Below are positions 1 through 64,000 of a stretch of DNA of 64,000 nt, piece after piece. The translations under genes and the position numbers were made by a program. The stretch covers positions 248,001 through 312,000 of the forward strand of contig JAFLBF010000001.1 in the NCBI GenBank assembly GCA_017303895.1, given 5' to 3'. The notes below the pieces were generated by a model, which searched no databases, was not told where the DNA came from, and was given only the letters and a program-made list of their open reading frames with translations. Every line of letters begins with the position of its first letter. Positions within the stretch are counted from its first letter, which is position 1. The DNA is from Bacteroidota bacterium. GTDB lineage: Bacteria; Bacteroidota; Bacteroidia; 2-12-FULL-35-15.

Positions 1-680
1 TTCACGTACCAATCAGCCAACCATGCCATGTACTCAATCCCCGATTTCATGGTTGAAGCTTTGATCTCACCTTTAATAACATAAGAAGCGAAGATATTTC
101 CCATGGTTGAATCTTCCCAACCCGGAACTACTATTGGCAAATTGCGTTCTGCAGCAGCCAGCATCCACGAATCTTTTGGATCGATCTCATAGTATTGCTT
201 TAATTCTCCGCTCAATAATATTTTATACATATACTCATGCGGAAAAAAACGCTCTCCTGCAGTATCCGCATCTTTCCAAATTTTATGAATATGCTTTTGC
301 AATCTGCGAAATGCCTCTTCTTCCGGAATACAAGTATCTGTTACACGGTTATAGTGGTTTTCCAATAGATCCCACTCATCTTGCGGAGAAAGATCACGGT
401 AATTAGGTACACGCTTATAATGTGAGTGTGCCACCAAATTCATAATATCCTCTTCCAGATTAGCTCCAGTACAAGAAATGATATCCACTTTTCCCTGACG
501 GATCATTTCCGCCAAAGATTTTCCAAGTTCTGCCGTACTCATAGCACCAGCAAGGGTTACCATCATTTTTCCTCCTTCGGTCAAATGTGTTTCATATCCT
601 TTGGCTGCATCCACCAATGCAGCTGCATTAAAGTGTTTATAATGTTTTTCAATAAACTGAGAGATCGGTCCTTTATTCAT
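1..680 (-). CDS. Deoxyhypusine synthase-like protein, partial (3' end outside window)
   Basis: The complement reads open from an ATG at 678-680 to the window edge, starting MNKGPISQFIEKHYKHFNAA. The segment TLAGAMSTAELGKSLAEMIR, followed by a DIISCTGANLEEDI stretch, is typical of bacterial deoxyhypusine synthase homologues. These NAD-dependent enzymes share the aminobutyl-transfer fold of eukaryotic deoxyhypusine synthase but in bacteria are thought to serve polyamine metabolism rather than eIF5A. About 226 residues are visible; the C-terminal part, where the catalytic lysine lies, is outside the window, so activity cannot be judged. The gene is divergent from the receiver-like gene at 851. 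Short plus-strand ORFs inside it are antisense shadows. Confidence 0.85.
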   Translation of the reverse strand, partial: MNKGPISQFIEKHYKHFNAAALVDAAKGYETHLTEGGKMMVTLAGAMSTAELGKSLAEMIRQGKVDIISCTGANLEEDIMNLVAHSHYKRVPNYRDLSPQDEWDLLENHYNRVTDTCIPEEEAFRRLQKHIHKIWKDADTAGERFFPHEYMYKILLSGELKQYYEIDPKDSWMLAAAERNLPIVVPGWEDSTMGNIFASYVIKGEIKASTMKSGIEYMAWLADWYV

Positions 681-704
681 GATTCGTAATTTTTAATTGG
701 ACAG

Positions 705-712
705 CAAAAGTA
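705..712 (-). promoter_or_regulatory. Candidate -7 element for the deoxyhypusine synthase-like gene
   Basis: On the minus strand this reads TACTTTTG, matching the Bacteroidota -7 consensus TAnnTTTG. It lies 25 bp upstream of the ATG at 680. I see no clear TTTG -33 element at 19-21 bp. Confidence 0.35.
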
Positions 713-850
713 CATTATATAAGTAATTTTAAAAAATAAAAAATAGCCTTATCTGTAATCCTTTCAAATAGGGCACTTTACCATTCCTTAATACCATCTT
801 AACCTTATTTTTTCAATTGAAATATACCTTCGTAAAATAAAAATGCAAGC

Positions 851-1210
851 ATGAGTTTAAGAAGAAAAAAGGTACTGCTGGTTTACGAGAATGTGAACGA
901 GATGGAAGAAGCAGAAAAGTATTTGATAAGTAATGGCTATCAAACTTCTAAGGCCAATGAATTGGAAAATGCATATATGTCGGCTATTGATATGGCACCC
1001 GATCTTATTGTACTGAATTTATCAAAGAATGTACATGAAATAGAACTGTTCAATAAAAAAATAACCGCTAGCATCCATAAAAAAGTAGAATTGCTAAATA
1101 TTGTTGATTTAGAGTCTTATTTGAGGATCACAGTAAATGAACATGTTGCGATAAAACCAGTTAAACCCGGACTATTGCTGCATTTGGTTCGATTAATCGC
1201 AAAAAACTGA
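851..1210 (+). CDS. Degenerate response-regulator receiver-like protein
   Basis: 119 residues. The N-terminus KKVLLVYENVNEMEEAEKYL, the segment APDLIVLNLS and the late VAIKPVKPG follow the layout of a CheY-like receiver: first strand with acidic pocket, phosphoacceptor strand, conserved Lys-Pro. The key acidic residues are missing. The pocket reads YEN instead of DD, and the phosphoacceptor Asp position in VLNLS is Asn. It is therefore probably a pseudo-receiver that cannot be phosphorylated in the usual way and may act as a protein-interaction module. No output domain or partner kinase is adjacent. A possible -7 element TACCTTCG (825-832) lies just upstream. A spurious receiver-like resemblance is possible given the low conservation. 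Confidence 0.6.
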   Translation: MSLRRKKVLLVYENVNEMEEAEKYLISNGYQTSKANELENAYMSAIDMAPDLIVLNLSKNVHEIELFNKKITASIHKKVELLNIVDLESYLRITVNEHVAIKPVKPGLLLHLVRLIAKN

Positions 1211-1272
1211 AAATGAACAAATTGTTCATAATTGTTTAATTATTTTCTAACCTATTCTGCTTTTTTTTACTA

Positions 1273-1280
1273 TATATTTG
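1273..1280 (+). promoter_or_regulatory. Candidate -7 element upstream of tandem hairpin leader
   Basis: TATATTTG matches the Bacteroidota -7 consensus TAnnTTTG. Transcription starting about 7 bp downstream would give a leader of roughly 180 nt that contains both hairpin modules before the ATG at 1467. No convincing -33 TTTG is visible. Confidence 0.45.
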
Positions 1281-1305
1281 TGCAGGAAATTTAAATCGTT
1301 TCCCC

Positions 1306-1363
1306 AAAAGTGATCACCCTACAAGAGATCTTTTCTTCAAAAGATTATTCCGAAACCACTTTT
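1306..1363 (+). promoter_or_regulatory. Structured leader module, copy 1
   Basis: The outer stem AAAAGTG (1306-1312) pairs perfectly with CACTTTT (1357-1363). The inner stem ATCTTTT (1328-1334) pairs with AAAAGAT (1339-1345) around a CTTC loop, extendable by one G-U pair. Between the stems lie an asymmetric internal-loop sequence ATCACCCTACAAGAG on the 5' side and a TATTCCGAAAC-like sequence on the 3' side. Almost the same internal-loop bases recur in copy 2 while stem bases change, which is the pattern expected of a conserved RNA (riboswitch-like or protein-binding). I do not recognise the motif. Confidence 0.6.
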
Positions 1364-1378
1364 AGTTGAAATACTAAA

Positions 1379-1437
1379 AAAGTGAACACCCTACAAGAGA
1401 TCTTTCTTAAATAGAAAGATGATTCCGAAACCACTTT
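1379..1437 (+). promoter_or_regulatory. Structured leader module, copy 2
   Basis: Second copy, 15 nt after copy 1. The outer stem AAAGTG (1379-1384) pairs with CACTTT (1432-1437). The inner stem ATCTTTCT (1400-1407) pairs with AGAAAGAT (1413-1420) around TAAAT. The inner stem carries a compensatory change relative to copy 1 (an added C-G pair within the A-T run), and loop size and sequence differ. The flanking internal-loop sequences CACCCTACAAGAG and ATTCCGAAACCAC are unchanged. It ends 29 nt before the ATG at 1467, so folding could influence ribosome access. Confidence 0.6.
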
Positions 1438-1466
1438 GTTAACTGTTTGATCAATTACAATTGAAC

Positions 1467-4400
1467 ATGAACGAAGCCACTCTTGAAAAATATAAGCAAC
1501 TACGAATTGTTTGGTTGTTTGCCCTTATTGTTTGGGCGGGCTTCAGTTATGGGCAAGCGACTTTACCTGTTTCAAGAACAACCTGGAATTCCACACCAAC
1601 AGGGTGGACTGATGCTTCGGGCGGGAGCTACCTGACCACATTTGCTTGTTCAGGAAATAATGGAGGTCGATTTGATGCGACTAATCAGACCTACCTTGTA
1701 AACTTTACTGGAAGTCCTGATCAACTAACATTTGTTGTAAAATCAAACGCTGCCACAACCTCTACCCTATTAGTCGAAGAGTCTGCCGATAATATCAGCT
1801 ATACCACTGTAGTTTCACTTAATGGTACAGCAAATCTTCCAACAACCTGTACAACTAAAGGTCCATATACATTGAATAGTACAAGTAGATATGTTAGGTG
1901 GACTTTTACAAAAGGAACTTCAAATATGACATTTGACGATGTAAATATTAGTGCATCTGTGTCTGCACCCACCCTAACAGCAAATCCTACATCACTTACG
2001 GGCTTCACCTATTTTGTAGGAAGTGGTCCAAGTGCTTCACAATCTTATAATTTAAGTGGTATCAATTTAACTGGTGCTCCCGGAAACATTACAGTTACGG
2101 GCTCTACTAATTATGAAGTCTCTGCCGATAATATCACATTTGGTGCATCGGCATCCATTCCTTATTCAAGTGCAACACTGACTGCTACTCCGGTTTATGT
2201 TCGCTTAAAGGCCGGCTTAGCAGCCGGCTCTTATAATTCTGAAACAATAGCCAATGCCGGTGGTGGAGCTACTACAATCAATGTAACTTGCAGTGGAACT
2301 GTTACTGCATCAGCAGCCTCTGATATCATTACTGCCAATGGTGAATCGGCTACTATATCATCTATTATCAATACAGCAGGACCACTAACCTCAGCTCTAG
2401 GAACACAGGTTTGGCAATTTACCATACGGGATGGAGGAGCTTCTGCTGATGCTGATAACCTGTCCACAATCGTAACAGCTATCACATTTTCTCAAACAGC
2501 AGGAGATGCGGTAGGAACATGGAACACTGCCATTCAAGCGATCGATCTTTTCGATGGAACAACAAATGTGGGCTCCGGTATTGTAAGTGCAAGCCAAGTG
2601 CAATTCACCGGATTAAATATTAATGTTGCTGACAATACTCAAAAAACGATCTCCGTCCGTTTAACACTTAAATGTGGTTTAGGATCAGGGAATAATGATG
2701 GTGACGATTTTGGATTTCAGATCTCCAATGGGAATGTTACATTTTCCAGTTCCGGCTCCGGTAAAGCAGCTTTCTCTGCAATAAGCACTGCTAATGGATT
2801 AAATGCTATAGAAATCATTGCAACACAATTAAGTTTTACTCAACAGCCGAGTACAACTTCACTCAATGGAACCATGACACCGAATGTTGTAGTAAGTGCA
2901 ACTGATGTATGTGGAAATATTGATGTTTCGTTTTCAGGAACTGTTACTATCACTTCAACCGGCACGCTTTTTAGCTCACCACAAACCGCTACACTAACAT
3001 CAGGCAGCGCAACATTCACATCCATTGTTCATACCGTATTAGGTACAGGATTTACGTTAAATGCAAGTTTAACAGGATTAAGTGCCGCAACGAGTACAAC
3101 ATTTGACATTACCGATGTTACCATTCTCCAACCCGGAGATATTGCTATTTTAGCGTTTAACACACAAATTGGTTCAGGAGAAGACGAGATCAGTTTTGTT
3201 TCCTTCATTGATATCACACCTGGGACAACTATCGATATTACAGATAATGCCTACGAAAAATGTGGAACAACCAATGGATGGGGGATAGCAGAGGGCTGGA
3301 TCAGACTTGTTAGAAATACTTCTACCTTACCGGCAGGAAAGATCGTGACCATCCATGTTGATATAAGTGGTAACGCAACAGTAATTGCACCTGATGGCAA
3401 TTGGACCTGCTCCAAACCACAACCTACAGGACAGGGCTCATTTAACTTAAATGCTGTTGGTGAACAGATCTTTTTTATGACGGGTGGTGGTGTTGGTGGT
3501 CCGGGAACATCAACAGCAACTTCCGATGCCGGAACATACAGTGGATCTTTCCTTTACGGATTTAACACAAAAGGGAATATCTGGACACCAGTATGTGCGA
3601 ATGCTGCCGGAGGAGGAACTCAAAACTCTGCTAAACCGGTCAATTTTGATTGTTTTCTTGTTTGGCCTACAGCACAAGCGGATATGAATAAATATACCGG
3701 ACCATTAACAGATACAACACAAAGACAATGGATCGATCGTATTGGAAATCCGGCTAACTGGACAGGCTACGCCAGCTTAGCGGCATACAATGCGGGGCCC
3801 GATTATGTAAATTATAATGGGACTAATTTAGGAAGAGACCTTGTGATCTTACCGGGTGGAGGTAGTTTTACCGATGGAGTATGGACAGGCTCCACAAGTA
3901 CTGATTGGTTTGAATGTGCGAATTGGCAAAGCATGCGAATACCTATCGCAACAACAAATGTAACGATCGATCAAACAGCTATTAGAGACTGCCAGGTGGG
4001 TGTTACAACCGGGACAGCTGTTTGCAACGATCTATCATTAAGTTCAAACAGTGCCATCGTAAGAAACTTATCTGTCATCAATACATCAACATTAACGGCA
4101 GGGGGAAATGTTAGTATTTCTAAAACGGTAACAAATGCCAATTTAAGTTTATCGATTCTTAACACGGGATCATTTTCATGTAACAATCTTACAATTACAG
4201 GAACAGGAAGTGGGGCTGAAAATGCACAGTTTTTGAATAAGTTCAATACAACCTCGGTTACGATAAATGGCAATTTAACTTTAAATACAGGATCCAAGAT
4301 GGATCTGACCAACACGGGTAATTACGGGATCATCCACTTGAAAGGAAATTACACTAACAATGGACTGGAATCTGATCTAAAACAAACAAACTCTTTTATA

Positions 4401-5603
4401 CATTTTGATGGAACAGGAAATCAAAGTATAACAACCAATAGTTTTAATGAGATTTTTGGAAATATTGTTATCAATAAAAGTGCGGGAACTCTTACATTAA
4501 ACAACAATTCAGAAATTGAAAGCGATTGCAATTTTACATCCGGTATTGTCAACTCCACTTCTTCTGCATTATTGATCTTTCAAAACAATGCAACAGCAAC
4601 TAATGCGAGTGCAACGAGTCATACATCCGGTCCGGTCAGAAAAATTGGCGATGATGCATTCACATTTCCTATCGGTAAAAATAATAATTATGCTCCGGCA
4701 AGTATCTCTGCTCCTACTCTATCAACCGATCATTTCACTGCAGAATATTTTGGAACAGATCCGCACCCAAGTTATGATCGCTCTTTAAAGGATATTACTT
4801 TAAATAACATTAGTGCTTGTGAATATTGGATCATCGACAGAACCAACGGCACATCCAATGTAACTATAGATCTAAGCTGGAATACACCGCGCAGTTGCGG
4901 AGTTGGAAGCTTAACTGATCTAAGGGTAGCCAGATGGGATGGAACGATGTGGAAAGATCATGGCAATGGAGGAACTACAGGCACTACAACAACAGGAACA
5001 GTTGTTACTTCATCAGCAGTTACTTCTTTTAGTCCATTTACGCTTGCATCTACTTCTCTTTTGAATCCATTACCTATTGAATTACTATCGTTTACCGCTA
5101 CTACTAATAAACAGATCGTAGATCTTTTCTGGCAGACAGCTACAGAAATAAACAACGACTTTTTCACCATTGAGCGCAGTAAAGATGGAGAACATTTTAG
5201 TGCTCTAAAAACAGTTGAAGGTGCAGGAAATTCTAATTCCTTGATCAATTATTACGATCAGGACACACAGCCATTAGAGGGCATTAGTTATTACCGCTTG
5301 AAACAAACCGATTTTGATGGCAACTATACTTATTCAACTATTGTATCTGTCAACTTCAATAGCAGCGATAATATTGTAGCAAACATTTTTCCTAATCCGG
5401 CACACAATGAATTAACCATTTCGTTGAATAACAATCAAACATGTACTGTAAGCATTTATAACATGCTTGGCGAGCGTGTATTGCAGCAGCAATTCAGTGA
5501 GAATATTATTCATATCAATATTCAAGATATAGCAAAAGGGGTTTATTCCATCGCTATTTCAAATTCAGAAAAAATCGAATTATTAAAATTTATAAAACAA
5601 TAA
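1467..5603 (+). CDS. Large T9SS-secreted surface protein with C-terminal sorting domain
   Basis: About 1378 residues. ATG at 1467 is preferred over an in-frame TTG at 1461 because it directly gives a signal peptide (basic start, hydrophobic RIVWLFALIVWAGF, cleavage near FSYGQA). The body is Thr/Ser/Gly-rich beta-sandwich material. A central segment (GDIAILAFNTQIGSGEDE, then DITDNAYEKCGTTNGW) resembles the lamin-tail-like modules found in secreted Bacteroidota proteins. A beta-helix-like stretch follows. The C-terminus (IFPNPAHNELTISL, YNMLGERVLQQQF, GVYSIAI, ending KFIKQ) is a type A T9SS sorting tail. Export through Sec then the outer-membrane T9SS translocon is expected, with tail removal. 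The function of the mature protein is unknown. Its leader carries two hairpin modules. Confidence 0.85.
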   Translation: MNEATLEKYKQLRIVWLFALIVWAGFSYGQATLPVSRTTWNSTPTGWTDASGGSYLTTFACSGNNGGRFDATNQTYLVNFTGSPDQLTFVVKSNAATTSTLLVEESADNISYTTVVSLNGTANLPTTCTTKGPYTLNSTSRYVRWTFTKGTSNMTFDDVNISASVSAPTLTANPTSLTGFTYFVGSGPSASQSYNLSGINLTGAPGNITVTGSTNYEVSADNITFGASASIPYSSATLTATPVYVRLKAGLAAGSYNSETIANAGGGATTINVTCSGTVTASAASDIITANGESATISSIINTAGPLTSALGTQVWQFTIRDGGASADADNLSTIVTAITFSQTAGDAVGTWNTAIQAIDLFDGTTNVGSGIVSASQVQFTGLNINVADNTQKTISVRLTLKCGLGSGNNDGDDFGFQISNGNVTFSSSGSGKAAFSAISTANGLNAIEIIATQLSFTQQPSTTSLNGTMTPNVVVSATDVCGNIDVSFSGTVTITSTGTLFSSPQTATLTSGSATFTSIVHTVLGTGFTLNASLTGLSAATSTTFDITDVTILQPGDIAILAFNTQIGSGEDEISFVSFIDITPGTTIDITDNAYEKCGTTNGWGIAEGWIRLVRNTSTLPAGKIVTIHVDISGNATVIAPDGNWTCSKPQPTGQGSFNLNAVGEQIFFMTGGGVGGPGTSTATSDAGTYSGSFLYGFNTKGNIWTPVCANAAGGGTQNSAKPVNFDCFLVWPTAQADMNKYTGPLTDTTQRQWIDRIGNPANWTGYASLAAYNAGPDYVNYNGTNLGRDLVILPGGGSFTDGVWTGSTSTDWFECANWQSMRIPIATTNVTIDQTAIRDCQVGVTTGTAVCNDLSLSSNSAIVRNLSVINTSTLTAGGNVSISKTVTNANLSLSILNTGSFSCNNLTITGTGSGAENAQFLNKFNTTSVTINGNLTLNTGSKMDLTNTGNYGIIHLKGNYTNNGLESDLKQTNSFIHFDGTGNQSITTNSFNEIFGNIVINKSAGTLTLNNNSEIESDCNFTSGIVNSTSSALLIFQNNATATNASATSHTSGPVRKIGDDAFTFPIGKNNNYAPASISAPTLSTDHFTAEYFGTDPHPSYDRSLKDITLNNISACEYWIIDRTNGTSNVTIDLSWNTPRSCGVGSLTDLRVARWDGTMWKDHGNGGTTGTTTTGTVVTSSAVTSFSPFTLASTSLLNPLPIELLSFTATTNKQIVDLFWQTATEINNDFFTIERSKDGEHFSALKTVEGAGNSNSLINYYDQDTQPLEGISYYRLKQTDFDGNYTYSTIVSVNFNSSDNIVANIFPNPAHNELTISLNNNQTCTVSIYNMLGERVLQQQFSENIIHINIQDIAKGVYSIAISNSEKIELLKFIKQ

Positions 5604-5615
5604 ATCAAAGGTATC

Positions 5616-6029
5616 ATGGATTTTAACAACATTCTTGTAATGATCGATAGTGGCGATGAGTACAAACCAATGCGTCCTCTATTAGAAATAGACAATAGTC
5701 AATCGTCTGATGTTGAGTCATTTCAAAATTCAACGCTTCGTCCCATACTAAAAATGCAAAATGAAGCGATCATTCATGTTTTCCGTTCGCATCTAGCAAA
5801 GAAGAAATTGCCATACAAGGAACTGAAAATTGAAAAGAAAAAGTTGCTGATCCATGAACAACTAAAATCGGATAGGTCTTTAAAACAGTTCTATATAAAA
5901 AGCACATTGACTCTTTTTACTGTTCAAGAGCATGAGTTTTATGCCAATCACAAATCGGAGATCAATAAAAGAATTACAACATTGTTAATCGAACGTTTAT
6001 CTTCTCAAGCAGAGAAAATAAGTTTATAA
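5616..6029 (+). CDS. Small conserved Bacteroidota protein of unknown function
   Basis: 137 residues, no signal peptide or membrane segment, rich in Lys and Glu and probably helical. The segment FQNSTLRPILKMQNEAIIHV followed by LLIERLSSQ near the end is a pattern I associate with a small Bacteroidota family that some databases label glyoxalase. Nothing here shows a vicinal-oxygen-chelate fold or metal ligands, so I do not use that label. An AAAGG ribosome-binding-like sequence precedes the ATG. It starts 12 nt after the T9SS gene stop, so co-transcription is possible. Its last 6 nt overlap the convergent pseudouridine synthase gene. Confidence 0.6.
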   Translation: MDFNNILVMIDSGDEYKPMRPLLEIDNSQSSDVESFQNSTLRPILKMQNEAIIHVFRSHLAKKKLPYKELKIEKKKLLIHEQLKSDRSLKQFYIKSTLTLFTVQEHEFYANHKSEINKRITTLLIERLSSQAEKISL

Positions 6030-6611
6030 CTCTATGTTCAATTTTTTATAGGTAGCATCGCGCTTCAATTCTCTGACTTCGCCCGGCTGCATGTTCTCAA
6101 GGCGAATGCCTTCAATAGCTATACGGATCAGCCGTAAGCAAGGAAAACCTACACCGGCTGTCATTTTACGGACTTGGTGAAACTTCCCTTCGGTAAGTGT
6201 TAATTCGATCCATGAGGTAGGTAATCGATCACTGATCGGGTGACCGCGAGGAGGTAACTTCTCCGGCTTAGGAACTACTTTCGCCTTACAAGGTTTCGTT
6301 AGATATGGACCAGCATCCAATGCAATGGTAACTCCTGCTTCTAATTGTTTTAAAGCTTCAGTGGTGATAATTCCTTGCAATTGTACTAAATAGATGCGTT
6401 TGTGCTCAAAAGCCGGATTCAATAATTTATAGTTGAGTTTTTTATCGTTTGTAAGGATTAAAAGTCCTTCTGAATTTTCATCCAGTCGTCCAACCGGATA
6501 AACATCCTTTGGAAAAGGGAATCCAAGCTCTCCCAAACATTTTTTCTTTTTATGAGAAGAAGTAAATTGAGAAATGATCTTATAAGGCTTGTAGATAATA
6601 TAGTAATTCAT
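6024..6611 (-). CDS. rluE: rRNA large-subunit pseudouridine synthase, RluE/RsuA-type
   Basis: 195 residues. The motif YPVGRLDENSEGLLILTND contains the catalytic Asp of the RluB/RluE/RsuA class. FHQVRKMTAGVG followed by CLRLIRIAI and the PGEVRELKR segment are the expected downstream elements. There is no N-terminal S4 domain, as in RluE. The enzyme isomerises a specific uridine in 23S rRNA (position 2457 in E. coli numbering for RluE). The exact target in this organism is inferred. It lies downstream of the LolA-like gene (31-nt gap), so read-through from the ABC exporter operon is possible. Confidence 0.85.
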   Translation of the reverse strand: MNYYIIYKPYKIISQFTSSHKKKKCLGELGFPFPKDVYPVGRLDENSEGLLILTNDKKLNYKLLNPAFEHKRIYLVQLQGIITTEALKQLEAGVTIALDAGPYLTKPCKAKVVPKPEKLPPRGHPISDRLPTSWIELTLTEGKFHQVRKMTAGVGFPCLRLIRIAIEGIRLENMQPGEVRELKRDATYKKLNIEL

Positions 6612-6641
6612 TGCGCTGTAAAATTAAAAAATAAAAGCATA

Positions 6642-7343
6642 CTATTTTTTAAATACAGTATCCGCAATACCTTTATTCACCTGATAATTGGTAAGTTTAA
6701 TATATATTTTCCCTTTTTTAGGATCTTTTGCTTTGTCCTCCGGTGTTGATTTTGTATTATTTATGTCAGCAACAACTCCTTTAGGGATCTTAAATTTTTT
6801 AACCTCTACCGTAAAGATCATTTGATCGGGCAATCCATAATTGATCTGAGCGCCATAAATATATTCCGTTAGTATGGTTCCATTCGATTTTGTTGTAAGT
6901 TGTGATTTTAGCACCACATTCTTCTTTACATCGATCCATAATTTGCCCAAAATAAGATCGCTTGTATCTGAAAGCGGAATAACATTAATGATCGTTGCCT
7001 GGTCCTGTTTGATCAATTCTGTTCCTGAGATCAGTGCGTCAAATGAATTGGTATCTGTCAGCATTTTTGTGATCTGATCAAAACCTTGCCGGGGAACAAT
7101 GGCAATGCTTTTCGACTCTACTTTAAATTTATCTTTTTGTTTAAAATATATTTTTGCATCGATCGGTAGCATTTTAACAAATGGCAGATCTACTTTGATA
7201 TTGGCTTGTACAGAATAATCCTTCGCCATTATCATTTTTGAATATACAGCATTTAACAGTTGTTTTGCCGAACGCTGTGCTTGTAAGCCCGATGAGTAAC
7301 TCAGCGTTAGGACAATAACTACTAATTTCAAAATTGGTCTCAT
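6642..7343 (-). CDS. LolA-like outer-membrane lipoprotein-sorting / DUF4292-like exported protein
   Basis: 233 residues with an N-terminal signal peptide (MRPILKLVVIVLTLSYSSG, cleavage after LQAQ). The fold is predicted to be mostly beta, with alternating segments such as IKVDLPFVKMLPIDAKIYF and VWIDVKKNVVLKSQLTTK-like stretches resembling LolA/LolB-type half barrels that carry lipophilic cargo. Its ATG overlaps the stop of the ABC permease gene by 3 nt (ATGA), implying translational coupling. It probably acts in the periplasm with the exporter, perhaps on a lipid or lipoprotein. The assignment rests on overall pattern rather than a diagnostic motif. Confidence 0.6.
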   Translation of the reverse strand: MRPILKLVVIVLTLSYSSGLQAQRSAKQLLNAVYSKMIMAKDYSVQANIKVDLPFVKMLPIDAKIYFKQKDKFKVESKSIAIVPRQGFDQITKMLTDTNSFDALISGTELIKQDQATIINVIPLSDTSDLILGKLWIDVKKNVVLKSQLTTKSNGTILTEYIYGAQINYGLPDQMIFTVEVKKFKIPKGVVADINNTKSTPEDKAKDPKKGKIYIKLTNYQVNKGIADTVFKK

Positions 7344-8182
7344 GATAAAATATCTTTCTTATTGAATTTGTAGATCGCAATGCCTAATAACACAACAATA
7401 TGAACAAACAACACCGTTATCGAATTTACGATCTGATCCATTGGTAGGGGGTCTTCAAAAAAACTTCTCCAGGCTGCCATGTGAGTAGTGAACAAAAACG
7501 GCTTGATCGTATCGAACAAAGGCACATCCAATGTTCCTATGATGGTAAAAAGGATGATCACTCCCATAGTAGAAACAATTGGGCCGATCGAATTTTCTGA
7601 AAAGCAGGATAATGTGAGTGCTAAAGTAGCGATCATCACCAATGCCAAATAAGCAACCAAAAAGCCATAAAAGAAACGCCAGGAGATATCTGATTCCTGT
7701 AATATCACTAATCCATCACTTTTTAAAACCATTAGATCACCGGTGCCAAACATCATCTTTCCTATAAAAATGGCCATAAATCCCATCCAAAGAAGGATGA
7801 TCAAGGTATAGGCACAACCGGCCAGATATTTAGAAAGCAAGATGCTTGTTCTTGAAATTTGCTTGGTTAACAACAAGCGTATAGTGCCCATTGCGCCTTC
7901 ACCTGAAACAAGATCTCCTGTAACAAAAGCAATCAATAGAGGAATGTGGATGATCAACATTTGCAGAATGATGAATGCCATCAGGTTTCCATTCAGGATG
8001 TTTCCTTCGAATGCCAAGGACTGTTCAAAAGGAGCTGTGATAAATGAAATGTACATCATTCCATCCAGCTTCATCGCTATCAGAATAATGCCAACAATGA
8101 GCGTAATGGCTCCCAAACCAATATAACTGCGGGGTTTCGCTGCAATTTTTATAAATTCGTTATATGTGCTTCGCCAAAACAT
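7340..8182 (-). CDS. ABC-2 type transporter permease
   Basis: 280 residues with six hydrophobic segments, beginning MFWRSTYNEFIKIAAKPRSY (cytoplasmic start then a first helix ITLIVGIILIAM). The DLVSGEGAMGTIRLLLTKQI stretch is characteristic of ABC-2 permeases, which keep a conserved glutamate-containing loop after the second helix. It starts 2 nt after the ATPase gene and overlaps the LolA-like gene by 3 nt, so the three form one transcription unit. The substrate is unknown; ABC-2 systems export drugs, lipids or polysaccharides. Confidence 0.85.
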   Translation of the reverse strand: MFWRSTYNEFIKIAAKPRSYIGLGAITLIVGIILIAMKLDGMMYISFITAPFEQSLAFEGNILNGNLMAFIILQMLIIHIPLLIAFVTGDLVSGEGAMGTIRLLLTKQISRTSILLSKYLAGCAYTLIILLWMGFMAIFIGKMMFGTGDLMVLKSDGLVILQESDISWRFFYGFLVAYLALVMIATLALTLSCFSENSIGPIVSTMGVIILFTIIGTLDVPLFDTIKPFLFTTHMAAWRSFFEDPLPMDQIVNSITVLFVHIVVLLGIAIYKFNKKDILS

Positions 8183-8184
8183 CC

Positions 8185-9102
8185 TTAGTTATTTATCAGT
8201 TTCAAAAAGTAATCTTCCAACTTACGTTTTGTCTCAATTGAGAACACATCAATTCCCTGTTCACAAAATCTTTTATTGATAATTGGGATCTGAGATTGGG
8301 AAACATGTAGCAAGATCGAATTCCCTTCTGTTGATGCTATTTTAATCGAACTATCGGACTGAAGAAGCTGAACGGCTTTCTGCACATCGGAAACAGAAAA
8401 GGATACGATCAATTCCTGTCCATTCAATAAGTCTGTAACGGAACCTTGCACAATTGTCCGCCCTTTGTTGATGATCACCATTCGATTCGCGATCAACTCG
8501 ATCTCCGAAAGAATGTGGGAAGACAATAAGATGGTCTTATTACGTTCGTTCTTCAGTTGTAATATTAAATTTCTGATATCAATGATCCCTTGCGGATCGA
8601 GCCCTGTGGTAGGCTCATCGAGAATGATCAATTCGGGATCATGAATTAAGGTTTGAGCAATCCCCAATCGTTGTTTCATCCCATGAGAGAAACCACTCAC
8701 TTTATCTTTTTCTCTGCCTTTTAAACCAACAAATTCAATGATCTCATGAACTTTCATTTTAGTTACAGCAACACCTGAAAGGCGTGCGAATAATTCAATA
8801 TTCTTTTCGGCAGATAAATATTTATAGAAATCGGGCTTTTCAACGATACAGCCTATTTTAGAAAGGATCTCACTCCTGTTCGTCAGCAAATCTTTCCCAA
8901 ACAATTTTAAATCACCAGCCGTTGGTTTGATGAGGGAAAGCATGGTACGGATGGTTGTACTTTTGCCGGCACCATTAGGGCCTAAAAATCCAAATACATC
9001 GCCACGATAAACGTCAAAACTAACATCTTCAACAGCATGGAATTTTCCATAATGTTTTACAAGATGATTTATTTCAACTATTTTCTCAGGGGATGACGAC
9101 AT
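8185..9102 (-). CDS. ABC transporter ATP-binding protein
   Basis: 305 residues. Walker A is GPNGAGKST, the signature reads FSHGMKQRLGIAQTL, Walker B is LIILDEPTTGLDP and the switch histidine lies in LSSHILSEIE. A C-terminal extension of about 90 residues follows the nucleotide-binding domain, as in many ABC-2 exporter ATPases. It is the first gene of the exporter unit and powers the adjacent permease. The signature has SHG in place of SGG, a common variant in this subfamily. Confidence 0.92.
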   Translation of the reverse strand: MSSSPEKIVEINHLVKHYGKFHAVEDVSFDVYRGDVFGFLGPNGAGKSTTIRTMLSLIKPTAGDLKLFGKDLLTNRSEILSKIGCIVEKPDFYKYLSAEKNIELFARLSGVAVTKMKVHEIIEFVGLKGREKDKVSGFSHGMKQRLGIAQTLIHDPELIILDEPTTGLDPQGIIDIRNLILQLKNERNKTILLSSHILSEIELIANRMVIINKGRTIVQGSVTDLLNGQELIVSFSVSDVQKAVQLLQSDSSIKIASTEGNSILLHVSQSQIPIINKRFCEQGIDVFSIETKRKLEDYFLKLINN

Positions 9103-9139
9103 TCACAAACAGAAATATATTGCAAAGTTACTTTTAATA

Positions 9140-10459
9140 TTATTTCTTAGAAGGATCCAATGCTTTTTTATAAAACATTAACACTCTATCTCGAGCAAAT
9201 TTATGTTCTACAATAGGCTGAGGATAGGTTAGTTCTTCAAATTCCGGAACCCATTTACGAATATATTGAAGCTTTTCATCAAAACGTTTTGTTTGTTCGT
9301 AAGGATTAAAGACTCTAAAATAAGGAGCTGCATCACAACCAGAGCTGGCAGCCCATTGCCATCCTCCATTATTTGCAGAAAGGTCAAAATCAATGAGCTT
9401 TTCAGCAAAATAGGCTTCGCCCCAGCGCCAGTCGATCAATAAATGTTTTACTAAAAAACTGGCTACGATCATTCGAACACGATTATGCATAAATCCGGTT
9501 TGATTTAATTCACGCATGCCTGCATCAACTATTGGATAACCTGTTTCACCTCTACACCAGGCTTCAAACTCCTGCTCATTATTTCTCCATTGGATACGAT
9601 CATACTGTTTTTTGAACGCACCGTTTACAACATGAGGAAAATGAAACAAGATCATCATATAAAATTCTCGCCATATCAACTCATTTAACCACTGGTCATT
9701 CCATTCTTTTGCTTTTGTGGCGAGCTGTCTGATGCTCACTGTTCCAAAACGCAGGTGAACGCTCAAACGACTGGTTCCATTGATGGCGGGAAAATTTCGT
9801 TGCTGATCATATTTTCTGATCTGCTGCTCATCCAATGTAGGAATGCTAAATTTTTCCCCTGATAATTCAAAGCCAATATCATGCAATGAAGGAAATGAAA
9901 AAGACTTCACTTTTATAAAACGAGAAAAATATTTTTCAGTAGGATAAGAGTGTAAATAAAAAGAATTGAGCTTACTTTTCCACTTACGCATGTATGGAGT
10001 GAATACAGTATATGGCAGACCATCATCTTTTACAACTTCGTTTTTTTCAAAGATGACCTGATCCTTAAATGTATGTAGTGTAATATTATTTTTTGCCAAC
10101 AGATCGGCAACTAACTGGTCGCGTTTTATTGCATAAGGTTCGTAATCATGGTTTGTATATACAGCACTCACATTATAATCTGAAAGTACTTTTTGATAAC
10201 ACGCTATTGGAGTTCCGGATAACACTAACAATGAAGAACCTTGTTTCTCCAGTTTATTCTTTATATCAGCGAGCGCCAAATGAATAAATTCCACACGCCT
10301 GTCCTTTTTGTTATCGAGTTTATTGAGAATATCGGAATCGAAGATAAAAATAGGGAGAACAGGATTACCACTTTTTAGTGCATGATACAGACCCGCATTA
10401 TCTTCCAGGCGTAGATCCCTACGAAACCAGAACAGAACGATCTCTTCTTTTTTACTCAT
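9140..10459 (-). CDS. phrB: Class I deoxyribodipyrimidine photolyase
   Basis: 439 residues from ATG at 10459 (MSKKEEIVLFWFRRDLRLED); an in-frame TTG at 10468 would overlap folE and is less likely. The N-terminal antenna-binding Rossmann domain is followed by the FAD domain. The motif NNGGWQWAASSGCDAAPYFR closely follows E. coli PhrB, including the tryptophan used in electron transfer to FAD. WRWGEAYFAEKLIDFDLSA is the expected preceding segment. The enzyme uses blue light to split cyclobutane pyrimidine dimers. It starts 5 nt after the folE stop, which fits co-expression: folE makes precursors of pterin/folate, and a folate is the antenna in many photolyases. Confidence 0.93.
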   Translation of the reverse strand: MSKKEEIVLFWFRRDLRLEDNAGLYHALKSGNPVLPIFIFDSDILNKLDNKKDRRVEFIHLALADIKNKLEKQGSSLLVLSGTPIACYQKVLSDYNVSAVYTNHDYEPYAIKRDQLVADLLAKNNITLHTFKDQVIFEKNEVVKDDGLPYTVFTPYMRKWKSKLNSFYLHSYPTEKYFSRFIKVKSFSFPSLHDIGFELSGEKFSIPTLDEQQIRKYDQQRNFPAINGTSRLSVHLRFGTVSIRQLATKAKEWNDQWLNELIWREFYMMILFHFPHVVNGAFKKQYDRIQWRNNEQEFEAWCRGETGYPIVDAGMRELNQTGFMHNRVRMIVASFLVKHLLIDWRWGEAYFAEKLIDFDLSANNGGWQWAASSGCDAAPYFRVFNPYEQTKRFDEKLQYIRKWVPEFEELTYPQPIVEHKFARDRVLMFYKKALDPSKK

Positions 10460-10464
10460 CGCGA

Positions 10465-11136
10465 TCAAGCATTAGTGCGAATGTAATTCAAAAATTCGTT
10501 CCTGGTTTGCTCATTCAAAAACTTGCCACTAAAAGAAGTTGTTACTGTTGAACTATTAATGTCCTGCACTCCTCTGGATGAAACGCATAAATGATGTGCA
10601 TCTATTAAAACTGCAACATCATCTGTTTGCATTACTTGTTTGATCTCGTTTGCTATTTGAATGGTCAATCGCTCCTGCACTTGCGGTCGTTTAGCAAAAT
10701 ATTGTACGATGCGATTCAATTTTGATAAACCAATCACTTTTCCATTTGAGATATAAGCCACATGGGCCTTACCAACAATGGGAACGAAATGATGCTCGCA
10801 ATTAGAGTAAAACGTAATATTCTTCTCCACCAACATTTCACTGTACTTGTATTTATTCTCGAACAGTGCAATTTTCGGTTTGTTATCCGGATTTAATCCG
10901 CTAAAAATTTCTTTGACATACATTTTAGCCACCCGGTGAGGAGTACCAGCCAAACTATCATCATTGAGATCGAGTCCAAGAATATTCATAATATCTCTGA
11001 ATTTTTCTTCGATCAGTTCAATTTTCAGATCATCATCTAATTTGAAAGCGTCCTCTCTTAATGGAGTGTCAATAGATGTCATCACATGATTATCTCCGAT
11101 CTCATCAACTGCCACCTTAATTTTATCCTGTATCAT
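10465..11136 (-). CDS. folE: GTP cyclohydrolase I
   Basis: 223 residues. Zinc ligands are visible in SNCEHHFVPIVGKAHVAY and in HHLCVSSRGV. PHRVAKMYVKEIFSG is the conserved N-terminal segment of the catalytic domain. The enzyme converts GTP to 7,8-dihydroneopterin triphosphate, the first step to folate and tetrahydropterins. It sits between an ECF sigma factor and a photolyase next to a light-sensor-type regulator, an arrangement seen in light-inducible clusters regulated by LitR/CarH. The upstream gap to the sigma gene is only 37 nt and carries an inverted TGTTTAA/TTAAACA pair. Confidence 0.95.
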   Translation of the reverse strand: MIQDKIKVAVDEIGDNHVMTSIDTPLREDAFKLDDDLKIELIEEKFRDIMNILGLDLNDDSLAGTPHRVAKMYVKEIFSGLNPDNKPKIALFENKYKYSEMLVEKNITFYSNCEHHFVPIVGKAHVAYISNGKVIGLSKLNRIVQYFAKRPQVQERLTIQIANEIKQVMQTDDVAVLIDAHHLCVSSRGVQDINSSTVTTSFSGKFLNEQTRNEFLNYIRTNA

Positions 11137-11143
11137 ATTTATC

Positions 11144-11173
11144 TGTTTAATAATTTTAACTATTTGTTAAACA
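11144..11173. promoter_or_regulatory. Inverted TGTTTAA...TTAAACA pair upstream of folE
   Basis: TGTTTAA (11144-11150) and TTAAACA (11167-11173) form a perfect inverted repeat with a 16-bp spacer in the short gap ahead of folE. Related boxes occur ahead of the sigma and MerR genes. Candidate operator of the MerR-type regulator or recognition element of the ECF sigma factor; the function is inferred. Confidence 0.4.
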
Positions 11174-11686
11174 CTAATTTTTAGCCGAAAAATCTTTCAA
11201 TTGATCCATTAGACGCTTTCTGGCTAAAAATATTCTGCTTTTAACAGTGCCGATCGGCAAGTTCAACTCATCGGCAATTTCTTTGTACTTATAGCCATCA
11301 TAATAGCGCGTGAAAGGAATTTTGTAATCATCCTCTAAAGCATCAATTGCCTTTACAATTTGTTTATGATTCATTTGAGACTCTGCCCCCGGTAAATTTG
11401 CACCTGCAACCGGTTTTACAACCGCCATATCTTCCGTATGTTGAATGATCTGACGTGTTTTAACCGATCTTCTATACGAATTGATGAATGTATTCTTCAT
11501 GATGGTATATAACCATGCTTTTAGATTACTTGCATCCACAAACTTATCCCTGTAAGTCAATGCTTTTAAATAAGTGTCCTGAAGTAGATCTTGCGCTTCT
11601 TCAGAATTAAGCGTTAGGCTGTAGGCAAAATTCTTCAACGGAGTACGTTGATTAATGAGTTGCTGATTGAATTCTATTGCTGTCAT
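11174..11686 (-). CDS. ECF-type RNA polymerase sigma factor
   Basis: 170 residues. Region 2 is recognisable in SEEAQDLLQDTYLKALTYRD and LKAWLYTIMKNTFINSYRR. Region 4 is YKEIADELNLPIGTVKSRIF, a helix-turn-helix that reads the -35-like element. No anti-sigma gene is adjacent. Instead the gene lies directly downstream of a CarH/LitR-type regulator and upstream of folE and photolyase. In Bacteroidota and Actinobacteria such sigma factors are often released from MerR repression in light and then transcribe photoprotection genes. Here that role is inferred from gene order. Confidence 0.9.
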   Translation of the reverse strand: MTAIEFNQQLINQRTPLKNFAYSLTLNSEEAQDLLQDTYLKALTYRDKFVDASNLKAWLYTIMKNTFINSYRRSVKTRQIIQHTEDMAVVKPVAGANLPGAESQMNHKQIVKAIDALEDDYKIPFTRYYDGYKYKEIADELNLPIGTVKSRIFLARKRLMDQLKDFSAKN

Positions 11687-11721
11687 GGTCGTGTAGTTTT
11701 TATTTTGTTTAACAAAAATAA

Positions 11722-11763
11722 AAAAATATTAAACATAAATGCAAATATTTGTTTAATATTTTT
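11722..11763. promoter_or_regulatory. 14-bp inverted repeat upstream of ECF sigma gene
   Basis: AAAAATATTAAACA (11722-11735) is perfectly inverted as TGTTTAATATTTTT (11750-11763) around a 14-bp spacer. A further near-palindrome TTGTTTAACAA follows at about 11705-11715, close to the sigma start codon. The repeat lies in the 140-bp gap ahead of the sigma gene. Candidate operator; AT-richness lowers the significance of the outer A/T bases, but the central TTAAACA/TGTTTAA recurs in the neighbouring gaps. Confidence 0.45.
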
Positions 11764-11826
11764 AAAAATAAATTAAACGAAATAACACCAAAATGATCTC
11801 GTTAAAATTAAAATACTGAATACCAA

Positions 11827-12702
11827 TTACTTGGAAATTTGCTTCAAAAAGCTGGAAGGTTCTTTAAAGATGTGAATAGAGGCTGGTAACTTCGTATTCA
11901 GCTCCGACAATTGGCTTCCGGATACGAGGATCTTGGTTGCTGAAAAGGTTTTTCCCAACTGTTTTATATATTCTCCAAGATCATTCATGCTGTGTGTAAA
12001 TACCGTTACCAGGCAATGCGGATTTCTGATCTCTACAACTCTTTTAAGATCATCAAAAGGAACTGATTGTCCGAGGTAAATAACCTGATGTCCGTTTATT
12101 TTGAGAAGGTACGTGTAATATAAGAGTGCTAATTCGTGCAATTCATTCTCAGGAAGGAACAAGATAAACTTCTGAGCATCATTCTTTTCGGGCACAACAA
12201 CACCATCTATAGCCACGATCAATTTCTGTCGGATAAGATTGGAGATAAAATGCTCTTGGGCCGGGTTGATACTGCCTGTTTGCCACATAACACCAATTTT
12301 ATGCAAAAAAGGATACAACACCTTTTCTATAGTGCTTGAAAAACCATGGTGCAAAACATTATTGGAAATGATCTTTTCAAAACGTTTCTCATCCAGCTCT
12401 ACCATAGCAATGATCAAGCTATCTATTTGATCGGAAGACGATATTTGAGAATCAACGATCTTATTTACCTCATTGATAATGGTTCTGTTATCTAATGCAG
12501 CAATTTTGGATATTTTAAATCCGTGATTATACAATAATGTAATATTAAGCAACTGTTTTAATTCATCGTTGCAATAGTATCTGATATTGGTATCGGTACG
12601 TTCAGGCTTCAAGATACCATATCGCTGTTCCCATATTCTAAGCGTATGAGCTTTAATACCTGAAAGGGCTTCTAAATCTTTTATTGAAAACTTGGCAGTC
12701 AT
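11827..12702 (-). CDS. MerR-family regulator with cobalamin-binding domain (CarH/LitR type)
   Basis: 291 residues. The N-terminal MerR winged helix is IKDLEALSGIKAHTLRIWEQ then RYGILKPERT. The middle helical domain contains W140-x9-E150-H151 (MWQTGSINPAQEH), the Trp/Glu/His signature over the upper face of adenosylcobalamin in CarH. The C-terminal Rossmann domain has ENELHEL, with His189 in place for the lower cobalt ligand (E-x-H-x-x-A; the usual final Gly is Ala192). CarH/LitR proteins repress in the dark and fall apart when light breaks the Co-C bond. Neighbouring sigma, folE and photolyase genes fit a light regulon. A TTGTTTAAACAA palindrome upstream may be its own operator. Confidence 0.85.
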   Translation of the reverse strand: MTAKFSIKDLEALSGIKAHTLRIWEQRYGILKPERTDTNIRYYCNDELKQLLNITLLYNHGFKISKIAALDNRTIINEVNKIVDSQISSSDQIDSLIIAMVELDEKRFEKIISNNVLHHGFSSTIEKVLYPFLHKIGVMWQTGSINPAQEHFISNLIRQKLIVAIDGVVVPEKNDAQKFILFLPENELHELALLYYTYLLKINGHQVIYLGQSVPFDDLKRVVEIRNPHCLVTVFTHSMNDLGEYIKQLGKTFSATKILVSGSQLSELNTKLPASIHIFKEPSSFLKQISK

Positions 12703-12744
12703 TTTTTATGCGTTTCGTACTCCAACAACAATACATCTTACAAA

Positions 12745-12756
12745 TTGTTTAAACAA
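12745..12756. promoter_or_regulatory. TTGTTTAAACAA palindrome upstream of the MerR gene
   Basis: Perfect 12-bp palindrome 43-54 bp upstream of the MerR start, overlapping the stop codon of lipB. It shares the TGTTTAA/TTAAACA core with inverted repeats ahead of the sigma and folE genes, so autoregulation is plausible. Confidence 0.4.
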
Positions 12757-13450
12757 CAGTGCAATTAAATAGATCAGCAAAGTGTTTTTTCAATTTTTCT
12801 TTTACTTCCTCTTGGTCAACCTTGGCACCTAATTCTTTATCCATGGAAGTTACAGCTTTATCAACAATTCCGCAAGGAATAATATTTCCGAAATAAGAAA
12901 GATCTGCATTTACATTCAAGGCAAAGCCATGCATCGTCACCCATCTGCTCGCTCTCACACCCATTGCACAAATTTTTCTTGCCTTTACCGGATCCTCTAC
13001 ATTCAGCCAAACACCTGTTTCTCCCTTGCTTCTCCCCGATTCAATTCCATATTCGGCAAGTGTACGGATCACCATTTCTTCCAGGAATCGCAAGTATTTA
13101 TGAATATCTGTGAAAAAATTGTCGAGATCCAATATCGGGTAACCTACTATCTGACCCGGTCCATGATAGGTGATATCGCCACCTCTGTTGATCTTATAAT
13201 AGGTAGCATTTTTTTCTTTCAACTGTTGATCATTCACCAACAAGTTGGATTCATGTCCACTTTTGCCCAGTGTATATACATGAGGATGCTCACAGAATAA
13301 CAAATAATTGGAAGTCGATCTCTGCTGATCAGGTAAAGCCGTACGGTTTTCGATTTTCGTTTGAACGATCTCGTTGAATACTTCCTCCTGATAATCCCAA
13401 GCTTTTTTGTAATCGATCAAACCTAGATCAATAAAATTTACTTTTTGCAT
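12749..13450 (-). CDS. lipB: Lipoyl(octanoyl) transferase
   Basis: 233 residues. INRGGDITYHGPGQIVGYPI is the LipB signature. KICAMGVRASRWVTMHGFAL holds the conserved Lys, and IIPCGI holds the catalytic Cys. The enzyme moves octanoyl groups from acyl carrier protein to lipoyl domains of 2-oxoacid dehydrogenases and the glycine cleavage H protein; LipA then inserts sulfur. It follows the sugar-phosphate isomerase gene by 22 nt in the same direction. Confidence 0.95.
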   Translation of the reverse strand: MQKVNFIDLGLIDYKKAWDYQEEVFNEIVQTKIENRTALPDQQRSTSNYLLFCEHPHVYTLGKSGHESNLLVNDQQLKEKNATYYKINRGGDITYHGPGQIVGYPILDLDNFFTDIHKYLRFLEEMVIRTLAEYGIESGRSKGETGVWLNVEDPVKARKICAMGVRASRWVTMHGFALNVNADLSYFGNIIPCGIVDKAVTSMDKELGAKVDQEEVKEKLKKHFADLFNCTVV

Positions 13451-13472
13451 GGAAAGAGGAACTAAGGGTTTA

Positions 13473-14456
13473 CTAAATCTCGGACAGCTTTGATTTCAGG
13501 TGATTGATCACATTTACTTCAACTGCATCAACGCCTCTTGTTTCTGCCAGCAACACTGATATCCAGTCGCCCAAGTGAATGAAATAAATGGCTTTCTCAA
13601 TCACAGAATTTCCTTTTGAGTAGATCTCCGTAATGTTGTTTGCATATTTTTTGATCACTTCTTTATTGATATCAACACGTGCAAGATTTCTAGAATATTC
13701 ATCTTTATCTAAAAAGATCAAAACACTCAGATCATCATTCTTTTGCGTCCATCCCACCAATTCATTGTGATTCATCTCAGGGATGATGTGATGCCAGCAA
13801 AGGATCTTTGCGTTTTCGTTTAATTGCTGGCGAAAACGAATGGCTATTCCTTCGTTGTATGTAGTTGCATAAATAACAGGGAGCTTACCGTTTAATTTGT
13901 CAGCAATTGCTTTTGCTTCGGCAACAATTGAAGCTTGATCATTATCAATTAAATTAATAGCAGCATTTAACTCTTTCTTATAATCATTCGTAATGATCTT
14001 GTTAAATCCTAAAACAAAGAATAATTGTGTCAAAGAATACCCCAAACAAGCTCTTGGAGGCATTCCTCCGGGAACAACAATGCAATCAAAATTATTTTGT
14101 TTGCAAATTTCCAATACTTTTCCACCCGAAGTAATTGCCACAATTTTGGCTCCTTTCTTCATTGCCAACTCCATGCAATTGATCGTTTCCTCAGTATTTC
14201 CCGAATAAGAAGAAATGATCACCAATGTATTTTTCCCAACATAAGCCGGAATAAAATACCCTTTAGTAACATTGATTGGAACATTGGCATTTCCTACAAC
14301 AAGTTCAGAAACAATGCTTCCTCCAATTCCGGATCCACCCAAACCGCAGATCAACACATTGGAAATAGGACTTTCAGAAACTGTTAATTTTGCTTTTTCT
14401 CCAATAGAGATCGCTTCGGATAATTGCTTTGAAAAATTTGCTACTAATGTCTTCAT
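13473..14456 (-). CDS. Bifunctional phosphoglucose/phosphomannose isomerase (SIS domain)
   Basis: 327 residues. CGLGGSGIGGSIVSEL starts the first SIS domain, ISSYSGNTEETINCM is the phosphosugar-binding loop, and the second SIS domain carries HNELVGW. This matches the PGI/PMI family in which one enzyme interconverts fructose 6-phosphate with glucose 6-phosphate and mannose 6-phosphate. The protein is shorter than canonical Pgi (about 550 residues). Divergent from lysS; the 115-bp gap holds promoters for both. Confidence 0.85.
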   Translation of the reverse strand: MKTLVANFSKQLSEAISIGEKAKLTVSESPISNVLICGLGGSGIGGSIVSELVVGNANVPINVTKGYFIPAYVGKNTLVIISSYSGNTEETINCMELAMKKGAKIVAITSGGKVLEICKQNNFDCIVVPGGMPPRACLGYSLTQLFFVLGFNKIITNDYKKELNAAINLIDNDQASIVAEAKAIADKLNGKLPVIYATTYNEGIAIRFRQQLNENAKILCWHHIIPEMNHNELVGWTQKNDDLSVLIFLDKDEYSRNLARVDINKEVIKKYANNITEIYSKGNSVIEKAIYFIHLGDWISVLLAETRGVDAVEVNVINHLKSKLSEI

Positions 14457-14542
14457 TACCTTCCTAAAATAGTGGATGGTAAAAATACATATTTTGTTGA
14501 AATTCCCCGCTATTTTTTATTTATTTATAAGCCGTTAGGACG

Positions 14543-14550
14543 TATATTTG
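14543..14550 (+). promoter_or_regulatory. Candidate -7 element of lysS
   Basis: TATATTTG fits TAnnTTTG and lies 21 bp before the lysS ATG, implying a short leader. The -33 element is not obvious. Confidence 0.4.
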
Positions 14551-14571
14551 CCGAAATTTTAATTTTAGAAA

Positions 14572-16281
14572 ATGAGTCACGAATTAAGCGAACAAGAGTT
14601 ATTAAGACGCAGTAAACTGGAGGAAATTACAAAAATGGGGATAGATGCCTATCCGGCAGCCCTTTTTGAGATCAACACCAATTCAAAACATATATTAGAG
14701 AACTTTACAGCTGAAAAAGCTGAAGAATTCAATAACATAAGCATAGCAGGCCGTATCATGAGCAACCGCGATATGGGAAAGGCCTGCTTTGTAAGCTTAC
14801 AGGACGCAACAGGACGTATTCAGGTGTACATCCGCAGAGATGACATTTGTCCTGGAGAAGACAAAAGCTTGTTTGATTCATTATTCAAAAAACACACCGA
14901 TTTAGGCGATATCATTGGTATAACAGGATATGTATTTGTCACAAAAGTAGGAGAGATCTCTATACATGCTACCTCTTTTAAAATGCTGAGTAAATCACTT
15001 CGCCCGCTTCCTGCTGTAAAACGCGATGATGAAGGAAATGTGTTTGATGAAGTGACCGATCCTGAATTCCGCTATCGTCAGCGTTATGTGGATCTGATCA
15101 TTAATCCGAATGTTAAAGACACATTTATCAAACGTACCAAAATGGTAAATACCATCCGTGACTTTTATAATGCAAAAGGATATCTGGAGGTAGATACACC
15201 GGTATTGCAAGCCATCCCAGGTGGTGCATCGGCACGCCCCTTTGTAACGCACCACAACTCGCTAAACATTCCGATGTACTTGCGTATTGCCAATGAATTG
15301 TATTTAAAACGTTTGATCGTAGGTGGTTTTGATGGTGTATATGAATTCTCCCGCAACTTCCGTAACGAAGGGATGGATAGAACTCACAACCCTGAATTTA
15401 CGGTAATGGAGCTGTATGTGGCCTACAAAGATTATTATTGGATGATGGATATTACTGAAGAATTGATCGAGCGTATTGCTCTTGATCTGAATGGTACTAC
15501 ACAAGTGCAAGTAGGCGATAAGATGATTGACTTTAAACGACCATTCAAACGTGTTACCATGTTTGATTCCATTAAAGAATTTACAGGAATAGACATCAGC
15601 GGAATGGATGAAGCACAGTTGCGTGATGTTTGTAAACAACTAGGTATTGATGTTCCTGATAATATTGGTAAAGGGAAATTGATCGATGAGATCTTTGGAG
15701 CAAAATGCGAAGGCAATTATATTCAACCTACATTCATTACCGACTACCCGGTTGAGATGAGTCCACTCACCAAAAAACACCGTAGCAAACCGGGATTGGT
15801 GGAGCGTTTTGAATTAATGGTGAATGGAAAAGAATTGGCGAATGCTTATTCTGAATTGAACGACCCTATCGATCAACGTGAACGTTTCGAAGAACAATTA
15901 AAATTGATGGAGCGTGGTGATGATGAAGCAATGTTCATTGATCAGGACTTTTTACGTGCATTAGAATATGGAATGCCTCCTACTTCAGGAATTGGAATTG
16001 GAATAGATCGTTTAGCTATGATCATGACAAACAATGTATCTATTCAAGATGTATTATTCTTCCCTCAAATGCGACCGGAAGAAGTGAAAAAAGCAACCGC
16101 CAATTTAAAACCGGAAGAATCTAAAATACTGGATGAGATCGGCAAACAAAGTCAGGCAACAATTGCAAGTTTAGCAGAAAGTACAGGCATGTCGAAAAAC
16201 CAACTATCAAAATTATTAAGCTCTATGGAGGAGCGCAAGCTGGTTAAGAGAGAAGGTCCGGTATTCAGCACTGCTGAGTAA
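14572..16281 (+). CDS. lysS: Lysyl-tRNA synthetase, class II, with C-terminal helical extension
   Basis: 569 residues, longer than the roughly 500 of E. coli LysS. The N-terminal OB-fold anticodon domain covers ISIAGRIMSNRDMGKACFVS. Class II motif 2 includes FSRNFRNEGMDRTHNPEFT, and motif 3 is SGIGIGIDRLAMIM. After the usual end (FFPQMRPE, about residue 500) about 68 extra residues follow. They contain ATIASLAESTGMSKNQLSKL and MEERKLVKREG, which look like a small winged-helix domain. Similar extensions occur in other Bacteroidota LysS proteins; their role is unclear. Confidence 0.95.
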   Translation: MSHELSEQELLRRSKLEEITKMGIDAYPAALFEINTNSKHILENFTAEKAEEFNNISIAGRIMSNRDMGKACFVSLQDATGRIQVYIRRDDICPGEDKSLFDSLFKKHTDLGDIIGITGYVFVTKVGEISIHATSFKMLSKSLRPLPAVKRDDEGNVFDEVTDPEFRYRQRYVDLIINPNVKDTFIKRTKMVNTIRDFYNAKGYLEVDTPVLQAIPGGASARPFVTHHNSLNIPMYLRIANELYLKRLIVGGFDGVYEFSRNFRNEGMDRTHNPEFTVMELYVAYKDYYWMMDITEELIERIALDLNGTTQVQVGDKMIDFKRPFKRVTMFDSIKEFTGIDISGMDEAQLRDVCKQLGIDVPDNIGKGKLIDEIFGAKCEGNYIQPTFITDYPVEMSPLTKKHRSKPGLVERFELMVNGKELANAYSELNDPIDQRERFEEQLKLMERGDDEAMFIDQDFLRALEYGMPPTSGIGIGIDRLAMIMTNNVSIQDVLFFPQMRPEEVKKATANLKPEESKILDEIGKQSQATIASLAESTGMSKNQLSKLLSSMEERKLVKREGPVFSTAE

Positions 16282-16309
16282 AAGACAATTGTTCTATAAA
16301 CAAGATCTA

Positions 16310-18556
16310 ATGAGTATTAGTTTACAAAAGTTAAAACAATCACATTGGTTTTATATTGCACTACTATTCATTATAGCAGTTCTTGCTTATTGGCAGATCT
16401 CTTTTTTAAAGTATTCCGTTACGCATGATATGATCAACTGCTGGATCCCCTGGCGTTATTATATTTCTAACTGTTTTGAAAATCACACATTCCCTTTTTG
16501 GAATCCTTATCAGCAATTAGGATACCCTATTCATGCCGATCTTCAAGGACCAACCTGGTATCCCGAATCGATCTTGCTGAGCATGACCATTGGACAGAAT
16601 AATGTAACGGTGCAACTGCTTTTTATTTTCTACGTCTTCCTGGCAGGCATGGGCATGTATTTTCTGTCATTAGCATTTCAAAAAAACAGAACCATTGCCT
16701 TTGTTATTGGGATCAGCTATATGCTTGGAGGATTTTTTGTTAGCCATGTACAACATTTTTATGCCATCATTGGGGCAGCATGGCTTCCATTTATTATACT
16801 GAACTATTATAAAATGTTGCATAAAAAAAGCTATATCAGAGCTTTCTATGCAGCCGTTTTTATGTTTTTAAATCTGACAGGTGGAAATCATACGTTTTCA
16901 ATCATCCTATTTTACTTCTTTCTGACACTTCTCGTTTATTTCATGTATCAAAGCATAAAAGAAAAACGGAAAGAAGAGATCAAGAAATACATATTTTTAA
17001 ATTTTGTTTTTGGAATAAGCACATTGCTTATGATCAGTGTGGTGATCGTTGCTTACATGCAAACAGCTCCATATGTATCCCGGCTAAGTGGCATGCTCTA
17101 TGAAAAGGCTGCTGTTTGTCCGCTTTCGCCACAATCCCTTTTATCGTTTTTTATTCCTTTCTCTACTGTAAATGGTCAAGAGTTCTTTAATACCGACCCT
17201 TCCATGTCGAACATGTATTTTGGAATCGGAATGATCCCATTTTTTATCCTGTTCGTTTTTCATAAAAAAGATCGACTCGACTATTTTTTACTAAGTTTTG
17301 CATCTATATGTTTACTTGCCTCATTTGGCGATTACATCCCGATCCACAAATTTATTTTTGACTATATCCCACTAATGAACTTGTTCCGCTTTCCCAGCTA
17401 TTTCAGCTTATTTACTGTTCTCATATTACTGATACTAGCAGGAAAGAAAATGGAAGAATTTATCACCGAGCCCGGCCAATTCAAGAAAACACTCATTTAC
17501 AGTTTCGCATCGATTGGGGCGATCATCTCGATCTTAATAATTTACTCCATCATTAAAAATCAAGGAAGATCATTTTTCTTCATAAAAGAGTATTCAACTA
17601 TTTTTGAATTCTTATCCGCCTCTTCCCTTCATCAAAACATCATATTACAGGGAAGCATTCAACTTATTTTCATTTTATTGGTCTTGTATACTATTAAAAG
17701 ATATAATCAAAAATGGCTGAGCATATTCTCTATTTTAACCCTTATCAACCTATTTATTTCAGTGCAATTAAATATTGCTTATGTTGGATTCTCTCCTGCT
17801 TCGCCTAAAGAGTTAAAAGACTACATTGCGACACTGCCAAAAGATTATCCTATTCCTGCTAAGAACAAGATCATTGAAAACACTGAGGAGATCGGCCAAA
17901 AGCATGGATTGTTTAGAAACACAAGTATCTTTCACAAACGTGTAGGCGAAAGTGTATTCAATTCGTATGCTTTCTCAAACTATGCATTACTAAAGGATTC
18001 CTTCCCACACTTATACAATTCTATGCTCAACAATGAATTGATCTATTTCTCAAAAAATGTGCTGGCGGAATCAAAACTCAGAACAACCGATACATCAAAG
18101 ATAAACCATAAAACGATCGTATTATCGGATGATTATCACACAAAAGCCACTTCATTTTTGCTAAATACTGAAGCTGACAGCGCTAGTAACAATAATTATG
18201 AGATCAATCACTTTAGTCCAAACGAAATTGCAGCAAGTACTATAACAGAAACGAATCAGGTATTAACAATTTTGCAATCAAATTATACCGGATGGCATGC
18301 ATACGTTGATGATAAAGAAACAGAGATTCTATTATCAAACCTACTTACCATGTCGATCATGCTTCCGGAAGGAAAACATCAAGTAAAATTTAAATATCAC
18401 AATCAACCAATTATAATTGGAGCAATAATAAGCGCCCTGTCATTATTGCTTGTTCTGGGATTAATCTCTTTCAATTGGATAAAAAGAAAAATAGTATTCA
18501 AGGCTATAATTTTATGGGGAGGATTAATTTTCATTTTTATTTATTATTTTATTTAG
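16310..18556 (+). CDS. YfhO-like polytopic membrane protein (GT-C-like)
   Basis: 748 residues from ATG at 16310; an upstream in-frame TTG at 16289 adds seven residues with no support. About 12 hydrophobic helices occupy most of the protein. They are followed by a soluble C-terminal domain (IAASTITETNQVLTILQSNY, then GWHAYVDDKETEI and LPEGKHQVKFKYH) and a last pair of helices. This arrangement is typical of the YfhO family, which in Gram-positives glycosylates lipoteichoic acid using lipid-linked sugars. The substrate here is unknown. It starts 29 nt after lysS, and gpsA follows in the same direction. Confidence 0.8.
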   Translation: MSISLQKLKQSHWFYIALLFIIAVLAYWQISFLKYSVTHDMINCWIPWRYYISNCFENHTFPFWNPYQQLGYPIHADLQGPTWYPESILLSMTIGQNNVTVQLLFIFYVFLAGMGMYFLSLAFQKNRTIAFVIGISYMLGGFFVSHVQHFYAIIGAAWLPFIILNYYKMLHKKSYIRAFYAAVFMFLNLTGGNHTFSIILFYFFLTLLVYFMYQSIKEKRKEEIKKYIFLNFVFGISTLLMISVVIVAYMQTAPYVSRLSGMLYEKAAVCPLSPQSLLSFFIPFSTVNGQEFFNTDPSMSNMYFGIGMIPFFILFVFHKKDRLDYFLLSFASICLLASFGDYIPIHKFIFDYIPLMNLFRFPSYFSLFTVLILLILAGKKMEEFITEPGQFKKTLIYSFASIGAIISILIIYSIIKNQGRSFFFIKEYSTIFEFLSASSLHQNIILQGSIQLIFILLVLYTIKRYNQKWLSIFSILTLINLFISVQLNIAYVGFSPASPKELKDYIATLPKDYPIPAKNKIIENTEEIGQKHGLFRNTSIFHKRVGESVFNSYAFSNYALLKDSFPHLYNSMLNNELIYFSKNVLAESKLRTTDTSKINHKTIVLSDDYHTKATSFLLNTEADSASNNNYEINHFSPNEIAASTITETNQVLTILQSNYTGWHAYVDDKETEILLSNLLTMSIMLPEGKHQVKFKYHNQPIIIGAIISALSLLLVLGLISFNWIKRKIVFKAIILWGGLIFIFIYYFI

Positions 18557-18587
18557 ATATGTTTGTTCTCATATAAAACATTAATCA

Positions 18588-19586
18588 ATGGGCAATTCAA
18601 AAAAAATAGCAGTTATAGGAGGTGGAAGTTGGGCAACTGCCATAGTGAAAATGTTATGCAACAATACACCACAAGTATATTGGTGGATAAGAAACGCTGC
18701 TACAATTGAGCACATCAAAAAATACAAGCATAATCCTAACTATCTTACTTCTGTTGAATTTGACACAGAAAAGTTAATCTTAGATGCCGACATTAAAAAC
18801 ATTATCAAAAATGCCAACATTCTGATCATGGCTGTTCCTTCTGCCTTCTTAAAAGCAGCACTAGACGGGATAACCGCAGAAGACCTAAAAGGCAAACAGA
18901 TCTTCTCTGCGATCAAAGGGATTGTTCCAGAAGATCTATTGATCGTAGGTGAATTTTTCAATAAAAAGTGTAATGTAACAATTGATAATATTGGTGTTAT
19001 TACAGGTCCTTGTCATGCCGAAGAGGTTGCGATGGAAAAACTTTCCTACCTGACCATTGCCTCACAAAATACAGAAATTGCGAGCTATGTAGCTTCTCAA
19101 TTGAATTGCAGATACATTAAGACTACTGTATCGGATGATATTTATGGAACAGAATATTCGGCTGTGCTAAAAAACGTTTTTGCTATTGCCAATGGTATCT
19201 GCCATGGATTAGGTTATGGGGATAATTTCCAAGCGGTTCTTATCTCCAATGCGATACAAGAGATCAAACGATTTGTGGATGCAGTTCATCCCATCGATAG
19301 AGATATTAAAAGTTCTGCCTACTTAGGCGATCTTTTAGTTACTGCTTACTCTCAATTCAGTAGAAACAGAACATTTGGTAATATGATCGGCAAAGGATAC
19401 TCTGTAAAGTCAGCTCAAATGGAAATGAACATGGTAGCAGAAGGCTATTATGGAGTAAAGTGTATCTATGAAATCAACAAAGAATTTAATGTAGATATGC
19501 CTATTACAACAGCAGTGTATCATATTCTATATGAAAAGATCTCTCCTGCCATAGAAATGAAATTACTTACTGACAAACTCTCTTAG
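18588..19586 (+). CDS. gpsA: NAD(P)H-dependent glycerol-3-phosphate dehydrogenase
   Basis: 332 residues. The Rossmann motif IAVIGGGSWATAIVKML, ILIMAVPSAFL, IKGIVPE, ITGPCHAEEVA and the catalytic region KNVFAIANGICHGLGYGDN, followed by YLGDLLVTAYSQFSRNRTFG, are all present. The enzyme reduces dihydroxyacetone phosphate to sn-glycerol 3-phosphate for phospholipid synthesis. The nucleotide loop is GGGSWA where many GpsA have GAGSWG, a conservative change. It overlaps the convergent membrane-protein gene by 4 nt. Confidence 0.95.
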   Translation: MGNSKKIAVIGGGSWATAIVKMLCNNTPQVYWWIRNAATIEHIKKYKHNPNYLTSVEFDTEKLILDADIKNIIKNANILIMAVPSAFLKAALDGITAEDLKGKQIFSAIKGIVPEDLLIVGEFFNKKCNVTIDNIGVITGPCHAEEVAMEKLSYLTIASQNTEIASYVASQLNCRYIKTTVSDDIYGTEYSAVLKNVFAIANGICHGLGYGDNFQAVLISNAIQEIKRFVDAVHPIDRDIKSSAYLGDLLVTAYSQFSRNRTFGNMIGKGYSVKSAQMEMNMVAEGYYGVKCIYEINKEFNVDMPITTAVYHILYEKISPAIEMKLLTDKLS

Positions 19587-20692
19587 AAATCAATTCCGAA
19601 GTAATTAAGTGCAAAAGAATACAGCAATGGTGGCATTGGAATAAGTGCGTCTGCACTCATAAAATATTGAAGCAAGAAAAAATTGGCCAGTATCAAACCT
19701 AAAAGATAATTCGTATATCCTTTATCATGACACTCCTGATGCAAACGCTCTGCAGCTATTAAAATAGCAGGGAATGCTAAACAAATAACCCGTGTAATAT
19801 CAAATGCAATGATTAATTGTGCGAAAACACAAATAATAATCGTCACTAATATACTTACAAACAAACGCTCCTTCCTGAATCTGTAAATTGCAAAAACCGG
19901 TAATAACCAAAATAGTTTAAAGGCATAAAATCCACCAACAGAAAAATAGGGTAATACCTTTTTCAGTGTAAATTTTAAATTGTTTGCAGAAAAATAAAAA
20001 TTCAGGTCGTACTCCACTTTTACATGAGCAGATATCCACATCCGGTATAGTAAGAAAATAACCAAAGCTGACAATAACCCGATCACATACTTTATTAAAA
20101 TACGCTTGTCGTTTCCGTTCTTATACCCAAAATACAACAACAAAGCAGGCAGTAGAAACAAACAACTCTCATGCGTAAACACTCCTAACAGAAAAAATAG
20201 AATACTCATAAAGGGACGATGTACAAACGCAAATGACAGGAACATAAATAAATAAAAAGCAGTATCTGTATAACCCGCGGCCTGCAACTGAATATAAACG
20301 GTTCCAGAAAATGCGATCAAACCTGTAAATAAAAAAGAATCAATACTTGAGTAATTTTTTTTGCGGTAAACAAAATATACCGCAGCAATCAGAAGAAGTG
20401 TAAAGATCAATGGAACAATGAAAAACAAAGAACCTCTCAATCCGGTTAAATAACCTAATAAAGAGGGTAAAATTCTATACCTCAAAGCATTCGCTTGAGT
20501 AAAATCGAATGGCGCTTCAGATAGAAGAGCATACTGTGCACCGTGAAAAGCCGATTCAAATCTTGGCGTTATATAAAGCATATCAAAGCCAATGATCACA
20601 AAGGCTAACAATAAGGATGTGAATAATAACCCTAAACGTTGCTCCGTAGAAAGCAAAAATGAATTTATCTTGTTGGAAAGCCGGCTTATCAT
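19583..20692 (-). CDS. Polytopic membrane protein of unknown function
   Basis: 369 residues with around nine to ten hydrophobic segments and a short basic N-terminus (MISRLSNKINSFLLSTEQRL). Loops with FTQANALRYRILPSLLGYL and FTHESCLFLLPALLLYFGYK resemble EpsG-like or GT-C-type membrane proteins involved in surface glycan assembly, but no catalytic motif stands out. It is convergent with gpsA and divergent from a second large membrane protein at 20758. The flanking YfhO-like and GT39-like genes suggest a shared role in lipid-linked sugar transfer; this is inference. Confidence 0.6.
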   Translation of the reverse strand: MISRLSNKINSFLLSTEQRLGLLFTSLLLAFVIIGFDMLYITPRFESAFHGAQYALLSEAPFDFTQANALRYRILPSLLGYLTGLRGSLFFIVPLIFTLLLIAAVYFVYRKKNYSSIDSFLFTGLIAFSGTVYIQLQAAGYTDTAFYLFMFLSFAFVHRPFMSILFFLLGVFTHESCLFLLPALLLYFGYKNGNDKRILIKYVIGLLSALVIFLLYRMWISAHVKVEYDLNFYFSANNLKFTLKKVLPYFSVGGFYAFKLFWLLPVFAIYRFRKERLFVSILVTIIICVFAQLIIAFDITRVICLAFPAILIAAERLHQECHDKGYTNYLLGLILANFFLLQYFMSADALIPMPPLLYSFALNYFGIDF

Positions 20693-20757
20693 GAATAATT
20701 GATATTTTTACACAGGTAAAGATACATCAGTAAAAATAGAAAATATTTTAAGAATCG

Positions 20758-22779
20758 TTGAACTCCTTTTATAAACATATATCCAACAAGAGTTTCCTCA
20801 TTCTATTGCTCGTTCTGGCTGTATTAAGCATTTTTTTATATCACTCCACCATTACATTGTTCCCTGCTTTTGTGCATTCCTGGACTCAAAGTGAACGATA
20901 TGCATTATCGCTGGGATTCCTAAACAATGGCTTTGACCTTTTTCATCCTTGCACATACAATTTGCAAACAATTGAAGGCATAACGCGTGTCGACTTCCCC
21001 ATCAATGAATATATTGTTGCGGTCATTATGAAGATCAGCGGATCAACAGCCCCTTCAATTTTCAGGATATATACACTTACTATTAGCATCATTGGTTGTT
21101 CATTCCTTTATCTGTTGTCATTAAAGATCAATCGTTCTGAAATTAGATCCTGGACAATTGTCTTGATCGCATTTTTATCACCTGTTTACACTTATTATCA
21201 GGCAGGATTTCTTCCAAGCGTACCTGCCATCTCTTTTATATTTATAGGCTATTATTACTATTATTTATTCCTAGAAACAGGAATAAGGAAACAGTTTTAC
21301 ATCGCTCTGTTCTTTATTTTACTTGCAGCTCTTATCCGCATTCCATTTGTGATCTACCTGGTTGCATTATTAGTACACATGATGTGGACAGTTCTAAGAA
21401 GCAGAAAAATTGTTTTTCATGAACTACTTTCTATATTCATTTGTTTTGTTCTTTTCTTTTCCTACTACAGATACAATATTCATTTAGGTAGAATGTATGG
21501 GAATATGTTCCTTGACGAATTATTACCTGCAAGAAACATGGAAGAGTTCAAAGACATCATCAAACAGATCAAAAACATCTGGCTCTTTCAATATCAGAAT
21601 ATTGCCTATTATCTGCTACTAGCATTAGGCAGTATTTTAATGGTCATTCACTTTATCAGAAAAAAAGAGATACGCTCTCAACAAAGCCACTTCTTATTTC
21701 ACAGCCTTATTCTCTCTTGTGGAGCATTGCTATATTTTTTAGTCATGATGCGTCAATTTTTCGATCATGATTATTATTTCCTGGATTCCTTGTTTGTACC
21801 TTCTGTCTTTTTAATTATTGGAGCAAGTTCATTTATTCCGACAGAAACATTTCGTTCAAAAATTTCATGGATGATCATATCCGCTGCGACTTTAATCTTT
21901 TCACTTAATGCTAATTTTTCCAATCAGCAAGAGCGATATAAAACATACGAATGGGATAGAGTAGAAATTACAAGACAGAATTTTATTGGATCCGAAAGCT
22001 ACTTAGACTCATTGGGAATAGGTAAAGATGCAAAGATCCTTGTAATTGATGCCTATTCTACCAACATCCCATTGATACTAATGAACCGCAAAGGATATAC
22101 TGTATATCAAACGAATAGAGATGATGCGTTTTTGCCACTGATCAAATACAAATGGGATTATGTTGTGATACAGGATCAATTTTTAATATCTGATGTTTTG
22201 CATTATTATCCGATTGTTCAACAGCTGATCGAGCGTATGGATGGTAATGGGAAAATATCCATCTATAAAAAGAGTAAAGATTATAAGTTAAAATCCTTGG
22301 AAGAATTTTTAAACATTCAGAAAAAGAATGCACTTTATAATAATAAATTCTCTTTTGATGAAACCATACAGCCTGATGGTATTGTTGCGGAGCAAATAGC
22401 ACAGACGAATAATGTATCCCGTACAGCTCCATCGGCAGCATTTTTGAATAAGGACATGGAATATGGTAACATTGCCAACATTGCAGGAACTCGTTTTGAA
22501 AACAAACAAGTTAAAGCATTTCTACAGTTCTACTTAAAACACCCGGAAATACTTCGTTCCATACAATTAGTCTCTGCAGTCACGCACAATGACAGCATGA
22601 TCAATTATCAAAGTGTTGATCTAAAAAAATTCTCAAAGATAATCGGCCAATGGAATAAAGTGGAGCTTCTTTTCGTCCCACCAAAATTAAAGGAAGGCGA
22701 CAAATGGGCGCTTTACATTTGGAACAAAGAGCAAGAAGAGATCTATTATGACGATCTGGAAGTAACGATCTATGAATGA
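20758..22779 (+). CDS. GT-C-type glycosyltransferase-like membrane protein, TTG start
   Basis: 673 residues. About ten hydrophobic helices in the first 400 residues precede a soluble C-terminal region of about 280 residues. After the first helix an extended loop with LGFLNNGFDLFHPCTYN and VDFPINEYIVA recalls the acidic first loop of GT39/GT-C enzymes that use polyprenyl-phosphate sugars. TTG at 20758 is the first possible start after an in-frame TAA; starting at the next in-frame ATG would delete the first helix. The exact substrate is unknown. It ends directly against the convergent uvrC. Confidence 0.65.
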   Translation: MNSFYKHISNKSFLILLLVLAVLSIFLYHSTITLFPAFVHSWTQSERYALSLGFLNNGFDLFHPCTYNLQTIEGITRVDFPINEYIVAVIMKISGSTAPSIFRIYTLTISIIGCSFLYLLSLKINRSEIRSWTIVLIAFLSPVYTYYQAGFLPSVPAISFIFIGYYYYYLFLETGIRKQFYIALFFILLAALIRIPFVIYLVALLVHMMWTVLRSRKIVFHELLSIFICFVLFFSYYRYNIHLGRMYGNMFLDELLPARNMEEFKDIIKQIKNIWLFQYQNIAYYLLLALGSILMVIHFIRKKEIRSQQSHFLFHSLILSCGALLYFLVMMRQFFDHDYYFLDSLFVPSVFLIIGASSFIPTETFRSKISWMIISAATLIFSLNANFSNQQERYKTYEWDRVEITRQNFIGSESYLDSLGIGKDAKILVIDAYSTNIPLILMNRKGYTVYQTNRDDAFLPLIKYKWDYVVIQDQFLISDVLHYYPIVQQLIERMDGNGKISIYKKSKDYKLKSLEEFLNIQKKNALYNNKFSFDETIQPDGIVAEQIAQTNNVSRTAPSAAFLNKDMEYGNIANIAGTRFENKQVKAFLQFYLKHPEILRSIQLVSAVTHNDSMINYQSVDLKKFSKIIGQWNKVELLFVPPKLKEGDKWALYIWNKEQEEIYYDDLEVTIYE

Positions 22780-24582
22780 TCATTTAGAGCTGTAATGATC
22801 AATGATCAATTTTGCTTTTGACAGGCCTATAAACTCTATTAATTCTTTTTCGGTAGCCTCTTTCACTTTCTTTACCGACTTAAAATGAGACAATAGTTTT
22901 TGAGCTGTAATGCTACTAATTCCTTTGATTGTGGTCAGTTCTGTTTTAAGTGTGCCTTTATCGCGTTTACTACGATGATGCGTGATCCCAAACCGGTGTG
23001 CCTCATCCCGTATCTGCTGTATGATCTTAAGTGATTCACTGCGTTTATCCAAATAAATAGGAATTGAATCACCGGGAAAATAGATCTCTTCTAACTTTTT
23101 AGCGATCCCAATAATCCCCACTTTGCCACGCAAACCTAATTTATCCAAACTTTCCAGAGCAGAGGAAAGTTGTCCCTTCCCACCATCGATCACTATAAGC
23201 TGTGGCATTTCGAGCTTTTCGTCCAACACGCGTTTATATCTTCTGTAAATGATCTCTTCCATGGAAGCAAAATCATTCGGTCCTTCTACTGTTTTAATAT
23301 TAAAATGGCGGTAATCTTTTTTACTTGGTTTTGCATCTTTAAAAACGGTCATAGCTGCAACTGGATAATCGCCTTGAAAATTGGAGTTATCAAAACATTC
23401 AATATGACGGGGTAATTCGGACAAACGAAGATCTTTTTTCATCTGTTCCAAAATACGATTCGTATGTCGCTCCGGATCTACGAGGCTTTCCTGCTTTATC
23501 TTTTCACGTCTGTAATAATCTACGTTTCTCTCCGATAACTCCAATAAATGCTTTTTATCTCCACGCTGAGGAATTGTCAATGTAATTCCGGGAAATTCCA
23601 ATTCAATTTCAAAAGGAATGATGATCTCTTTCGCATCGCTGCTAAAACGTTCTCTTAATTCAGCAATCGCTAATGTTAAAAGTTCTTCGGGCGATTCATC
23701 TAATTTTTTCTTTAACTCGATGGTGTGTGCTTGAATGATAGAGCCATTGACCACTTTGAAAAAATTGACATAGCCATACTTTTCATCCGTTACAATAGAG
23801 AATACATCCACATTATTAATAGAAGGATTAACAACCGTTGATTTACTTTGAAACTTTTCAAGCTGATCGATCTTTTCCTTAATAATCTGCGCTTTTTCAA
23901 ACTCCAGTTTTTCTACATGTTGCTGTAATAATTCTTTTAAGTGCCGGGCTACAGTGTTGATATTCCCCTTAACAATATCTTTTATATCGCTGATCTTTCT
24001 ATTATACTCTTCTTCTGATTCTTTGCCGATACAAGGAGCTTTGCAATTACCAATATGATATTCCAGACACACTTTAAACTTTCCTGCTTTTATATTATCA
24101 TCGCTTAAATTGAAATTACAATTACGCAGCGGATACAATTGTTTGATCAGATCCAAAACGGTGTACATTACTTTTACCGAAGCATAAGGACCAAAATACA
24201 CCGAGCCATCCTTAACAAGATTTCTTGTTTGAAACACTCTCGGGAAACGTTCATTTTTAATGCAGATCCAAGGATAGGTCTTATCATCCTTGAGCATAAC
24301 ATTGTAGCGCGGCTGATACTTTTTGATCAGATTATTCTCCAGCAATAGAGCATCGATCTCGGTATCAACAATGATGTATTTAATATCAACGATCTTTCTG
24401 ACCAACACCTGAGTTTTCCCATTTTCATGTTGTTCTTTGTTGAAGTACGATGAAACTCTTTTTTTCAGATTCTTCGCTTTTCCCACATAAATGATCTTTC
24501 CTTCTGAATCAAAGTACTGATACACTCCGGGATTATCGGGAAGTGTTCTAAGAATAGAAGTAATGTGATCGCTGCGTTCCAT
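22780..24582 (-). CDS. uvrC: UvrABC excinuclease subunit C
   Basis: 600 residues. The N-terminal GIY-YIG nuclease domain starts PDNPGVYQYFDSEGKIIYVG and makes the 3' incision. The UVR coiled-coil helix KLEFEKAQIIKEKIDQLEKF binds UvrB. The RNase H-like domain (ECFDNSNFQGDYPVAAMTVF, LIVIDGGKGQLSSAL) makes the 5' incision. A C-terminal helix-hairpin-helix pair lies in LTTIKGISSITAQKLLSHFK. A cysteine cluster around CNFNL, FKVCLEYHIGNCKAPCIG is the iron-sulfur-type motif now recognised in UvrC. The length is normal. A terminator of the upstream gene and a -7 element lie just before the start. Confidence 0.96.
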   Translation of the reverse strand: MERSDHITSILRTLPDNPGVYQYFDSEGKIIYVGKAKNLKKRVSSYFNKEQHENGKTQVLVRKIVDIKYIIVDTEIDALLLENNLIKKYQPRYNVMLKDDKTYPWICIKNERFPRVFQTRNLVKDGSVYFGPYASVKVMYTVLDLIKQLYPLRNCNFNLSDDNIKAGKFKVCLEYHIGNCKAPCIGKESEEEYNRKISDIKDIVKGNINTVARHLKELLQQHVEKLEFEKAQIIKEKIDQLEKFQSKSTVVNPSINNVDVFSIVTDEKYGYVNFFKVVNGSIIQAHTIELKKKLDESPEELLTLAIAELRERFSSDAKEIIIPFEIELEFPGITLTIPQRGDKKHLLELSERNVDYYRREKIKQESLVDPERHTNRILEQMKKDLRLSELPRHIECFDNSNFQGDYPVAAMTVFKDAKPSKKDYRHFNIKTVEGPNDFASMEEIIYRRYKRVLDEKLEMPQLIVIDGGKGQLSSALESLDKLGLRGKVGIIGIAKKLEEIYFPGDSIPIYLDKRSESLKIIQQIRDEAHRFGITHHRSKRDKGTLKTELTTIKGISSITAQKLLSHFKSVKKVKEATEKELIEFIGLSKAKLIIDHYSSK

Positions 24583-24590
24583 TGTGATTA

Positions 24591-24598
24591 CAAATATA
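24591..24598 (-). promoter_or_regulatory. Candidate -7 element of uvrC
   Basis: On the minus strand TATATTTG, 9 bp before the uvrC ATG. Transcription would start almost at the start codon, so uvrC mRNA may be nearly leaderless. No clear -33 element. Confidence 0.35.
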
Positions 24599-24602
24599 AA
24601 AA

Positions 24603-24632
24603 CAAACGCCCAACAAAAATGTTGGGCGTTTG
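24603..24632 (-). terminator. Intrinsic terminator downstream of the T9SS gene
   Basis: Perfect 13-bp stem CAAACGCCCAACA / TGTTGGGCGTTTG with an AAAA loop, followed on the minus strand by a T-rich stretch. It ends the transcript of the gene at 24653-26311 and separates it from uvrC. Confidence 0.85.
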
Positions 24633-24652
24633 GCTCTATTCAATATTAAATA

Positions 24653-26311
24653 CTATTTAGTGATTGTGATCTTTTTTGTGATCGTTTCTTTATCGGTTTT
24701 GAAAACTACAAAATAACTTCCATTTGCCTGAGCAGAAAGGTCGATCGTGTTTGATGAGATACCATTCAACTGTTTTGTAGCGATCAATTTACCTAAAACA
24801 TTATAAACGAATACTGTTGCATCGATTGCATTATTAGTTGTAATAGTAATAATACCATTGGATGGATTTGGATATATGGTCAATACTGCAGTAGCTTGAT
24901 TCGATCCGATAGACGTTACTACATAATTATAAGCAGCTGAAGTAGCAGAGCAACCTTCCACATTGGTTACTACTACTGTATAAGCTCCTGTTGTACTTGC
25001 TGTTTGAGCAGAATCAGTTCCTAACATTGTTGTTCCATCCAAATACCATTGATACGATGCGTATTGAGTTGTACTCAACGTATCTGCTTCTTGAGATATT
25101 ACAGGTGTTGCAGGAAGCGGATCAACTGTTACAGTTAAAGAATTACTTGTTACTAATGTAGGAGCAGCACAAGCAGCGTTGCTTGTTAATTCACAATAGA
25201 TCGTATGTGTTCCGGCAGGCAAGAAACCGGCAGGAACGTTTAATGTTTGTCCGGTACCAACAGAGCCAAATCCAACCCAGAACCATTCATAAGTAGGAGC
25301 TGTCCCTTCATTAGTAGCTGTTGCGGAAATAGTAGCTGCATCGCCAGCACACAATGATGTCATAGAAGTAGGGATTGAAACAGTAGGCACAACCGGAGCG
25401 GATACTGTTAGTAAGGCTACGTTTGAAGTATCGTTCCCTGATCCATTTGTTACGATACAACGGTAGGTATAACCATTCATACCAGTTGTATTTGAAATAT
25501 TCAAGGTATCATCGTCAGCACCTGTATAAACACCTGTATTAGTTAATGATACAAAACCACTACCAGTATTCTCTTGCCATTGATAGGTAAATGTTCCCGG
25601 AGTGAATGTTGCAAATTGAGCCGTTGCACCTGAACAAACATTCGCATTTACCGGCTCAAATACAATTTGAGGAGTTGCTAATGTTGCAGTAGCAGTGATC
25701 TTCAGATCATCAATACGGAAGTTAACGGTCCCCGGTGTTGGTGAGCCCGCTCCATCATAGCCATAAATACGCAAAGTGATAGCAGTTCCCGGAGTTCCTG
25801 TAATGGATAAAGCTTCTGTTCTTAATCCCCACGCACTTGCAGCAGAATTGATTGTATCGCCTGCCTGCTCTGTCATATATGAGTCCAAGCTGGTTCTTAT
25901 ACTATATTTTCTTGGGCCTGTTCCTGTTGAACGGGATCCAAATTCGATGTTGGTGATGTTTAATGTATAACCTGCATCCGGAGTAAGTTTTACTTCAAAA
26001 TAGGCACTTCCTGTTGTTCCGTTCACCGTATAATCTAAAGCACCGATACGTGCAGGCACCCCGGCATTACCGCCTGCAGAAAACCCAGGGTATGTATTTG
26101 ATGCAGAAGTTGTAGATAATAATACAGCTGTTCCTAAGCTATTCCCTCTTGTCAAAGAATCTACGGTAACATTAGCAGGAATACCAGCGCTTGGATAAGC
26201 ACTTAAATTTCCTGTTGTTCCAAAGTCCCATGTAATTTGAGCAAAAGCGGAAGATGACAGTAATAATACAGCACCCAGCAATTGTTTTGTTTTAGTAAAA
26301 ATGTTTTTCAT
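24653..26311 (-). CDS. T9SS-secreted protein with Ig-like repeats
   Basis: 552 residues. The signal peptide is MKNIFTKTKQLLGAVLLLSS with cleavage after SAFAQ. An N-terminal beta-sandwich (ITWDFGTTGNLSAYPSAG, then NFRIDDLKITATA) is typical of secreted choice-of-anchor or cadherin-like modules. PKD/Ig-like repeats follow (TYQWQENTGSGFVSL, YRCIVTNGSGND, YQWYLDGTTMLGTDSAQT). The C-terminus LTIYPNPSNGIITITTN, YNVLGKLIATKQL, NGSYFVVFKT, KKITITK is a T9SS sorting tail. Expected location: cell surface or medium. It starts 36 nt after pth in the same direction, an unusual partnership that may only reflect read-through. Confidence 0.85.
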   Translation of the reverse strand: MKNIFTKTKQLLGAVLLLSSSAFAQITWDFGTTGNLSAYPSAGIPANVTVDSLTRGNSLGTAVLLSTTSASNTYPGFSAGGNAGVPARIGALDYTVNGTTGSAYFEVKLTPDAGYTLNITNIEFGSRSTGTGPRKYSIRTSLDSYMTEQAGDTINSAASAWGLRTEALSITGTPGTAITLRIYGYDGAGSPTPGTVNFRIDDLKITATATLATPQIVFEPVNANVCSGATAQFATFTPGTFTYQWQENTGSGFVSLTNTGVYTGADDDTLNISNTTGMNGYTYRCIVTNGSGNDTSNVALLTVSAPVVPTVSIPTSMTSLCAGDAATISATATNEGTAPTYEWFWVGFGSVGTGQTLNVPAGFLPAGTHTIYCELTSNAACAAPTLVTSNSLTVTVDPLPATPVISQEADTLSTTQYASYQWYLDGTTMLGTDSAQTASTTGAYTVVVTNVEGCSATSAAYNYVVTSIGSNQATAVLTIYPNPSNGIITITTNNAIDATVFVYNVLGKLIATKQLNGISSNTIDLSAQANGSYFVVFKTDKETITKKITITK

Positions 26312-26346
26312 GTTTTTCGTTTTTGTTAATAGTAAATATACTCAAT

Positions 26347-26913
26347 TTATTTGTTATTAAAATTCGTCATGGTCAGCTGCAAACCAATGGTTGCAAACCC
26401 TTTTATCATATCGGTTGCCAGCTTAATTCTTGGCTCCAGCGCTTTCTCTTCTTCTGCAGTCCATTTTCCCAGCACATAATCCACTTGCTTTCCTTTACTG
26501 AATTCAGAGCCCACTCCAAATCTTAAGCGGGCATATTCAACACTGTTTAATGTTTCCTGAATATTCTTTAATCCGTTGTGCCCACCATCACTTCCTTTTC
26601 CTTTCATACGTAATGTACCAAAAGGAAGTGCAATATCATCGGTAATCACCAGTAAGTTCTCTTTACTGATCTTTTCTGCCTGTAGCCAGTAATTGATCGC
26701 TTTACCACTTAAATTCATATAAGTAGATGGCTTAATAAGCACCAAAATTCTTCCTTTAAATTTCAGTTCTGTAACAACAGCCAGTCTATCGTTCGTAAAC
26801 TTCAGATCATGCTCTTTTGCTAAAGCATCCAATACCTTAAAACCAATATTGTGACGGGTATTATCATATTCGTCACCAATATTTCCTAAACCGGCTATTA
26901 AAAACTTGCTCAT
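26347..26913 (-). CDS. pth: Peptidyl-tRNA hydrolase
   Basis: 188 residues, the usual length. FLIAGLGNIGDEYDNTRHNIG contains the catalytic His region (NTRHNIGF), KPSTYMNLSGKAI and DIALPFGTLRMKGKGSDGGH are the other conserved blocks. The enzyme frees tRNA from prematurely released peptidyl-tRNA. It follows rplY with a terminator between them, an order common in bacteria. Confidence 0.96.
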   Translation of the reverse strand: MSKFLIAGLGNIGDEYDNTRHNIGFKVLDALAKEHDLKFTNDRLAVVTELKFKGRILVLIKPSTYMNLSGKAINYWLQAEKISKENLLVITDDIALPFGTLRMKGKGSDGGHNGLKNIQETLNSVEYARLRFGVGSEFSKGKQVDYVLGKWTAEEEKALEPRIKLATDMIKGFATIGLQLTMTNFNNK

Positions 26914-26931
26914 TTCCTTACAAAAATAAAA

Positions 26932-26963
26932 AAAGTTGATAGAAGCGAGGTTCTATCAACTTT
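26932..26963 (-). terminator. Intrinsic terminator downstream of rplY
   Basis: Perfect 13-bp stem AAAGTTGATAGAA / TTCTATCAACTTT with a 6-nt loop, followed on the minus strand by TTTTATTTTTG. Lies between rplY and pth, so pth is likely expressed from its own promoter or by read-through. Confidence 0.8.
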
Positions 26964-26984
26964 AAATAATGATCAATTAATTGA

Positions 26985-27602
26985 TTATTTTTTAGCTGGA
27001 GCAGCAGCACCTTTAGCAGGAGCAGCAGCAGCGGCAGCAGCAGTTGCTTCAGCAGCAGCAGCACGTGTTGTTTGAACACCTACCACAGTTACGTTAGCAG
27101 CATTCAACATAGTTAAACCATCAATTTTAATATCTCCAACACGAACACCTTGACCGATTTCTAATGAATCGATAGCGATATCAATAGTGTCAGGCATTTT
27201 TTCTACTAAACCTTTTACTTTTAATGTTTTTAACTTTTTCACCAATTTACCACCCGCTCTAACTCCAGGAGAAACACCTGTTGTTTTTACAGGAATGTTC
27301 ATTACAACTGGCTTTCCTGCAACTATTTCTAAAAAGTCAACATGCAATAATTCATCGTTTACACGGTGAAATTGTGCTTCTTGCATGATCGCATTGAATT
27401 TTTTACCTGCAATATCCAACTCCACAGTGTGTACATGTGGTGTATAGATCAAATTTTTAAAGTCTGCTGCTAATACAGAAAAGTGAACTTGTTCTTTTCC
27501 TCCGTAAAGCACACATGGAACTTGCTTTGCATTTCTCAAAGCCGTTGCATCTTTTTTCCCTACGTTCGCACGTGGCGAACCGCTAATAGATACTGATTTC
27601 AT
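26985..27602 (-). CDS. rplY: 50S ribosomal protein L25, long (Ctc) form
   Basis: 205 residues. The N-terminal 5S-rRNA-binding beta-barrel starts with SGSPRANVGKKDATALRNAK and VPCVLYGG. The C-terminal Ctc/TL5 domain follows (VSPGVRAGGKLVKKLKTLKV, MPDTIDIAIDSLEIGQGVRV). The last 35 residues are a low-complexity Ala/Pro/Lys tail encoded by a run of GCA/GCT-type codons, probably disordered. The gene follows prs, a pairing frequent in bacteria. Confidence 0.95.
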   Translation of the reverse strand: MKSVSISGSPRANVGKKDATALRNAKQVPCVLYGGKEQVHFSVLAADFKNLIYTPHVHTVELDIAGKKFNAIMQEAQFHRVNDELLHVDFLEIVAGKPVVMNIPVKTTGVSPGVRAGGKLVKKLKTLKVKGLVEKMPDTIDIAIDSLEIGQGVRVGDIKIDGLTMLNAANVTVVGVQTTRAAAAEATAAAAAAAPAKGAAAPAKK

Positions 27603-27672
27603 TTATTTTATTTTTTACTTGATTGCTGCGCCTACAACCAAATTTTTATAATTAACTGGCGCAATATCTTAT

Positions 27673-28608
27673 TTACGAAACAATAAAGTTAGAACTGATC
27701 GATTCGTAGTTATGTACACTGTGTAATACTTTTGCAAACAGATCAGCTACTGAAAGCACCTTGATCTTGCTCGACTCTTGCTTCAATGGAATAGTGTCTG
27801 TCACAACCAATTCCGTGATCTTTGATTTCTCAATATTCTCGTATGCTTTACCGGATAAAACAGCGTGTGTACAGAAAGCACGAACACTCTTTGCTCCTCT
27901 GTCCATCATCATATCAGCTGCTTTTGTAAGTGTACCACCTGTATCGATCAAGTCATCCACTAATACAATATCTCTTCCCTCTACATCACCAATAACGGTC
28001 ATACTCTCAATCACATTTGCCTTTGCTCTTTGTTTGTAGCAGATCACAACATCTGATTTTAAGTATTTTGCATAGGCATTGGCACGCTTAGCGCCACCCA
28101 TATCAGGAGCTGCCATTGTTAAATTAGGCAAATTCAACTCTTGAATATAAGGCAAGAAAATAGAAGAAGCATATAAATGATCCACAGGGAAATCAAAGAA
28201 TCCCTGAATTTGATCGGCATGAAGATCCATGGTAATGATGCGTGTTGCGCCTGCAGCCGATAATAGATTCGCCACCATTTTAGCACCAATAGCTACACGT
28301 GGCTGGTCTTTTCTGTCCTGACGGGCAAAACCAAAATAAGGCATTACAGCAATAATACGGTTAGCCGAAGCACGTTTAGCCGCATCGATCATCATCAAAA
28401 GTTCAAATAAATTATCGGTTGGAGGAAATGTAGACTGAATAATGAACACATCCGTACCACGTACCGTTTCTTCGAAAGAAGTTTGAAACTCCCCATCGCT
28501 AAAGCGAAGCAAAGATACTTTACCTAGATCTTGCCCATATTTTTGAGCAATTCCATCCGCTAAATAACGGGAAGCAGAACCTGAAAATAATTTTACTTTA
28601 TGATGCAT
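27673..28608 (-). CDS. prs: Ribose-phosphate pyrophosphokinase
   Basis: 311 residues. FSDGEFQTSFEETVRGTDVF, MPYFGFARQDRKDQPRVAIG, the divalent-cation/PRPP region ITMDLHADQIQGFFDFPVDH and the PRPP-binding loop VLVDDLIDTGGTLTKAADMM are diagnostic. The enzyme makes PRPP from ribose 5-phosphate and ATP for nucleotide, His and Trp synthesis. It heads a likely prs-rplY transcript from a consensus promoter at 28628-28658. Confidence 0.97.
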   Translation of the reverse strand: MHHKVKLFSGSASRYLADGIAQKYGQDLGKVSLLRFSDGEFQTSFEETVRGTDVFIIQSTFPPTDNLFELLMMIDAAKRASANRIIAVMPYFGFARQDRKDQPRVAIGAKMVANLLSAAGATRIITMDLHADQIQGFFDFPVDHLYASSIFLPYIQELNLPNLTMAAPDMGGAKRANAYAKYLKSDVVICYKQRAKANVIESMTVIGDVEGRDIVLVDDLIDTGGTLTKAADMMMDRGAKSVRAFCTHAVLSGKAYENIEKSKITELVVTDTIPLKQESSKIKVLSVADLFAKVLHSVHNYESISSNFIVS

Positions 28609-28627
28609 GGCCTTTTTATAAGGGAGG

Positions 28628-28658
28628 CAAATTTAGTCAATTTTAGGGTTCTGGCAAA
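28628..28658 (-). promoter_or_regulatory. Consensus promoter of prs
   Basis: On the minus strand TTTG (28655-28658), a 19-bp spacer, and TAAATTTG (28628-28635). Both elements and spacing match the Bacteroidota housekeeping promoter. Distance to the prs ATG is 20 bp. Confidence 0.65.
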
Positions 28659-28686
28659 GATTTTTCACGATTTTTAGGTAGATTTT

Positions 28687-28717
28687 TTTGCTAATCCAAA
28701 ACAAATGAATAGTTTTG
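28687..28717 (+). promoter_or_regulatory. Consensus promoter ahead of tRNA-Leu remnant and GIY-YIG gene
   Basis: TTTG (28687-28690), a 19-bp spacer, and TAGTTTTG (28710-28717). Transcription would begin near 28724, about 17 nt before the tRNA-Leu 5' fragment. This spacing suits an original tRNA promoter now separated from the intact tRNA by about 300 bp. Confidence 0.6.
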
Positions 28718-28741
28718 CATCCCGCATTCGAAAATATCATT

Positions 28742-28789
28742 GCCCGGATGGCGGACCTGCCTGCCGGCAGGCAGGATTGGTAGGGGCGT
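28742..28789 (+). pseudogene. Truncated tRNA-Leu 5' fragment interrupted by palindrome
   Basis: GCCCGGATGGCGGA (28742-28755) is identical to the first 14 bases of the intact tRNA-Leu at 29041. After a 20-bp palindrome, ATTGGTAG (28776-28783) resumes at exactly the next tRNA base, then similarity fades (GGGCG against ACGCG). The fragment covers the acceptor 5' strand and D arm only, so it cannot make a tRNA. Confidence 0.75.
28756..28775. repeat. 20-bp perfect palindrome inserted in tRNA fragment
   Basis: CCTGCCTGCCGGCAGGCAGG is a perfect 10+10 palindrome, very GC-rich against an AT-rich background. It sits precisely between GCGGA and ATTGG, which are contiguous in the intact tRNA-Leu, with no target duplication. 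I recall ACRQAG/PAGRQAG-like strings in conceptual translations from uncultured Bacteroidota, suggesting a dispersed palindromic repeat; I cannot confirm this here. Confidence 0.75.
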
Positions 28790-28797
28790 TTGAAATA

Positions 28798-29034
28798 ATG
28801 ATCATTGTATACGCAATTTCAAGTCTTACAAAAAACTACATTTATGTAGGAATGACAAACGACTTGACAAGAAGGTTACAAGAACACAATTCGGGGCAGA
28901 ATCAATCAACAAAGGCCTACAAACCTTTTAAATTGATTTATAAGGAAGAAAGTGAAGATCGAATTACTGCCCGAAAAAGAGAGAAGTATTTAAAATCAGG
29001 AATTGGCAAAGAATTTCTGAAAGAGTTAAAATAA
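28798..29034 (+). CDS. GIY-YIG single-domain nuclease
   Basis: 78 residues from ATG at 28798 (MIIVYAISSLTKNYIYVGMT). A longer reading from 28705 would run through the tRNA fragment and palindrome and is rejected. It has the GIY-YIG core (VYAI and YIYVGMT), the catalytic Arg helix NDLTRRLQEHN, and the Lys/Glu-rich end YKEESEDRITARKREKYLKS. This is the COG2827/URI-type family related to the UvrC N-domain and homing endonucleases. It ends 6 nt before the intact tRNA-Leu and is preceded by a partial copy of the same tRNA, so it may be a mobile or homing-like cassette. A DNA-repair role cannot be excluded. Confidence 0.85.
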   Translation: MIIVYAISSLTKNYIYVGMTNDLTRRLQEHNSGQNQSTKAYKPFKLIYKEESEDRITARKREKYLKSGIGKEFLKELK

Positions 29035-29040
29035 ATTCCT

Positions 29041-29120
29041 GCCCGGATGGCGGAATTGGTAGACGCGCTGGTCTCAAACACCTGTGGGAAACCGTGCCGG
29101 TTCGACTCCGGCTCCGGGTA
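29041..29120 (+). tRNA. tRNA-Leu(CAA)
   Basis: 80 nt. The acceptor GCCCGGA (29041-29047) pairs with TCCGGGT (29113-29119), closing with G-U; discriminator A at 29120; CCA is not encoded. The D stem is GCG/CGC with AATTGGTAGA in the loop. The anticodon loop CTCAAAC (29073-29079) gives anticodon CAA for UUG codons. The anticodon stem CTGGT/ACCTG has one U-U mismatch. A short class II variable arm (GG-GAAA-CC) precedes the T arm GCCGG TTCGACT CCGGC. The variable arm is shorter than usual for Leu. Confidence 0.93.
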
Positions 29121-29130
29121 CAAAAATTAA

Positions 29131-29155
29131 AAAACCTCTGAAAATCAGAGGTTTT
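29131..29155 (+). terminator. Intrinsic terminator after tRNA-Leu
   Basis: AAAACCTCTGA / TCAGAGGTTTT form an 11-bp stem with an AAA loop followed by further T residues. It ends the GIY-YIG/tRNA-Leu transcript 10 nt after the tRNA. Confidence 0.85.
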
Positions 29156-29172
29156 TTTAATTTTAGGCCAAA

Positions 29173-29622
29173 ATGAATACTAAAAAAGCCATTATTATTT
29201 CTATTTTGGGAAGCATCATCTATCTGGTATTTGGATGGCTTTTTTTTGATTTACTGTTAGGAGAATACACAAACACTCATACAACCAATATCGAAGGGTT
29301 TAAAAAAAGCGAAGCGGAATTCAGCTTTTTGTTTCTCTACATTTCTTGTTTCGCATACTCCGTACTAATAACCTATATTCTTGTTTTTCTCACTAAAACT
29401 CAATGTCTGTTACAAGGATTTTTAAGAGCTTCAATAATTGGCGCTTTAATAGCCATCATGACTGATACTTATTGGTATGGTTCAAGTAACTTCTACAATA
29501 ACATAATAGTTATGATCATGGATATATTGGCTGCTGCAATTACAGTAGGAGTACTTGGATTATCCATCGTTTGGTTATATATGAAACTAAACAAACATCA
29601 TGAAGCCGGAACAAAGCAATAG
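29173..29622 (+). CDS. Small integral membrane protein of unknown function
   Basis: 149 residues with four hydrophobic helices (for example AIIISILGSIIYLVFGWLFF, LYISCFAYSVLITYILVFL and IIVMIMDILAAAITVGVLGL) and a charged C-terminal tail ending in HHEAGTKQ. The GWLFFDLLLGEY pattern after the first helix recalls DUF1761-type small membrane proteins, but I cannot assign a family. It follows the tRNA terminator, so it needs its own promoter, which is not obvious. Confidence 0.6.
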   Translation: MNTKKAIIISILGSIIYLVFGWLFFDLLLGEYTNTHTTNIEGFKKSEAEFSFLFLYISCFAYSVLITYILVFLTKTQCLLQGFLRASIIGALIAIMTDTYWYGSSNFYNNIIVMIMDILAAAITVGVLGLSIVWLYMKLNKHHEAGTKQ

Positions 29623-29748
29623 CATAAAGTCAGTTTCGAAAAGTAGAATATATCTTTGTTGACCAAGCAACTGCTCCCGGTGCCATTCAAAATTTTTTAT
29701 TCTGTAAATTTATAAAGGAGTAAATACTATCCTTATTTTTACTATTAA

Positions 29749-30582
29749 ATGAAAAAAACTTTGATCGTTCAGGGAGGTGGATTTCGTACCGGATTCAGTT
29801 CCGGTGTACTGGATGCATTCATGCAAAAACAGTACGATCCGTTTAACCTTTATATCGCTGTTTCGGGGGGAGCCATTGCTACATCTTACTATATCGCCAA
29901 CCAACCCAAACACTGTTTTAATGCGATCTGCTTTCTTTCCGAAAAAGGCAAATTCGTTAACTACTCGAAGTTTTTCAAATTTCAGCCCGTGATGGATGTA
30001 GATGTTTTTTATGATATCTCCGACAGGTATTTTCCTTTCGATAGAAAAACCGCTGAAGCAAATTTGGAACAAAAACAGTTTGCTATTGTGATGACCGATA
30101 AAACAAACGGCCAGGCTTTTTATGGTGATCCACTAAAAAGCGGTTGGGAAGAAACCGTAATTGCCTCCTGCGCTCTTCCTTTCATTACAAAAGGGAAACA
30201 TACTATTAATGGGGTCGATTATATGGATGGCGCCTGGGGAGATCCATTACCGGTTGAATGGGCTGTAAAAAATGGCGCTAGGGATATCACCATAATCCGG
30301 ACAGCACCGGCCAATCAAAAGATGAAAAAATCCTGGATCGATTATTTAGGGGAAACATATTACAGAAAAAATGAAAAGATCAGAAAAGCATTTACTGAAA
30401 ATCATCTGGTCTATAATAGAAGTATCGACTTTATCAACAATCCACCCAAAGGTGTCATGATTAAACAAATTGCTCCTTTGGAGGAATTAAAAGCAGGATC
30501 ATATACCAACTCCATACAATTATTGGAAGAAGATTATTGGAACGGTTACAATAGCGGGATGAATTATCTTTCCGATCTATAG
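29749..30582 (+). CDS. Patatin-like phospholipase (YjjU/RssA type)
   Basis: 277 residues. The oxyanion loop QGGGFRTGFSSGVLDAF, nucleophile elbow AVSGGAIA (Ser39) and the Asp of the dyad in MDGAW (Asp160) define the patatin fold. The elbow has Ala where the usual GxSxG has its first Gly. No signal peptide, so it is probably cytoplasmic, acting on phospholipids or lysophospholipids. It is convergent with the 2H phosphoesterase gene. Confidence 0.85.
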   Translation: MKKTLIVQGGGFRTGFSSGVLDAFMQKQYDPFNLYIAVSGGAIATSYYIANQPKHCFNAICFLSEKGKFVNYSKFFKFQPVMDVDVFYDISDRYFPFDRKTAEANLEQKQFAIVMTDKTNGQAFYGDPLKSGWEETVIASCALPFITKGKHTINGVDYMDGAWGDPLPVEWAVKNGARDITIIRTAPANQKMKKSWIDYLGETYYRKNEKIRKAFTENHLVYNRSIDFINNPPKGVMIKQIAPLEELKAGSYTNSIQLLEEDYWNGYNSGMNYLSDL

Positions 30583-30586
30583 AACA

Positions 30587-31201
30587 TTACACATCTTGCA
30601 ATTGTATCTGCCGGCAAACCTTATAAGCACTCGTTGTTTTTCCCTCTACACTTCGCTCTAAGATCGTAAGATTCGTACACTTAAACTTTGCTTTAAACTC
30701 ATGCTGCCCGATGAATTCATTGATCTTTGGTAATGCTTCTCTGGGAAGTGTCCGAGCAACTGTTAAATGCGGTTCATAATTCCGTTCATTTATACGAAAA
30801 AAATGTGTGATCATTTTGTGCAACAAAATAAATGGCTTTGGATCATCAATTTTAATGTAAAGTGTGTTAGAGATCTGCCCATGCATAAAATTTTCGAAGC
30901 CATTCAAACTTACCGCAAAACGCGGAACTTTTGAAAACAACAACTGAAATTTATCCCAAAAATCATTGTCCAACTGTTCAGCCATTGCAAAGCCGGTGAT
31001 GGAGATATGAGGTGTGGAACGAAGGTTATAAGCACTGATCGGCACAAGACCGTTCAACGTTTGTTTCATCTCCAACACTTTCTGTTTAATTTCTTCTGAA
31101 GGGGAAACAACAATCAAATATTGAAATTTGCTTCCCTTCTTTTGTTCTGAAGGGGCTTCAATCTCAAAAAGGGATAATTGTGCTTTGTCTTTGCTTTTCA
31201 T
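30587..31201 (-). CDS. 2'-5' RNA ligase/2H phosphoesterase family protein
   Basis: 204 residues. Two HxT/S motifs spaced about 75 residues apart, STPHISITGF and YEPHLTVARTL, are the hallmark of the LigT/2H superfamily. These proteins hydrolyse cyclic phosphodiesters or join 2'-5' RNA ends; the physiological substrate is usually unknown. The N-terminal 25 residues are charged and probably disordered. It lies 18 nt after the homoserine dehydrogenase gene and may be co-transcribed. Confidence 0.85.
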   Translation of the reverse strand: MKSKDKAQLSLFEIEAPSEQKKGSKFQYLIVVSPSEEIKQKVLEMKQTLNGLVPISAYNLRSTPHISITGFAMAEQLDNDFWDKFQLLFSKVPRFAVSLNGFENFMHGQISNTLYIKIDDPKPFILLHKMITHFFRINERNYEPHLTVARTLPREALPKINEFIGQHEFKAKFKCTNLTILERSVEGKTTSAYKVCRQIQLQDV

Positions 31202-31219
31202 TCATTGCAAAATAAACAA

Positions 31220-32425
31220 TTAAATGGCACAAATAAACAGCTTATTATCTCTTTTATTATAGATGTTAAATAAGGAATTAAAGTTCACATTGGCTACAAT
31301 GAAATTGGTGCTGGCCGACTTATACTCTTCCTCTATATTCAATATTTCCAGATCATTCAACTGTGATTTATCCTGAAAGCGAATGTATAACTTGATCGGA
31401 AAATCGAACTCTACTTGTTTGATCCCATCCTCAATATTTGGATTGATCGTTAATGCCTTTTTCAGCTTTTTATAACCGTATTTATAATCATAGGTTAATG
31501 CCGAAATATCAGATAATACTGCACTTCCGGTAGGATGACTGCCGGCACCTTTGCCTACTAATGTTTGTTTACATGAGAAAGCACCTTCTACTTCCACAGC
31601 ATTGTACTCATACAGCACATTGTACAATTCACTTTCTTTCCCTACCAAATGAGGTAAAGCATAAACACGGTATTTATCACCCACTTTTTGTGATACCCCC
31701 AACATTTTTACTCGCAAACCTCTTTGTTTTGCATACAAAATATCATCGTAACTGATATTCTGAATTCCTGTATTGAAAATATCATCGGGGGCCAAGACGA
31801 TGCCAAATGCATGTATCGTCAATAAAGAAGTCTTGAACTTTGTATCAAAACCGGCCACATCCAGCCATGGATCGCTTTCTGCAAAACCATTTAACTGAGC
31901 ATCCTTCAATACATCCGTATAATCTTTGTTTTCCAACTCCATACGAGTAAGAATATAATTACAGGTTCCATTCAGAATTCCTTTCACACTGCTCAACAAT
32001 TCATTATCGTAATATTCTTCCAAATTTCTAATGATCGGAATACTTCCACCTGCCGATCCTTCATAGATCAAAGCCACATTATTCTTTAATTGAAGATCAT
32101 AAAGTTCTTTGAAATTTTCTGCCAACATTTTTTTATTTGCAGACACTACATTTACACCATTGTTCATCGCTTCTCTCACAATATCAAATGCTTCATTCGC
32201 ATTGTCGATCAATTCAACGATCACATTGTGTTTGCCTGTTTTCAAAATATCATTCTTATCGTATGTAAAATACGATGCATCGATCTTACGTTTTTTATTT
32301 TTGTCCTTCACACAAATACGATCAATATTTGCCTTTAATCCTTCTGAATGATTTAACACATCATACAAACCTTGTCCAACACAACCAAAGCCAAACAATC
32401 CAATTGAAATATCTTTATTTCCCAT
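31220..32425 (-). CDS. hom: Homoserine dehydrogenase
   Basis: 401 residues. NAD(P)-binding IGLFGFGCVGQGLYDVL, VVSANKKMLA, IYEGSAGGSIPIIRNL, ILNGTCNYILTRMELE and the catalytic AESDPWLDVAGFDTKFK are diagnostic. The enzyme converts aspartate semialdehyde to homoserine, the precursor of Met and Thr. After residue 320 a beta-rich segment may be a regulatory domain. It lies directly downstream of the sulfur-assimilation genes, linking sulfide supply to Met synthesis. A -7 element of its own is visible. Confidence 0.93.
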   Translation of the reverse strand: MGNKDISIGLFGFGCVGQGLYDVLNHSEGLKANIDRICVKDKNKKRKIDASYFTYDKNDILKTGKHNVIVELIDNANEAFDIVREAMNNGVNVVSANKKMLAENFKELYDLQLKNNVALIYEGSAGGSIPIIRNLEEYYDNELLSSVKGILNGTCNYILTRMELENKDYTDVLKDAQLNGFAESDPWLDVAGFDTKFKTSLLTIHAFGIVLAPDDIFNTGIQNISYDDILYAKQRGLRVKMLGVSQKVGDKYRVYALPHLVGKESELYNVLYEYNAVEVEGAFSCKQTLVGKGAGSHPTGSAVLSDISALTYDYKYGYKKLKKALTINPNIEDGIKQVEFDFPIKLYIRFQDKSQLNDLEILNIEEEYKSASTNFIVANVNFNSLFNIYNKRDNKLFICAI

Positions 32426-32439
32426 AATTTACTTTTTTG

Positions 32440-32447
32440 CAAAACTA
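32440..32447 (-). promoter_or_regulatory. Candidate -7 element of hom
   Basis: On the minus strand TAGTTTTG, 15 bp upstream of the hom ATG, in the 63-bp gap after cysH. The -33 element is unclear. Suggests hom can also be transcribed independently of the attenuated operon. Confidence 0.35.
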
Positions 32448-32488
32448 TTTTTAAAACTGTAACTATTTATTCTAATCTTTATTCATTC

Positions 32489-33136
32489 TTATAAATGCAA
32501 GCCGCATTCTGTCTTCGATTTATTGACCCAACGACCACTTCTACCCTTTCCTGCAACCGTACAATGAAAACAGCCTACTGAGTTAAAACCCGCTTTTAGC
32601 AAAGGATGTTCAGGCAATTGATGTTGTTTGATATAGTCGAATGCATCTTGTTCTTTTAAGTCGACCAAGGGATAAAACTTTAGCATTCCATCTTTTTGGT
32701 CAAATACTTTTAAACTTCCTCTGTACTTGTTTTGGGAAGACATTAAACCGGATACCCAAACTTGAAAATCGGGCTTGATCTTATCCAATGGCTCGACTTT
32801 ATTAATGGAACAACATAGGTCGGGATCCGAATTCCATGTTTTATCCTCTTGCGTAAACTTATTCTTCCACTCTTCGGGTTTAACGTCAATTACATTCAAT
32901 CCCAAGAGGGCTGTTAATTGTTGTTTATAGACCAATGTTTCATTGAAATGATAAGTAGTATCAAGAAAATGAACGGCCTGATCTTTATTAACCTTATGAA
33001 ATAGATGCAATAAAAAAGCAGCAGTCGTTCCAAAAGAAGATGTAAACAACACCCTTTCGAAATCCTTATATAATTCCTTTATCCGTTGTTCCGGACTTAA
33101 AGGAGCATATTTGCTATTTAAAACATCAATATTCAT
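32489..33136 (-). CDS. cysH: APS/PAPS reductase, iron-sulfur type
   Basis: 215 residues. Cys108-Cys109 (DLCCSINKVEPL) and Cys189-x2-Cys192 (GCFHC) form the CC-x79-CxxC motif that binds a 4Fe-4S cluster, which usually marks enzymes reducing adenylyl sulfate (APS) rather than PAPS. The catalytic Cys211 is in KTECGLH near the C-terminus. SSFGTTAAFLLHLF holds the nucleotide-binding loop. The product is sulfite, passed to the reductase in the same operon. Its start overlaps the previous stop by one base. Sulfate-activation genes are not in the window. Confidence 0.92.
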   Translation of the reverse strand: MNIDVLNSKYAPLSPEQRIKELYKDFERVLFTSSFGTTAAFLLHLFHKVNKDQAVHFLDTTYHFNETLVYKQQLTALLGLNVIDVKPEEWKNKFTQEDKTWNSDPDLCCSINKVEPLDKIKPDFQVWVSGLMSSQNKYRGSLKVFDQKDGMLKFYPLVDLKEQDAFDYIKQHQLPEHPLLKAGFNSVGCFHCTVAGKGRSGRWVNKSKTECGLHL

Positions 33137-34665
33137 TAAAATATTCCTGATAAAATATTACGCAAACTTACGATAATTACTACAATTCCAACCGTAATCA
33201 ACCCTGCACGAACGGGGATTTTAGATGTAAAATAAGCTGCAATAGGAGCCGCTATTGTCCCGCCAATAACCAACCCAATAATAATGCTCCAATGCTGTAA
33301 ACCAATAATGGTAAAAAATGTTACTGAACTCGCCAAGGTAATAAAAAACTCTGCGAGGTTCACTGAACCGATCGTATAGCGCACATCTCTGCCTCTGGCA
33401 ATTAATGTTGACGAAACGATGGGCCCCCAGCCTCCGCCTCCAATAGAGTCTAAAAACGCACCAAAGAATGCAAGTATTCCAATCCGTTTGATCTTTTTCT
33501 TTTCATTCAATTTCCTGATCGCTTTAATAATAATCGTGATCCCAAGAATGAGTGTATAAACAGAAACAATAGGCTTGATATATTCACTGTAGCTTTCGGC
33601 AGAAGATAAAATATAAGCACCAATGATCGCACCTATAATTCCCGGAATAAGTAAATTCTTAAATAATTTTGTGTTTACATTTTTAAATTTCAAATGACTT
33701 AAACCCGATGCACCGGTAGTGAATATTTCGGAAGCATGCACACTTGCACTAGCAGCTGCAGGCGTTACGCCAAAGGAAAGCAGAAATGTTGTCGCTGAAA
33801 GACCATAAGCCATACCCAATGATCCATCTACCATTTGGGCTACAAAACCTGCAGCAATAAATATCAAAACTGTTTCATCGATCAATCCCAACAATTCTCC
33901 GGCATATCCTCCAATTGCCGAAAATGGAATATATGTAAATAACAAGTGACCAAGCACCATTAAAGCTATGGAAGCCAGAGAATACAATAGCCAATAGCGA
34001 AGAAGTTCTTTCTTCGTTTTCTTCCTCGTGCTAACCAAATGGGGTTGCAAAGAAGAAATATTCTGACTGCTCGTTAAAATAGCGGTAGCTTCGTTCAACT
34101 TTTTTACCTTTTCAGTAAAATCACCTTTCAATTGATTTCTGAATTTGTTTAAAGAATCTATGGTGATCTGTGTATCATCAGGCAATGCCTCATTAAACAC
34201 TTCTTTCAAGCGCTTCGCCAATGTAGGCGATTTGCCATTGGTAGAAATTGCGATCTTCAGATCTCCTTTTTGTACGATTGAACCCAGATAAAAGTCGCAT
34301 AGATCAGGAGTATCAGCAACATTCACAAATAATTTTCTTTTAGTTGCTTCTGTTCTTATTAATTCACTAAGCGCTCTATCACCAGTGGCAGCAATAACCA
34401 GGTCTTTATTTTCAAGATCAGCAATTTCAAAGGCCCTCTCAATTAGCTTTACATTTGCTGAAGCTTCCACCAAGTCTTTTATCTCATCAGAAATAACCCT
34501 GGCAACCAATGTAATTTGGGTGGCGGGACTATTCTTTATTACCGCTGTAATCTTCTCCAATCCAATAACGCCTCCACCTACGATCAATAGATGTAATTGC
34601 TCCAATTTTAGAAAAACAGGAAACAGATGGTTCTGAGAATCTAATGTATTATTGACTTTTTCCAC
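33136..34665 (-). CDS. Fusion of siroheme synthase N-domain with TauE/SafE transporter
   Basis: 509 residues. Residues 1 to about 205 are a CysG/Met8-like precorrin-2 dehydrogenase/ferrochelatase module: HLLIVGGGVIGLEKITAVIK, NKDLVIAATGDRALSELI, FVNVADTPDLCDFYLGSIVQ and the substrate loop ISTNGKSPTLAKRLKE. From about residue 225, eight hydrophobic helices form a sulfite exporter TauE/SafE domain (FVAQMVDGSLGMAYGLSATT, DSIGGGGWGPIVSSTLIARG). One protein thus joins cofactor synthesis for sulfite reductase with a putative sulfur oxyanion or organosulfur permease. It lies inside the sulfur operon, overlapping both neighbours (17 nt and 1 nt). Confidence 0.9.
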   Translation of the reverse strand: MEKVNNTLDSQNHLFPVFLKLEQLHLLIVGGGVIGLEKITAVIKNSPATQITLVARVISDEIKDLVEASANVKLIERAFEIADLENKDLVIAATGDRALSELIRTEATKRKLFVNVADTPDLCDFYLGSIVQKGDLKIAISTNGKSPTLAKRLKEVFNEALPDDTQITIDSLNKFRNQLKGDFTEKVKKLNEATAILTSSQNISSLQPHLVSTRKKTKKELLRYWLLYSLASIALMVLGHLLFTYIPFSAIGGYAGELLGLIDETVLIFIAAGFVAQMVDGSLGMAYGLSATTFLLSFGVTPAAASASVHASEIFTTGASGLSHLKFKNVNTKLFKNLLIPGIIGAIIGAYILSSAESYSEYIKPIVSVYTLILGITIIIKAIRKLNEKKKIKRIGILAFFGAFLDSIGGGGWGPIVSSTLIARGRDVRYTIGSVNLAEFFITLASSVTFFTIIGLQHWSIIIGLVIGGTIAAPIAAYFTSKIPVRAGLITVGIVVIIVSLRNILSGIF

Positions 34666-35368
34666 CTATGTGCAGATTATGAAATAAACTTAAATTAATA
34701 ACATTCGTTTGCTCGAATGAATCTTTTCTATTCTTAACAAGAAAAATATCTGTATAGGATAACATAACACTGAGCGTCTCATTCCATTTATATCCTATTC
34801 CTATGCTTGCTCTATTCTGATCAAAGCTATTGTAAACAATACCTTCTCCGGAATTAAACATGACCTCGTCAGAAAGAGCAATATACCAAGTTCTATCATT
34901 CAAGCTTGCATGATTGAGTGGCATCTGCAGTTGTAACATATATCTATACCTATTTGTGAAGGAATTCGATCTCTGTCCCTCTATCGTATTTTGCATAGAC
35001 CTTTGCTCAATTCTCAAGCGATGGTTTATTTTGATCCTTTTAACCGCATTCGTAATCAGCAACTGTTCCCATCCTCTGAATTCCTCTCTGTAAGAACCAG
35101 TAGAAAAATGCTTGAAATATGCTATACCTGCAGTAATATTTACCTTCTCATTAAAAACATAGCTTAGCCCAGGACGTACCAGCTGCTGCGACCATTTGCC
35201 TGCCCAATCACTCCCACGCAATCCAAAATCAAAATAAAACGACCAATTCTTTTTAAAATTAACCTTAGTAAAATCGGAAAACCACAATGAATTAGAATGC
35301 TTTAAACTGTTCTGACTAAACAGAGTCAAAGAAGAAAAAAGTAAAAAGAAAACAATATTTTTTTTCAT
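34649..35368 (-). CDS. DUF2490-like outer-membrane beta-barrel protein
   Basis: 239 residues with signal peptide MKKNIVFFLLFSSLTLFSQN. Alternating amphipathic strands with aromatic girdles (WSFYFDFGLRGSDWAGKWSQ, RYRYMLQLQMPL, SIGIGYKWNETLSVMLSYTD) and a late NLSLFHNLH segment indicate an outer-membrane barrel of the DUF2490 type. No function is established. It sits within the sulfur operon, 3 nt after the DUF4395 gene and overlapping the fusion transporter by 17 nt, so a role in sulfur compound passage across the outer membrane is possible but unproven. Confidence 0.7.
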   Translation of the reverse strand: MKKNIVFFLLFSSLTLFSQNSLKHSNSLWFSDFTKVNFKKNWSFYFDFGLRGSDWAGKWSQQLVRPGLSYVFNEKVNITAGIAYFKHFSTGSYREEFRGWEQLLITNAVKRIKINHRLRIEQRSMQNTIEGQRSNSFTNRYRYMLQLQMPLNHASLNDRTWYIALSDEVMFNSGEGIVYNSFDQNRASIGIGYKWNETLSVMLSYTDIFLVKNRKDSFEQTNVINLSLFHNLHIGGKSQ

Positions 35369-35371
35369 CGC

Positions 35372-35830
35372 TTAATGATTCTTCCCTGGGATCAGTTTAT
35401 TCAAAATAGCATAAAAATAGCAGCCAAGACAAATACCGAATACACTCTCTAATAATGCACAAGCAAGTAATACCAAACTAGCACATACAAATAAGACATA
35501 CAAATTCGAAATTTGTGCGATAAATATGAGTAGGGCAAACACAATTCCGATCTTTGCAGCAAATAATTTGGGAGCACTGTCAATTGGTTTTGGTTTAATA
35601 TTTAGTGTTTCAACAATATTTTTTGAAATAAATCTCAAAACACTATACTTCCCAAAATCGAGGCCTCTCAAGGTGAAATCAACAATCAAGAATATGGATA
35701 ACAAATAATTATTAGTAATCAATACAAATGCAGCAATAATAACAGTTAAAAATGCAACTGCACGTACAATATTTTCATCTGTTCTTCCGGCTGAAACCGG
35801 GCAAGTAATATTTAGTTCTGTTTTCATCAT
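35372..35830 (-). CDS. DUF4395 family membrane protein
   Basis: 152 residues. An N-terminal CPVSAGRTDENIVRAVAFLT, two pairs of hydrophobic helices, and a C-terminal SVFGICLGCYFYAILNKL match the DUF4395 family, which keeps a CP motif and a CxGC motif. The cysteine pairs suggest thiol or persulfide handling, and the family often neighbours rhodanese or thioredoxin-like genes. Here it is embedded in a sulfur-assimilation operon, 8 nt after the methyltransferase gene. The function is not established. Confidence 0.8.
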   Translation of the reverse strand: MMKTELNITCPVSAGRTDENIVRAVAFLTVIIAAFVLITNNYLLSIFLIVDFTLRGLDFGKYSVLRFISKNIVETLNIKPKPIDSAPKLFAAKIGIVFALLIFIAQISNLYVLFVCASLVLLACALLESVFGICLGCYFYAILNKLIPGKNH

Positions 35831-35838
35831 TTAGTTAT

Positions 35839-36615
35839 TTAATTCAACAAATATTTCCAATCTGTTAGGCTTACCGGGAATTGCTCGTGCAGTTTCACCA
35901 CATCACCTATCACAATAATAGCGGGAGCTGCAATTTTTTCCTGTTGAGCAATCTCTGCAATGGTATCAATTGTTCCAAGTACAATTTTTTCATTCGGCAA
36001 TGAACCATTTTGTATGATAGCTATAGCTGTGTCGTGCTTATCATTTTGCTTGAACACATTAACGATCTCCTGCAGTTTATTTAAACCCATCAATATGACA
36101 ACAGTGGCAGTAGACTGAGCGGCTAAACGAACATCCTCTGAAAGTTGTCCGGAGCTGGTTGTGCCTGTTGTTACCCAAAAGCTCTCATTGGTTCCTCTAT
36201 TGGTCAGAGGAATTCCTTGTAACTCAGGTACTGCGATACTGCTGGAGATCCCCGGAATAACTTCTGTGTCAATGTTAAAAAGTTCAGCATATACTTTTTC
36301 CTCATAGCCACGTCCAAAAACGAAAGAGTCTCCTCCTTTCAGCCTCACCACATGACCATAAGTAAAAGCAAAATCAACGATCAAGGAATTGATCTGTTCT
36401 TGTGAATATGCATGATTGGAATTTCGTTTCCCAACATAAATTTTCAATGTTGTATCCGGAGCATAATTCAATAATTCTTTATTCACTAATGCATCATACA
36501 GTATCACATCTGCTTGTGTTAAAGCTTGCACACCTTTAACCGTGATTAGATCTGCATCGCCAGGACCGGCACCAACCAGTGTAAATTTTGGATATATATT
36601 ATTTCTTGTTTTCAT
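35839..36615 (-). CDS. cobA: Uroporphyrinogen-III C-methyltransferase (SUMT)
   Basis: 258 residues. The SAM-binding VGAGPGDADLITVKGVQALT with VILYDALVN, VVRLKGGDSFVFGRGYEE, VIPGISSSIAVPELQGIPLT and TVVILMGLNKL are the family blocks. It makes precorrin-2 from uroporphyrinogen III, feeding siroheme for the sulfite reductase upstream. The N-domain of the fusion protein downstream would finish siroheme. Its start overlaps the end of a 45-codon ORF by 17 nt. Confidence 0.94.
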   Translation of the reverse strand: MKTRNNIYPKFTLVGAGPGDADLITVKGVQALTQADVILYDALVNKELLNYAPDTTLKIYVGKRNSNHAYSQEQINSLIVDFAFTYGHVVRLKGGDSFVFGRGYEEKVYAELFNIDTEVIPGISSSIAVPELQGIPLTNRGTNESFWVTTGTTSSGQLSEDVRLAAQSTATVVILMGLNKLQEIVNVFKQNDKHDTAIAIIQNGSLPNEKIVLGTIDTIAEIAQQEKIAAPAIIVIGDVVKLHEQFPVSLTDWKYLLN

Positions 36616-36736
36616 TTTTTAAAGTATTAAGTTGTTTTTGTTTTGATTCAATAATTTTTTTGTTTTGATTGTGTTTAAAAAATTGATCATACCAACAACT
36701 GTCGTACTTAATATGTGTTTTAAATTTTGTTTTCAT
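36599..36736 (-). CDS. 45-codon ORF between sulfite reductase and cobA
   Basis: The frame MKTKFKTHIKYDSCWYDQFF continues with a Lys/Asn/Gln-rich helical tail to residue 45. Its ATG follows the sulfite reductase stop by one base (TAA A ATG) and its stop lies 17 nt inside cobA in another frame, a geometry typical of translationally coupled genes. No family is recognised. The only Cys is in DSCWYD. It could be a genuine small protein or serve to carry ribosomes from one gene to the next. Confidence 0.45.
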   Translation of the reverse strand: MKTKFKTHIKYDSCWYDQFFKHNQNKKIIESKQKQLNTLKNENKK

Positions 36737-36737
36737 T

Positions 36738-38837
36738 TTAGCTTGTCTGTTTACTCCGAATTGTTTTTGCTTGCTCTATAAAACCTATCGCTTCTGTCAA
36801 ATAATTTTCTGCAAATTCTTTTGATGGTTCATTCTGATTTATCTGCAACACAAATTCTTTAAATGTTGTTTTTAGTTTTATTTCATTTGTCTCCACATAC
36901 TGTTTATCAAAGTCATTGATAATTCCATGATGTGTATTGGTTGGTACACTCTTATCTAACAACAAGGCTTTGGCACTACTGATGATAGCAGCATAGCTAT
37001 GATAGATGCTGTCAGCATATAAACCATCGGCTAAACTATTTTTTGCCCAATCCAATTTTTCTTCTGCTTCGAAAATTAAAGTAGCTACCAGATCGATCAA
37101 TACTCCGGCACATTCACCCACTCCAATTTCGGTTTTAAATTGTTCCGTATGCCCCCAATCGATATAATCATCTGCAACTAAGGTTGAATTATCAGCATGT
37201 GGTTTTAACAACTGATAGAAATAGTCTTTGCCTTTTTTATCATAATAATTATTAAAATATTCTCCTTCCACTGCATTCTTTTCAAAATCATCCAACAATG
37301 TTCTTAATACTGCCGGTCCTCTTTTACTTGGAACCTTAATGATCTTATCTGCTATTCGCCCTTCCCCATTTCCTAAAACACCACCTCCTAAAACCAGTTG
37401 TAAAGCAGGAACTACATTATTCCCATTTTTAAAAGAACTACCATGGAACCCGATCTGAGCCAATGCATGTTGTCCACAAGAGTTCATACAGCCACTGATC
37501 TTAATTTTAATATCATTGTTAAATTGCAATTCGGGATATTCTTCTGTGATCACTCGTTCCAATTCTTTTGATATTCCTGTACTACTCGATATTCCCAAAT
37601 TACAGGTGTCTGTTCCCGGGCAAGCTGTTATATCTGCAACCGAATCGAAACCAATTTGGGCTAGGCCTAGTTTGGACAACGCTTTGAACAAAGCAGGCAA
37701 GGCTCCCTTTGGAACAAATTTCAATAACAGACCTTGATTCACAGTGATGCGTATATCATCTGTGGCATAGGTATCTACTACTTCTGCTAATTTGCGGGCA
37801 GTAGTTGTATTGATATTCCCTAAACTAATTTTTATGAAAACACCATAATAGCCTTGCTGCTTTTGTTCAAACACATTTGTCACTAACCAATCTTTATACA
37901 CCGGATCATCGCTTACTTTAAAAGTGGTAAAGGATGAATTAATATATTTTTCTTTTGATGGAACAGCTTCTCTGTCGATCTTATACGATTTAACATTTAA
38001 AGCCAAACGCTCTTCTTCAGTTAATTTTAAAAATTCTTCTATCCCAATTTTATTGATCAAATACTTGATACGAGCCTTGTGGCGACTCAATCGTTCTCCA
38101 TGTCTGTCAAAAACACGCACTACAGCTTCTGTAAATGGGATCAGTTGATCTTCTTCCAAGAATTCAAATGCCGTTTTTGCTAAAAATGGTTGAGCACCTA
38201 ACCCCCCACCGATCAACACTTTGAAACCTCTCACGATCTGTCCGTCAACGATCTTTACTTTCGGGATAAAACCCAAGTCATGCATAAATGTGTATGCAGT
38301 ATCTTCATCATTAGAAGAAAATGCAAATTTTAATTTGCGCCCCAATTCCTGACCAAAAGGTTTTCTCAGGAAGTAACGGAACATAGCATCGGCATAAGGC
38401 GAAACATCAAATGGTTCCTTTGGATCTATCCCGGTAACTGCAGAAGCAGTAATGTTACGAACGGTATTGCCACAAGCTTCGCGCAAAGTAATATCGTCTT
38501 GCTCTAATTTTGCCCACAACTCAGGAGTGCTATCCAAACTCACGTGATGAATTTGAATATCCTGACGTGTTGTTAAATGCAAATTCCCATTTGAATACTC
38601 ATCGCTGATATCAGCTATTCTCAACAATTGTTTTGTTGTTAACCTTCCAAATGGAAGTTTGATGCGAACCATCTGAACACCTTGCTGACGCTGACCATAA
38701 ACTCCTCGAGCTAAACGTAAGGAACGGAATTTGTCTTCATGCAATGTTCCATTTCTGAATGCACGTATCTTTTCTTCCAATTCGATAATATCTTTTTCCA
38801 CTAGTGGATTTTCAAGTTCTGTTCTAAAGCTTTGCAT
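36738..38837 (-). CDS. Assimilatory sulfite (nitrite/sulfite) reductase with C-terminal HEPN-like domain
   Basis: 699 residues. Two ferredoxin-like/siroheme half repeats are seen: NLHLTTRQDIQIHHV and ITVNQGLLLKFVPKG. The 4Fe-4S/siroheme cysteines are in CPGTDTCNLG and SGCMNSCGQH. These enzymes reduce sulfite to sulfide with six electrons. Beyond the usual end (about residue 570) lies an extra helical domain, FEAEEKLDWAKNSL and SIYHSYAAIISSAKALLL, typical of HEPN proteins but lacking the RxxxxH nuclease motif. It is the main catalytic gene of the operon; partners supply siroheme and sulfite. Confidence 0.92.
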   Translation of the reverse strand: MQSFRTELENPLVEKDIIELEEKIRAFRNGTLHEDKFRSLRLARGVYGQRQQGVQMVRIKLPFGRLTTKQLLRIADISDEYSNGNLHLTTRQDIQIHHVSLDSTPELWAKLEQDDITLREACGNTVRNITASAVTGIDPKEPFDVSPYADAMFRYFLRKPFGQELGRKLKFAFSSNDEDTAYTFMHDLGFIPKVKIVDGQIVRGFKVLIGGGLGAQPFLAKTAFEFLEEDQLIPFTEAVVRVFDRHGERLSRHKARIKYLINKIGIEEFLKLTEEERLALNVKSYKIDREAVPSKEKYINSSFTTFKVSDDPVYKDWLVTNVFEQKQQGYYGVFIKISLGNINTTTARKLAEVVDTYATDDIRITVNQGLLLKFVPKGALPALFKALSKLGLAQIGFDSVADITACPGTDTCNLGISSSTGISKELERVITEEYPELQFNNDIKIKISGCMNSCGQHALAQIGFHGSSFKNGNNVVPALQLVLGGGVLGNGEGRIADKIIKVPSKRGPAVLRTLLDDFEKNAVEGEYFNNYYDKKGKDYFYQLLKPHADNSTLVADDYIDWGHTEQFKTEIGVGECAGVLIDLVATLIFEAEEKLDWAKNSLADGLYADSIYHSYAAIISSAKALLLDKSVPTNTHHGIINDFDKQYVETNEIKLKTTFKEFVLQINQNEPSKEFAENYLTEAIGFIEQAKTIRSKQTS

Positions 38838-38841
38838 ATAA

Positions 38842-39714
38842 TTAAAGTGTTGCGTTATACAATTGATACCATTCTTCCCGGCTTAATTCTAAAGAATAGG
38901 CGCTAGCCGCGTTTTTTATTCTTTTTTTATCCGGACTACCGATGATCGGCAAAGCGCCTAATTTGTAGAGCCATGCCACGGCTATCTGTTCTACATTTGC
39001 TTGATGTTTTTTACCAATCGATTCTAATACTTTACGGATCTTGATCGCTTTTTTATCTTTTCCGGTCAAAATACGACCATCAGCTAATGGCGAAAAAGCT
39101 AGTGGTTTACTGTATTGCTCTTTGATAAAATCCAGACGACCGTCATTCAATGCATTTGTTTGCAGTAGATTCAATTCGATGTGATTCGTAATGATAGGTT
39201 GTGACAAATGTGCTGCCAACAAACGGTGTTGGGATGCATTAAAATTAGATACGCCAATGTATTTGATCTTTCCACTCAATACTAGTTCCGAAAGAACAGA
39301 TGCGGTTTCTTCCACATCAAATAAAAAATCAGGGTGTTCTAGCAAGAAAATATCAATATAATCGGTTTTCAATTTTTTCAAGGAACTATTTACAGATTCC
39401 TTGATGTGTTTTGCACTTAGATCATAATAAATATTCTTCCCTTTTATATCTTTTACTATCCCGGATTTAGTTGACAATACAATGTCTGCACGGTTAAAGG
39501 ATTTAGACTGGATGGCTTTCCCAAACAATTCCTCGATCTTTCCTGCTCCATATTGATCGCTATGATCGAATGTATTGACTCCTAACTCTAAATTGTAATT
39601 AATGATCTCTTCAACCTTTTTTTGGTTAACTAAACTTGGAGTATTCCATCTCCAAAAACTATAGATTGCTGCTGATACTTCAGGTCCTGAATCACTTATA
39701 TATATTTTTTCCAT
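38842..39714 (-). CDS. Aldo/keto reductase (YdhF-like)
   Basis: 290 residues. The catalytic tetrad is visible: Asp and Tyr in FDHSDQYGAGKIEELFG, Lys in VLSTKSGIV, His in LLEHPDFL. The NADPH site shows in IGVSNFNASQHRLL and LPIIGSPDKKRIKNA. It resembles the YdhF subgroup. It is the first structural gene after two attenuator-like leaders and 4 nt ahead of the sulfite reductase gene, so it is regulated with sulfur assimilation; its substrate there is not known. Confidence 0.88.
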   Translation of the reverse strand: MEKIYISDSGPEVSAAIYSFWRWNTPSLVNQKKVEEIINYNLELGVNTFDHSDQYGAGKIEELFGKAIQSKSFNRADIVLSTKSGIVKDIKGKNIYYDLSAKHIKESVNSSLKKLKTDYIDIFLLEHPDFLFDVEETASVLSELVLSGKIKYIGVSNFNASQHRLLAAHLSQPIITNHIELNLLQTNALNDGRLDFIKEQYSKPLAFSPLADGRILTGKDKKAIKIRKVLESIGKKHQANVEQIAVAWLYKLGALPIIGSPDKKRIKNAASAYSLELSREEWYQLYNATL

Positions 39715-39740
39715 TTTGTTTTTTTTAGTTATGTTTTTGA

Positions 39741-39778
39741 AATAAAAAAGCCCCTCGGCTATTCGCGGAAGGGCTTTT
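39741..39778 (-). terminator. Attenuator terminator 2 upstream of the sulfur operon
   Basis: On the minus strand GAAGGGCTTTT (plus 39768-39778) pairs with AAAAGCCCCTC (39746-39756), an 11-bp stem with one G-U, followed by CTTTTTTATTT. It lies 20 nt after the stop of leader ORF 2 and 27 nt before the aldo/keto reductase ATG, so it would stop transcription before the operon unless prevented. Confidence 0.75.
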
Positions 39779-39797
39779 GATCTTGCTTTATGTTGTT

Positions 39798-39908
39798 TTA
39801 ACTTTTACAACATTGCATAGTAGTAGCGCTCCGCATTCGCAGGTACATCATACAACACATACACATTAGTAAGTTGAAAGTTAAAAGTTGAAAGTTAAAA
39901 GTTGTCAT
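39798..39908 (-). CDS. Met/Cys-rich leader peptide 2
   Basis: 36-codon ORF from ATG at 39908. After a bland start, codons 15-21 read MCMCCMM, with more Met and Cys codons later (MQCCKS before the stop). Seven of seven residues in the core are sulfur amino acids, far above chance. It is followed after 20 nt by terminator 2. A weak competing pairing is TGCGGAG (39829-39835) with TTCCGCG (39764-39770). The ORF begins about 23 nt after the terminator of leader 1. Its first codons consist of AACTTTCAACTTTTAACTTT-like tandem repeats. Confidence 0.65.
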   Translation of the reverse strand: MTTFNFQLLTFNLLMCMCCMMYLRMRSATTMQCCKS

Positions 39909-39938
39909 TTATAATAGTATTACTGTATTAAAAATCAA

Positions 39939-39967
39939 AAAAGGCTTCCCGTTTTGGAAAGCCTTTT
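39939..39967 (-). terminator. Attenuator terminator 1
   Basis: On the minus strand AAAAGGCTTTCC and GGGAAGCCTTTT form the hairpin (9 bp plus two G-C pairs beyond a bulge), followed by TTTTGATTTTT. The 5' arm AGGCTTTCCA is also perfectly complementary to the upstream segment at 40000-40009, so terminator and antiterminator exclude each other. Confidence 0.8.
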
Positions 39968-39999
39968 AAAAAATGTATTTAAAAATATGTTATTACAAC

Positions 40000-40009
40000 A
40001 GGCTTTCCA
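40000..40009 (-). promoter_or_regulatory. Antiterminator 5' arm following leader 1
   Basis: TGGAAAGCCT on the minus strand, starting 4 nt after the leader 1 stop codon, can form 10 perfect base pairs with AGGCTTTCCA in the terminator 5' arm (39955-39964). A ribosome at the stop codon would cover it; one stalled at the Met/Cys codons would leave it free. Confidence 0.7.
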
Positions 40010-40012
40010 TAA

Positions 40013-40084
40013 TTAAATACACATCATACAGCACATCATTGGTCTGTTGATTGTAGATAATGTATATGTAAAGTTGTTGTTCAT
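40013..40084 (-). CDS. Met/Cys-rich leader peptide 1
   Basis: 23-codon ORF MNNNFTYTLSTINRP followed by MMCCMMCI and stop. The last Cys codon lies 10 nt before the antiterminator arm and the stop codon 4 nt before it. A consensus promoter lies directly upstream with a predicted leader of about 10 nt. The arrangement equals classical trp/his-type leader peptides, with Met and Cys as the sensed residues. Confidence 0.75.
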   Translation of the reverse strand: MNNNFTYTLSTINRPMMCCMMCI

Positions 40085-40102
40085 TTTTTTCTTATTGCGA
40101 TG

Positions 40103-40135
40103 CAAATATATGAATGTAAAATTCAATTTTGCAAA
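40103..40135 (-). promoter_or_regulatory. Consensus promoter of the sulfur operon
   Basis: On the minus strand TTTG (40132-40135), a 21-bp spacer, and TATATTTG (40103-40110). Both boxes match the Bacteroidota consensus. Transcription would start near 40096, about 12 nt ahead of leader ORF 1. Confidence 0.7.
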
Positions 40136-40152
40136 TTTATTTTTCTTATTAT

Positions 40153-43100
40153 TTATTTTATGATCAATTTGCCAGTTTTTACAGGCATTTCAGACGAGTA
40201 AATTTTATAGAAATATACCCCGCTTTCTAGTCCGTTTCTTGAAATTTGGAACTGTTTTGCAGTAATATTTGTTTGATCCATCACTTTTTTACCCAATACA
40301 TCAAATAATTCAAATGTGTATGCCCCATTTGTTTTGTCTGAATGAATTACAAATGTTGTAACATCACTGAATGGATTTGGATAAACAGCAATTTCTCCAT
40401 TTGTTATCTCTTCTATTCCTGTTGGAATAACATACGTATTCATAGCTGTGTTGGTGATCACCGGTTCATTAAAGTCGAAATAGATGTAAGCAGTATTTTC
40501 GATCTCTTCGCCTGCTGTTGCGGCATTCAACTTATTAATCCTAAATTGAACATGACCATGACTGCCCGGCTCATCGCTTGTGCTATCCGGAAGCATGATG
40601 TTGTCAAATTTAAATCGAAGTAAATTGTTCGGCAACAACTCAACCTCATAAGCATGGCTAGCATTTAACACTTCCAAACTTTGAAGGTCTAATAAACCAG
40701 AGATAGTATCATCTACCACAATATTTACAGCCGGGCCATTACCTGTATTCTGGAAACGGATCAAGTAATTAAATTCTGTTTCGCTCAACTGAATATCGCC
40801 TGTTGCACCAATACCTGCCGGAGATACTGTTTTATCATTCGGATCGAATGAACCTGTAACCGGACGAGTATAGGTATAAGTATTACAACTCGGATTCACA
40901 TCCACACCACTGGTTACTGTTGCTGTTACAATAGCAGCTGTAGGAGTTCCAAGAGTTGTCCCAACAGGAGTATAGAAGGACACCAAAAATGTTTGTGAGG
41001 AAAATCCACCTAAATTAGTATAATTGAAACATACGGTATTGCCCGTTACTGTTGCTCCACCAGGAATTGATGAAACATAACTTACTTGTACAGGGAGGTC
41101 AATACAAACCGTTCCGTTAGTTGATAAAGAGGTATAATTCGTCAGATAAATCTGGTATGTTCCATTAAAGCCAGGAACCACTCCTGAGCTCCAAGCGCTC
41201 ACACAAACATCATAAACAAGTGGTTGATTATATGCAAAATTATTATTGCCTTGAGTTGAACCGTTGGTTACGTTTACGGAATAACTTGTTGTACATGTAC
41301 CTGACAAATAAGTTGAATTTACAGGTGTAACAGTATAGTTTCCGGATGGAACCCAGATCACATAATAACCATTTCCATTGGTTAAGCCTGTATAAGTGTT
41401 TGTTCCATTGGTAACAGTTACACTATAATTCACTATCGGAGATTCGCCTAAATCAAACAAACAATTATTGTTGGCATCATTATAAATATAACCTGTAATA
41501 TAACCGTAAGAAGGGGTTGTATTAACAGTATAAGTATAAGAACTGCAATCGCCATTGTTATCGGTGATCACTACAGTATAAGAACCACCTGCTAAAGAGT
41601 AAATATCTTCAGATACTGCACCATTGCTCCAGGCAAAAGTATACGGAGCCGTAGTTCCATTTAATGTAATGTTAATTGAGCCATTTTGTAAACCGGCACC
41701 TGATTCGTTGGTTATTTGTGGTACTACAGTTAAACCCGGAATACTTGTTGCTCCTACAAAAAATGTAGAATAGCCTATACAACCATTATTATCTGTTACA
41801 GCTGCAACATAGCTTCCGGAACATAATCCTGTAAAGATATTAGACATCTGAGGTGCTCCTCCATTCAAACTGTAAGTATATGGAGCAACGCCCCCCGATT
41901 GAATGATGGTTGCCGAACCTGTGCAGGAGCCTGCACAAGCAGATGAAGGTGTTGTATTTTGTGTTACAACAATTCCTGAAGAATTGGAAACGGTTACTAC
42001 CGATGTTTGAAGACAGCCATTGGCATCTGTAACAGCAACGGTATATGTTCCAGCACACACATTTGAATGCTGTGGGAACGATGGTAGTGTTGGAGCCCAA
42101 GAATATGTATATGCCGGCACGCCACCTGTTACACTCGTCATAATAGCACCATCACACATTCCACATGTAGCAGGAGATGAACTTGGATTAATCGCAATCT
42201 GTGTTGGTTGATTTATTGTTCCTGTCAGAACAACAGAGCAGCCATTTGCATCTGTTATTTGTACGGTATAAACGCCTGCACATAGATTGGTTGCTGTAGC
42301 TGCAGTCGTTCCATTCGACCACAAATAAGTATACGGTGCTGTTCCACCGGAAGGAATAGCTGTTAACACCCCATCACAAGAACCAAAACAAGAAGCATTA
42401 GCTCCAACAGAAACAGACCCACTCAAGGTATTATTTGAGCTTACATTTACAAATCCTTGGCTTGAGCAACCAGCAGCATTCGTTGCAGCTAGTGTATAAC
42501 TTCCTACACAGAGATTAACGGGGTTTTGCATTGAGGATGTGAAGCCTGCAGGTCCATTCCAAATATATGTAACAGCACCGATTGTGTTATTAACGATTGA
42601 ACCGTCACATTGATTATTACAATTAGTATTAATTGCTGAAATATTAATAGTAGGTCCGGCATCTGCAATAAGTATAGCAGTTGAAGTAGACGTACATCCA
42701 TTAAGATCAGTTACCATAACAGTATATGTTTCACTTGAAAGAACCGGACAAACAGAATTAAAAGCAGTAGTAACACTATTTGGCAACCACACATAAGCAT
42801 AAGGAGAAGTACCACCTGCCGTATTTGCTATAATTGTTGCGCATGAACCCATACATGCTTGTAAAGGAGTATTGGTAGTAATTACAATAGGATTGGGTTG
42901 GTTTATTACCACAGTATGAATGGCTGAACTCATATCAGCACTATCAATTACTGTTAGTGTATATGTACCAGCACATAAATTACTGATGTTTTGCGATGAT
43001 GCAGAGTAGCTGCTAGGCCCGGCCCAAGAATAACCATAAGGCCCAATTCCTCCGGTTGCAAAACCATTCGCAGAACCATTGCATTGTCCGTTACAGGTAA

Positions 43101-43191
43101 CATCTGTTTTAGTAGCAGTGGCCACATGACCTGTTGCAAACACAACACTGCTAAATAACACAGCAAAAAGGGAGAGTAATAGTTTTTTCAT
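40153..43191 (-). CDS. SprB-repeat T9SS surface protein
   Basis: 1012 residues with signal peptide MKKLLLSLFAVLFSSVVFAT. About seven SprB-type repeats of roughly 75 residues fill the first half. Six carry paired cysteines (for example VTCNGQCNGSANGFATGG then PYGYSW, and ASCFGSCDGVLTAIPSGG then PYTYLW), each closing with LCAGTYTLTV-like strands. An SdrD-B-like domain follows (GYIYNDANNNCLFDLGESP). Next come a conserved-repeat module (SFDPNDKTVSP, YLIRFQNTGNGPAVNIVVDD) and a T9SS tail (VYPNPFSDVTTFVI, FDVLGKKVMDQT, GVYFYKIYS, KLIIK). SprB-like adhesins serve gliding or attachment. Its stop lies 18 bp before the sulfur promoter. Confidence 0.88.
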   Translation of the reverse strand: MKKLLLSLFAVLFSSVVFATGHVATATKTDVTCNGQCNGSANGFATGGIGPYGYSWAGPSSYSASSQNISNLCAGTYTLTVIDSADMSSAIHTVVINQPNPIVITTNTPLQACMGSCATIIANTAGGTSPYAYVWLPNSVTTAFNSVCPVLSSETYTVMVTDLNGCTSTSTAILIADAGPTINISAINTNCNNQCDGSIVNNTIGAVTYIWNGPAGFTSSMQNPVNLCVGSYTLAATNAAGCSSQGFVNVSSNNTLSGSVSVGANASCFGSCDGVLTAIPSGGTAPYTYLWSNGTTAATATNLCAGVYTVQITDANGCSVVLTGTINQPTQIAINPSSSPATCGMCDGAIMTSVTGGVPAYTYSWAPTLPSFPQHSNVCAGTYTVAVTDANGCLQTSVVTVSNSSGIVVTQNTTPSSACAGSCTGSATIIQSGGVAPYTYSLNGGAPQMSNIFTGLCSGSYVAAVTDNNGCIGYSTFFVGATSIPGLTVVPQITNESGAGLQNGSINITLNGTTAPYTFAWSNGAVSEDIYSLAGGSYTVVITDNNGDCSSYTYTVNTTPSYGYITGYIYNDANNNCLFDLGESPIVNYSVTVTNGTNTYTGLTNGNGYYVIWVPSGNYTVTPVNSTYLSGTCTTSYSVNVTNGSTQGNNNFAYNQPLVYDVCVSAWSSGVVPGFNGTYQIYLTNYTSLSTNGTVCIDLPVQVSYVSSIPGGATVTGNTVCFNYTNLGGFSSQTFLVSFYTPVGTTLGTPTAAIVTATVTSGVDVNPSCNTYTYTRPVTGSFDPNDKTVSPAGIGATGDIQLSETEFNYLIRFQNTGNGPAVNIVVDDTISGLLDLQSLEVLNASHAYEVELLPNNLLRFKFDNIMLPDSTSDEPGSHGHVQFRINKLNAATAGEEIENTAYIYFDFNEPVITNTAMNTYVIPTGIEEITNGEIAVYPNPFSDVTTFVIHSDKTNGAYTFELFDVLGKKVMDQTNITAKQFQISRNGLESGVYFYKIYSSEMPVKTGKLIIK

Positions 43192-43339
43192 AATATTAGA
43201 TTTTAAACAATCGTATTTTAATAAATATATTTCCGTTTAGTTGTAAGAAGTGTGTTTCAAGCTTTCTTTGTAATGAGATGAAAAACAAGAACAATTAGTT
43301 GCATTTGATATGTTCTTCATTATTTTCAAAATATCATAA

Positions 43340-43927
43340 ATGAATTTTATAGACATTATACTTTGTATTCCATTGGTCTGGGGACTATATAAAGGGTTCA
43401 CCAAAGGCTTGATCATTGAAGCAGCCACCATCATTGCTTTTGGATTAGGCGTTTGGGGAGGCATTCATTTGTCTGATTTTTTAGCACAGAAAATTCAAGC
43501 TACATTCGATTGGCAATCCCCCTACCTGCCTATTATTTCCTTCGCTTTAATTTTCTTATTGATCATTGCAGGTGTATTTTTAGTAGCAAAAGGTGTACAA
43601 AAAGCTGCTGATGGTATGGCTTTAAGTGCACTGAATAAAATAGGAGGAGCTGTTGGAGGCACTTTAAAATTTGCCCTTATTATGAGTGTAGTGATCTTTG
43701 TATTAGATGCTATTGAGAAAAGTTATCCTTTGATCTCATTCAAGGCTAAAGAAGAATCTTTATTGTATAAGCCAATGGGCATGATCGCTCCAACGTTGAT
43801 CCCTGCTTTAAAAGAAAGTAAAGTCGCTGATCTTATTCCTCAAGCGGATAGCACAGGAATAAAAATACAGGTTAAAGCAGTGGATCTGGAAGCTCCACCT
43901 GTTGAAGTACAAGTCGATCTAAAATAA
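43340..43927 (+). CDS. CvpA family membrane protein
   Basis: 195 residues with four hydrophobic helices. The opening FIDIILCIPLVWGLYKGFTK, then GLIIEAATIIAFGLGVWGGI, is the CvpA/colicin V production signature; LNKIGGAVGGTLKFALIMSV is the typical third to fourth helix region. The family is widely conserved, linked to colicin V production and envelope stress in enterobacteria; the role here is unknown. Monocistronic: divergent from the SprB-repeat gene and closed by a bidirectional terminator. Confidence 0.87.
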   Translation: MNFIDIILCIPLVWGLYKGFTKGLIIEAATIIAFGLGVWGGIHLSDFLAQKIQATFDWQSPYLPIISFALIFLLIIAGVFLVAKGVQKAADGMALSALNKIGGAVGGTLKFALIMSVVIFVLDAIEKSYPLISFKAKEESLLYKPMGMIAPTLIPALKESKVADLIPQADSTGIKIQVKAVDLEAPPVEVQVDLK

Positions 43928-43936
43928 AAATATACC

Positions 43937-43975
43937 AACAAAAAAGCTCCGGAATAATTCCGAAGCTTTTTTGTT
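43937..43975. terminator. Bidirectional terminator between cvpA and atpG
   Basis: AACAAAAAAGCTCCGGAA pairs with TTCCGAAGCTTTTTTGTT (18 bp, one C-A mismatch) around TAA. A/T-rich flanks give a T-run on both strands, so it can end both cvpA and the leftward atp operon. Confidence 0.85.
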
Positions 43976-44007
43976 TTCTCTACATAAGAGAGCATTCGAA
44001 AAATCAA

Positions 44008-44886
44008 TTATCCATTCAAGGCTTCTGCACCACCAACGATCTCCAGGATCTCGTTTGTAATTGCTGCCTGACGGGCTTTATTGTATGTTAATTTCAATTC
44101 TTTGATCAATGCACCGGCATTATCTGTTGCTTTATGCATAGCGGTCATACGTGCGCCATGTTCTGCTGCCAATGAATCTAACAATGCTTTAAAGAATTGT
44201 GTTTTTAATGAACGTGGGATCAAATCCTCAACAATGTACTGCTTATTAGGCTCAAAAATATAATCAGCCGATTTAGATGCATCAGTAGCTGCAGGAGGTG
44301 CAACCGGTAAGAATTGTTCAACAGTAGTAACCTGAACCGCAGCATTTTTAAATTGGTTGTACACCAACTCTACTTTATCAAACTGTCCATTCGCAAATGC
44401 TTCCATTACCTTTTCAGCAACAGGAGCAACATTCGCAAACGTTAATTTATCAAACAATTCATTCAAACCACGTGGCATGTCCGAACCCATGATACTATAG
44501 TCGGTTTTCTTAAAGAAATCTCCACCCTTTTTCCCAACAGTTAACACGCTCACTTTACAGCCTTTGTATTGCTCGCGAGCCAAACGGTTGGCAGCTTTGA
44601 TCACGTTCGCATTAAATCCACCACACAAGCCACGATTAGATGTAATAACAACCAACAATACATTCTTTACCTCACGTTGCTTTGAATAAACACCTTCTGA
44701 ACTGTCTAAGCTAGCACTTAAGTTCTCCAGGATCTCTTTCAGTTTACTAGCATAGGGGCGCATTTGTGTAACAGCATCTTGTGCTCTACGCAATTTTGCA
44801 GCACTCACCATTTTCATGGCGCTAGTGATCTGCTGTGTAGAACTTACAGAAACGATCCTGTTACGTACCTCTTTTAAATTTGCCAT
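44008..44886 (-). CDS. atpG: ATP synthase F1 gamma subunit
   Basis: 292 residues. The N-terminal helix MANLKEVRNRIVSVSSTQQI, then TSAMKMVSAAKLRRAQ, and the C-terminal NEILEIVGGAEAL are the coiled-coil rotor shaft; VVITSNRGLCGGFNANVIK is the Rossmann part. It is the last gene of the operon. No atpD (beta) or atpC (epsilon) follows; a terminator and the convergent cvpA do. Those two subunits must be encoded elsewhere, as is common in Bacteroidota. Confidence 0.97.
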   Translation of the reverse strand: MANLKEVRNRIVSVSSTQQITSAMKMVSAAKLRRAQDAVTQMRPYASKLKEILENLSASLDSSEGVYSKQREVKNVLLVVITSNRGLCGGFNANVIKAANRLAREQYKGCKVSVLTVGKKGGDFFKKTDYSIMGSDMPRGLNELFDKLTFANVAPVAEKVMEAFANGQFDKVELVYNQFKNAAVQVTTVEQFLPVAPPAATDASKSADYIFEPNKQYIVEDLIPRSLKTQFFKALLDSLAAEHGARMTAMHKATDNAGALIKELKLTYNKARQAAITNEILEIVGGAEALNG

Positions 44887-44906
44887 TTTATTAGTCGTTT
44901 GTATTT

Positions 44907-44948
44907 AGTCGTTAGTTCTTGGTCTTTCTATTCTCAAGACTAACGACT
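44907..44948. repeat. Inverted repeat in the atpA-atpG spacer
   Basis: AGTCGTTAGTTCTTG (44907-44921) is the inverse of CAAGACTAACGACT (44935-44948) except for one bulged T. A further TTAGTCGTTT precedes it at 44891. Could be a processing or stability hairpin, or a member of a dispersed short repeat. Confidence 0.5.
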
Positions 44949-44964
44949 TTAGACTGAATACTTA

Positions 44965-46545
44965 TTAGTTATTATACTTTTTAGATAGATCTTTTGCAAC
45001 AGCTTCTAAAACATCTGTTAACTCATCGCTGAATTTACCTGCTTTCAGGTCGTTCAACACATTTTTGTGTTTTGCTTCCAAGAATGACAAGTATTCTGAT
45101 TCGAATTCACGAACTTTATTTACAGGAACATCACGTAACAATCCTTTTGTTCCACAATAGATGATCGCAATTTGTTGCTCAACACGTAATGGAGAGAACT
45201 GACCTTGTTTCAAGATCTCCACGTTACGCGCACCTTTATCCAATACTGATTTTGTAGCAGCATCTAAGTCAGAACCGAATTTAGCAAATGCCTCTAACTC
45301 GCGGTATTGTGCTTGATCCAACTTTAATGTACCTGCAACTTTTTTCATTGACTTGATCTGAGCGTTACCCCCTACACGTGATACAGAGATACCTACGTTG
45401 ATAGCAGGACGAACACCGGAGTTAAATAAGTTCGACTCCAAGAAGATCTGACCATCAGTAATAGAGATCACGTTTGTTGGGATATATGCAGAAACGTCAC
45501 CTGCTTGTGTTTCAATAATTGGTAATGCGGTTAATGATCCACCACCTTTAACGATTCCTTTGATTGACTCAGGAAGATCGTTCATGTTTTTAGCGATATC
45601 ATCATTTGCATTGATCTTAGCAGCACGCTCTAATAAACGACTGTGTAAGTAGAATACGTCACCAGGATACGCCTCACGTCCTGGAGGTCTACGTAACAAT
45701 AACGACACCTCACGGTAAGCTACCGCTTGTTTAGAAAGATCATCATAAACGATCAATGCAGGACGACCGGTATCACGGAAGAACTCACCAATTGCAGCAC
45801 CTGCAAATGGAGCGTAGAACTGCATCGGAGCCGGATCAGAAGCTGTTGCTGATACGATCACAGTATAAGCCATTGCACCATTTTCTTCTAATACACGTTG
45901 AATATTTGCTACAGTAGAACCTTTTTGACCTACAGCAACGTAGATACAAAATACTGGTTGACCTGCTTCATAAAATTCTTTTTGATTAATGATGGTATCG
46001 ATACAAACCGCAGTTTTACCTGTTTGACGGTCACCGATCACCAACTCACGCTGACCACGTCCGATTGGGATCATGGCATCAACCGCTTTAATACCTGTTT
46101 GTAAGGGCTCATTTACCGGTTGACGGTAAATTACACCCGGAGCTTTACGTTCCAATGGCATTTCATAAGTAGTTCCAGCGATCGGCCCTTTTCCATCAAT
46201 TGGATTACCCATTGTATCAACAACACGACCTAACATTCCTTCACCTACTTTAAGAGAAGCGATCTTTCCTGTACGCTTTACAGTATCACCTTCTTTAATA
46301 TCGTTTGATGAACCTAAAGTTACCGCACCAACGTTATCCTCTTCAAGGTTCAATACAATTCCTTTTAAACCATTAGCGAATTCGATCAACTCACCTGATT
46401 GAACTTTTGAAAGTCCATAGATACGAGCAATACCGTCACCTACTTGTAACACGGTACCAACTTCTTCTAACTCTTGTTCCGATTTTAAGCCGGATAATTG
46501 TTGTCTTAAAATTGCAGATACTTCTGCTGGTTTAACTTCTGCCAT
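44965..46545 (-). CDS. atpA: ATP synthase F1 alpha subunit
   Basis: 526 residues. Walker A is [15 protein letters not shown], then [20 protein letters not shown] and the arginine-finger region [16 protein letters not shown]. The N-terminal beta-barrel and C-terminal helical domain are complete. It forms the non-catalytic nucleotide sites of F1 with beta and takes part in PMF-driven ATP synthesis on the inner face of the membrane. It follows atpH by 37 nt. Confidence 0.98.
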
Positions 46546-46582
46546 TGTTATTTATTTTTATTTTATGAGTATATATCGATTA

Positions 46583-47140
46583 TTAAAATTCTTTTACAAA
46601 AGGATTTTCATCAAATCCACGTTTTAGATTGTTCAATTTTCTTGCAATACTTGCATCCACTTGTTTATCACCTACACGGATAATAAATCCACCGATCAGA
46701 TCTTTATTGATCTTTTCTTCCAACACCACTTCGCTACTGCTTGATTCTTTTACGATCTCCATTACTTTCTTGCGAATGCTTTCATCAATTCCATTTGCGG
46801 TAGTAACAACCGCAGTAAGAATTTGCTTCTTCTTCTTATATTGATTAACAAATTCAGCAGCGATCTCTGCTAAGTATAATTCACGCTTTTTATCGGTGAT
46901 CAATTTCACATAAGCATCTGTCACTTTATTCAATTTTCCATTGAATACTTCTTTCAATACAGCTTGCTTTTTATCTGTTTTAATGATCGGGCTTTTCAAA
47001 AAGCTAACAAAGTCATGATTAGCCTTGCACACTTCTGAAATGTATTTCATATCAGTATACGCCTGCTCCAACACACCTTGCTCAATCGTAAGGTCGATGA
47101 ATGATTTTGCGTATCTGGATGCTACTCTTGTTCCTTGCAT
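46583..47140 (-). CDS. atpH: ATP synthase F1 delta subunit
   Basis: 185 residues. VASRYAKSFIDLTIEQG opens the N-terminal six-helix domain and LIGGFIIRVGDKQVDASIAR closes the family signature. It is the peripheral-stalk link between F1 alpha and the b subunits. A 74-nt spacer rich in GTTTAAA repeats separates it from atpF. Confidence 0.96.
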   Translation of the reverse strand: MQGTRVASRYAKSFIDLTIEQGVLEQAYTDMKYISEVCKANHDFVSFLKSPIIKTDKKQAVLKEVFNGKLNKVTDAYVKLITDKKRELYLAEIAAEFVNQYKKKKQILTAVVTTANGIDESIRKKVMEIVKESSSSEVVLEEKINKDLIGGFIIRVGDKQVDASIARKLNNLKRGFDENPFVKEF

Positions 47141-47149
47141 TTTTAATCA

Positions 47150-47216
47150 GTTTAAAGTTTAAAGTTTTATAGTTTAAAGTTGGACTAAACCAACCTTGAA
47201 CGCTGAACTTTGAACT
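47150..47216. repeat. Tandem GTTTAAA-type repeat in the atpH-atpF spacer
   Basis: AGTTTAAAG units recur at 47150, 47157 and 47171. The inverted partner AACTTTGAACT (47206-47216) could pair with AGTTTAAAGTT (47171-47181), with one G-U. Similar heptamer-like repeats of different sequence occupy other atp spacers and the start of leader ORF 2. Confidence 0.5.
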
Positions 47217-47709
47217 AATTTAAATTAACGTCTTTCAATAATGTGTTCACCAATGTTTTTTGCTTCTCGTCAGATGACAATTCTGATTTCAAGATCTTCT
47301 CAGCAATTTCTATGGATAAAGTTGCTACCTGATTTTTCAATTCTGTAATCGCAGCCATTTTTTCATTTTGAATGTTCTCACGAGCGATCGCTAACAAACG
47401 TTCTCCTTCTTTTGTTGCTGTCGTTTTTGCTTCAGCGATCATTTTATCTTTCATCTCACGCGCTTCTTTTAACAAAGTATCACGCTCAGCACGTGCTTCT
47501 GCTAAAATACGCTCATTGTTCGATTGTAATGCTTTCATTTCTTCTTTTGCTTTTTCAGCAGCAGCCAAAGCATTTTCAATTGACTCTTCACGTTCTTTGA
47601 TCATGCCTAAAATTGGCTTCCAGGCAAATTTCTTTAATAAGAATAGGATGATCGAAAACGAAACTGCCATCCAAAATATTAAGCCGATCGAAGGTTTTAC
47701 TAATTCCAT
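47215..47709 (-). CDS. atpF: ATP synthase F0 subunit b
   Basis: 164 residues. A single N-terminal transmembrane helix (IGLIFWMAVSFSIILFLLKK) is followed by a long charged coiled coil (ENALAAAEKAKEEMKALQSN and onward), the dimeric peripheral stalk. Length is normal. It follows atpE by a 94-nt spacer with a strong hairpin. Confidence 0.96.
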   Translation of the reverse strand: MELVKPSIGLIFWMAVSFSIILFLLKKFAWKPILGMIKEREESIENALAAAEKAKEEMKALQSNNERILAEARAERDTLLKEAREMKDKMIAEAKTTATKEGERLLAIARENIQNEKMAAITELKNQVATLSIEIAEKILKSELSSDEKQKTLVNTLLKDVNLN

Positions 47710-47762
47710 GTTTTAATAAGTATTAAGTATTTAGTACTAAGTATAAAGACAAAATTTGTTTA

Positions 47763-47795
47763 AAAACTGTCTGCAACAACCTTGCAGACAGTTTT
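47763..47795 (-). terminator. Strong hairpin between atpE and atpF
   Basis: AAAACTGTCTGCAA (47763-47776) pairs perfectly with TTGCAGACAGTTTT (47782-47795), a 14-bp stem with 5-nt loop. On the minus strand it is followed by only a short T run (TTTTTAAAC). Inside an essential operon it is more likely a partial terminator or a 3' stabiliser that raises atpE mRNA, since c subunits are needed in about tenfold excess. Confidence 0.65.
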
Positions 47796-47803
47796 AATTT
47801 TTT

Positions 47804-49293
<1,490 letters not shown>

Positions 49294-49441
49294 TACACGT
49301 ATTTCTTTACTCGGTTTTTCAAATTCGGGTGCAAACTTAGGTATTTATACCAAGATTTTAAAGAAAAACCACGTGTTTTTTTGATGATTTCTGTCAGTCA
49401 ACTCAACCAGCACATAAACCACTGATTATGAGCGACAAAAA

Positions 49442-49819
49442 CTACTTTCGGAAGTGTTTTAAAAGTGCAAATACTTCAAAGCCACTGTATAGCAGATACA
49501 TCGTAAGGAAGAAAATGGTGAATCCCATCGCAGCCTCACGTTTTAGAAGCGCATACACCAAAATAATGATCAAATAACCAAACAGCTTTACGGCTGTCAC
49601 CAACATAAAATTCACCACAAATTTTTTAGGCTCTTTTTCGGATGAACCTACAAGAAACAAATGGATCAATGCTGTGGTCAGAATAAAGAAGCCCCAAATT
49701 GCCCAGGTCAGATTGCTTTGAAAACGAAGGGAAGCATACTGGTTCCAAAGAAGAAGAACCGCTAACGTGAAGAGAGAGAATATGCCTAACTGAAGAAAAA
49801 AGGACCTATTGGACTGCAT
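49442..49819 (-). CDS. AtpI-like small membrane protein of the atp operon
   Basis: 125 residues with four hydrophobic helices (LGIFSLFTLAVLLLW, LTWAIWGFFILTTALIHLFL, VNFMLVTAVKLFGYLIIILV and a C-terminal FFLTMYLLYSGFEVF). Position directly upstream of atpB and downstream of AtpZ matches atpI, which helps assemble the c ring, but sequence identity is low. Starts 6 nt after the AtpZ gene. Confidence 0.7.
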   Translation of the reverse strand: MQSNRSFFLQLGIFSLFTLAVLLLWNQYASLRFQSNLTWAIWGFFILTTALIHLFLVGSSEKEPKKFVVNFMLVTAVKLFGYLIIILVYALLKREAAMGFTIFFLTMYLLYSGFEVFALLKHFRK

Positions 49820-49825
49820 GGTGTA

Positions 49826-50053
49826 CTACTTTTTGATAATATCTCTGATAAAATAATAAATGGCCAGAAATACCGACAGCAAAGTTAGCACTAAAGTGAA
49901 AATAGGGAATTTTAATTTCAGGTATTTATCCAACTCGATACCACCCAACACCCCACCAACAATAATGGCAGCCATTTGGACTGCCATTCCTGAATACTTA
50001 ACGTAATTATTAAGCGGTTTTTTCGGAAAGTTCGGCTTTTTCTGTTCGCTCAC
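49826..50053 (-). CDS. atpZ: AtpZ/AtpI family protein
   Basis: 75 residues with two transmembrane helices (MAVQMAAIIVGGVLGGIELD and IFTLVLTLLSVFLAIYYFIR). It matches AtpZ, a small partner of AtpI that leads many atp operons and aids c-ring assembly or magnesium/calcium passage. Its first 44 nt lie inside the bactofilin gene in another frame. Confidence 0.85.
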   Translation of the reverse strand: MSEQKKPNFPKKPLNNYVKYSGMAVQMAAIIVGGVLGGIELDKYLKLKFPIFTLVLTLLSVFLAIYYFIRDIIKK

Positions 50054-50426
50054 CTTTTATGTCTTTTATAACTCCACCCATGCTGCAGGATCCGGAAAAT
50101 GCAGCCCCTGGCTCAATCGCTATTTTATTGGTAATGATATCGCCTGTTAATTTTGACGATGATTTTAATGCCAACAATTCGGCTACACCTATTTTCCCTT
50201 TTATAGTCCCTGAAATATCGGCATTCTGACAAATGATCTCGCCTTCGATCGTCCCGGAAGGACCAACCACCAATTTTCCTTTCACATTTATGGATCCCGT
50301 TAAAGACCCATCTATTCTCATATCTCCGTTCGTTGTAATATCTCCTTCAATCACTGTTCCTGCACCGATAATGTTTACCGAAGGGTTTTCTGAATTGCTA
50401 TTTTTTGCCATGCCTTTACCAAACAT
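50010..50426 (-). CDS. Bactofilin family cytoskeletal protein
   Basis: 138 residues. The repeating pattern IEGDITTNGDMRIDGSLTGS, INVKGKLVVGPSGTIEGEII is the right-handed beta-helix core that polymerises without nucleotides, with disordered ends. Bactofilins shape cells or anchor envelope machinery. Its end overlaps atpZ by 44 nt and it follows the PorW/SprE-like gene by 61 nt, linking T9SS, scaffold and ATP synthase in one region. Confidence 0.9.
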   Translation of the reverse strand: MFGKGMAKNSNSENPSVNIIGAGTVIEGDITTNGDMRIDGSLTGSINVKGKLVVGPSGTIEGEIICQNADISGTIKGKIGVAELLALKSSSKLTGDIITNKIAIEPGAAFSGSCSMGGVIKDIKGERTEKAELSEKTA

Positions 50427-50487
50427 TTTGAATGATTTTTACTCGATTTTGGGTAAAAATAAGTGAAAAAAGCAGAAAAACAATCAA

Positions 50488-53154
50488 TTATTTAAAATTT
50501 TGAGTGAAAAACTGATTGTATTCAGCAATGTTCTTATCCTTATAAAAAATCGAATAGTTTTCAGAAGAGATGATAAATGTTTGATAAGTACCCGGCACCA
50601 GATCAGTATAGATAAATTGATTGCCTTTCATAAAATTATAATAATCCATGGCTTTATTCTTCCCCGGGAAGGTTTTAACTGTTACCAACTGATGTCCTGC
50701 ATCCAAAAAGATGCTGGAAACACTTAATTGCATAATACTATACGCTTGTCCATTCACATCGGATAAAGCTACTTTAAATTTGTTTAGATCTCCTTTCCCA
50801 TTATCCACAATCGCTACCCAATAATATTCCCCATCTTCTTTAAAAACAAACTTATTAGCTTTTTCTGCAGGGACTGTATCTGTTGTTGCGGTTTGTACAC
50901 CACTTTTCTGTTTCTTGATCATATCGATCATTTCCTGTGCTTTTTCTTTCACCGGCTCCTTTGGATATTTGATCACCACCTGCGACAAAGCACTCTCAAA
51001 CGAATTAATATCCTGTGTTCTACCAATACACAAGGCTTTTAAAAAGGCGAACTGTGGCATCAATGCACTTTTTGCATAACTTGAATCTGCGGCCAAACAA
51101 TTATTTAAGGCTTCCTGGTATTTCCCATCCGCATATAATTGATACGTTTCTGTATAGAATTTTTCTACCTGACTCTTGCTAGCCGCAATATCCTTGGCAT
51201 AATCAGGGTTACGAATGATCTTCGCAAACTCCGTATCTCCATGTTTCGTAAGGATCAAATTCTTATAGTATTCCGCTTTACTCTGGTTACTCAGAATTAG
51301 AAAAGTGCGGTACAACTGGTAGTAAGAAGACAATTGGTGTTTATTCTCGGGATAACGTTGCAGCAATTCTTCAAATGTTTCTACCGACTTTTTATTGTTC
51401 TGCAATTGCTCTTTGTAGATCGTTCCTGCATTGTAGTATGCATCCACTATTTTAAGTGTTGACTTTTCCAGTGCATCAGCTGTTAATGGAACATTCTTCA
51501 GATAATAATCTCTATCCTTTTTCTTTTTCTTCGATTTATCTTTTGTCCCCTTCTCTCCATCATTACCGGTTGACGTAGTATCATTTACGTCTTCTTCTCC
51601 ATCTTCATCCGTATTAACCACCAGTACTTGATCTTTTTCACTTCTTCTCCAGTTATCCTCTAATTTACGCGGCCCCCATTTCTTTGTAAACTCTCCTATA
51701 CCAAAACTAACTGTTGTTTGATTGTAAAAATACCATCCTCCACCTGTACCGGGAGTATTGGGAAGTGTTGTGGTTGGATTCAAATTCTGATTTTGAAGTT
51801 CATTCAACTGATTCTGTTTTTCCTCCTCTTTTCTTCGCTCTTCTTCTTCTATTTTAGCGATCATCTTGTCGATCATCGAATTTCGATCCGCCTCCGGCAT
51901 TTTTGCCAAACGTTGCAAACTGTCTTCCATCGTGATCGTATTAAGATTGACCACTAAAGCTGTTAAGCTTTTTTTCTTGGCATCGATCAAAGCATAATCA
52001 GGATAATCTTTCGGCAAGAAGGTGATGGTGCTATCATAATTCGATTGTGCGTTTTTATAATCTAATTTATCAAAGTAAATATCCGCACGTTTTAAATAGG
52101 ACAATGCTTTCTGAGTGTTATTGGTAACGCTTGTACGGATAGAGTTATTTAAATAGGTCAACGACTGTGGAACATCATTCTCACGGTAAGCGATCTCCGC
52201 TAATGCATAATAGATCTGATCCTGAAACTCCACATTTTTGATATCCTTCAGCATTTTCTGAAGTTGTTTTTTTACCAGTTTAATATCAGGAGAATTTACA
52301 TCGATCAAACTGGCTCTCTTCATTTGTGCATTGAACACCATTTCGTAAGAGGGATTCAATCCGGGTACCATCGCATAATATTGTGATGCTTTCGCTTTAT
52401 CACCCGTTAGCTCATACAGTTGCGCTAAAACATAAATGTAACGAGCTTTTTCTCTTTTCTTTTTGGTCAGCGCAATTCCTTTTGTGAGGCTTTTTATAGC
52501 AGGAGAATAGTCGGCACGCTTAATATGAAAATCAGCGGTTACCAATGCCTGCTCACGAATAAAGGTTTTATCGGTTGGAAAATCCTTCGCATTGCGTAGG
52601 TCATCAATGATCAATTCAGAAGATGATAAACTGCCGATCTCATTGTTTGTTCTGACCATCCACAACATACCGGTGTACTTGGCTTCCGGATTGGGATACT
52701 TTTTGGAAACATACTCAAACGCCTCTAAAGCGGAGAAAAAATCTCTTTTATAGAGATGTGCTTTCCCAATCAAAACATAATTCTCATCGATCCAGCGGCA
52801 AGCATTGGGAATCTCTTCTTTCGTTCTTTTGTTGACAATAGCATGGCGCTGAATAACGGTAGAGGATTTTTTGATCGTTTTATCAAAATCGCTATAGTAT
52901 GACTTTGCGGAATTGTTATCAGGATAAACAAAAAGAGGGATTGGTTTAGAGAAATCATCTTTATTCGCTTTCTCCAATTTCTTAACCGTTTCTTTGATGT
53001 TCTCTCTTGAATAAAAATATCCATTGTAGCGGGCGTTCATATTGTGCCAGCCACGATGCATCGCAGTGTTTTTAGTTGTTTTACAGGCATCCAATAAAAA
53101 TGCTAAAACAATAAAATATGTTATTTTAATAAAATATGATGTACTTTTTTTCAC
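50488..53154 (-). CDS. porW: PorW/SprE-like T9SS TPR lipoprotein
   Basis: 888 residues. The signal peptide ends in lipobox LLDAC (Cys24), so it is a lipoprotein. The early NMNARYNGYFYSRENIKET segment and a long array of tetratricopeptide repeats (DFFSALEAFEYVSKKYPNPE, YKNAQSNYDSTITFLPKDYP, KKSVETFEELLQRYPENKHQ) fit PorW/SprE, needed for T9SS function and gliding. A charged Gln/Glu and Lys-rich linker lies in the middle. In P. gingivalis PorW bridges the PorKN ring and the translocon. The three T9SS cargoes in this window would depend on this system. Confidence 0.8.
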   Translation of the reverse strand: MKKSTSYFIKITYFIVLAFLLDACKTTKNTAMHRGWHNMNARYNGYFYSRENIKETVKKLEKANKDDFSKPIPLFVYPDNNSAKSYYSDFDKTIKKSSTVIQRHAIVNKRTKEEIPNACRWIDENYVLIGKAHLYKRDFFSALEAFEYVSKKYPNPEAKYTGMLWMVRTNNEIGSLSSSELIIDDLRNAKDFPTDKTFIREQALVTADFHIKRADYSPAIKSLTKGIALTKKKREKARYIYVLAQLYELTGDKAKASQYYAMVPGLNPSYEMVFNAQMKRASLIDVNSPDIKLVKKQLQKMLKDIKNVEFQDQIYYALAEIAYRENDVPQSLTYLNNSIRTSVTNNTQKALSYLKRADIYFDKLDYKNAQSNYDSTITFLPKDYPDYALIDAKKKSLTALVVNLNTITMEDSLQRLAKMPEADRNSMIDKMIAKIEEEERRKEEEKQNQLNELQNQNLNPTTTLPNTPGTGGGWYFYNQTTVSFGIGEFTKKWGPRKLEDNWRRSEKDQVLVVNTDEDGEEDVNDTTSTGNDGEKGTKDKSKKKKKDRDYYLKNVPLTADALEKSTLKIVDAYYNAGTIYKEQLQNNKKSVETFEELLQRYPENKHQLSSYYQLYRTFLILSNQSKAEYYKNLILTKHGDTEFAKIIRNPDYAKDIAASKSQVEKFYTETYQLYADGKYQEALNNCLAADSSYAKSALMPQFAFLKALCIGRTQDINSFESALSQVVIKYPKEPVKEKAQEMIDMIKKQKSGVQTATTDTVPAEKANKFVFKEDGEYYWVAIVDNGKGDLNKFKVALSDVNGQAYSIMQLSVSSIFLDAGHQLVTVKTFPGKNKAMDYYNFMKGNQFIYTDLVPGTYQTFIISSENYSIFYKDKNIAEYNQFFTQNFK

Positions 53155-53305
53155 TCCGTATTTTTATTCAAAACCTTTATAACTAAAGAAAAGCAAAAAT
53201 ATTTTATTTTTTTGGATAAAAACAGTAAAAATCCACTTTTGTGAGTGTGTAAGCTAAAAGAAGCCGAGGCTTTCCCAAAAATATTTTCGATATTTGTAGC
53301 TTAGC

Positions 53306-54175
53306 ATGTCAGAAGAAAAAAAAGATAAGCGCAATTTTTTTCAGCGGATCAAACATCGTTATCGCATCGTGATAATGAATGACGATACGTTCGAGGAGAA
53401 CTTTTCTCTTCGTCTTACTCCTTTAGGATTTTTTATTCTCCTCGGATCCATTACCATTGTCATGACCTTATTGGTGACTTCAATCATTGCATTCACTCCA
53501 TTAAGAGAGTACATCCCCGGCTATGCGGATGTAAACATGAGAAGAGAACTCGTAAAATTAAGTTTGAAAAGCGATTCATTAGAACAATCCCTTTTTGAAC
53601 GCACTGCTTTTATGGAGAATATCACGAATGTCCTTAAAGGGAACATCAAATCCGATAGTACGCAAAATCAACCCACCAATGGAAAAAAACAAGGAGAACT
53701 ACCCATGAACTCCTCTGCTAAGGAAAATGAGTTAAAGAAAAATATTGAAGCACAAGATCAATACAGTTTGGCTTACGGGACTGAACCCAACAAGAGCGGG
53801 ATCAGCAATTTCTTTTTCTTTTCTCCACTTAAAGGGATTGTATCCGACCAATTCAAAGCAAAAGAAAAACATTTTGGAATTGACATTGTCGGACCTGAAA
53901 ATGAAGCTATCAAGGCAACCTTGGATGGTACTGTGATCCTGGCTTCCTGGTCGTCAGAAACAGGCTATACCATCACCGTTCAACACTCCAATAATCTCAT
54001 CTCTGTTTATAAACACAACTCTGCGCTTCTTAAAAAAGTAGGAGATTATGTGAAAGCAGGAGAACCAATTGCTATTATTGGAAATACAGGTGAACAAACT
54101 ACAGGTCCACACCTTCATTTTGAATTGTGGTACAATGGTAATGCAATCAACCCACAAGATTATATGGTGTTTTAA
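53306..54175 (+). CDS. M23 family peptidase, membrane-anchored
   Basis: 289 residues. A short basic cytoplasmic start precedes one transmembrane helix (FFILLGSITIVMTLLVTSII), then a helical linker and a C-terminal LytM domain. Zinc ligands are in HFGIDIVG and HLHFELW. Such proteins cut peptidoglycan cross-bridges or, when inactive, activate amidases; all visible ligands are present. Divergent from porW and 26 nt ahead of dxr. Confidence 0.88.
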   Translation: MSEEKKDKRNFFQRIKHRYRIVIMNDDTFEENFSLRLTPLGFFILLGSITIVMTLLVTSIIAFTPLREYIPGYADVNMRRELVKLSLKSDSLEQSLFERTAFMENITNVLKGNIKSDSTQNQPTNGKKQGELPMNSSAKENELKKNIEAQDQYSLAYGTEPNKSGISNFFFFSPLKGIVSDQFKAKEKHFGIDIVGPENEAIKATLDGTVILASWSSETGYTITVQHSNNLISVYKHNSALLKKVGDYVKAGEPIAIIGNTGEQTTGPHLHFELWYNGNAINPQDYMVF

Positions 54176-54201
54176 GCCCAACACCACATCAGGAATTTTA
54201 T

Positions 54202-55359
54202 ATGTCAGAAAAAATAAAAAATATTGCTGTTTTAGGAAGCACCGGATCGATCGGAACACAAGCATTGGATGTGATCAGAGCAAATCCGGGATCATTTGTT
54301 GTTGAAGTGTTAACAGCCAACGGAAATGCTGATCTTTTGATCAAACAAGCGCTGGAGTTCAATCCCAACACCGTTGTTATTGCCGATGAAAACAAATATG
54401 CTTATGTAAAAGAGGCTTTACAACAAACCGACATCAAAGTTTTTGCAGGGAATAAAGCGATCGCGCAAGTCGTTCAAATGGATACGATAGATGTAGTACT
54501 TGCTGCCATTGTTGGTTATGCCGGACTAGAATCTACTATCTCTGCTATTAAAGCAGGAAAACAAATTGCATTAGCCAATAAGGAAACACTTGTTGTTGCC
54601 GGAGATATTGTCACACAACTCGCAAAAGAAAATGGCGTTAACCTTTATCCGGTTGATTCTGAACATTCCGCTATTTTTCAATGTTTAGCAGGTGAATGGC
54701 ATAACCCGATCGAAAAGATCTATTTAACAGCTTCGGGTGGTCCATTTAGAGGAAAGGATAGAACATTTTTAGAAACGGTTAAGAAAGAACAAGCACTCAA
54801 ACATCCCAATTGGGACATGGGCGCCAAGATCACCATCGATTCGGCTTCATTAATGAACAAAGGGTTAGAAGTAATTGAAGCCAAATGGTTATTTAATTTA
54901 AAGCCCGAACAAATAGATGTGGTCGTTCATCCACAAAGCATTATCCACTCCATTGTTCAGTTCAATGATGGCAGCATGAAAGCTCAAATGGGCTTACCGG
55001 ATATGAAGCTTCCTATTCAATATGCACTTGGCTATCCGGAGCGGATGCGATCTGATTTTCCTCGTTTTAGTTTTTTTAACTATCCTCAACTCACTTTTGA
55101 ACCAGCAGATACCAAAACATTTCGTAACCTTGCACTAGCATATGAAGCAATGAATAGAGGTGGAAATGCAGCCTGCATTCTAAATGCTGCTAACGAAGTG
55201 GCGGTGGATGCATTTTTAAAAGACAAAGTGAGCTTTTTAGGCATGAGCAACATCGTTGAAAAATGTCTTGAAAAGATCAATTTTATTGACAAACCAAGTT
55301 ATGAAGATTATGTAGCAACGGATAAAGAAACCAGAGTTGTTGCAAATGAATGGATCTAA
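54202..55359 (+). CDS. dxr: 1-deoxy-D-xylulose 5-phosphate reductoisomerase
   Basis: 385 residues. NADPH-binding VLGSTGSIGTQALDVI, ALANKETLVVAGDIV, the metal and substrate region LYPVDSEHSAIFQCLAGE, and ITIDSASLMNKGLEVIEAKW are diagnostic. It makes methylerythritol 4-phosphate, committing carbon to the MEP isoprenoid route. It is followed by rseP after 16 nt, a frequent pairing. Confidence 0.97.
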   Translation: MSEKIKNIAVLGSTGSIGTQALDVIRANPGSFVVEVLTANGNADLLIKQALEFNPNTVVIADENKYAYVKEALQQTDIKVFAGNKAIAQVVQMDTIDVVLAAIVGYAGLESTISAIKAGKQIALANKETLVVAGDIVTQLAKENGVNLYPVDSEHSAIFQCLAGEWHNPIEKIYLTASGGPFRGKDRTFLETVKKEQALKHPNWDMGAKITIDSASLMNKGLEVIEAKWLFNLKPEQIDVVVHPQSIIHSIVQFNDGSMKAQMGLPDMKLPIQYALGYPERMRSDFPRFSFFNYPQLTFEPADTKTFRNLALAYEAMNRGGNAACILNAANEVAVDAFLKDKVSFLGMSNIVEKCLEKINFIDKPSYEDYVATDKETRVVANEWI

Positions 55360-55375
55360 AAAATAAAAAATTATA

Positions 55376-56695
55376 ATGGGCGTATTAACACAAGTAGCAC
55401 AATTCATTTTAAGCTTATCGATCCTGATCGTTTTACACGAATTAGGACATTTTATTCCTGCCAAATTATTTAAAACCAAAGTAGAGAAGTTCTATTTATT
55501 CTTTGATCCATGGTTTTCTTTATTCAAAATCAAAAGAGGAGAAACCGAATATGGTATCGGCTGGTTACCACTGGGAGGATATGTAAAAATATCCGGCATG
55601 ATCGATGAGAGCATGGATAAGGAACAAATGAAACTGCCTCCGCAAGAATGGGAATTCAGATCAAAACCGGCATGGCAACGATTGATTATTATGGTTGGCG
55701 GTGTAACTGTAAATGTGATATTAGGTATTTTGATCTATGCGATGGTGTTGTTTGCTTGGGGAGAAGAATATTTGCCAAATGAAAATGTAAAATACGGAGT
55801 GGCTGTTGATACACTTGGTTACGAGATCGGATTGAGAGATGGAGATAAGATCCTTAGCGTAAACAACAAACCCGTTGAAAGTATTACAAAGGTTCCATTA
55901 GAGATCATTCTAAACAAAGCAAGCAGCATTGAGGTTGATCGAAATGGAGAGAAAATGAGTTTCGCTATCACGGAAGATCATTTGAGTGAAATGATCAAAA
56001 ACAAATATGCATTGGTAGAACCTCGCTTCCCTTTTGATGTAGACACAGTTATAACTGGTTTACCTGCCGAAAAAGCCGGAATAAAAAAAGGAGATAAAAT
56101 AGTGGCGGTGAATGACGCTCCAACACCTTACTTTCAGGATTTCGTGAAAGCATTAAAAAACAATAAGAGCAAAACTGTTGCTGTTAAACTTATCAGAAAT
56201 AATGATACAATGAATATGTCTGCTGTTGTATCGGAAGATGGTAAAATAGGGATCGATCCAAGATCTTTGGATAATTATTTTGAATTAGCTACCAAAGAAT
56301 ATGGATTCTTCGCTTCCTTCCCTGCCGGTATTCACAAAGCCTATGATACATTTGATGGATATATCAAGCAAATGAAAGTGCTATTCACTGTAAAAGATGC
56401 ACACAAAGAAATCGGAGGATTTGTTTCAATCGGAAAGGCATACAGCACAACATGGGACTGGCAACGCTTTTGGGCTTTCACCGCTTTTTTAAGTATCGTG
56501 TTAGCGATTATGAACATATTACCGATCCCTGCATTGGATGGTGGTCACGTTATGTTCTTACTCTACGAGGTCATTACACGCAGAAAGCCAAATGAAAAAG
56601 TGATGGAATATGCTCAATATGCAGGAATGATCTTGTTATTGGCACTTTTATTGTATGCAAACGGCAACGATATTGTTCGATTATTTAGCAAATAA
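55376..56695 (+). CDS. rseP: Site-2 intramembrane protease RseP
   Basis: 439 residues. Zinc motif HELGH is in LIVLHELGHFIPAK, and the C-terminal membrane motif is NILPIPALDGGH. Two PDZ domains lie between (IGLRDGDKILSVNNKPV; GIKKGDKIVAVNDAP). It cleaves anti-sigma factors or signal-peptide remnants within the membrane. Complete, four transmembrane helices. Confidence 0.95.
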   Translation: MGVLTQVAQFILSLSILIVLHELGHFIPAKLFKTKVEKFYLFFDPWFSLFKIKRGETEYGIGWLPLGGYVKISGMIDESMDKEQMKLPPQEWEFRSKPAWQRLIIMVGGVTVNVILGILIYAMVLFAWGEEYLPNENVKYGVAVDTLGYEIGLRDGDKILSVNNKPVESITKVPLEIILNKASSIEVDRNGEKMSFAITEDHLSEMIKNKYALVEPRFPFDVDTVITGLPAEKAGIKKGDKIVAVNDAPTPYFQDFVKALKNNKSKTVAVKLIRNNDTMNMSAVVSEDGKIGIDPRSLDNYFELATKEYGFFASFPAGIHKAYDTFDGYIKQMKVLFTVKDAHKEIGGFVSIGKAYSTTWDWQRFWAFTAFLSIVLAIMNILPIPALDGGHVMFLLYEVITRRKPNEKVMEYAQYAGMILLLALLLYANGNDIVRLFSK

Positions 56696-56697
56696 CA

Positions 56698-57477
56698 ATG
56701 AGAAACAAACATCTTTTTATACTTTCTTTTTTAATTATTCTTCTCCAGAAAAATATATTTTCTCAAGAAGGAACTCGCACTCCCACTAGCGATAAAAAAG
56801 AGATCAGTGGAAAGATCATGATCATTCCTTTTGATCCGATGATGTATATGAGTGAGATCGATCAAAAGATCAATCAACAAACAAAATGGGAATTCAGAGA
56901 GATCCGTGAATACTTTCGTCATCAGATAGAGAATCAATTAAAGTTGAAATTACAAAGCATCTCCGCCCCGGTTGTATCTTTCTATACCGACTCTGCCAAA
57001 ACAGCGAAAGACCTGGCATACATTTATCAATCAACAGGCATATCTTTTGATCTTATTGATAAACCAACAGCGCCTACCGTTGCAAACAAAAAAGAAAGCG
57101 GGATCAAAAACGGACAGTTAGTGGTAGAGATCAGCGATGATAAAAAATTCACCAGCATCAAGACGAAGAACAACGAAGTGATCCCTTACTTGAATAAAAA
57201 ATACAAATCAGAATATTTTGTTTTTATCAATGAGTTGGACATCAAAGCGGTTCCTGAATCGTACGACTTAGCGACCGATAGCTACCAGAGAGAAGTAACC
57301 GTTCATTACACGATCATTGATAAAGATTCTAAACTGATCACTGCAGGAGCTGCAACATCCAGATTCAGTTCAAAAGAAAACAATCCAAAGAAGATCGTTG
57401 CTTTAACCTTTACTCCTATAGCAGGTTATATTGCTACAAAATTTAATTCGATCATTAATCCGGTTAAACCAAAGTAG
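56698..57477 (+). CDS. Exported protein of unknown function
   Basis: 259 residues with a signal peptide (MRNKHLFILSFLIILLQ, cleavage near FSQEG). Mixed alpha/beta content; a mid-section YLNKKYKSEYFVFINELDIK and SYQREVTVHYTIIDKDSKLI suggests a periplasmic domain related to those that report on outer-membrane assembly or adhesins, but I do not recognise a family. Starts 2 nt after rseP, so coupled. Convergent with the propeller sensor gene. Confidence 0.65.
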   Translation: MRNKHLFILSFLIILLQKNIFSQEGTRTPTSDKKEISGKIMIIPFDPMMYMSEIDQKINQQTKWEFREIREYFRHQIENQLKLKLQSISAPVVSFYTDSAKTAKDLAYIYQSTGISFDLIDKPTAPTVANKKESGIKNGQLVVEISDDKKFTSIKTKNNEVIPYLNKKYKSEYFVFINELDIKAVPESYDLATDSYQREVTVHYTIIDKDSKLITAGAATSRFSSKENNPKKIVALTFTPIAGYIATKFNSIINPVKPK

Positions 57478-57479
57478 AA

Positions 57480-60400
57480 TTAGATCTTCACTCCTATTAC
57501 GAGGATGTCATCTACCTGCTGAAGTACACCACGCCATTCCTCTATTGATTTTTCAAGTAATTCATGTTGCTCGTCCATAGGAATATCGTGCATGCTAACT
57601 AGCATCGATTTGAATTGATTGATCTTAAATTTTTTTCCTTCCGGTCCGCCAAACTGATCGGTATAACCATCGGTAAACAAATAGATCACATCGTTCTTTT
57701 CCAATTGGATCGTTTGATTGTTGAATTGTTCTTTGTTAGTATCAGAGTACGATCCTATTGCCAATGTATCGCCTTTATATTCGAGCAATTCTTTTCCTCT
57801 TACTATAAACAATGGATTGTAAGCTCCTGCATATTGAAGCTCCATGGTTTTATAATTGAGCATACACATGGACACATCCATCCCATCTCTCAAACGAATG
57901 TCATCCGTTGATTGATTTAACCTTTCGCTTAATCCTTTATTCAGAATATCTAATAAACGGGCCGGTGTAAGGAATTTATAATCTTTCATCGCCTGACTCA
58001 AGATGTCATGTCCCACCATACTCATCAGCGCACCGGGCACTCCATGTCCCGTACAATCGATTGCTGCAAAGAAAACATCATCGCCTTTTCTATCTACCCA
58101 ATAAAAATCGCCACTAACAATATCCTTAGGTTTAAAGAACACGAATGAATTGGTCAGATATCCTTGCACACGATCAATGCCTGGCAGAATAGAATCCTGT
58201 ATCCGTTTTGCGTAAAGGATACTGTCTGTTATATCTTTATTCTTTTCTGCTAATTCAGCATTTCTGATCGCCAGCTCTTCGGTTCGTTCCGCCACTTTTT
58301 CTTCTAATATCCTTTTAGCATCCACAAGCTTTTTCGTTCTTATTTTATCGAAAATAAATAGGCCGAAGACCACAAATGCTCCAACCAAAATATAAAACAA
58401 CAAGGTTTGCCAGAAAGGAGGAGCAATATAAAATTTGTACATCACAGGTTGAACATTACAAGTTCCATTACTATTGCATGCACGAACCATAAATGTATAA
58501 GAGCCGGGAGGAAGATTAGAATAAACAGCTTCATTTAATGTAGTATAGCCGGGCGACCATTCATTATCAAAACCTTCGAGTTTATACTGATACTGAACAT
58601 TTTCAGGGTTCGCCAGACTAATTCCAATAAACTTAAATGTAATGTGATTCTGATTGTATGAAAAACGTGCATCATCAGGAAAAGGAACATCTTTCATAAA
58701 AAGCCTTATGCCGGTAATGAATGTTTGAGGCTCCACTGTATTGCGTTTATCTTCTTTAGGATTGTATTTCACTGCACCCATAATTGTTCCATACCAGAGA
58801 TTTCCGTCTTTATCAATGCAAACTGCATTCGGATTTGTCTCGACACCTAAAAACCCTTCTGATTTACCATAATGGATAAAACGATTTGATTCAATATCAA
58901 AACGATCGACACCTCTGCTGTTGCTGATCCATATTTGACCGAAATGATCAACAATGATCGAATAAGGTGAATCACTTGTTAAACCTTCTTTTACAGTATA
59001 ATTTGCAAACTTCTTTCCATCGTATTTATACAAACCACCGCCATAAGCACCCAACCAGATGTTGTGATCTTTATCTTCATTGATACATAATATGAAACGG
59101 TGATTGATCCCATCCGGTTCTCCAAATGTTTTAAAAGCCGATCCATCAAACATCGACAATGCACCTCCTAAGGCGCCAAACCATAAATTTCCTTTGCTGT
59201 CTTTGAAAATTCTATACACATTATTCCCACCCAGTCCATCAGCAATTGTATAGTTTCTAAATTCATTTTTTTCGACATTAAATTTTGACACCCCTTCTTT
59301 TGTACCAAACCAAATATTCCCGATGTTATCTTCACTGATAGCAAATACAACGTCTCCTGCCAAGCCATTTGATTTGTTATACACAGTCACCTTATTTGTT
59401 TTAGGATCCATCTTGCAAACACCCCCGAAACCTGTACCAAACCATAAGCTTCCTGTTTTATCTTCAAACGATGATAAAATAACGTTACTGCTTAATCCAT
59501 TTTGAGTAGTAAAATTTTTTATACTGCTCGATTGTTTTTTATTGATAGGCGAATAGGTAAAGGAGATCTTCGAAAGACCTTCATTTGTGCCCAACCAAAT
59601 ATTTCCTTCACGATCACACAAGGTTGTCCAAACCAAATTATTGATCAAACCATCCGATTCATCGTATAACTGAAACCTTTCACCACGGTACTGATTTAAA
59701 CCAATGTCTGTTCCTATCCAAATACTTCCTTCTCTGTCTTGAAACAAAGCATTTGCATTAAAATAATTCAAGCCCTGCTTAGTTGTATAGTTATAGATCA
59801 AGGCTTTTGTCAATGCCTCGGTTCTATCTTTGGAAGGATACGGACTACATTTTGTAACACCACCACCTGTTGTTCCGATCCAAATGTTGTGTGCATTATC
59901 TTCAATGATCTGATTAATGAAATTGGAACCTAAACCATCTTTTATTTCCAGGCGCTGACCGGCACTTTCAACTGCTTTATTGGGTTGTTTGGTGGTAAAA
60001 TCATCTTTTACTTTTAGCACCATTACCCCTGCATCAGCACTTCCTACCCACACTTCATTGTAATTCACAAGCGCCAAACTAGTGATCCGGTTACTATGCA
60101 ATCCATTTCCAGTATTTAAAAAAGAAAAAGATTTTCCGGTCGCTAATTCTGTCTTTGAATCAAATATGGTGATCCCTATATCTGTTGCTATCCAGATATT
60201 TTGCTTTTGATCCAGACACATATCGTATACATTGTCGCTGCTTAAACCATCCTTACTGGTAATAGAGATCATTTTTTTGTTTACTTGATCATACACAAAA
60301 ATTCCGGCTCCTTCCGTAGAGATCCAAAAACGGTTCTTTTCATCTTGAATAATACCCGTAACTGTTTTAAACCGGGTATATTCTTCTAATTCTAAATTTT

Positions 60401-60734
60401 TAAATTTCTTTGTTTTAAAATCATACATCGAAACACCTCCTGCCCAATGTCCCATCCAAATGTTCCCTTTATTATCTTTATATAAGGTCGTGATCCAATC
60501 TTCAGCTAATGAATCTTTCCGGGAATAAGATTGAAACTCCTTTCCATTGTATTTAGTAAGACCGGATAATGTAGCCACCCAAAGATTGCCATCGTTATCC
60601 TGTGCAATACTTTGAACTTGTGATTGTGACAAACCTTGTTCCACTCCATAATAAATGAAGCTGGTAGTTTGCGAATAACTGCTAAAAGAGAAAAGGAGCA
60701 GTATCAACAAGAAATGAATAGTACGGTTTTTCAT
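57480..60734 (-). CDS. Propeller sensor with Y_Y_Y domain and PP2C/SpoIIE output
   Basis: 1084 residues. Signal peptide, then two-component-regulator propeller repeats to about residue 650 (WVATLSGLTKYNGKEFQSYS, IWIGTTGGGVTKCSPY, LWFGTGFGGVCKMDPKTN). A Y_Y_Y module follows (YQYKLEGFDNEWSPGYTTLN), then one transmembrane helix (TLLFYILVGAFVVFGLFIF), a coiled coil, and a C-terminal SpoIIE-type phosphatase from about 865 (DIVSGDFYW, AAIDCTGHGVPGALMS, YLFTDGYTDQFGG). There is no histidine kinase. It should couple an outside signal to Ser/Thr dephosphorylation, often of anti-anti-sigma proteins. Follows the coiled-coil gene by 10 nt. Confidence 0.88.
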   Translation of the reverse strand: MKNRTIHFLLILLLFSFSSYSQTTSFIYYGVEQGLSQSQVQSIAQDNDGNLWVATLSGLTKYNGKEFQSYSRKDSLAEDWITTLYKDNKGNIWMGHWAGGVSMYDFKTKKFKNLELEEYTRFKTVTGIIQDEKNRFWISTEGAGIFVYDQVNKKMISITSKDGLSSDNVYDMCLDQKQNIWIATDIGITIFDSKTELATGKSFSFLNTGNGLHSNRITSLALVNYNEVWVGSADAGVMVLKVKDDFTTKQPNKAVESAGQRLEIKDGLGSNFINQIIEDNAHNIWIGTTGGGVTKCSPYPSKDRTEALTKALIYNYTTKQGLNYFNANALFQDREGSIWIGTDIGLNQYRGERFQLYDESDGLINNLVWTTLCDREGNIWLGTNEGLSKISFTYSPINKKQSSSIKNFTTQNGLSSNVILSSFEDKTGSLWFGTGFGGVCKMDPKTNKVTVYNKSNGLAGDVVFAISEDNIGNIWFGTKEGVSKFNVEKNEFRNYTIADGLGGNNVYRIFKDSKGNLWFGALGGALSMFDGSAFKTFGEPDGINHRFILCINEDKDHNIWLGAYGGGLYKYDGKKFANYTVKEGLTSDSPYSIIVDHFGQIWISNSRGVDRFDIESNRFIHYGKSEGFLGVETNPNAVCIDKDGNLWYGTIMGAVKYNPKEDKRNTVEPQTFITGIRLFMKDVPFPDDARFSYNQNHITFKFIGISLANPENVQYQYKLEGFDNEWSPGYTTLNEAVYSNLPPGSYTFMVRACNSNGTCNVQPVMYKFYIAPPFWQTLLFYILVGAFVVFGLFIFDKIRTKKLVDAKRILEEKVAERTEELAIRNAELAEKNKDITDSILYAKRIQDSILPGIDRVQGYLTNSFVFFKPKDIVSGDFYWVDRKGDDVFFAAIDCTGHGVPGALMSMVGHDILSQAMKDYKFLTPARLLDILNKGLSERLNQSTDDIRLRDGMDVSMCMLNYKTMELQYAGAYNPLFIVRGKELLEYKGDTLAIGSYSDTNKEQFNNQTIQLEKNDVIYLFTDGYTDQFGGPEGKKFKINQFKSMLVSMHDIPMDEQHELLEKSIEEWRGVLQQVDDILVIGVKI

Positions 60735-60744
60735 TTAAATATTT

Positions 60745-62121
60745 TTATTTATTCATATAAGATAAATAGAAGGCAACCTCAACATTATATTGTGGTTCAT
60801 TAATTTCATTGTCATTTTTGTAGCAATATACTTTACCATAGAAATACGTTTCCTTTCGATATGTATCTATTTTTTTCCCTTGACGGACAACTGTTGTTCT
60901 AACCGTTTTAATGAACCCATCTTCTACTGTCACCATTACATCCGGATTGGGCTTTTGAACATAATCTTTCACATCCGGCAATGTCTTTTGATTGCCAATG
61001 CGAACTGATCGTTCTGCAAAAGCAGCCGCTTCAACTAGCTTGCGCAATTGCACATTTTTGTATTGTTTATTGGAAAGTAGTTGCTGTTTTTTGAGCTTTT
61101 GCTCTTCTTTTAATTTATCAGCTTTCCCTTTTAGATCGTTTTCTCTTCGCATCTGCTCAATGACCGTATTTGCTCTTGCCTCCAGCTTTTTACTTGCAAA
61201 ATCTTTTTGTTTGGATACACGTTCATTTTCTGCAACCATTTTTAGCAGATCATTTTCAAAATTGGTTTTGATCTCTTTGTTCTTTTTTGCCAACAATGCT
61301 TTTGCTTCTTTTTCACGTTGTAAACGAATGGCTTCGGTTTCCATACTTTCATTCTCCATCAATTTCTGATTTTCAGCCTCTTGTTTTAAACGCGCTAATT
61401 CTGCAGCTTTCAACAAAGCATCTTCTTTTGCCTTTTGTTCAGCCAACAATTTTGCTTCCAGATCATTCTTCTCTTTTTCTTCTGCCTCCTTTTTAGCTTT
61501 CAATTCGGCCTCTAATTTTTCCTTCTCCTGTTTTTCTTTTTCTTCTTTTTGAGCAGCAATTTGTGCCTGTTCCGCAACAGAAATGATCACATCCTTTGTA
61601 AAATCAGCCAAATAAGCATCGTCATCCTTAAATGCTTTTTTCCCATCAAAAACAATTTTGGTAAATGGATTTTTAAATTTAGATGTTCTAACAGCTGTTG
61701 TGTTTACATCAAAAAATGGGATCTCTGCTTGATAAAGAGGAAATAGATCGGAGCGGTCTTTTGAAAGTTTGCTGGTATATACCAGTAAATACATATCTAC
61801 ACAACCCGGTGCAGAAAAGGTGATCTTATAATCCACTCCAAAAACAAGATAAAGCCTGAACTTTCCATTTTTACCAGTCTTTAGCTGTTCCTGCTGAAAG
61901 GTTCCATTGCGGTAAACCGTTACAGTAGCCCCCGAAAGTGCCTTCCCGTCTTTAACAGCTTTCCCCGAGAATTCTAACATTCCGGGAGCCTGAGCAAAAC
62001 CGGAAAATGAAAACAAAAGGAAGAAACAACAAGAAACAACAAAAACAGAGCTCCATGCTGAGTTCCATTTATGTTCTTTTGCATTGTAATTTAGAGATAT
62101 CATTCTTGCTTGATCCTTCAT
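60745..62121 (-). CDS. Exported coiled-coil protein with carboxypeptidase-regulatory-like domain
   Basis: 458 residues. A signal segment near residues 22-45 (VFVVSCCFFLLFSFSGFAQ) precedes a beta-sandwich of carboxypeptidase-regulatory type (SGKAVKDGKALSGATVTVYR, GKNGKFRLYLVFGVDYKITF). A long Glu/Lys/Ala-rich coiled coil (about residues 185-345) follows, then a C-terminal beta region (KPNPDVMVTVEDGFIKTVRT). Start could also be the internal ATG at 62103. Upstream of the propeller sensor with a 10-nt gap, so the two may act together; a structural or signal-presenting role is inferred. Confidence 0.7.
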   Translation of the reverse strand: MKDQARMISLNYNAKEHKWNSAWSSVFVVSCCFFLLFSFSGFAQAPGMLEFSGKAVKDGKALSGATVTVYRNGTFQQEQLKTGKNGKFRLYLVFGVDYKITFSAPGCVDMYLLVYTSKLSKDRSDLFPLYQAEIPFFDVNTTAVRTSKFKNPFTKIVFDGKKAFKDDDAYLADFTKDVIISVAEQAQIAAQKEEKEKQEKEKLEAELKAKKEAEEKEKNDLEAKLLAEQKAKEDALLKAAELARLKQEAENQKLMENESMETEAIRLQREKEAKALLAKKNKEIKTNFENDLLKMVAENERVSKQKDFASKKLEARANTVIEQMRRENDLKGKADKLKEEQKLKKQQLLSNKQYKNVQLRKLVEAAAFAERSVRIGNQKTLPDVKDYVQKPNPDVMVTVEDGFIKTVRTTVVRQGKKIDTYRKETYFYGKVYCYKNDNEINEPQYNVEVAFYLSYMNK

Positions 62122-62180
62122 AACGAAAGTAGCAAAAATTAATAGAAAAACAAGAATACGCTACAGTGTTGTTACATTGA

Positions 62181-64000
62181 TCATACTTCAAAACCCCATT
62201 CATCAAAAAAAGTATTGCCATTCGATTTTTTAGACGTCTCTTCCTTTGCTTTATTAGTTGGCTGATCTTTTGTTTCTTGATATGGGCGATCTTTGCCCTT
62301 CATTTTATCTTTGAAGTTATTCTTTCTATCGCTGTGTTGTTTGGCATTACGCTCCTGCTTTTCGCCTAGCTCAACTAAAGCAAAATCCAACTGCTTTTTC
62401 ACCAGATCTGCTCTTTTCACTGAAATTCGAACCTGATCTCCTAAGGTTAACACCTTTCCATATTTCTTTCCTCTTAAGCAATAATTATCCTCATCAAAAT
62501 AATAATTATCATCATGAAGATCTCGCAGACGAACCATTCCTTCACAATGGTTCTCATTTAATTCCACAAAAATTCCCCATTCCGTAACACCGGAAATAAT
62601 TCCATCAAACTCTTCGCCTATTTTATCTTGTAAAAACTGTACCTGCTTGTATTTAATAGACGCTCTTTCTGCCTCTGCAGCCAACTTTTCCATATCTGAA
62701 GAGTGTTTACATTGCTCCTCTAATTTTTCAATGTCAGGACTTTTACCACCATCCAGATAATGTTGAAGTAAACGATGCACCATCACATCCGGATAACGTC
62801 TGATCGGAGATGTAAAATGCGTATAATATTCAAACCCTAATCCATAATGACCAATATTTTTGGTTGTATAGATGGCTTTTGCCATGGTTCGTATTGCTAG
62901 CATTTCGATCATTCCTGATTCTTTCTTTTGATTCACTTCCTTCAAAAGATTATTCATAGAATCGGCAACAGCCTTTTCGTTTTTGGTATTAAGTTTATAT
63001 CCGAATTTTGAAACGAATTGAGCAAACTCTTCCAATTTGTCGGGGTTAGGTTTATCATGCACACGATAAACAAATGCTCGCTGATTTTCTTTCTCCTTTT
63101 TACGCTCAGCCGAACGTTTTCCTACAAATTCAGCTACTTTTCTGTTCGCCAACAACATAAAATCCTCTATCAGCTGATTGGAATCTTTGGCGATCTTAAA
63201 GAACACACCTGTTGGATTTCCCGCTTCATCGAGATGAAACTTCACTTCCATTTTATCAAAAGCAATACTTCCTTTTTTGAAGCGGTTTGCTCTAAGGATC
63301 TTTGCCAGGCGATTCAAGGTTAAGATCTCATCCTTAAACTCACCTTCTCCTGTTTCGATCGTCTGCTGTGCTTCTTCGTAAGTAAACCGTCTATCAGAAA
63401 GAATGATCGTTCTGCCAAACCATTCATCTACCACCTCTGCATTATCTGTCATTTCAAATACAGCCGAGAAACATAATTTCTCTTCATTCGGACGAAGAGA
63501 ACAAACATTATTCGATAAGATCTCCGGCAACATTGGCACTACTCTATCTACCAGATAAACAGAAGTTGCCCGCGAAAAGCCTTCTTTATCGATCATGGAG
63601 CCGGGTTTTACATAATGACTGACATCTGCAATGTGTACTCCGATCTGCCAATTTCCGTTATCTAATTTTTGAATGGATAATGCATCATCAAAATCTTTCG
63701 CATCCACCGGATCGATCGTAAATGTGGTGATCCCTCTAAAATCCTTTCTTTTAGCTATTTCCTGCTCGGTTATCTGGATCGGGATCAGGTCGGCTGCCTT
63801 TTCAACATCTTTTGGGAAATGGTAGGGTAATCCGTATTCGGCAAGGATGGCGTGCATTTCAGTGTTATTTTCGCCAACATTCCCAAGCACTTCAATAATT
63901 TCACCGATAGGATTCACGCTATTCTTCCCCCATTCCACAATACGTGCAATGGCTTTCTGACCATCTTTGGCACCATTTAATTTTTCGAGCGGAATATAAA
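62181..64000 (-). CDS. rnr: Ribonuclease R, partial (N-terminus outside window)
   Basis: The frame stays open to the window edge (YIPLEKLNGAKDGQKAIARI just inside). The RNB domain carries FTIDPVDAKDFDDALSIQKL with the magnesium-binding aspartates, then VHIADVSHYVKPGSMIDKEG and PMLPEILSNNVCSLRPNEEK. ENQRAFVYRVHDKPN and the S1 domain (EFDGIISGVTEWGIFVEL) follow, with a Lys-rich tail. It degrades structured RNA 3' to 5' and assists trans-translation. A shorter reading from an internal GTG at 63938 is only a truncation artefact. Confidence 0.95.
   Translation of the reverse strand, partial: YIPLEKLNGAKDGQKAIARIVEWGKNSVNPIGEIIEVLGNVGENNTEMHAILAEYGLPYHFPKDVEKAADLIPIQITEQEIAKRKDFRGITTFTIDPVDAKDFDDALSIQKLDNGNWQIGVHIADVSHYVKPGSMIDKEGFSRATSVYLVDRVVPMLPEILSNNVCSLRPNEEKLCFSAVFEMTDNAEVVDEWFGRTIILSDRRFTYEEAQQTIETGEGEFKDEILTLNRLAKILRANRFKKGSIAFDKMEVKFHLDEAGNPTGVFFKIAKDSNQLIEDFMLLANRKVAEFVGKRSAERKKEKENQRAFVYRVHDKPNPDKLEEFAQFVSKFGYKLNTKNEKAVADSMNNLLKEVNQKKESGMIEMLAIRTMAKAIYTTKNIGHYGLGFEYYTHFTSPIRRYPDVMVHRLLQHYLDGGKSPDIEKLEEQCKHSSDMEKLAAEAERASIKYKQVQFLQDKIGEEFDGIISGVTEWGIFVELNENHCEGMVRLRDLHDDNYYFDEDNYCLRGKKYGKVLTLGDQVRISVKRADLVKKQLDFALVELGEKQERNAKQHSDRKNNFKDKMKGKDRPYQETKDQPTNKAKEETSKKSNGNTFFDEWGFEV

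Follow-up and report, generated by a model that had tools for sequence, protein, structure and literature searches.

The sulfur operon and its leader region

The 64-kb window (the whole stretch of 64,000 nucleotides that was analyzed) contains an operon for a nitrite/sulfite reductase, a PAPS reductase family protein, a homoserine dehydrogenase, and further enzymes (Table 1), which also encodes DUF4395 and DUF2490 proteins. Because of this gene content, the operon is expected to serve both Cys and Met. The HEPN domain at the C-terminus of the sulfite reductase (Pfam, E=2e-9) is an unusual fusion partner for an enzyme of assimilation. Another gene encodes a single polypeptide in which the NAD-binding and central domains of sirohaem synthase are joined to a TauE/SafE permease.

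Table 1. Features of the operon and of the region upstream of it (positions in the window)
Feature	Position	Strand	Remarks
Homoserine dehydrogenase	31220..32425	(-)	
PAPS reductase family protein (CysH)	32489..33136	(-)	
Sirohaem synthase domains + TauE/SafE permease fusion	33136..34665	(-)	
Tetrapyrrole methylase, probably uroporphyrinogen-III methyltransferase (SUMT)	35839..36615	(-)	
Nitrite/sulfite reductase + C-terminal HEPN domain	36738..38837	(-)	
Aldo/keto reductase	38842..39714	(-)	First operon gene in the genome studied here
Intrinsic terminator 2	39744..39778	(-)	Hairpin 39778-39746 + T-run
Arm 3 of attenuator 2 (CTTCCGC)	39765..39771	(-)	
Small stem ATGTTGT/ACAACAT	39790..39813	(-)	Extends across the leader 2 stop codon
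Leader 2 ORF MTTFNFQLLTFNLLMCMCCMMYLRMRSATTMQCCKS, then stop (core MCMCCMMYLRMR)	39798..39908	(-)	MCMC[CF]M..LRMR and, at the C-terminus, ..YCK mostly conserved in 11 genomes
Antiterminator arm 2 of attenuator 2 (core GCGGAG)	39829..39834	(-)	Inside ORF 2
Intrinsic terminator 1	39937..39967	(-)	Hairpin 39967-39939 + T-run
Arm 3 of attenuator 1 (AGGCTTTCCA)	39955..39964	(-)	Common to antiterminator and terminator
Antiterminator arm 2 of attenuator 1 (TGGAAAGCCT)	40000..40009	(-)	Past the stop codon of leader 1
Leader 1 ORF MNNNFTYTLSTINRPMMCCMMCI, then stop (ends MMCCMMCI)	40013..40084	(-)	Run kept in relatives; N-terminus and TGT/TGC Cys codons vary
Promoter-like boxes TTTG-21 nt-TATATTTG (Bacteroidota type)	40103..40135	(-)	TTTG at 40135-40132, TATATTTG at 40110-40103; putative function

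On the minus strand, the upstream region consists, in this order, of one promoter-like box, leader 1, terminator 1, leader 2, terminator 2, and the operon. All elements listed in the original prediction (the promoter box, two ORFs, an antiterminator arm, and two hairpins) were found at their predicted places on this strand, and only the spacings had to be corrected: the arm follows the stop codon of leader 1 after 3 nt (not 4) and its last Cys codon after 9 nt (not 10), and 26 nt (not 27) separate position 39741 from the next ATG on the operon side. Two elements of leader 2 had been overlooked, namely the antiterminator arm inside its ORF and the stem over its stop codon.

The Met/Cys content of the two leaders is unique in the window. 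All small ORFs (sORFs) of 7-60 amino acids on both strands were scored for the number of Met plus Cys in 8 codons, with at least 2 Cys. Both leaders reached a score of 7, and no other sORF scored above 4. In addition, the 64-kb window was searched with the Rfam covariance models; a distant tRNA was the single match, and the leader region was free of matches. A SAM riboswitch (S-box) in the window was thereby also considered and rejected.

In attenuator 1, arms 2 and 3 are perfectly complementary over 10 nt, and a free energy of -15.9 kcal/mol was calculated for the terminator hairpin. The hairpin of terminator 2 was calculated at -18.9 kcal/mol. For leader 1, one folding of the region did not reveal any strong pairing of arm 2 with the upstream sequence, i.e. 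no arm-1 "protector" hairpin, and for leader 2 one folding yielded a hairpin of only 4 bp.

Conservation within the genus

When 36 genomes of the genus were searched with the codon pattern ATGTGYTGYATGATG, 26 sites were found, compared with one site for the reversed pattern. With one exception, all of these sites (25 of 26) were Met/Cys leaders located before sulfur genes, and they fell into three classes. Class A (14 sites) contains leaders that end with MMCCMMC and one further residue before the stop, or closely similar sequences, followed by TGGAAAGCC and its terminator; they precede operons for sulfite reductase, TauE-cysH, or homoserine dehydrogenase. Class B (6 sites, with MCMCCMMYLRMR) was always located behind class A, and class C (5 sites, MMCCMMCC and one residue before the stop) was found before cysC-cysD. 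All combinations of TGT and TGC occurred among the Cys codons of the leaders. In the genome studied here, the MMCC pattern was found in leader 1, in a class C leader, and at one site opposite a coding sequence, and nowhere else.

A sulfite reductase is present in 14 genomes of the genus, and in 11 of the 14 its operon is preceded by a tandem of class A and class B leaders with variable N-termini and spacers; this number includes variants such as MCMCFMCLRMR and one genome with a pair split by a contig break. The pair was absent in the other three (G008, G031, and G013, the last with a doubtful candidate). Loss of the Met/Cys runs and of the antiterminator pairing in close relatives, which the original prediction had named as the outcome that would speak against it, did not occur in these 11 operons.

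The genus was also searched with the core of terminator 1, which resulted in 16 sites. Thirteen of these were class A sites already known, one was a chance match in a coding region, and two were new leaders; all 15 non-coding sites thus lie behind Met/Cys leaders. The new leaders, which end with MMCGMMCF and AMYCMMMRF before the stop, precede homoserine dehydrogenase in genomes that lack a sulfite reductase. A Met-rich leader like AMYCMMMRF at this gene is as expected if Met codons sense Met. The two new leaders belong to the class A attenuators of G029 (L267) and G009 (L272), with two Cys in one run, and one Cys and four Met in the other.

Genome G021 has a class A leader on an aldo/keto reductase-homoserine dehydrogenase unit and the tandem on a separate sulfite reductase unit (L042, L087). 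The attenuator thus seems to travel with the parts of the split operon.

Pairing of arm 2 with the 5'-arm of the terminator (arm 3) was observed for 31 of 31 genus leaders examined. In classes A and C, the start of arm 2 lies 0-5 nt past the stop codon, so a terminating ribosome would cover it, and in most genomes a small hairpin directly follows arm 2 in the class A antiterminator. For leader 2, arm 2 starts at -39/-38 relative to the stop codon in 11 of 11 genus loci and the T-run lies at +46 to +50, while the ORF varies in frame between 29 and 51 amino acids. Its N-terminal part (39866-39905) is composed of repeats (TTTTAACTTTCAAC twice), and similar repeats with in-frame length variation are present in the relatives. 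The stem spanning the stop codon was misplaced by one column in the MAFFT alignment, and the sequences were folded individually instead; it was kept in 10 of 11 genomes (weak in one), with one A-T to G-C change and two G-U changes. Covariation within the genus was weak because the arms are too conserved. Therefore, the argument from pairing relies on complementarity across families, at loci that are not all independent of each other.

The arrangement of the promoter-like sequences is in agreement with a serial design. The ATG of leader 1 lies 26 nt past the start of the TATATTTG box, and in class A loci TATATTTG was found 25-27 nt upstream of the leader ATG in nearly all relatives; the exception is G033, for which an upstream ATG served as the anchor of the scan and no spacing was obtained. 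Most class C leaders are preceded by TACATTTG at a distance of 16-17 nt. The 110 nt ahead of leader 2 contained no TAnnTTTG in 10 of the 11 class B loci. Therefore, one promoter followed by two serial attenuators is the likely arrangement.

Proposed mechanism of the two attenuators

The leader region contains several of the elements that characterize trp and his attenuators: leader ORFs that look translated and carry Met and Cys codons in a run, an intrinsic terminator before the first structural gene, and an antiterminator of arms 2 and 3 whose formation excludes the terminator. Together with the conservation of runs, hairpins, and complementarity in 11 of 14 operons and the presence of the pair in other families (see below), these sequence features support the original proposal of two attenuators in series that sense Cys and Met. 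We estimate a probability of roughly 85% that two serial ribosome-mediated attenuators gate the sulfur-assimilation operon in response to how far tRNA-Cys and tRNA-Met are charged.

The accessibility of arm 2 was analyzed with a footprint model in which the ribosome covers the RNA from position -18 to position +12 relative to the A site. In leader 1, arm 2 is free of the ribosome up to Met21, and it is covered from the codons just past MMCCMM. A ribosome that has finished leader 1 would rest on the stop codon and cover arm 2, and arm 3 would then fold into terminator 1. A ribosome stalled within MMCCMM would leave arm 2 free, arms 2 and 3 could pair, and RNA polymerase would read on. In the model, a ribosome on the stop codon indeed covers arm 2 and a ribosome stalled upstream leaves it free, as in the trp and his leaders. 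The classical geometry that had been claimed for leader 1 is thus retained, with the amendment that, by this simple footprint, its last Cys codon would be a poor sensor because a ribosome stalled there already covers part of arm 2.

The layout of attenuator 2 is not that of the textbook, because arm 2 lies within the ORF, right behind the MCMCCMM run with the same codons. In the footprint model, it is free of the ribosome up to Met21, with which MCMCCMM ends, and covered from the codons just past that run. Stalling upstream of arm 2 would thus allow the 2:3 pairing to form. A running ribosome would cover arm 2 first and, once on the stop codon, would keep arms 2 and 3 apart, leading to terminator 2. 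In contrast to the trp/his geometry, arm 2 lies behind the terminating ribosome and is not covered by it. The ribosome on stop 2 would span about -21 to +10, with the end of arm 2 at about -26 and the start of the terminator at about +15. The ribosome therefore fits between arm 2 and the terminator, and it may act as a wedge. The stem at the stop codon would tighten the antiterminator and would have to melt when the ribosome arrives. Early release of the ribosome at the stop codon would be the weak point of leader 2, because it would let the 2:3 pairing form.

Calculation of the folding equilibrium favored the terminator in both leaders at every ribosome position. Therefore, the switch would have to be kinetic, and known attenuators likewise switch kinetically. 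A 1:2 protector hairpin is typical of trp, but stalling-dependent antitermination does not require one.

With plentiful Cys and Met, leakage through the two terminators would be low, and full read-through would be reached only with stalling in both leaders. As the two leaders would respond to identical amino acids, their effects are expected to multiply in series. Of the suggestion that the serial arrangement sharpens or widens the response, the first half fits better, as the codon mixture is the same in both leaders; widening fits less well.

Met/Cys leaders beyond the genus

Outside of the genus, matches to MCCMM were mostly chance occurrences in coding regions, and three real leaders were identified among those examined (G098, G221, and G274). 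Therefore, the survey was performed by target gene instead. Throughout the taxonomic class, sORFs were counted when 5 or more of 8 codons were for Met or Cys. Such sORFs were found upstream of sulfite reductase in 24 of 79 loci, compared with 0 of 1975 shuffled sequences and 0 of 79 antisense sequences; the loci were from named organisms or MAGs and included Pedobacter, Mucilaginibacter, Chitinophaga, Pontibacter, and Botryobacter. Upstream of MetY, 18 of 30 loci contained a Met/Cys sORF (0.11% of 1800 shuffles; 1 of 30 antisense). Control flanks were devoid of them (0 of 25 and 0 of 77). For CysD, leaders were found at only 5 of 30 loci, and these upstream regions lie mostly within operons. 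In G274, cysE-cysM is also preceded by a Met/Cys leader.

For 47 leaders with a terminator below -10 kcal/mol, the pairing of arm 2 and arm 3 was compared with dinucleotide shuffles. It was better at p<0.05 in 30 of 47 cases (about 2 were expected) and at p<=0.005 in 14 of 47, numbers that are somewhat inflated by related loci and include a few relatives from the genus itself. Some of the MetY leaders were without a detectable intrinsic terminator. From these comparisons, the leaders appear to belong to a class-wide sulfur regulon and not to one operon.

The leaders were assigned to two types: in type 1, arm 2 is located at or after the stop codon, and in type 2, it is located inside the ORF, with the T-run at +49 to +56. 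The ordered pair of type 1 followed by type 2 recurs in at least four other families (f16, f19, f37, and f44), with the hairpins of the two type 1 leaders of f37 identified by eye only. Tandem leaders were also found upstream of MetY in several families.

Apparent alternation with SAM-I riboswitches

A SAM-I riboswitch is present upstream of MetY in 17 of 30 loci, and 13 of these 17 also contain a scored, mostly Cys-dominated leader. At four sulfite reductase loci of Pontibacter/Botryobacter, SAM-I directly precedes poly-Cys leaders. No SAM-I was found at the tandem-leader loci scanned. Quantification of the Met share of the runs gave 0.16 for 17 loci with SAM-I and 0.41 for 38 loci without it (p=1.2e-5, relatedness ignored), and tandems before MetY occurred in 0 of 17 loci with and 6 of 13 loci without SAM-I (p=0.003, relatedness ignored). 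Thus, leaders without SAM-I have mixed Met/Cys runs and may be tandem, and those behind SAM-I are Cys-dominated. The lower Met share and the lack of MetY tandems in the presence of SAM-I suggest that the riboswitch is replaced by Met codons as the Met sensor where it is missing.

SAM-I closely followed by a Cys-dominated leader was observed at many of the loci L197, L199, L204, and L215 (about 2370-2630) and the 17 MetY loci (among L095-L123). The leader ORF could be translated under control of the riboswitch; a description of such a riboswitch and leader-peptide composite was not found in the literature searched. On balance, we favor the view that sulfur assimilation in the Bacteroidota is controlled by class-wide Cys/Met attenuators in two two-signal designs, either type 1 and type 2 in series, or SAM-I for Met followed by a Cys leader.

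Leader peptides with MMCCMM or MCMCCMMYLRMR might be arrest peptides that are sensed in the exit tunnel together with, e.g., cysteine, SAM, or a metal ligand and stall the ribosome, and codon supply would then be irrelevant. Within the genus, the order of the residues is well kept, including the LRMR..YCK end of leader 2, but this conserved end is also where arm 2 and the stop-codon stem are located. Across the families, order and length change freely (CCCCCC, ATCCTMCCTCCAL, MCYMCCCCM, MMCCKM) and the Met/Cys content stays, and the runs turn Cys-dominated where SAM-I is present. Arrest is thus an improbable explanation of the leaders.

The recurrence of the ordered pair in four further families is difficult to reconcile with the notion that attenuator 1 works alone and leader 2 is a decaying copy of it. 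It is true that only attenuator 1 has the textbook layout and that some operons (homoserine dehydrogenase only, TauE-cysH, CysC-CysD) have a single leader. However, the codons, arm 2, the terminator, and the spacing of leader 2 have been kept in 11 genomes despite a variable N-terminus and preceding spacer, and decay is as improbable as arrest. Even less credible is a function of the sORFs as Met/Cys-rich miniproteins for metal or thiol binding that are co-expressed with the sulfur genes: the ORFs are conserved and probably translated, but mainly the run is kept, three searched sORFs had no Pfam or NCBIfam match, and each genus leader has a complementary arm and is followed, at an almost constant distance, by a terminator. 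Codon-dependent attenuation by two serial leaders remains the preferred explanation.

Relation to known systems

Attenuator 1 has the layout of the E. coli trp, his, and leu attenuators, i.e. a leader ORF with codons for the end product, mutually exclusive antiterminator and terminator structures, and a decision by ribosome position. In contrast to these, the leaders described here would respond to Cys and Met, two attenuators are arranged in series, the arm of attenuator 2 lies in the ORF, and leader 1 has no evident arm-1 hairpin.

Cys leaders of mycobacteria are reportedly leaderless and are said to act on translation (Canestrari 2020, doi 10.1111/mmi.14498, as cited in other papers). Actinobacterial poly-Cys leader ORFs resemble the present ones in that they are short, contain consecutive Cys codons, and lie ahead of genes for Cys biosynthesis (PMC1262725); in the accessible part of that report, they are without obvious terminators (Seliverstov 2005, PMC1262725) and neither Met codons nor tandem leaders are mentioned. 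Assignment of the present leaders to this attenuator class was ruled out in view of the mixed Met/Cys run, the intrinsic terminators, and an ATG 26 nt from the start of TATATTTG.

The Salmonella mgtCBR leader RNA also contains two leader ORFs, one of which senses an amino acid by codons (PMC3641672). However, its ORFs sense different signals, ATP and proline, and its stem-loops are unlike intrinsic terminators (Lee and Groisman 2012, PMC3641672), whereas here the two leaders share their amino acid specificity at the codon level and an intrinsic terminator follows each of them. Premature termination at Met/Cys genes is also known for S-box/SAM-I riboswitches (RF00162), and serial elements are known for the tandem SAM/B12 riboswitches of B. 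clausii metE (as cited in PMC3641672). Unlike the ribosome stalling proposed here, riboswitches depend on metabolite binding by RNA.

A survey from 2010 stated that no leader peptides had been known outside the Proteobacteria and Actinobacteria before its own case from the Firmicutes (PMC2965389). In the same phylum as the present genome, leader-peptide control of amino-acid operons has been suggested for Flavobacterium psychrophilum (PMC9723704); the main text of that study, as far as it is accessible, names neither a Cys/Met operon nor a tandem design. Our literature search found no Cys/Met leaders in Bacteroidota (Lopatovskaya 2010 and the supplement of PMC9723704 may mention related leaders), no serial attenuators of the same specificity, and no description of an in-ORF arm. 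Attenuation is of a known kind, but three features seem to be new: a Cys/Met specificity within the Bacteroidota, the pairing of two attenuators in series, and an arm inside the ORF. The serial Met/Cys decoy leaders look like an undescribed, widespread switch of sulfur genes for Cys/Met shortage.

The sensing of sulfur amino acids in Bacteroidota is largely undescribed in the searchable literature. A conserved serial pair that reads the same amino acids poses a question of regulatory logic, i.e. of leak and gain, and the type 2 layout raises the question of whether RNA structure can be switched by a ribosome that is placed between two arms rather than on top of one. Relatives are found in cultivable named genera (Pedobacter, Mucilaginibacter, Chitinophaga, and Pontibacter). 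The Met/Cys sORFs fall below the usual limits of annotation. Further small ORFs, of about 55-75 codons, were noticed in the gap between leader 2 and metY (L095, L096) and in that between the Cys leader and metY (L108, L115), and those of L108 and L115 are apparently alike.
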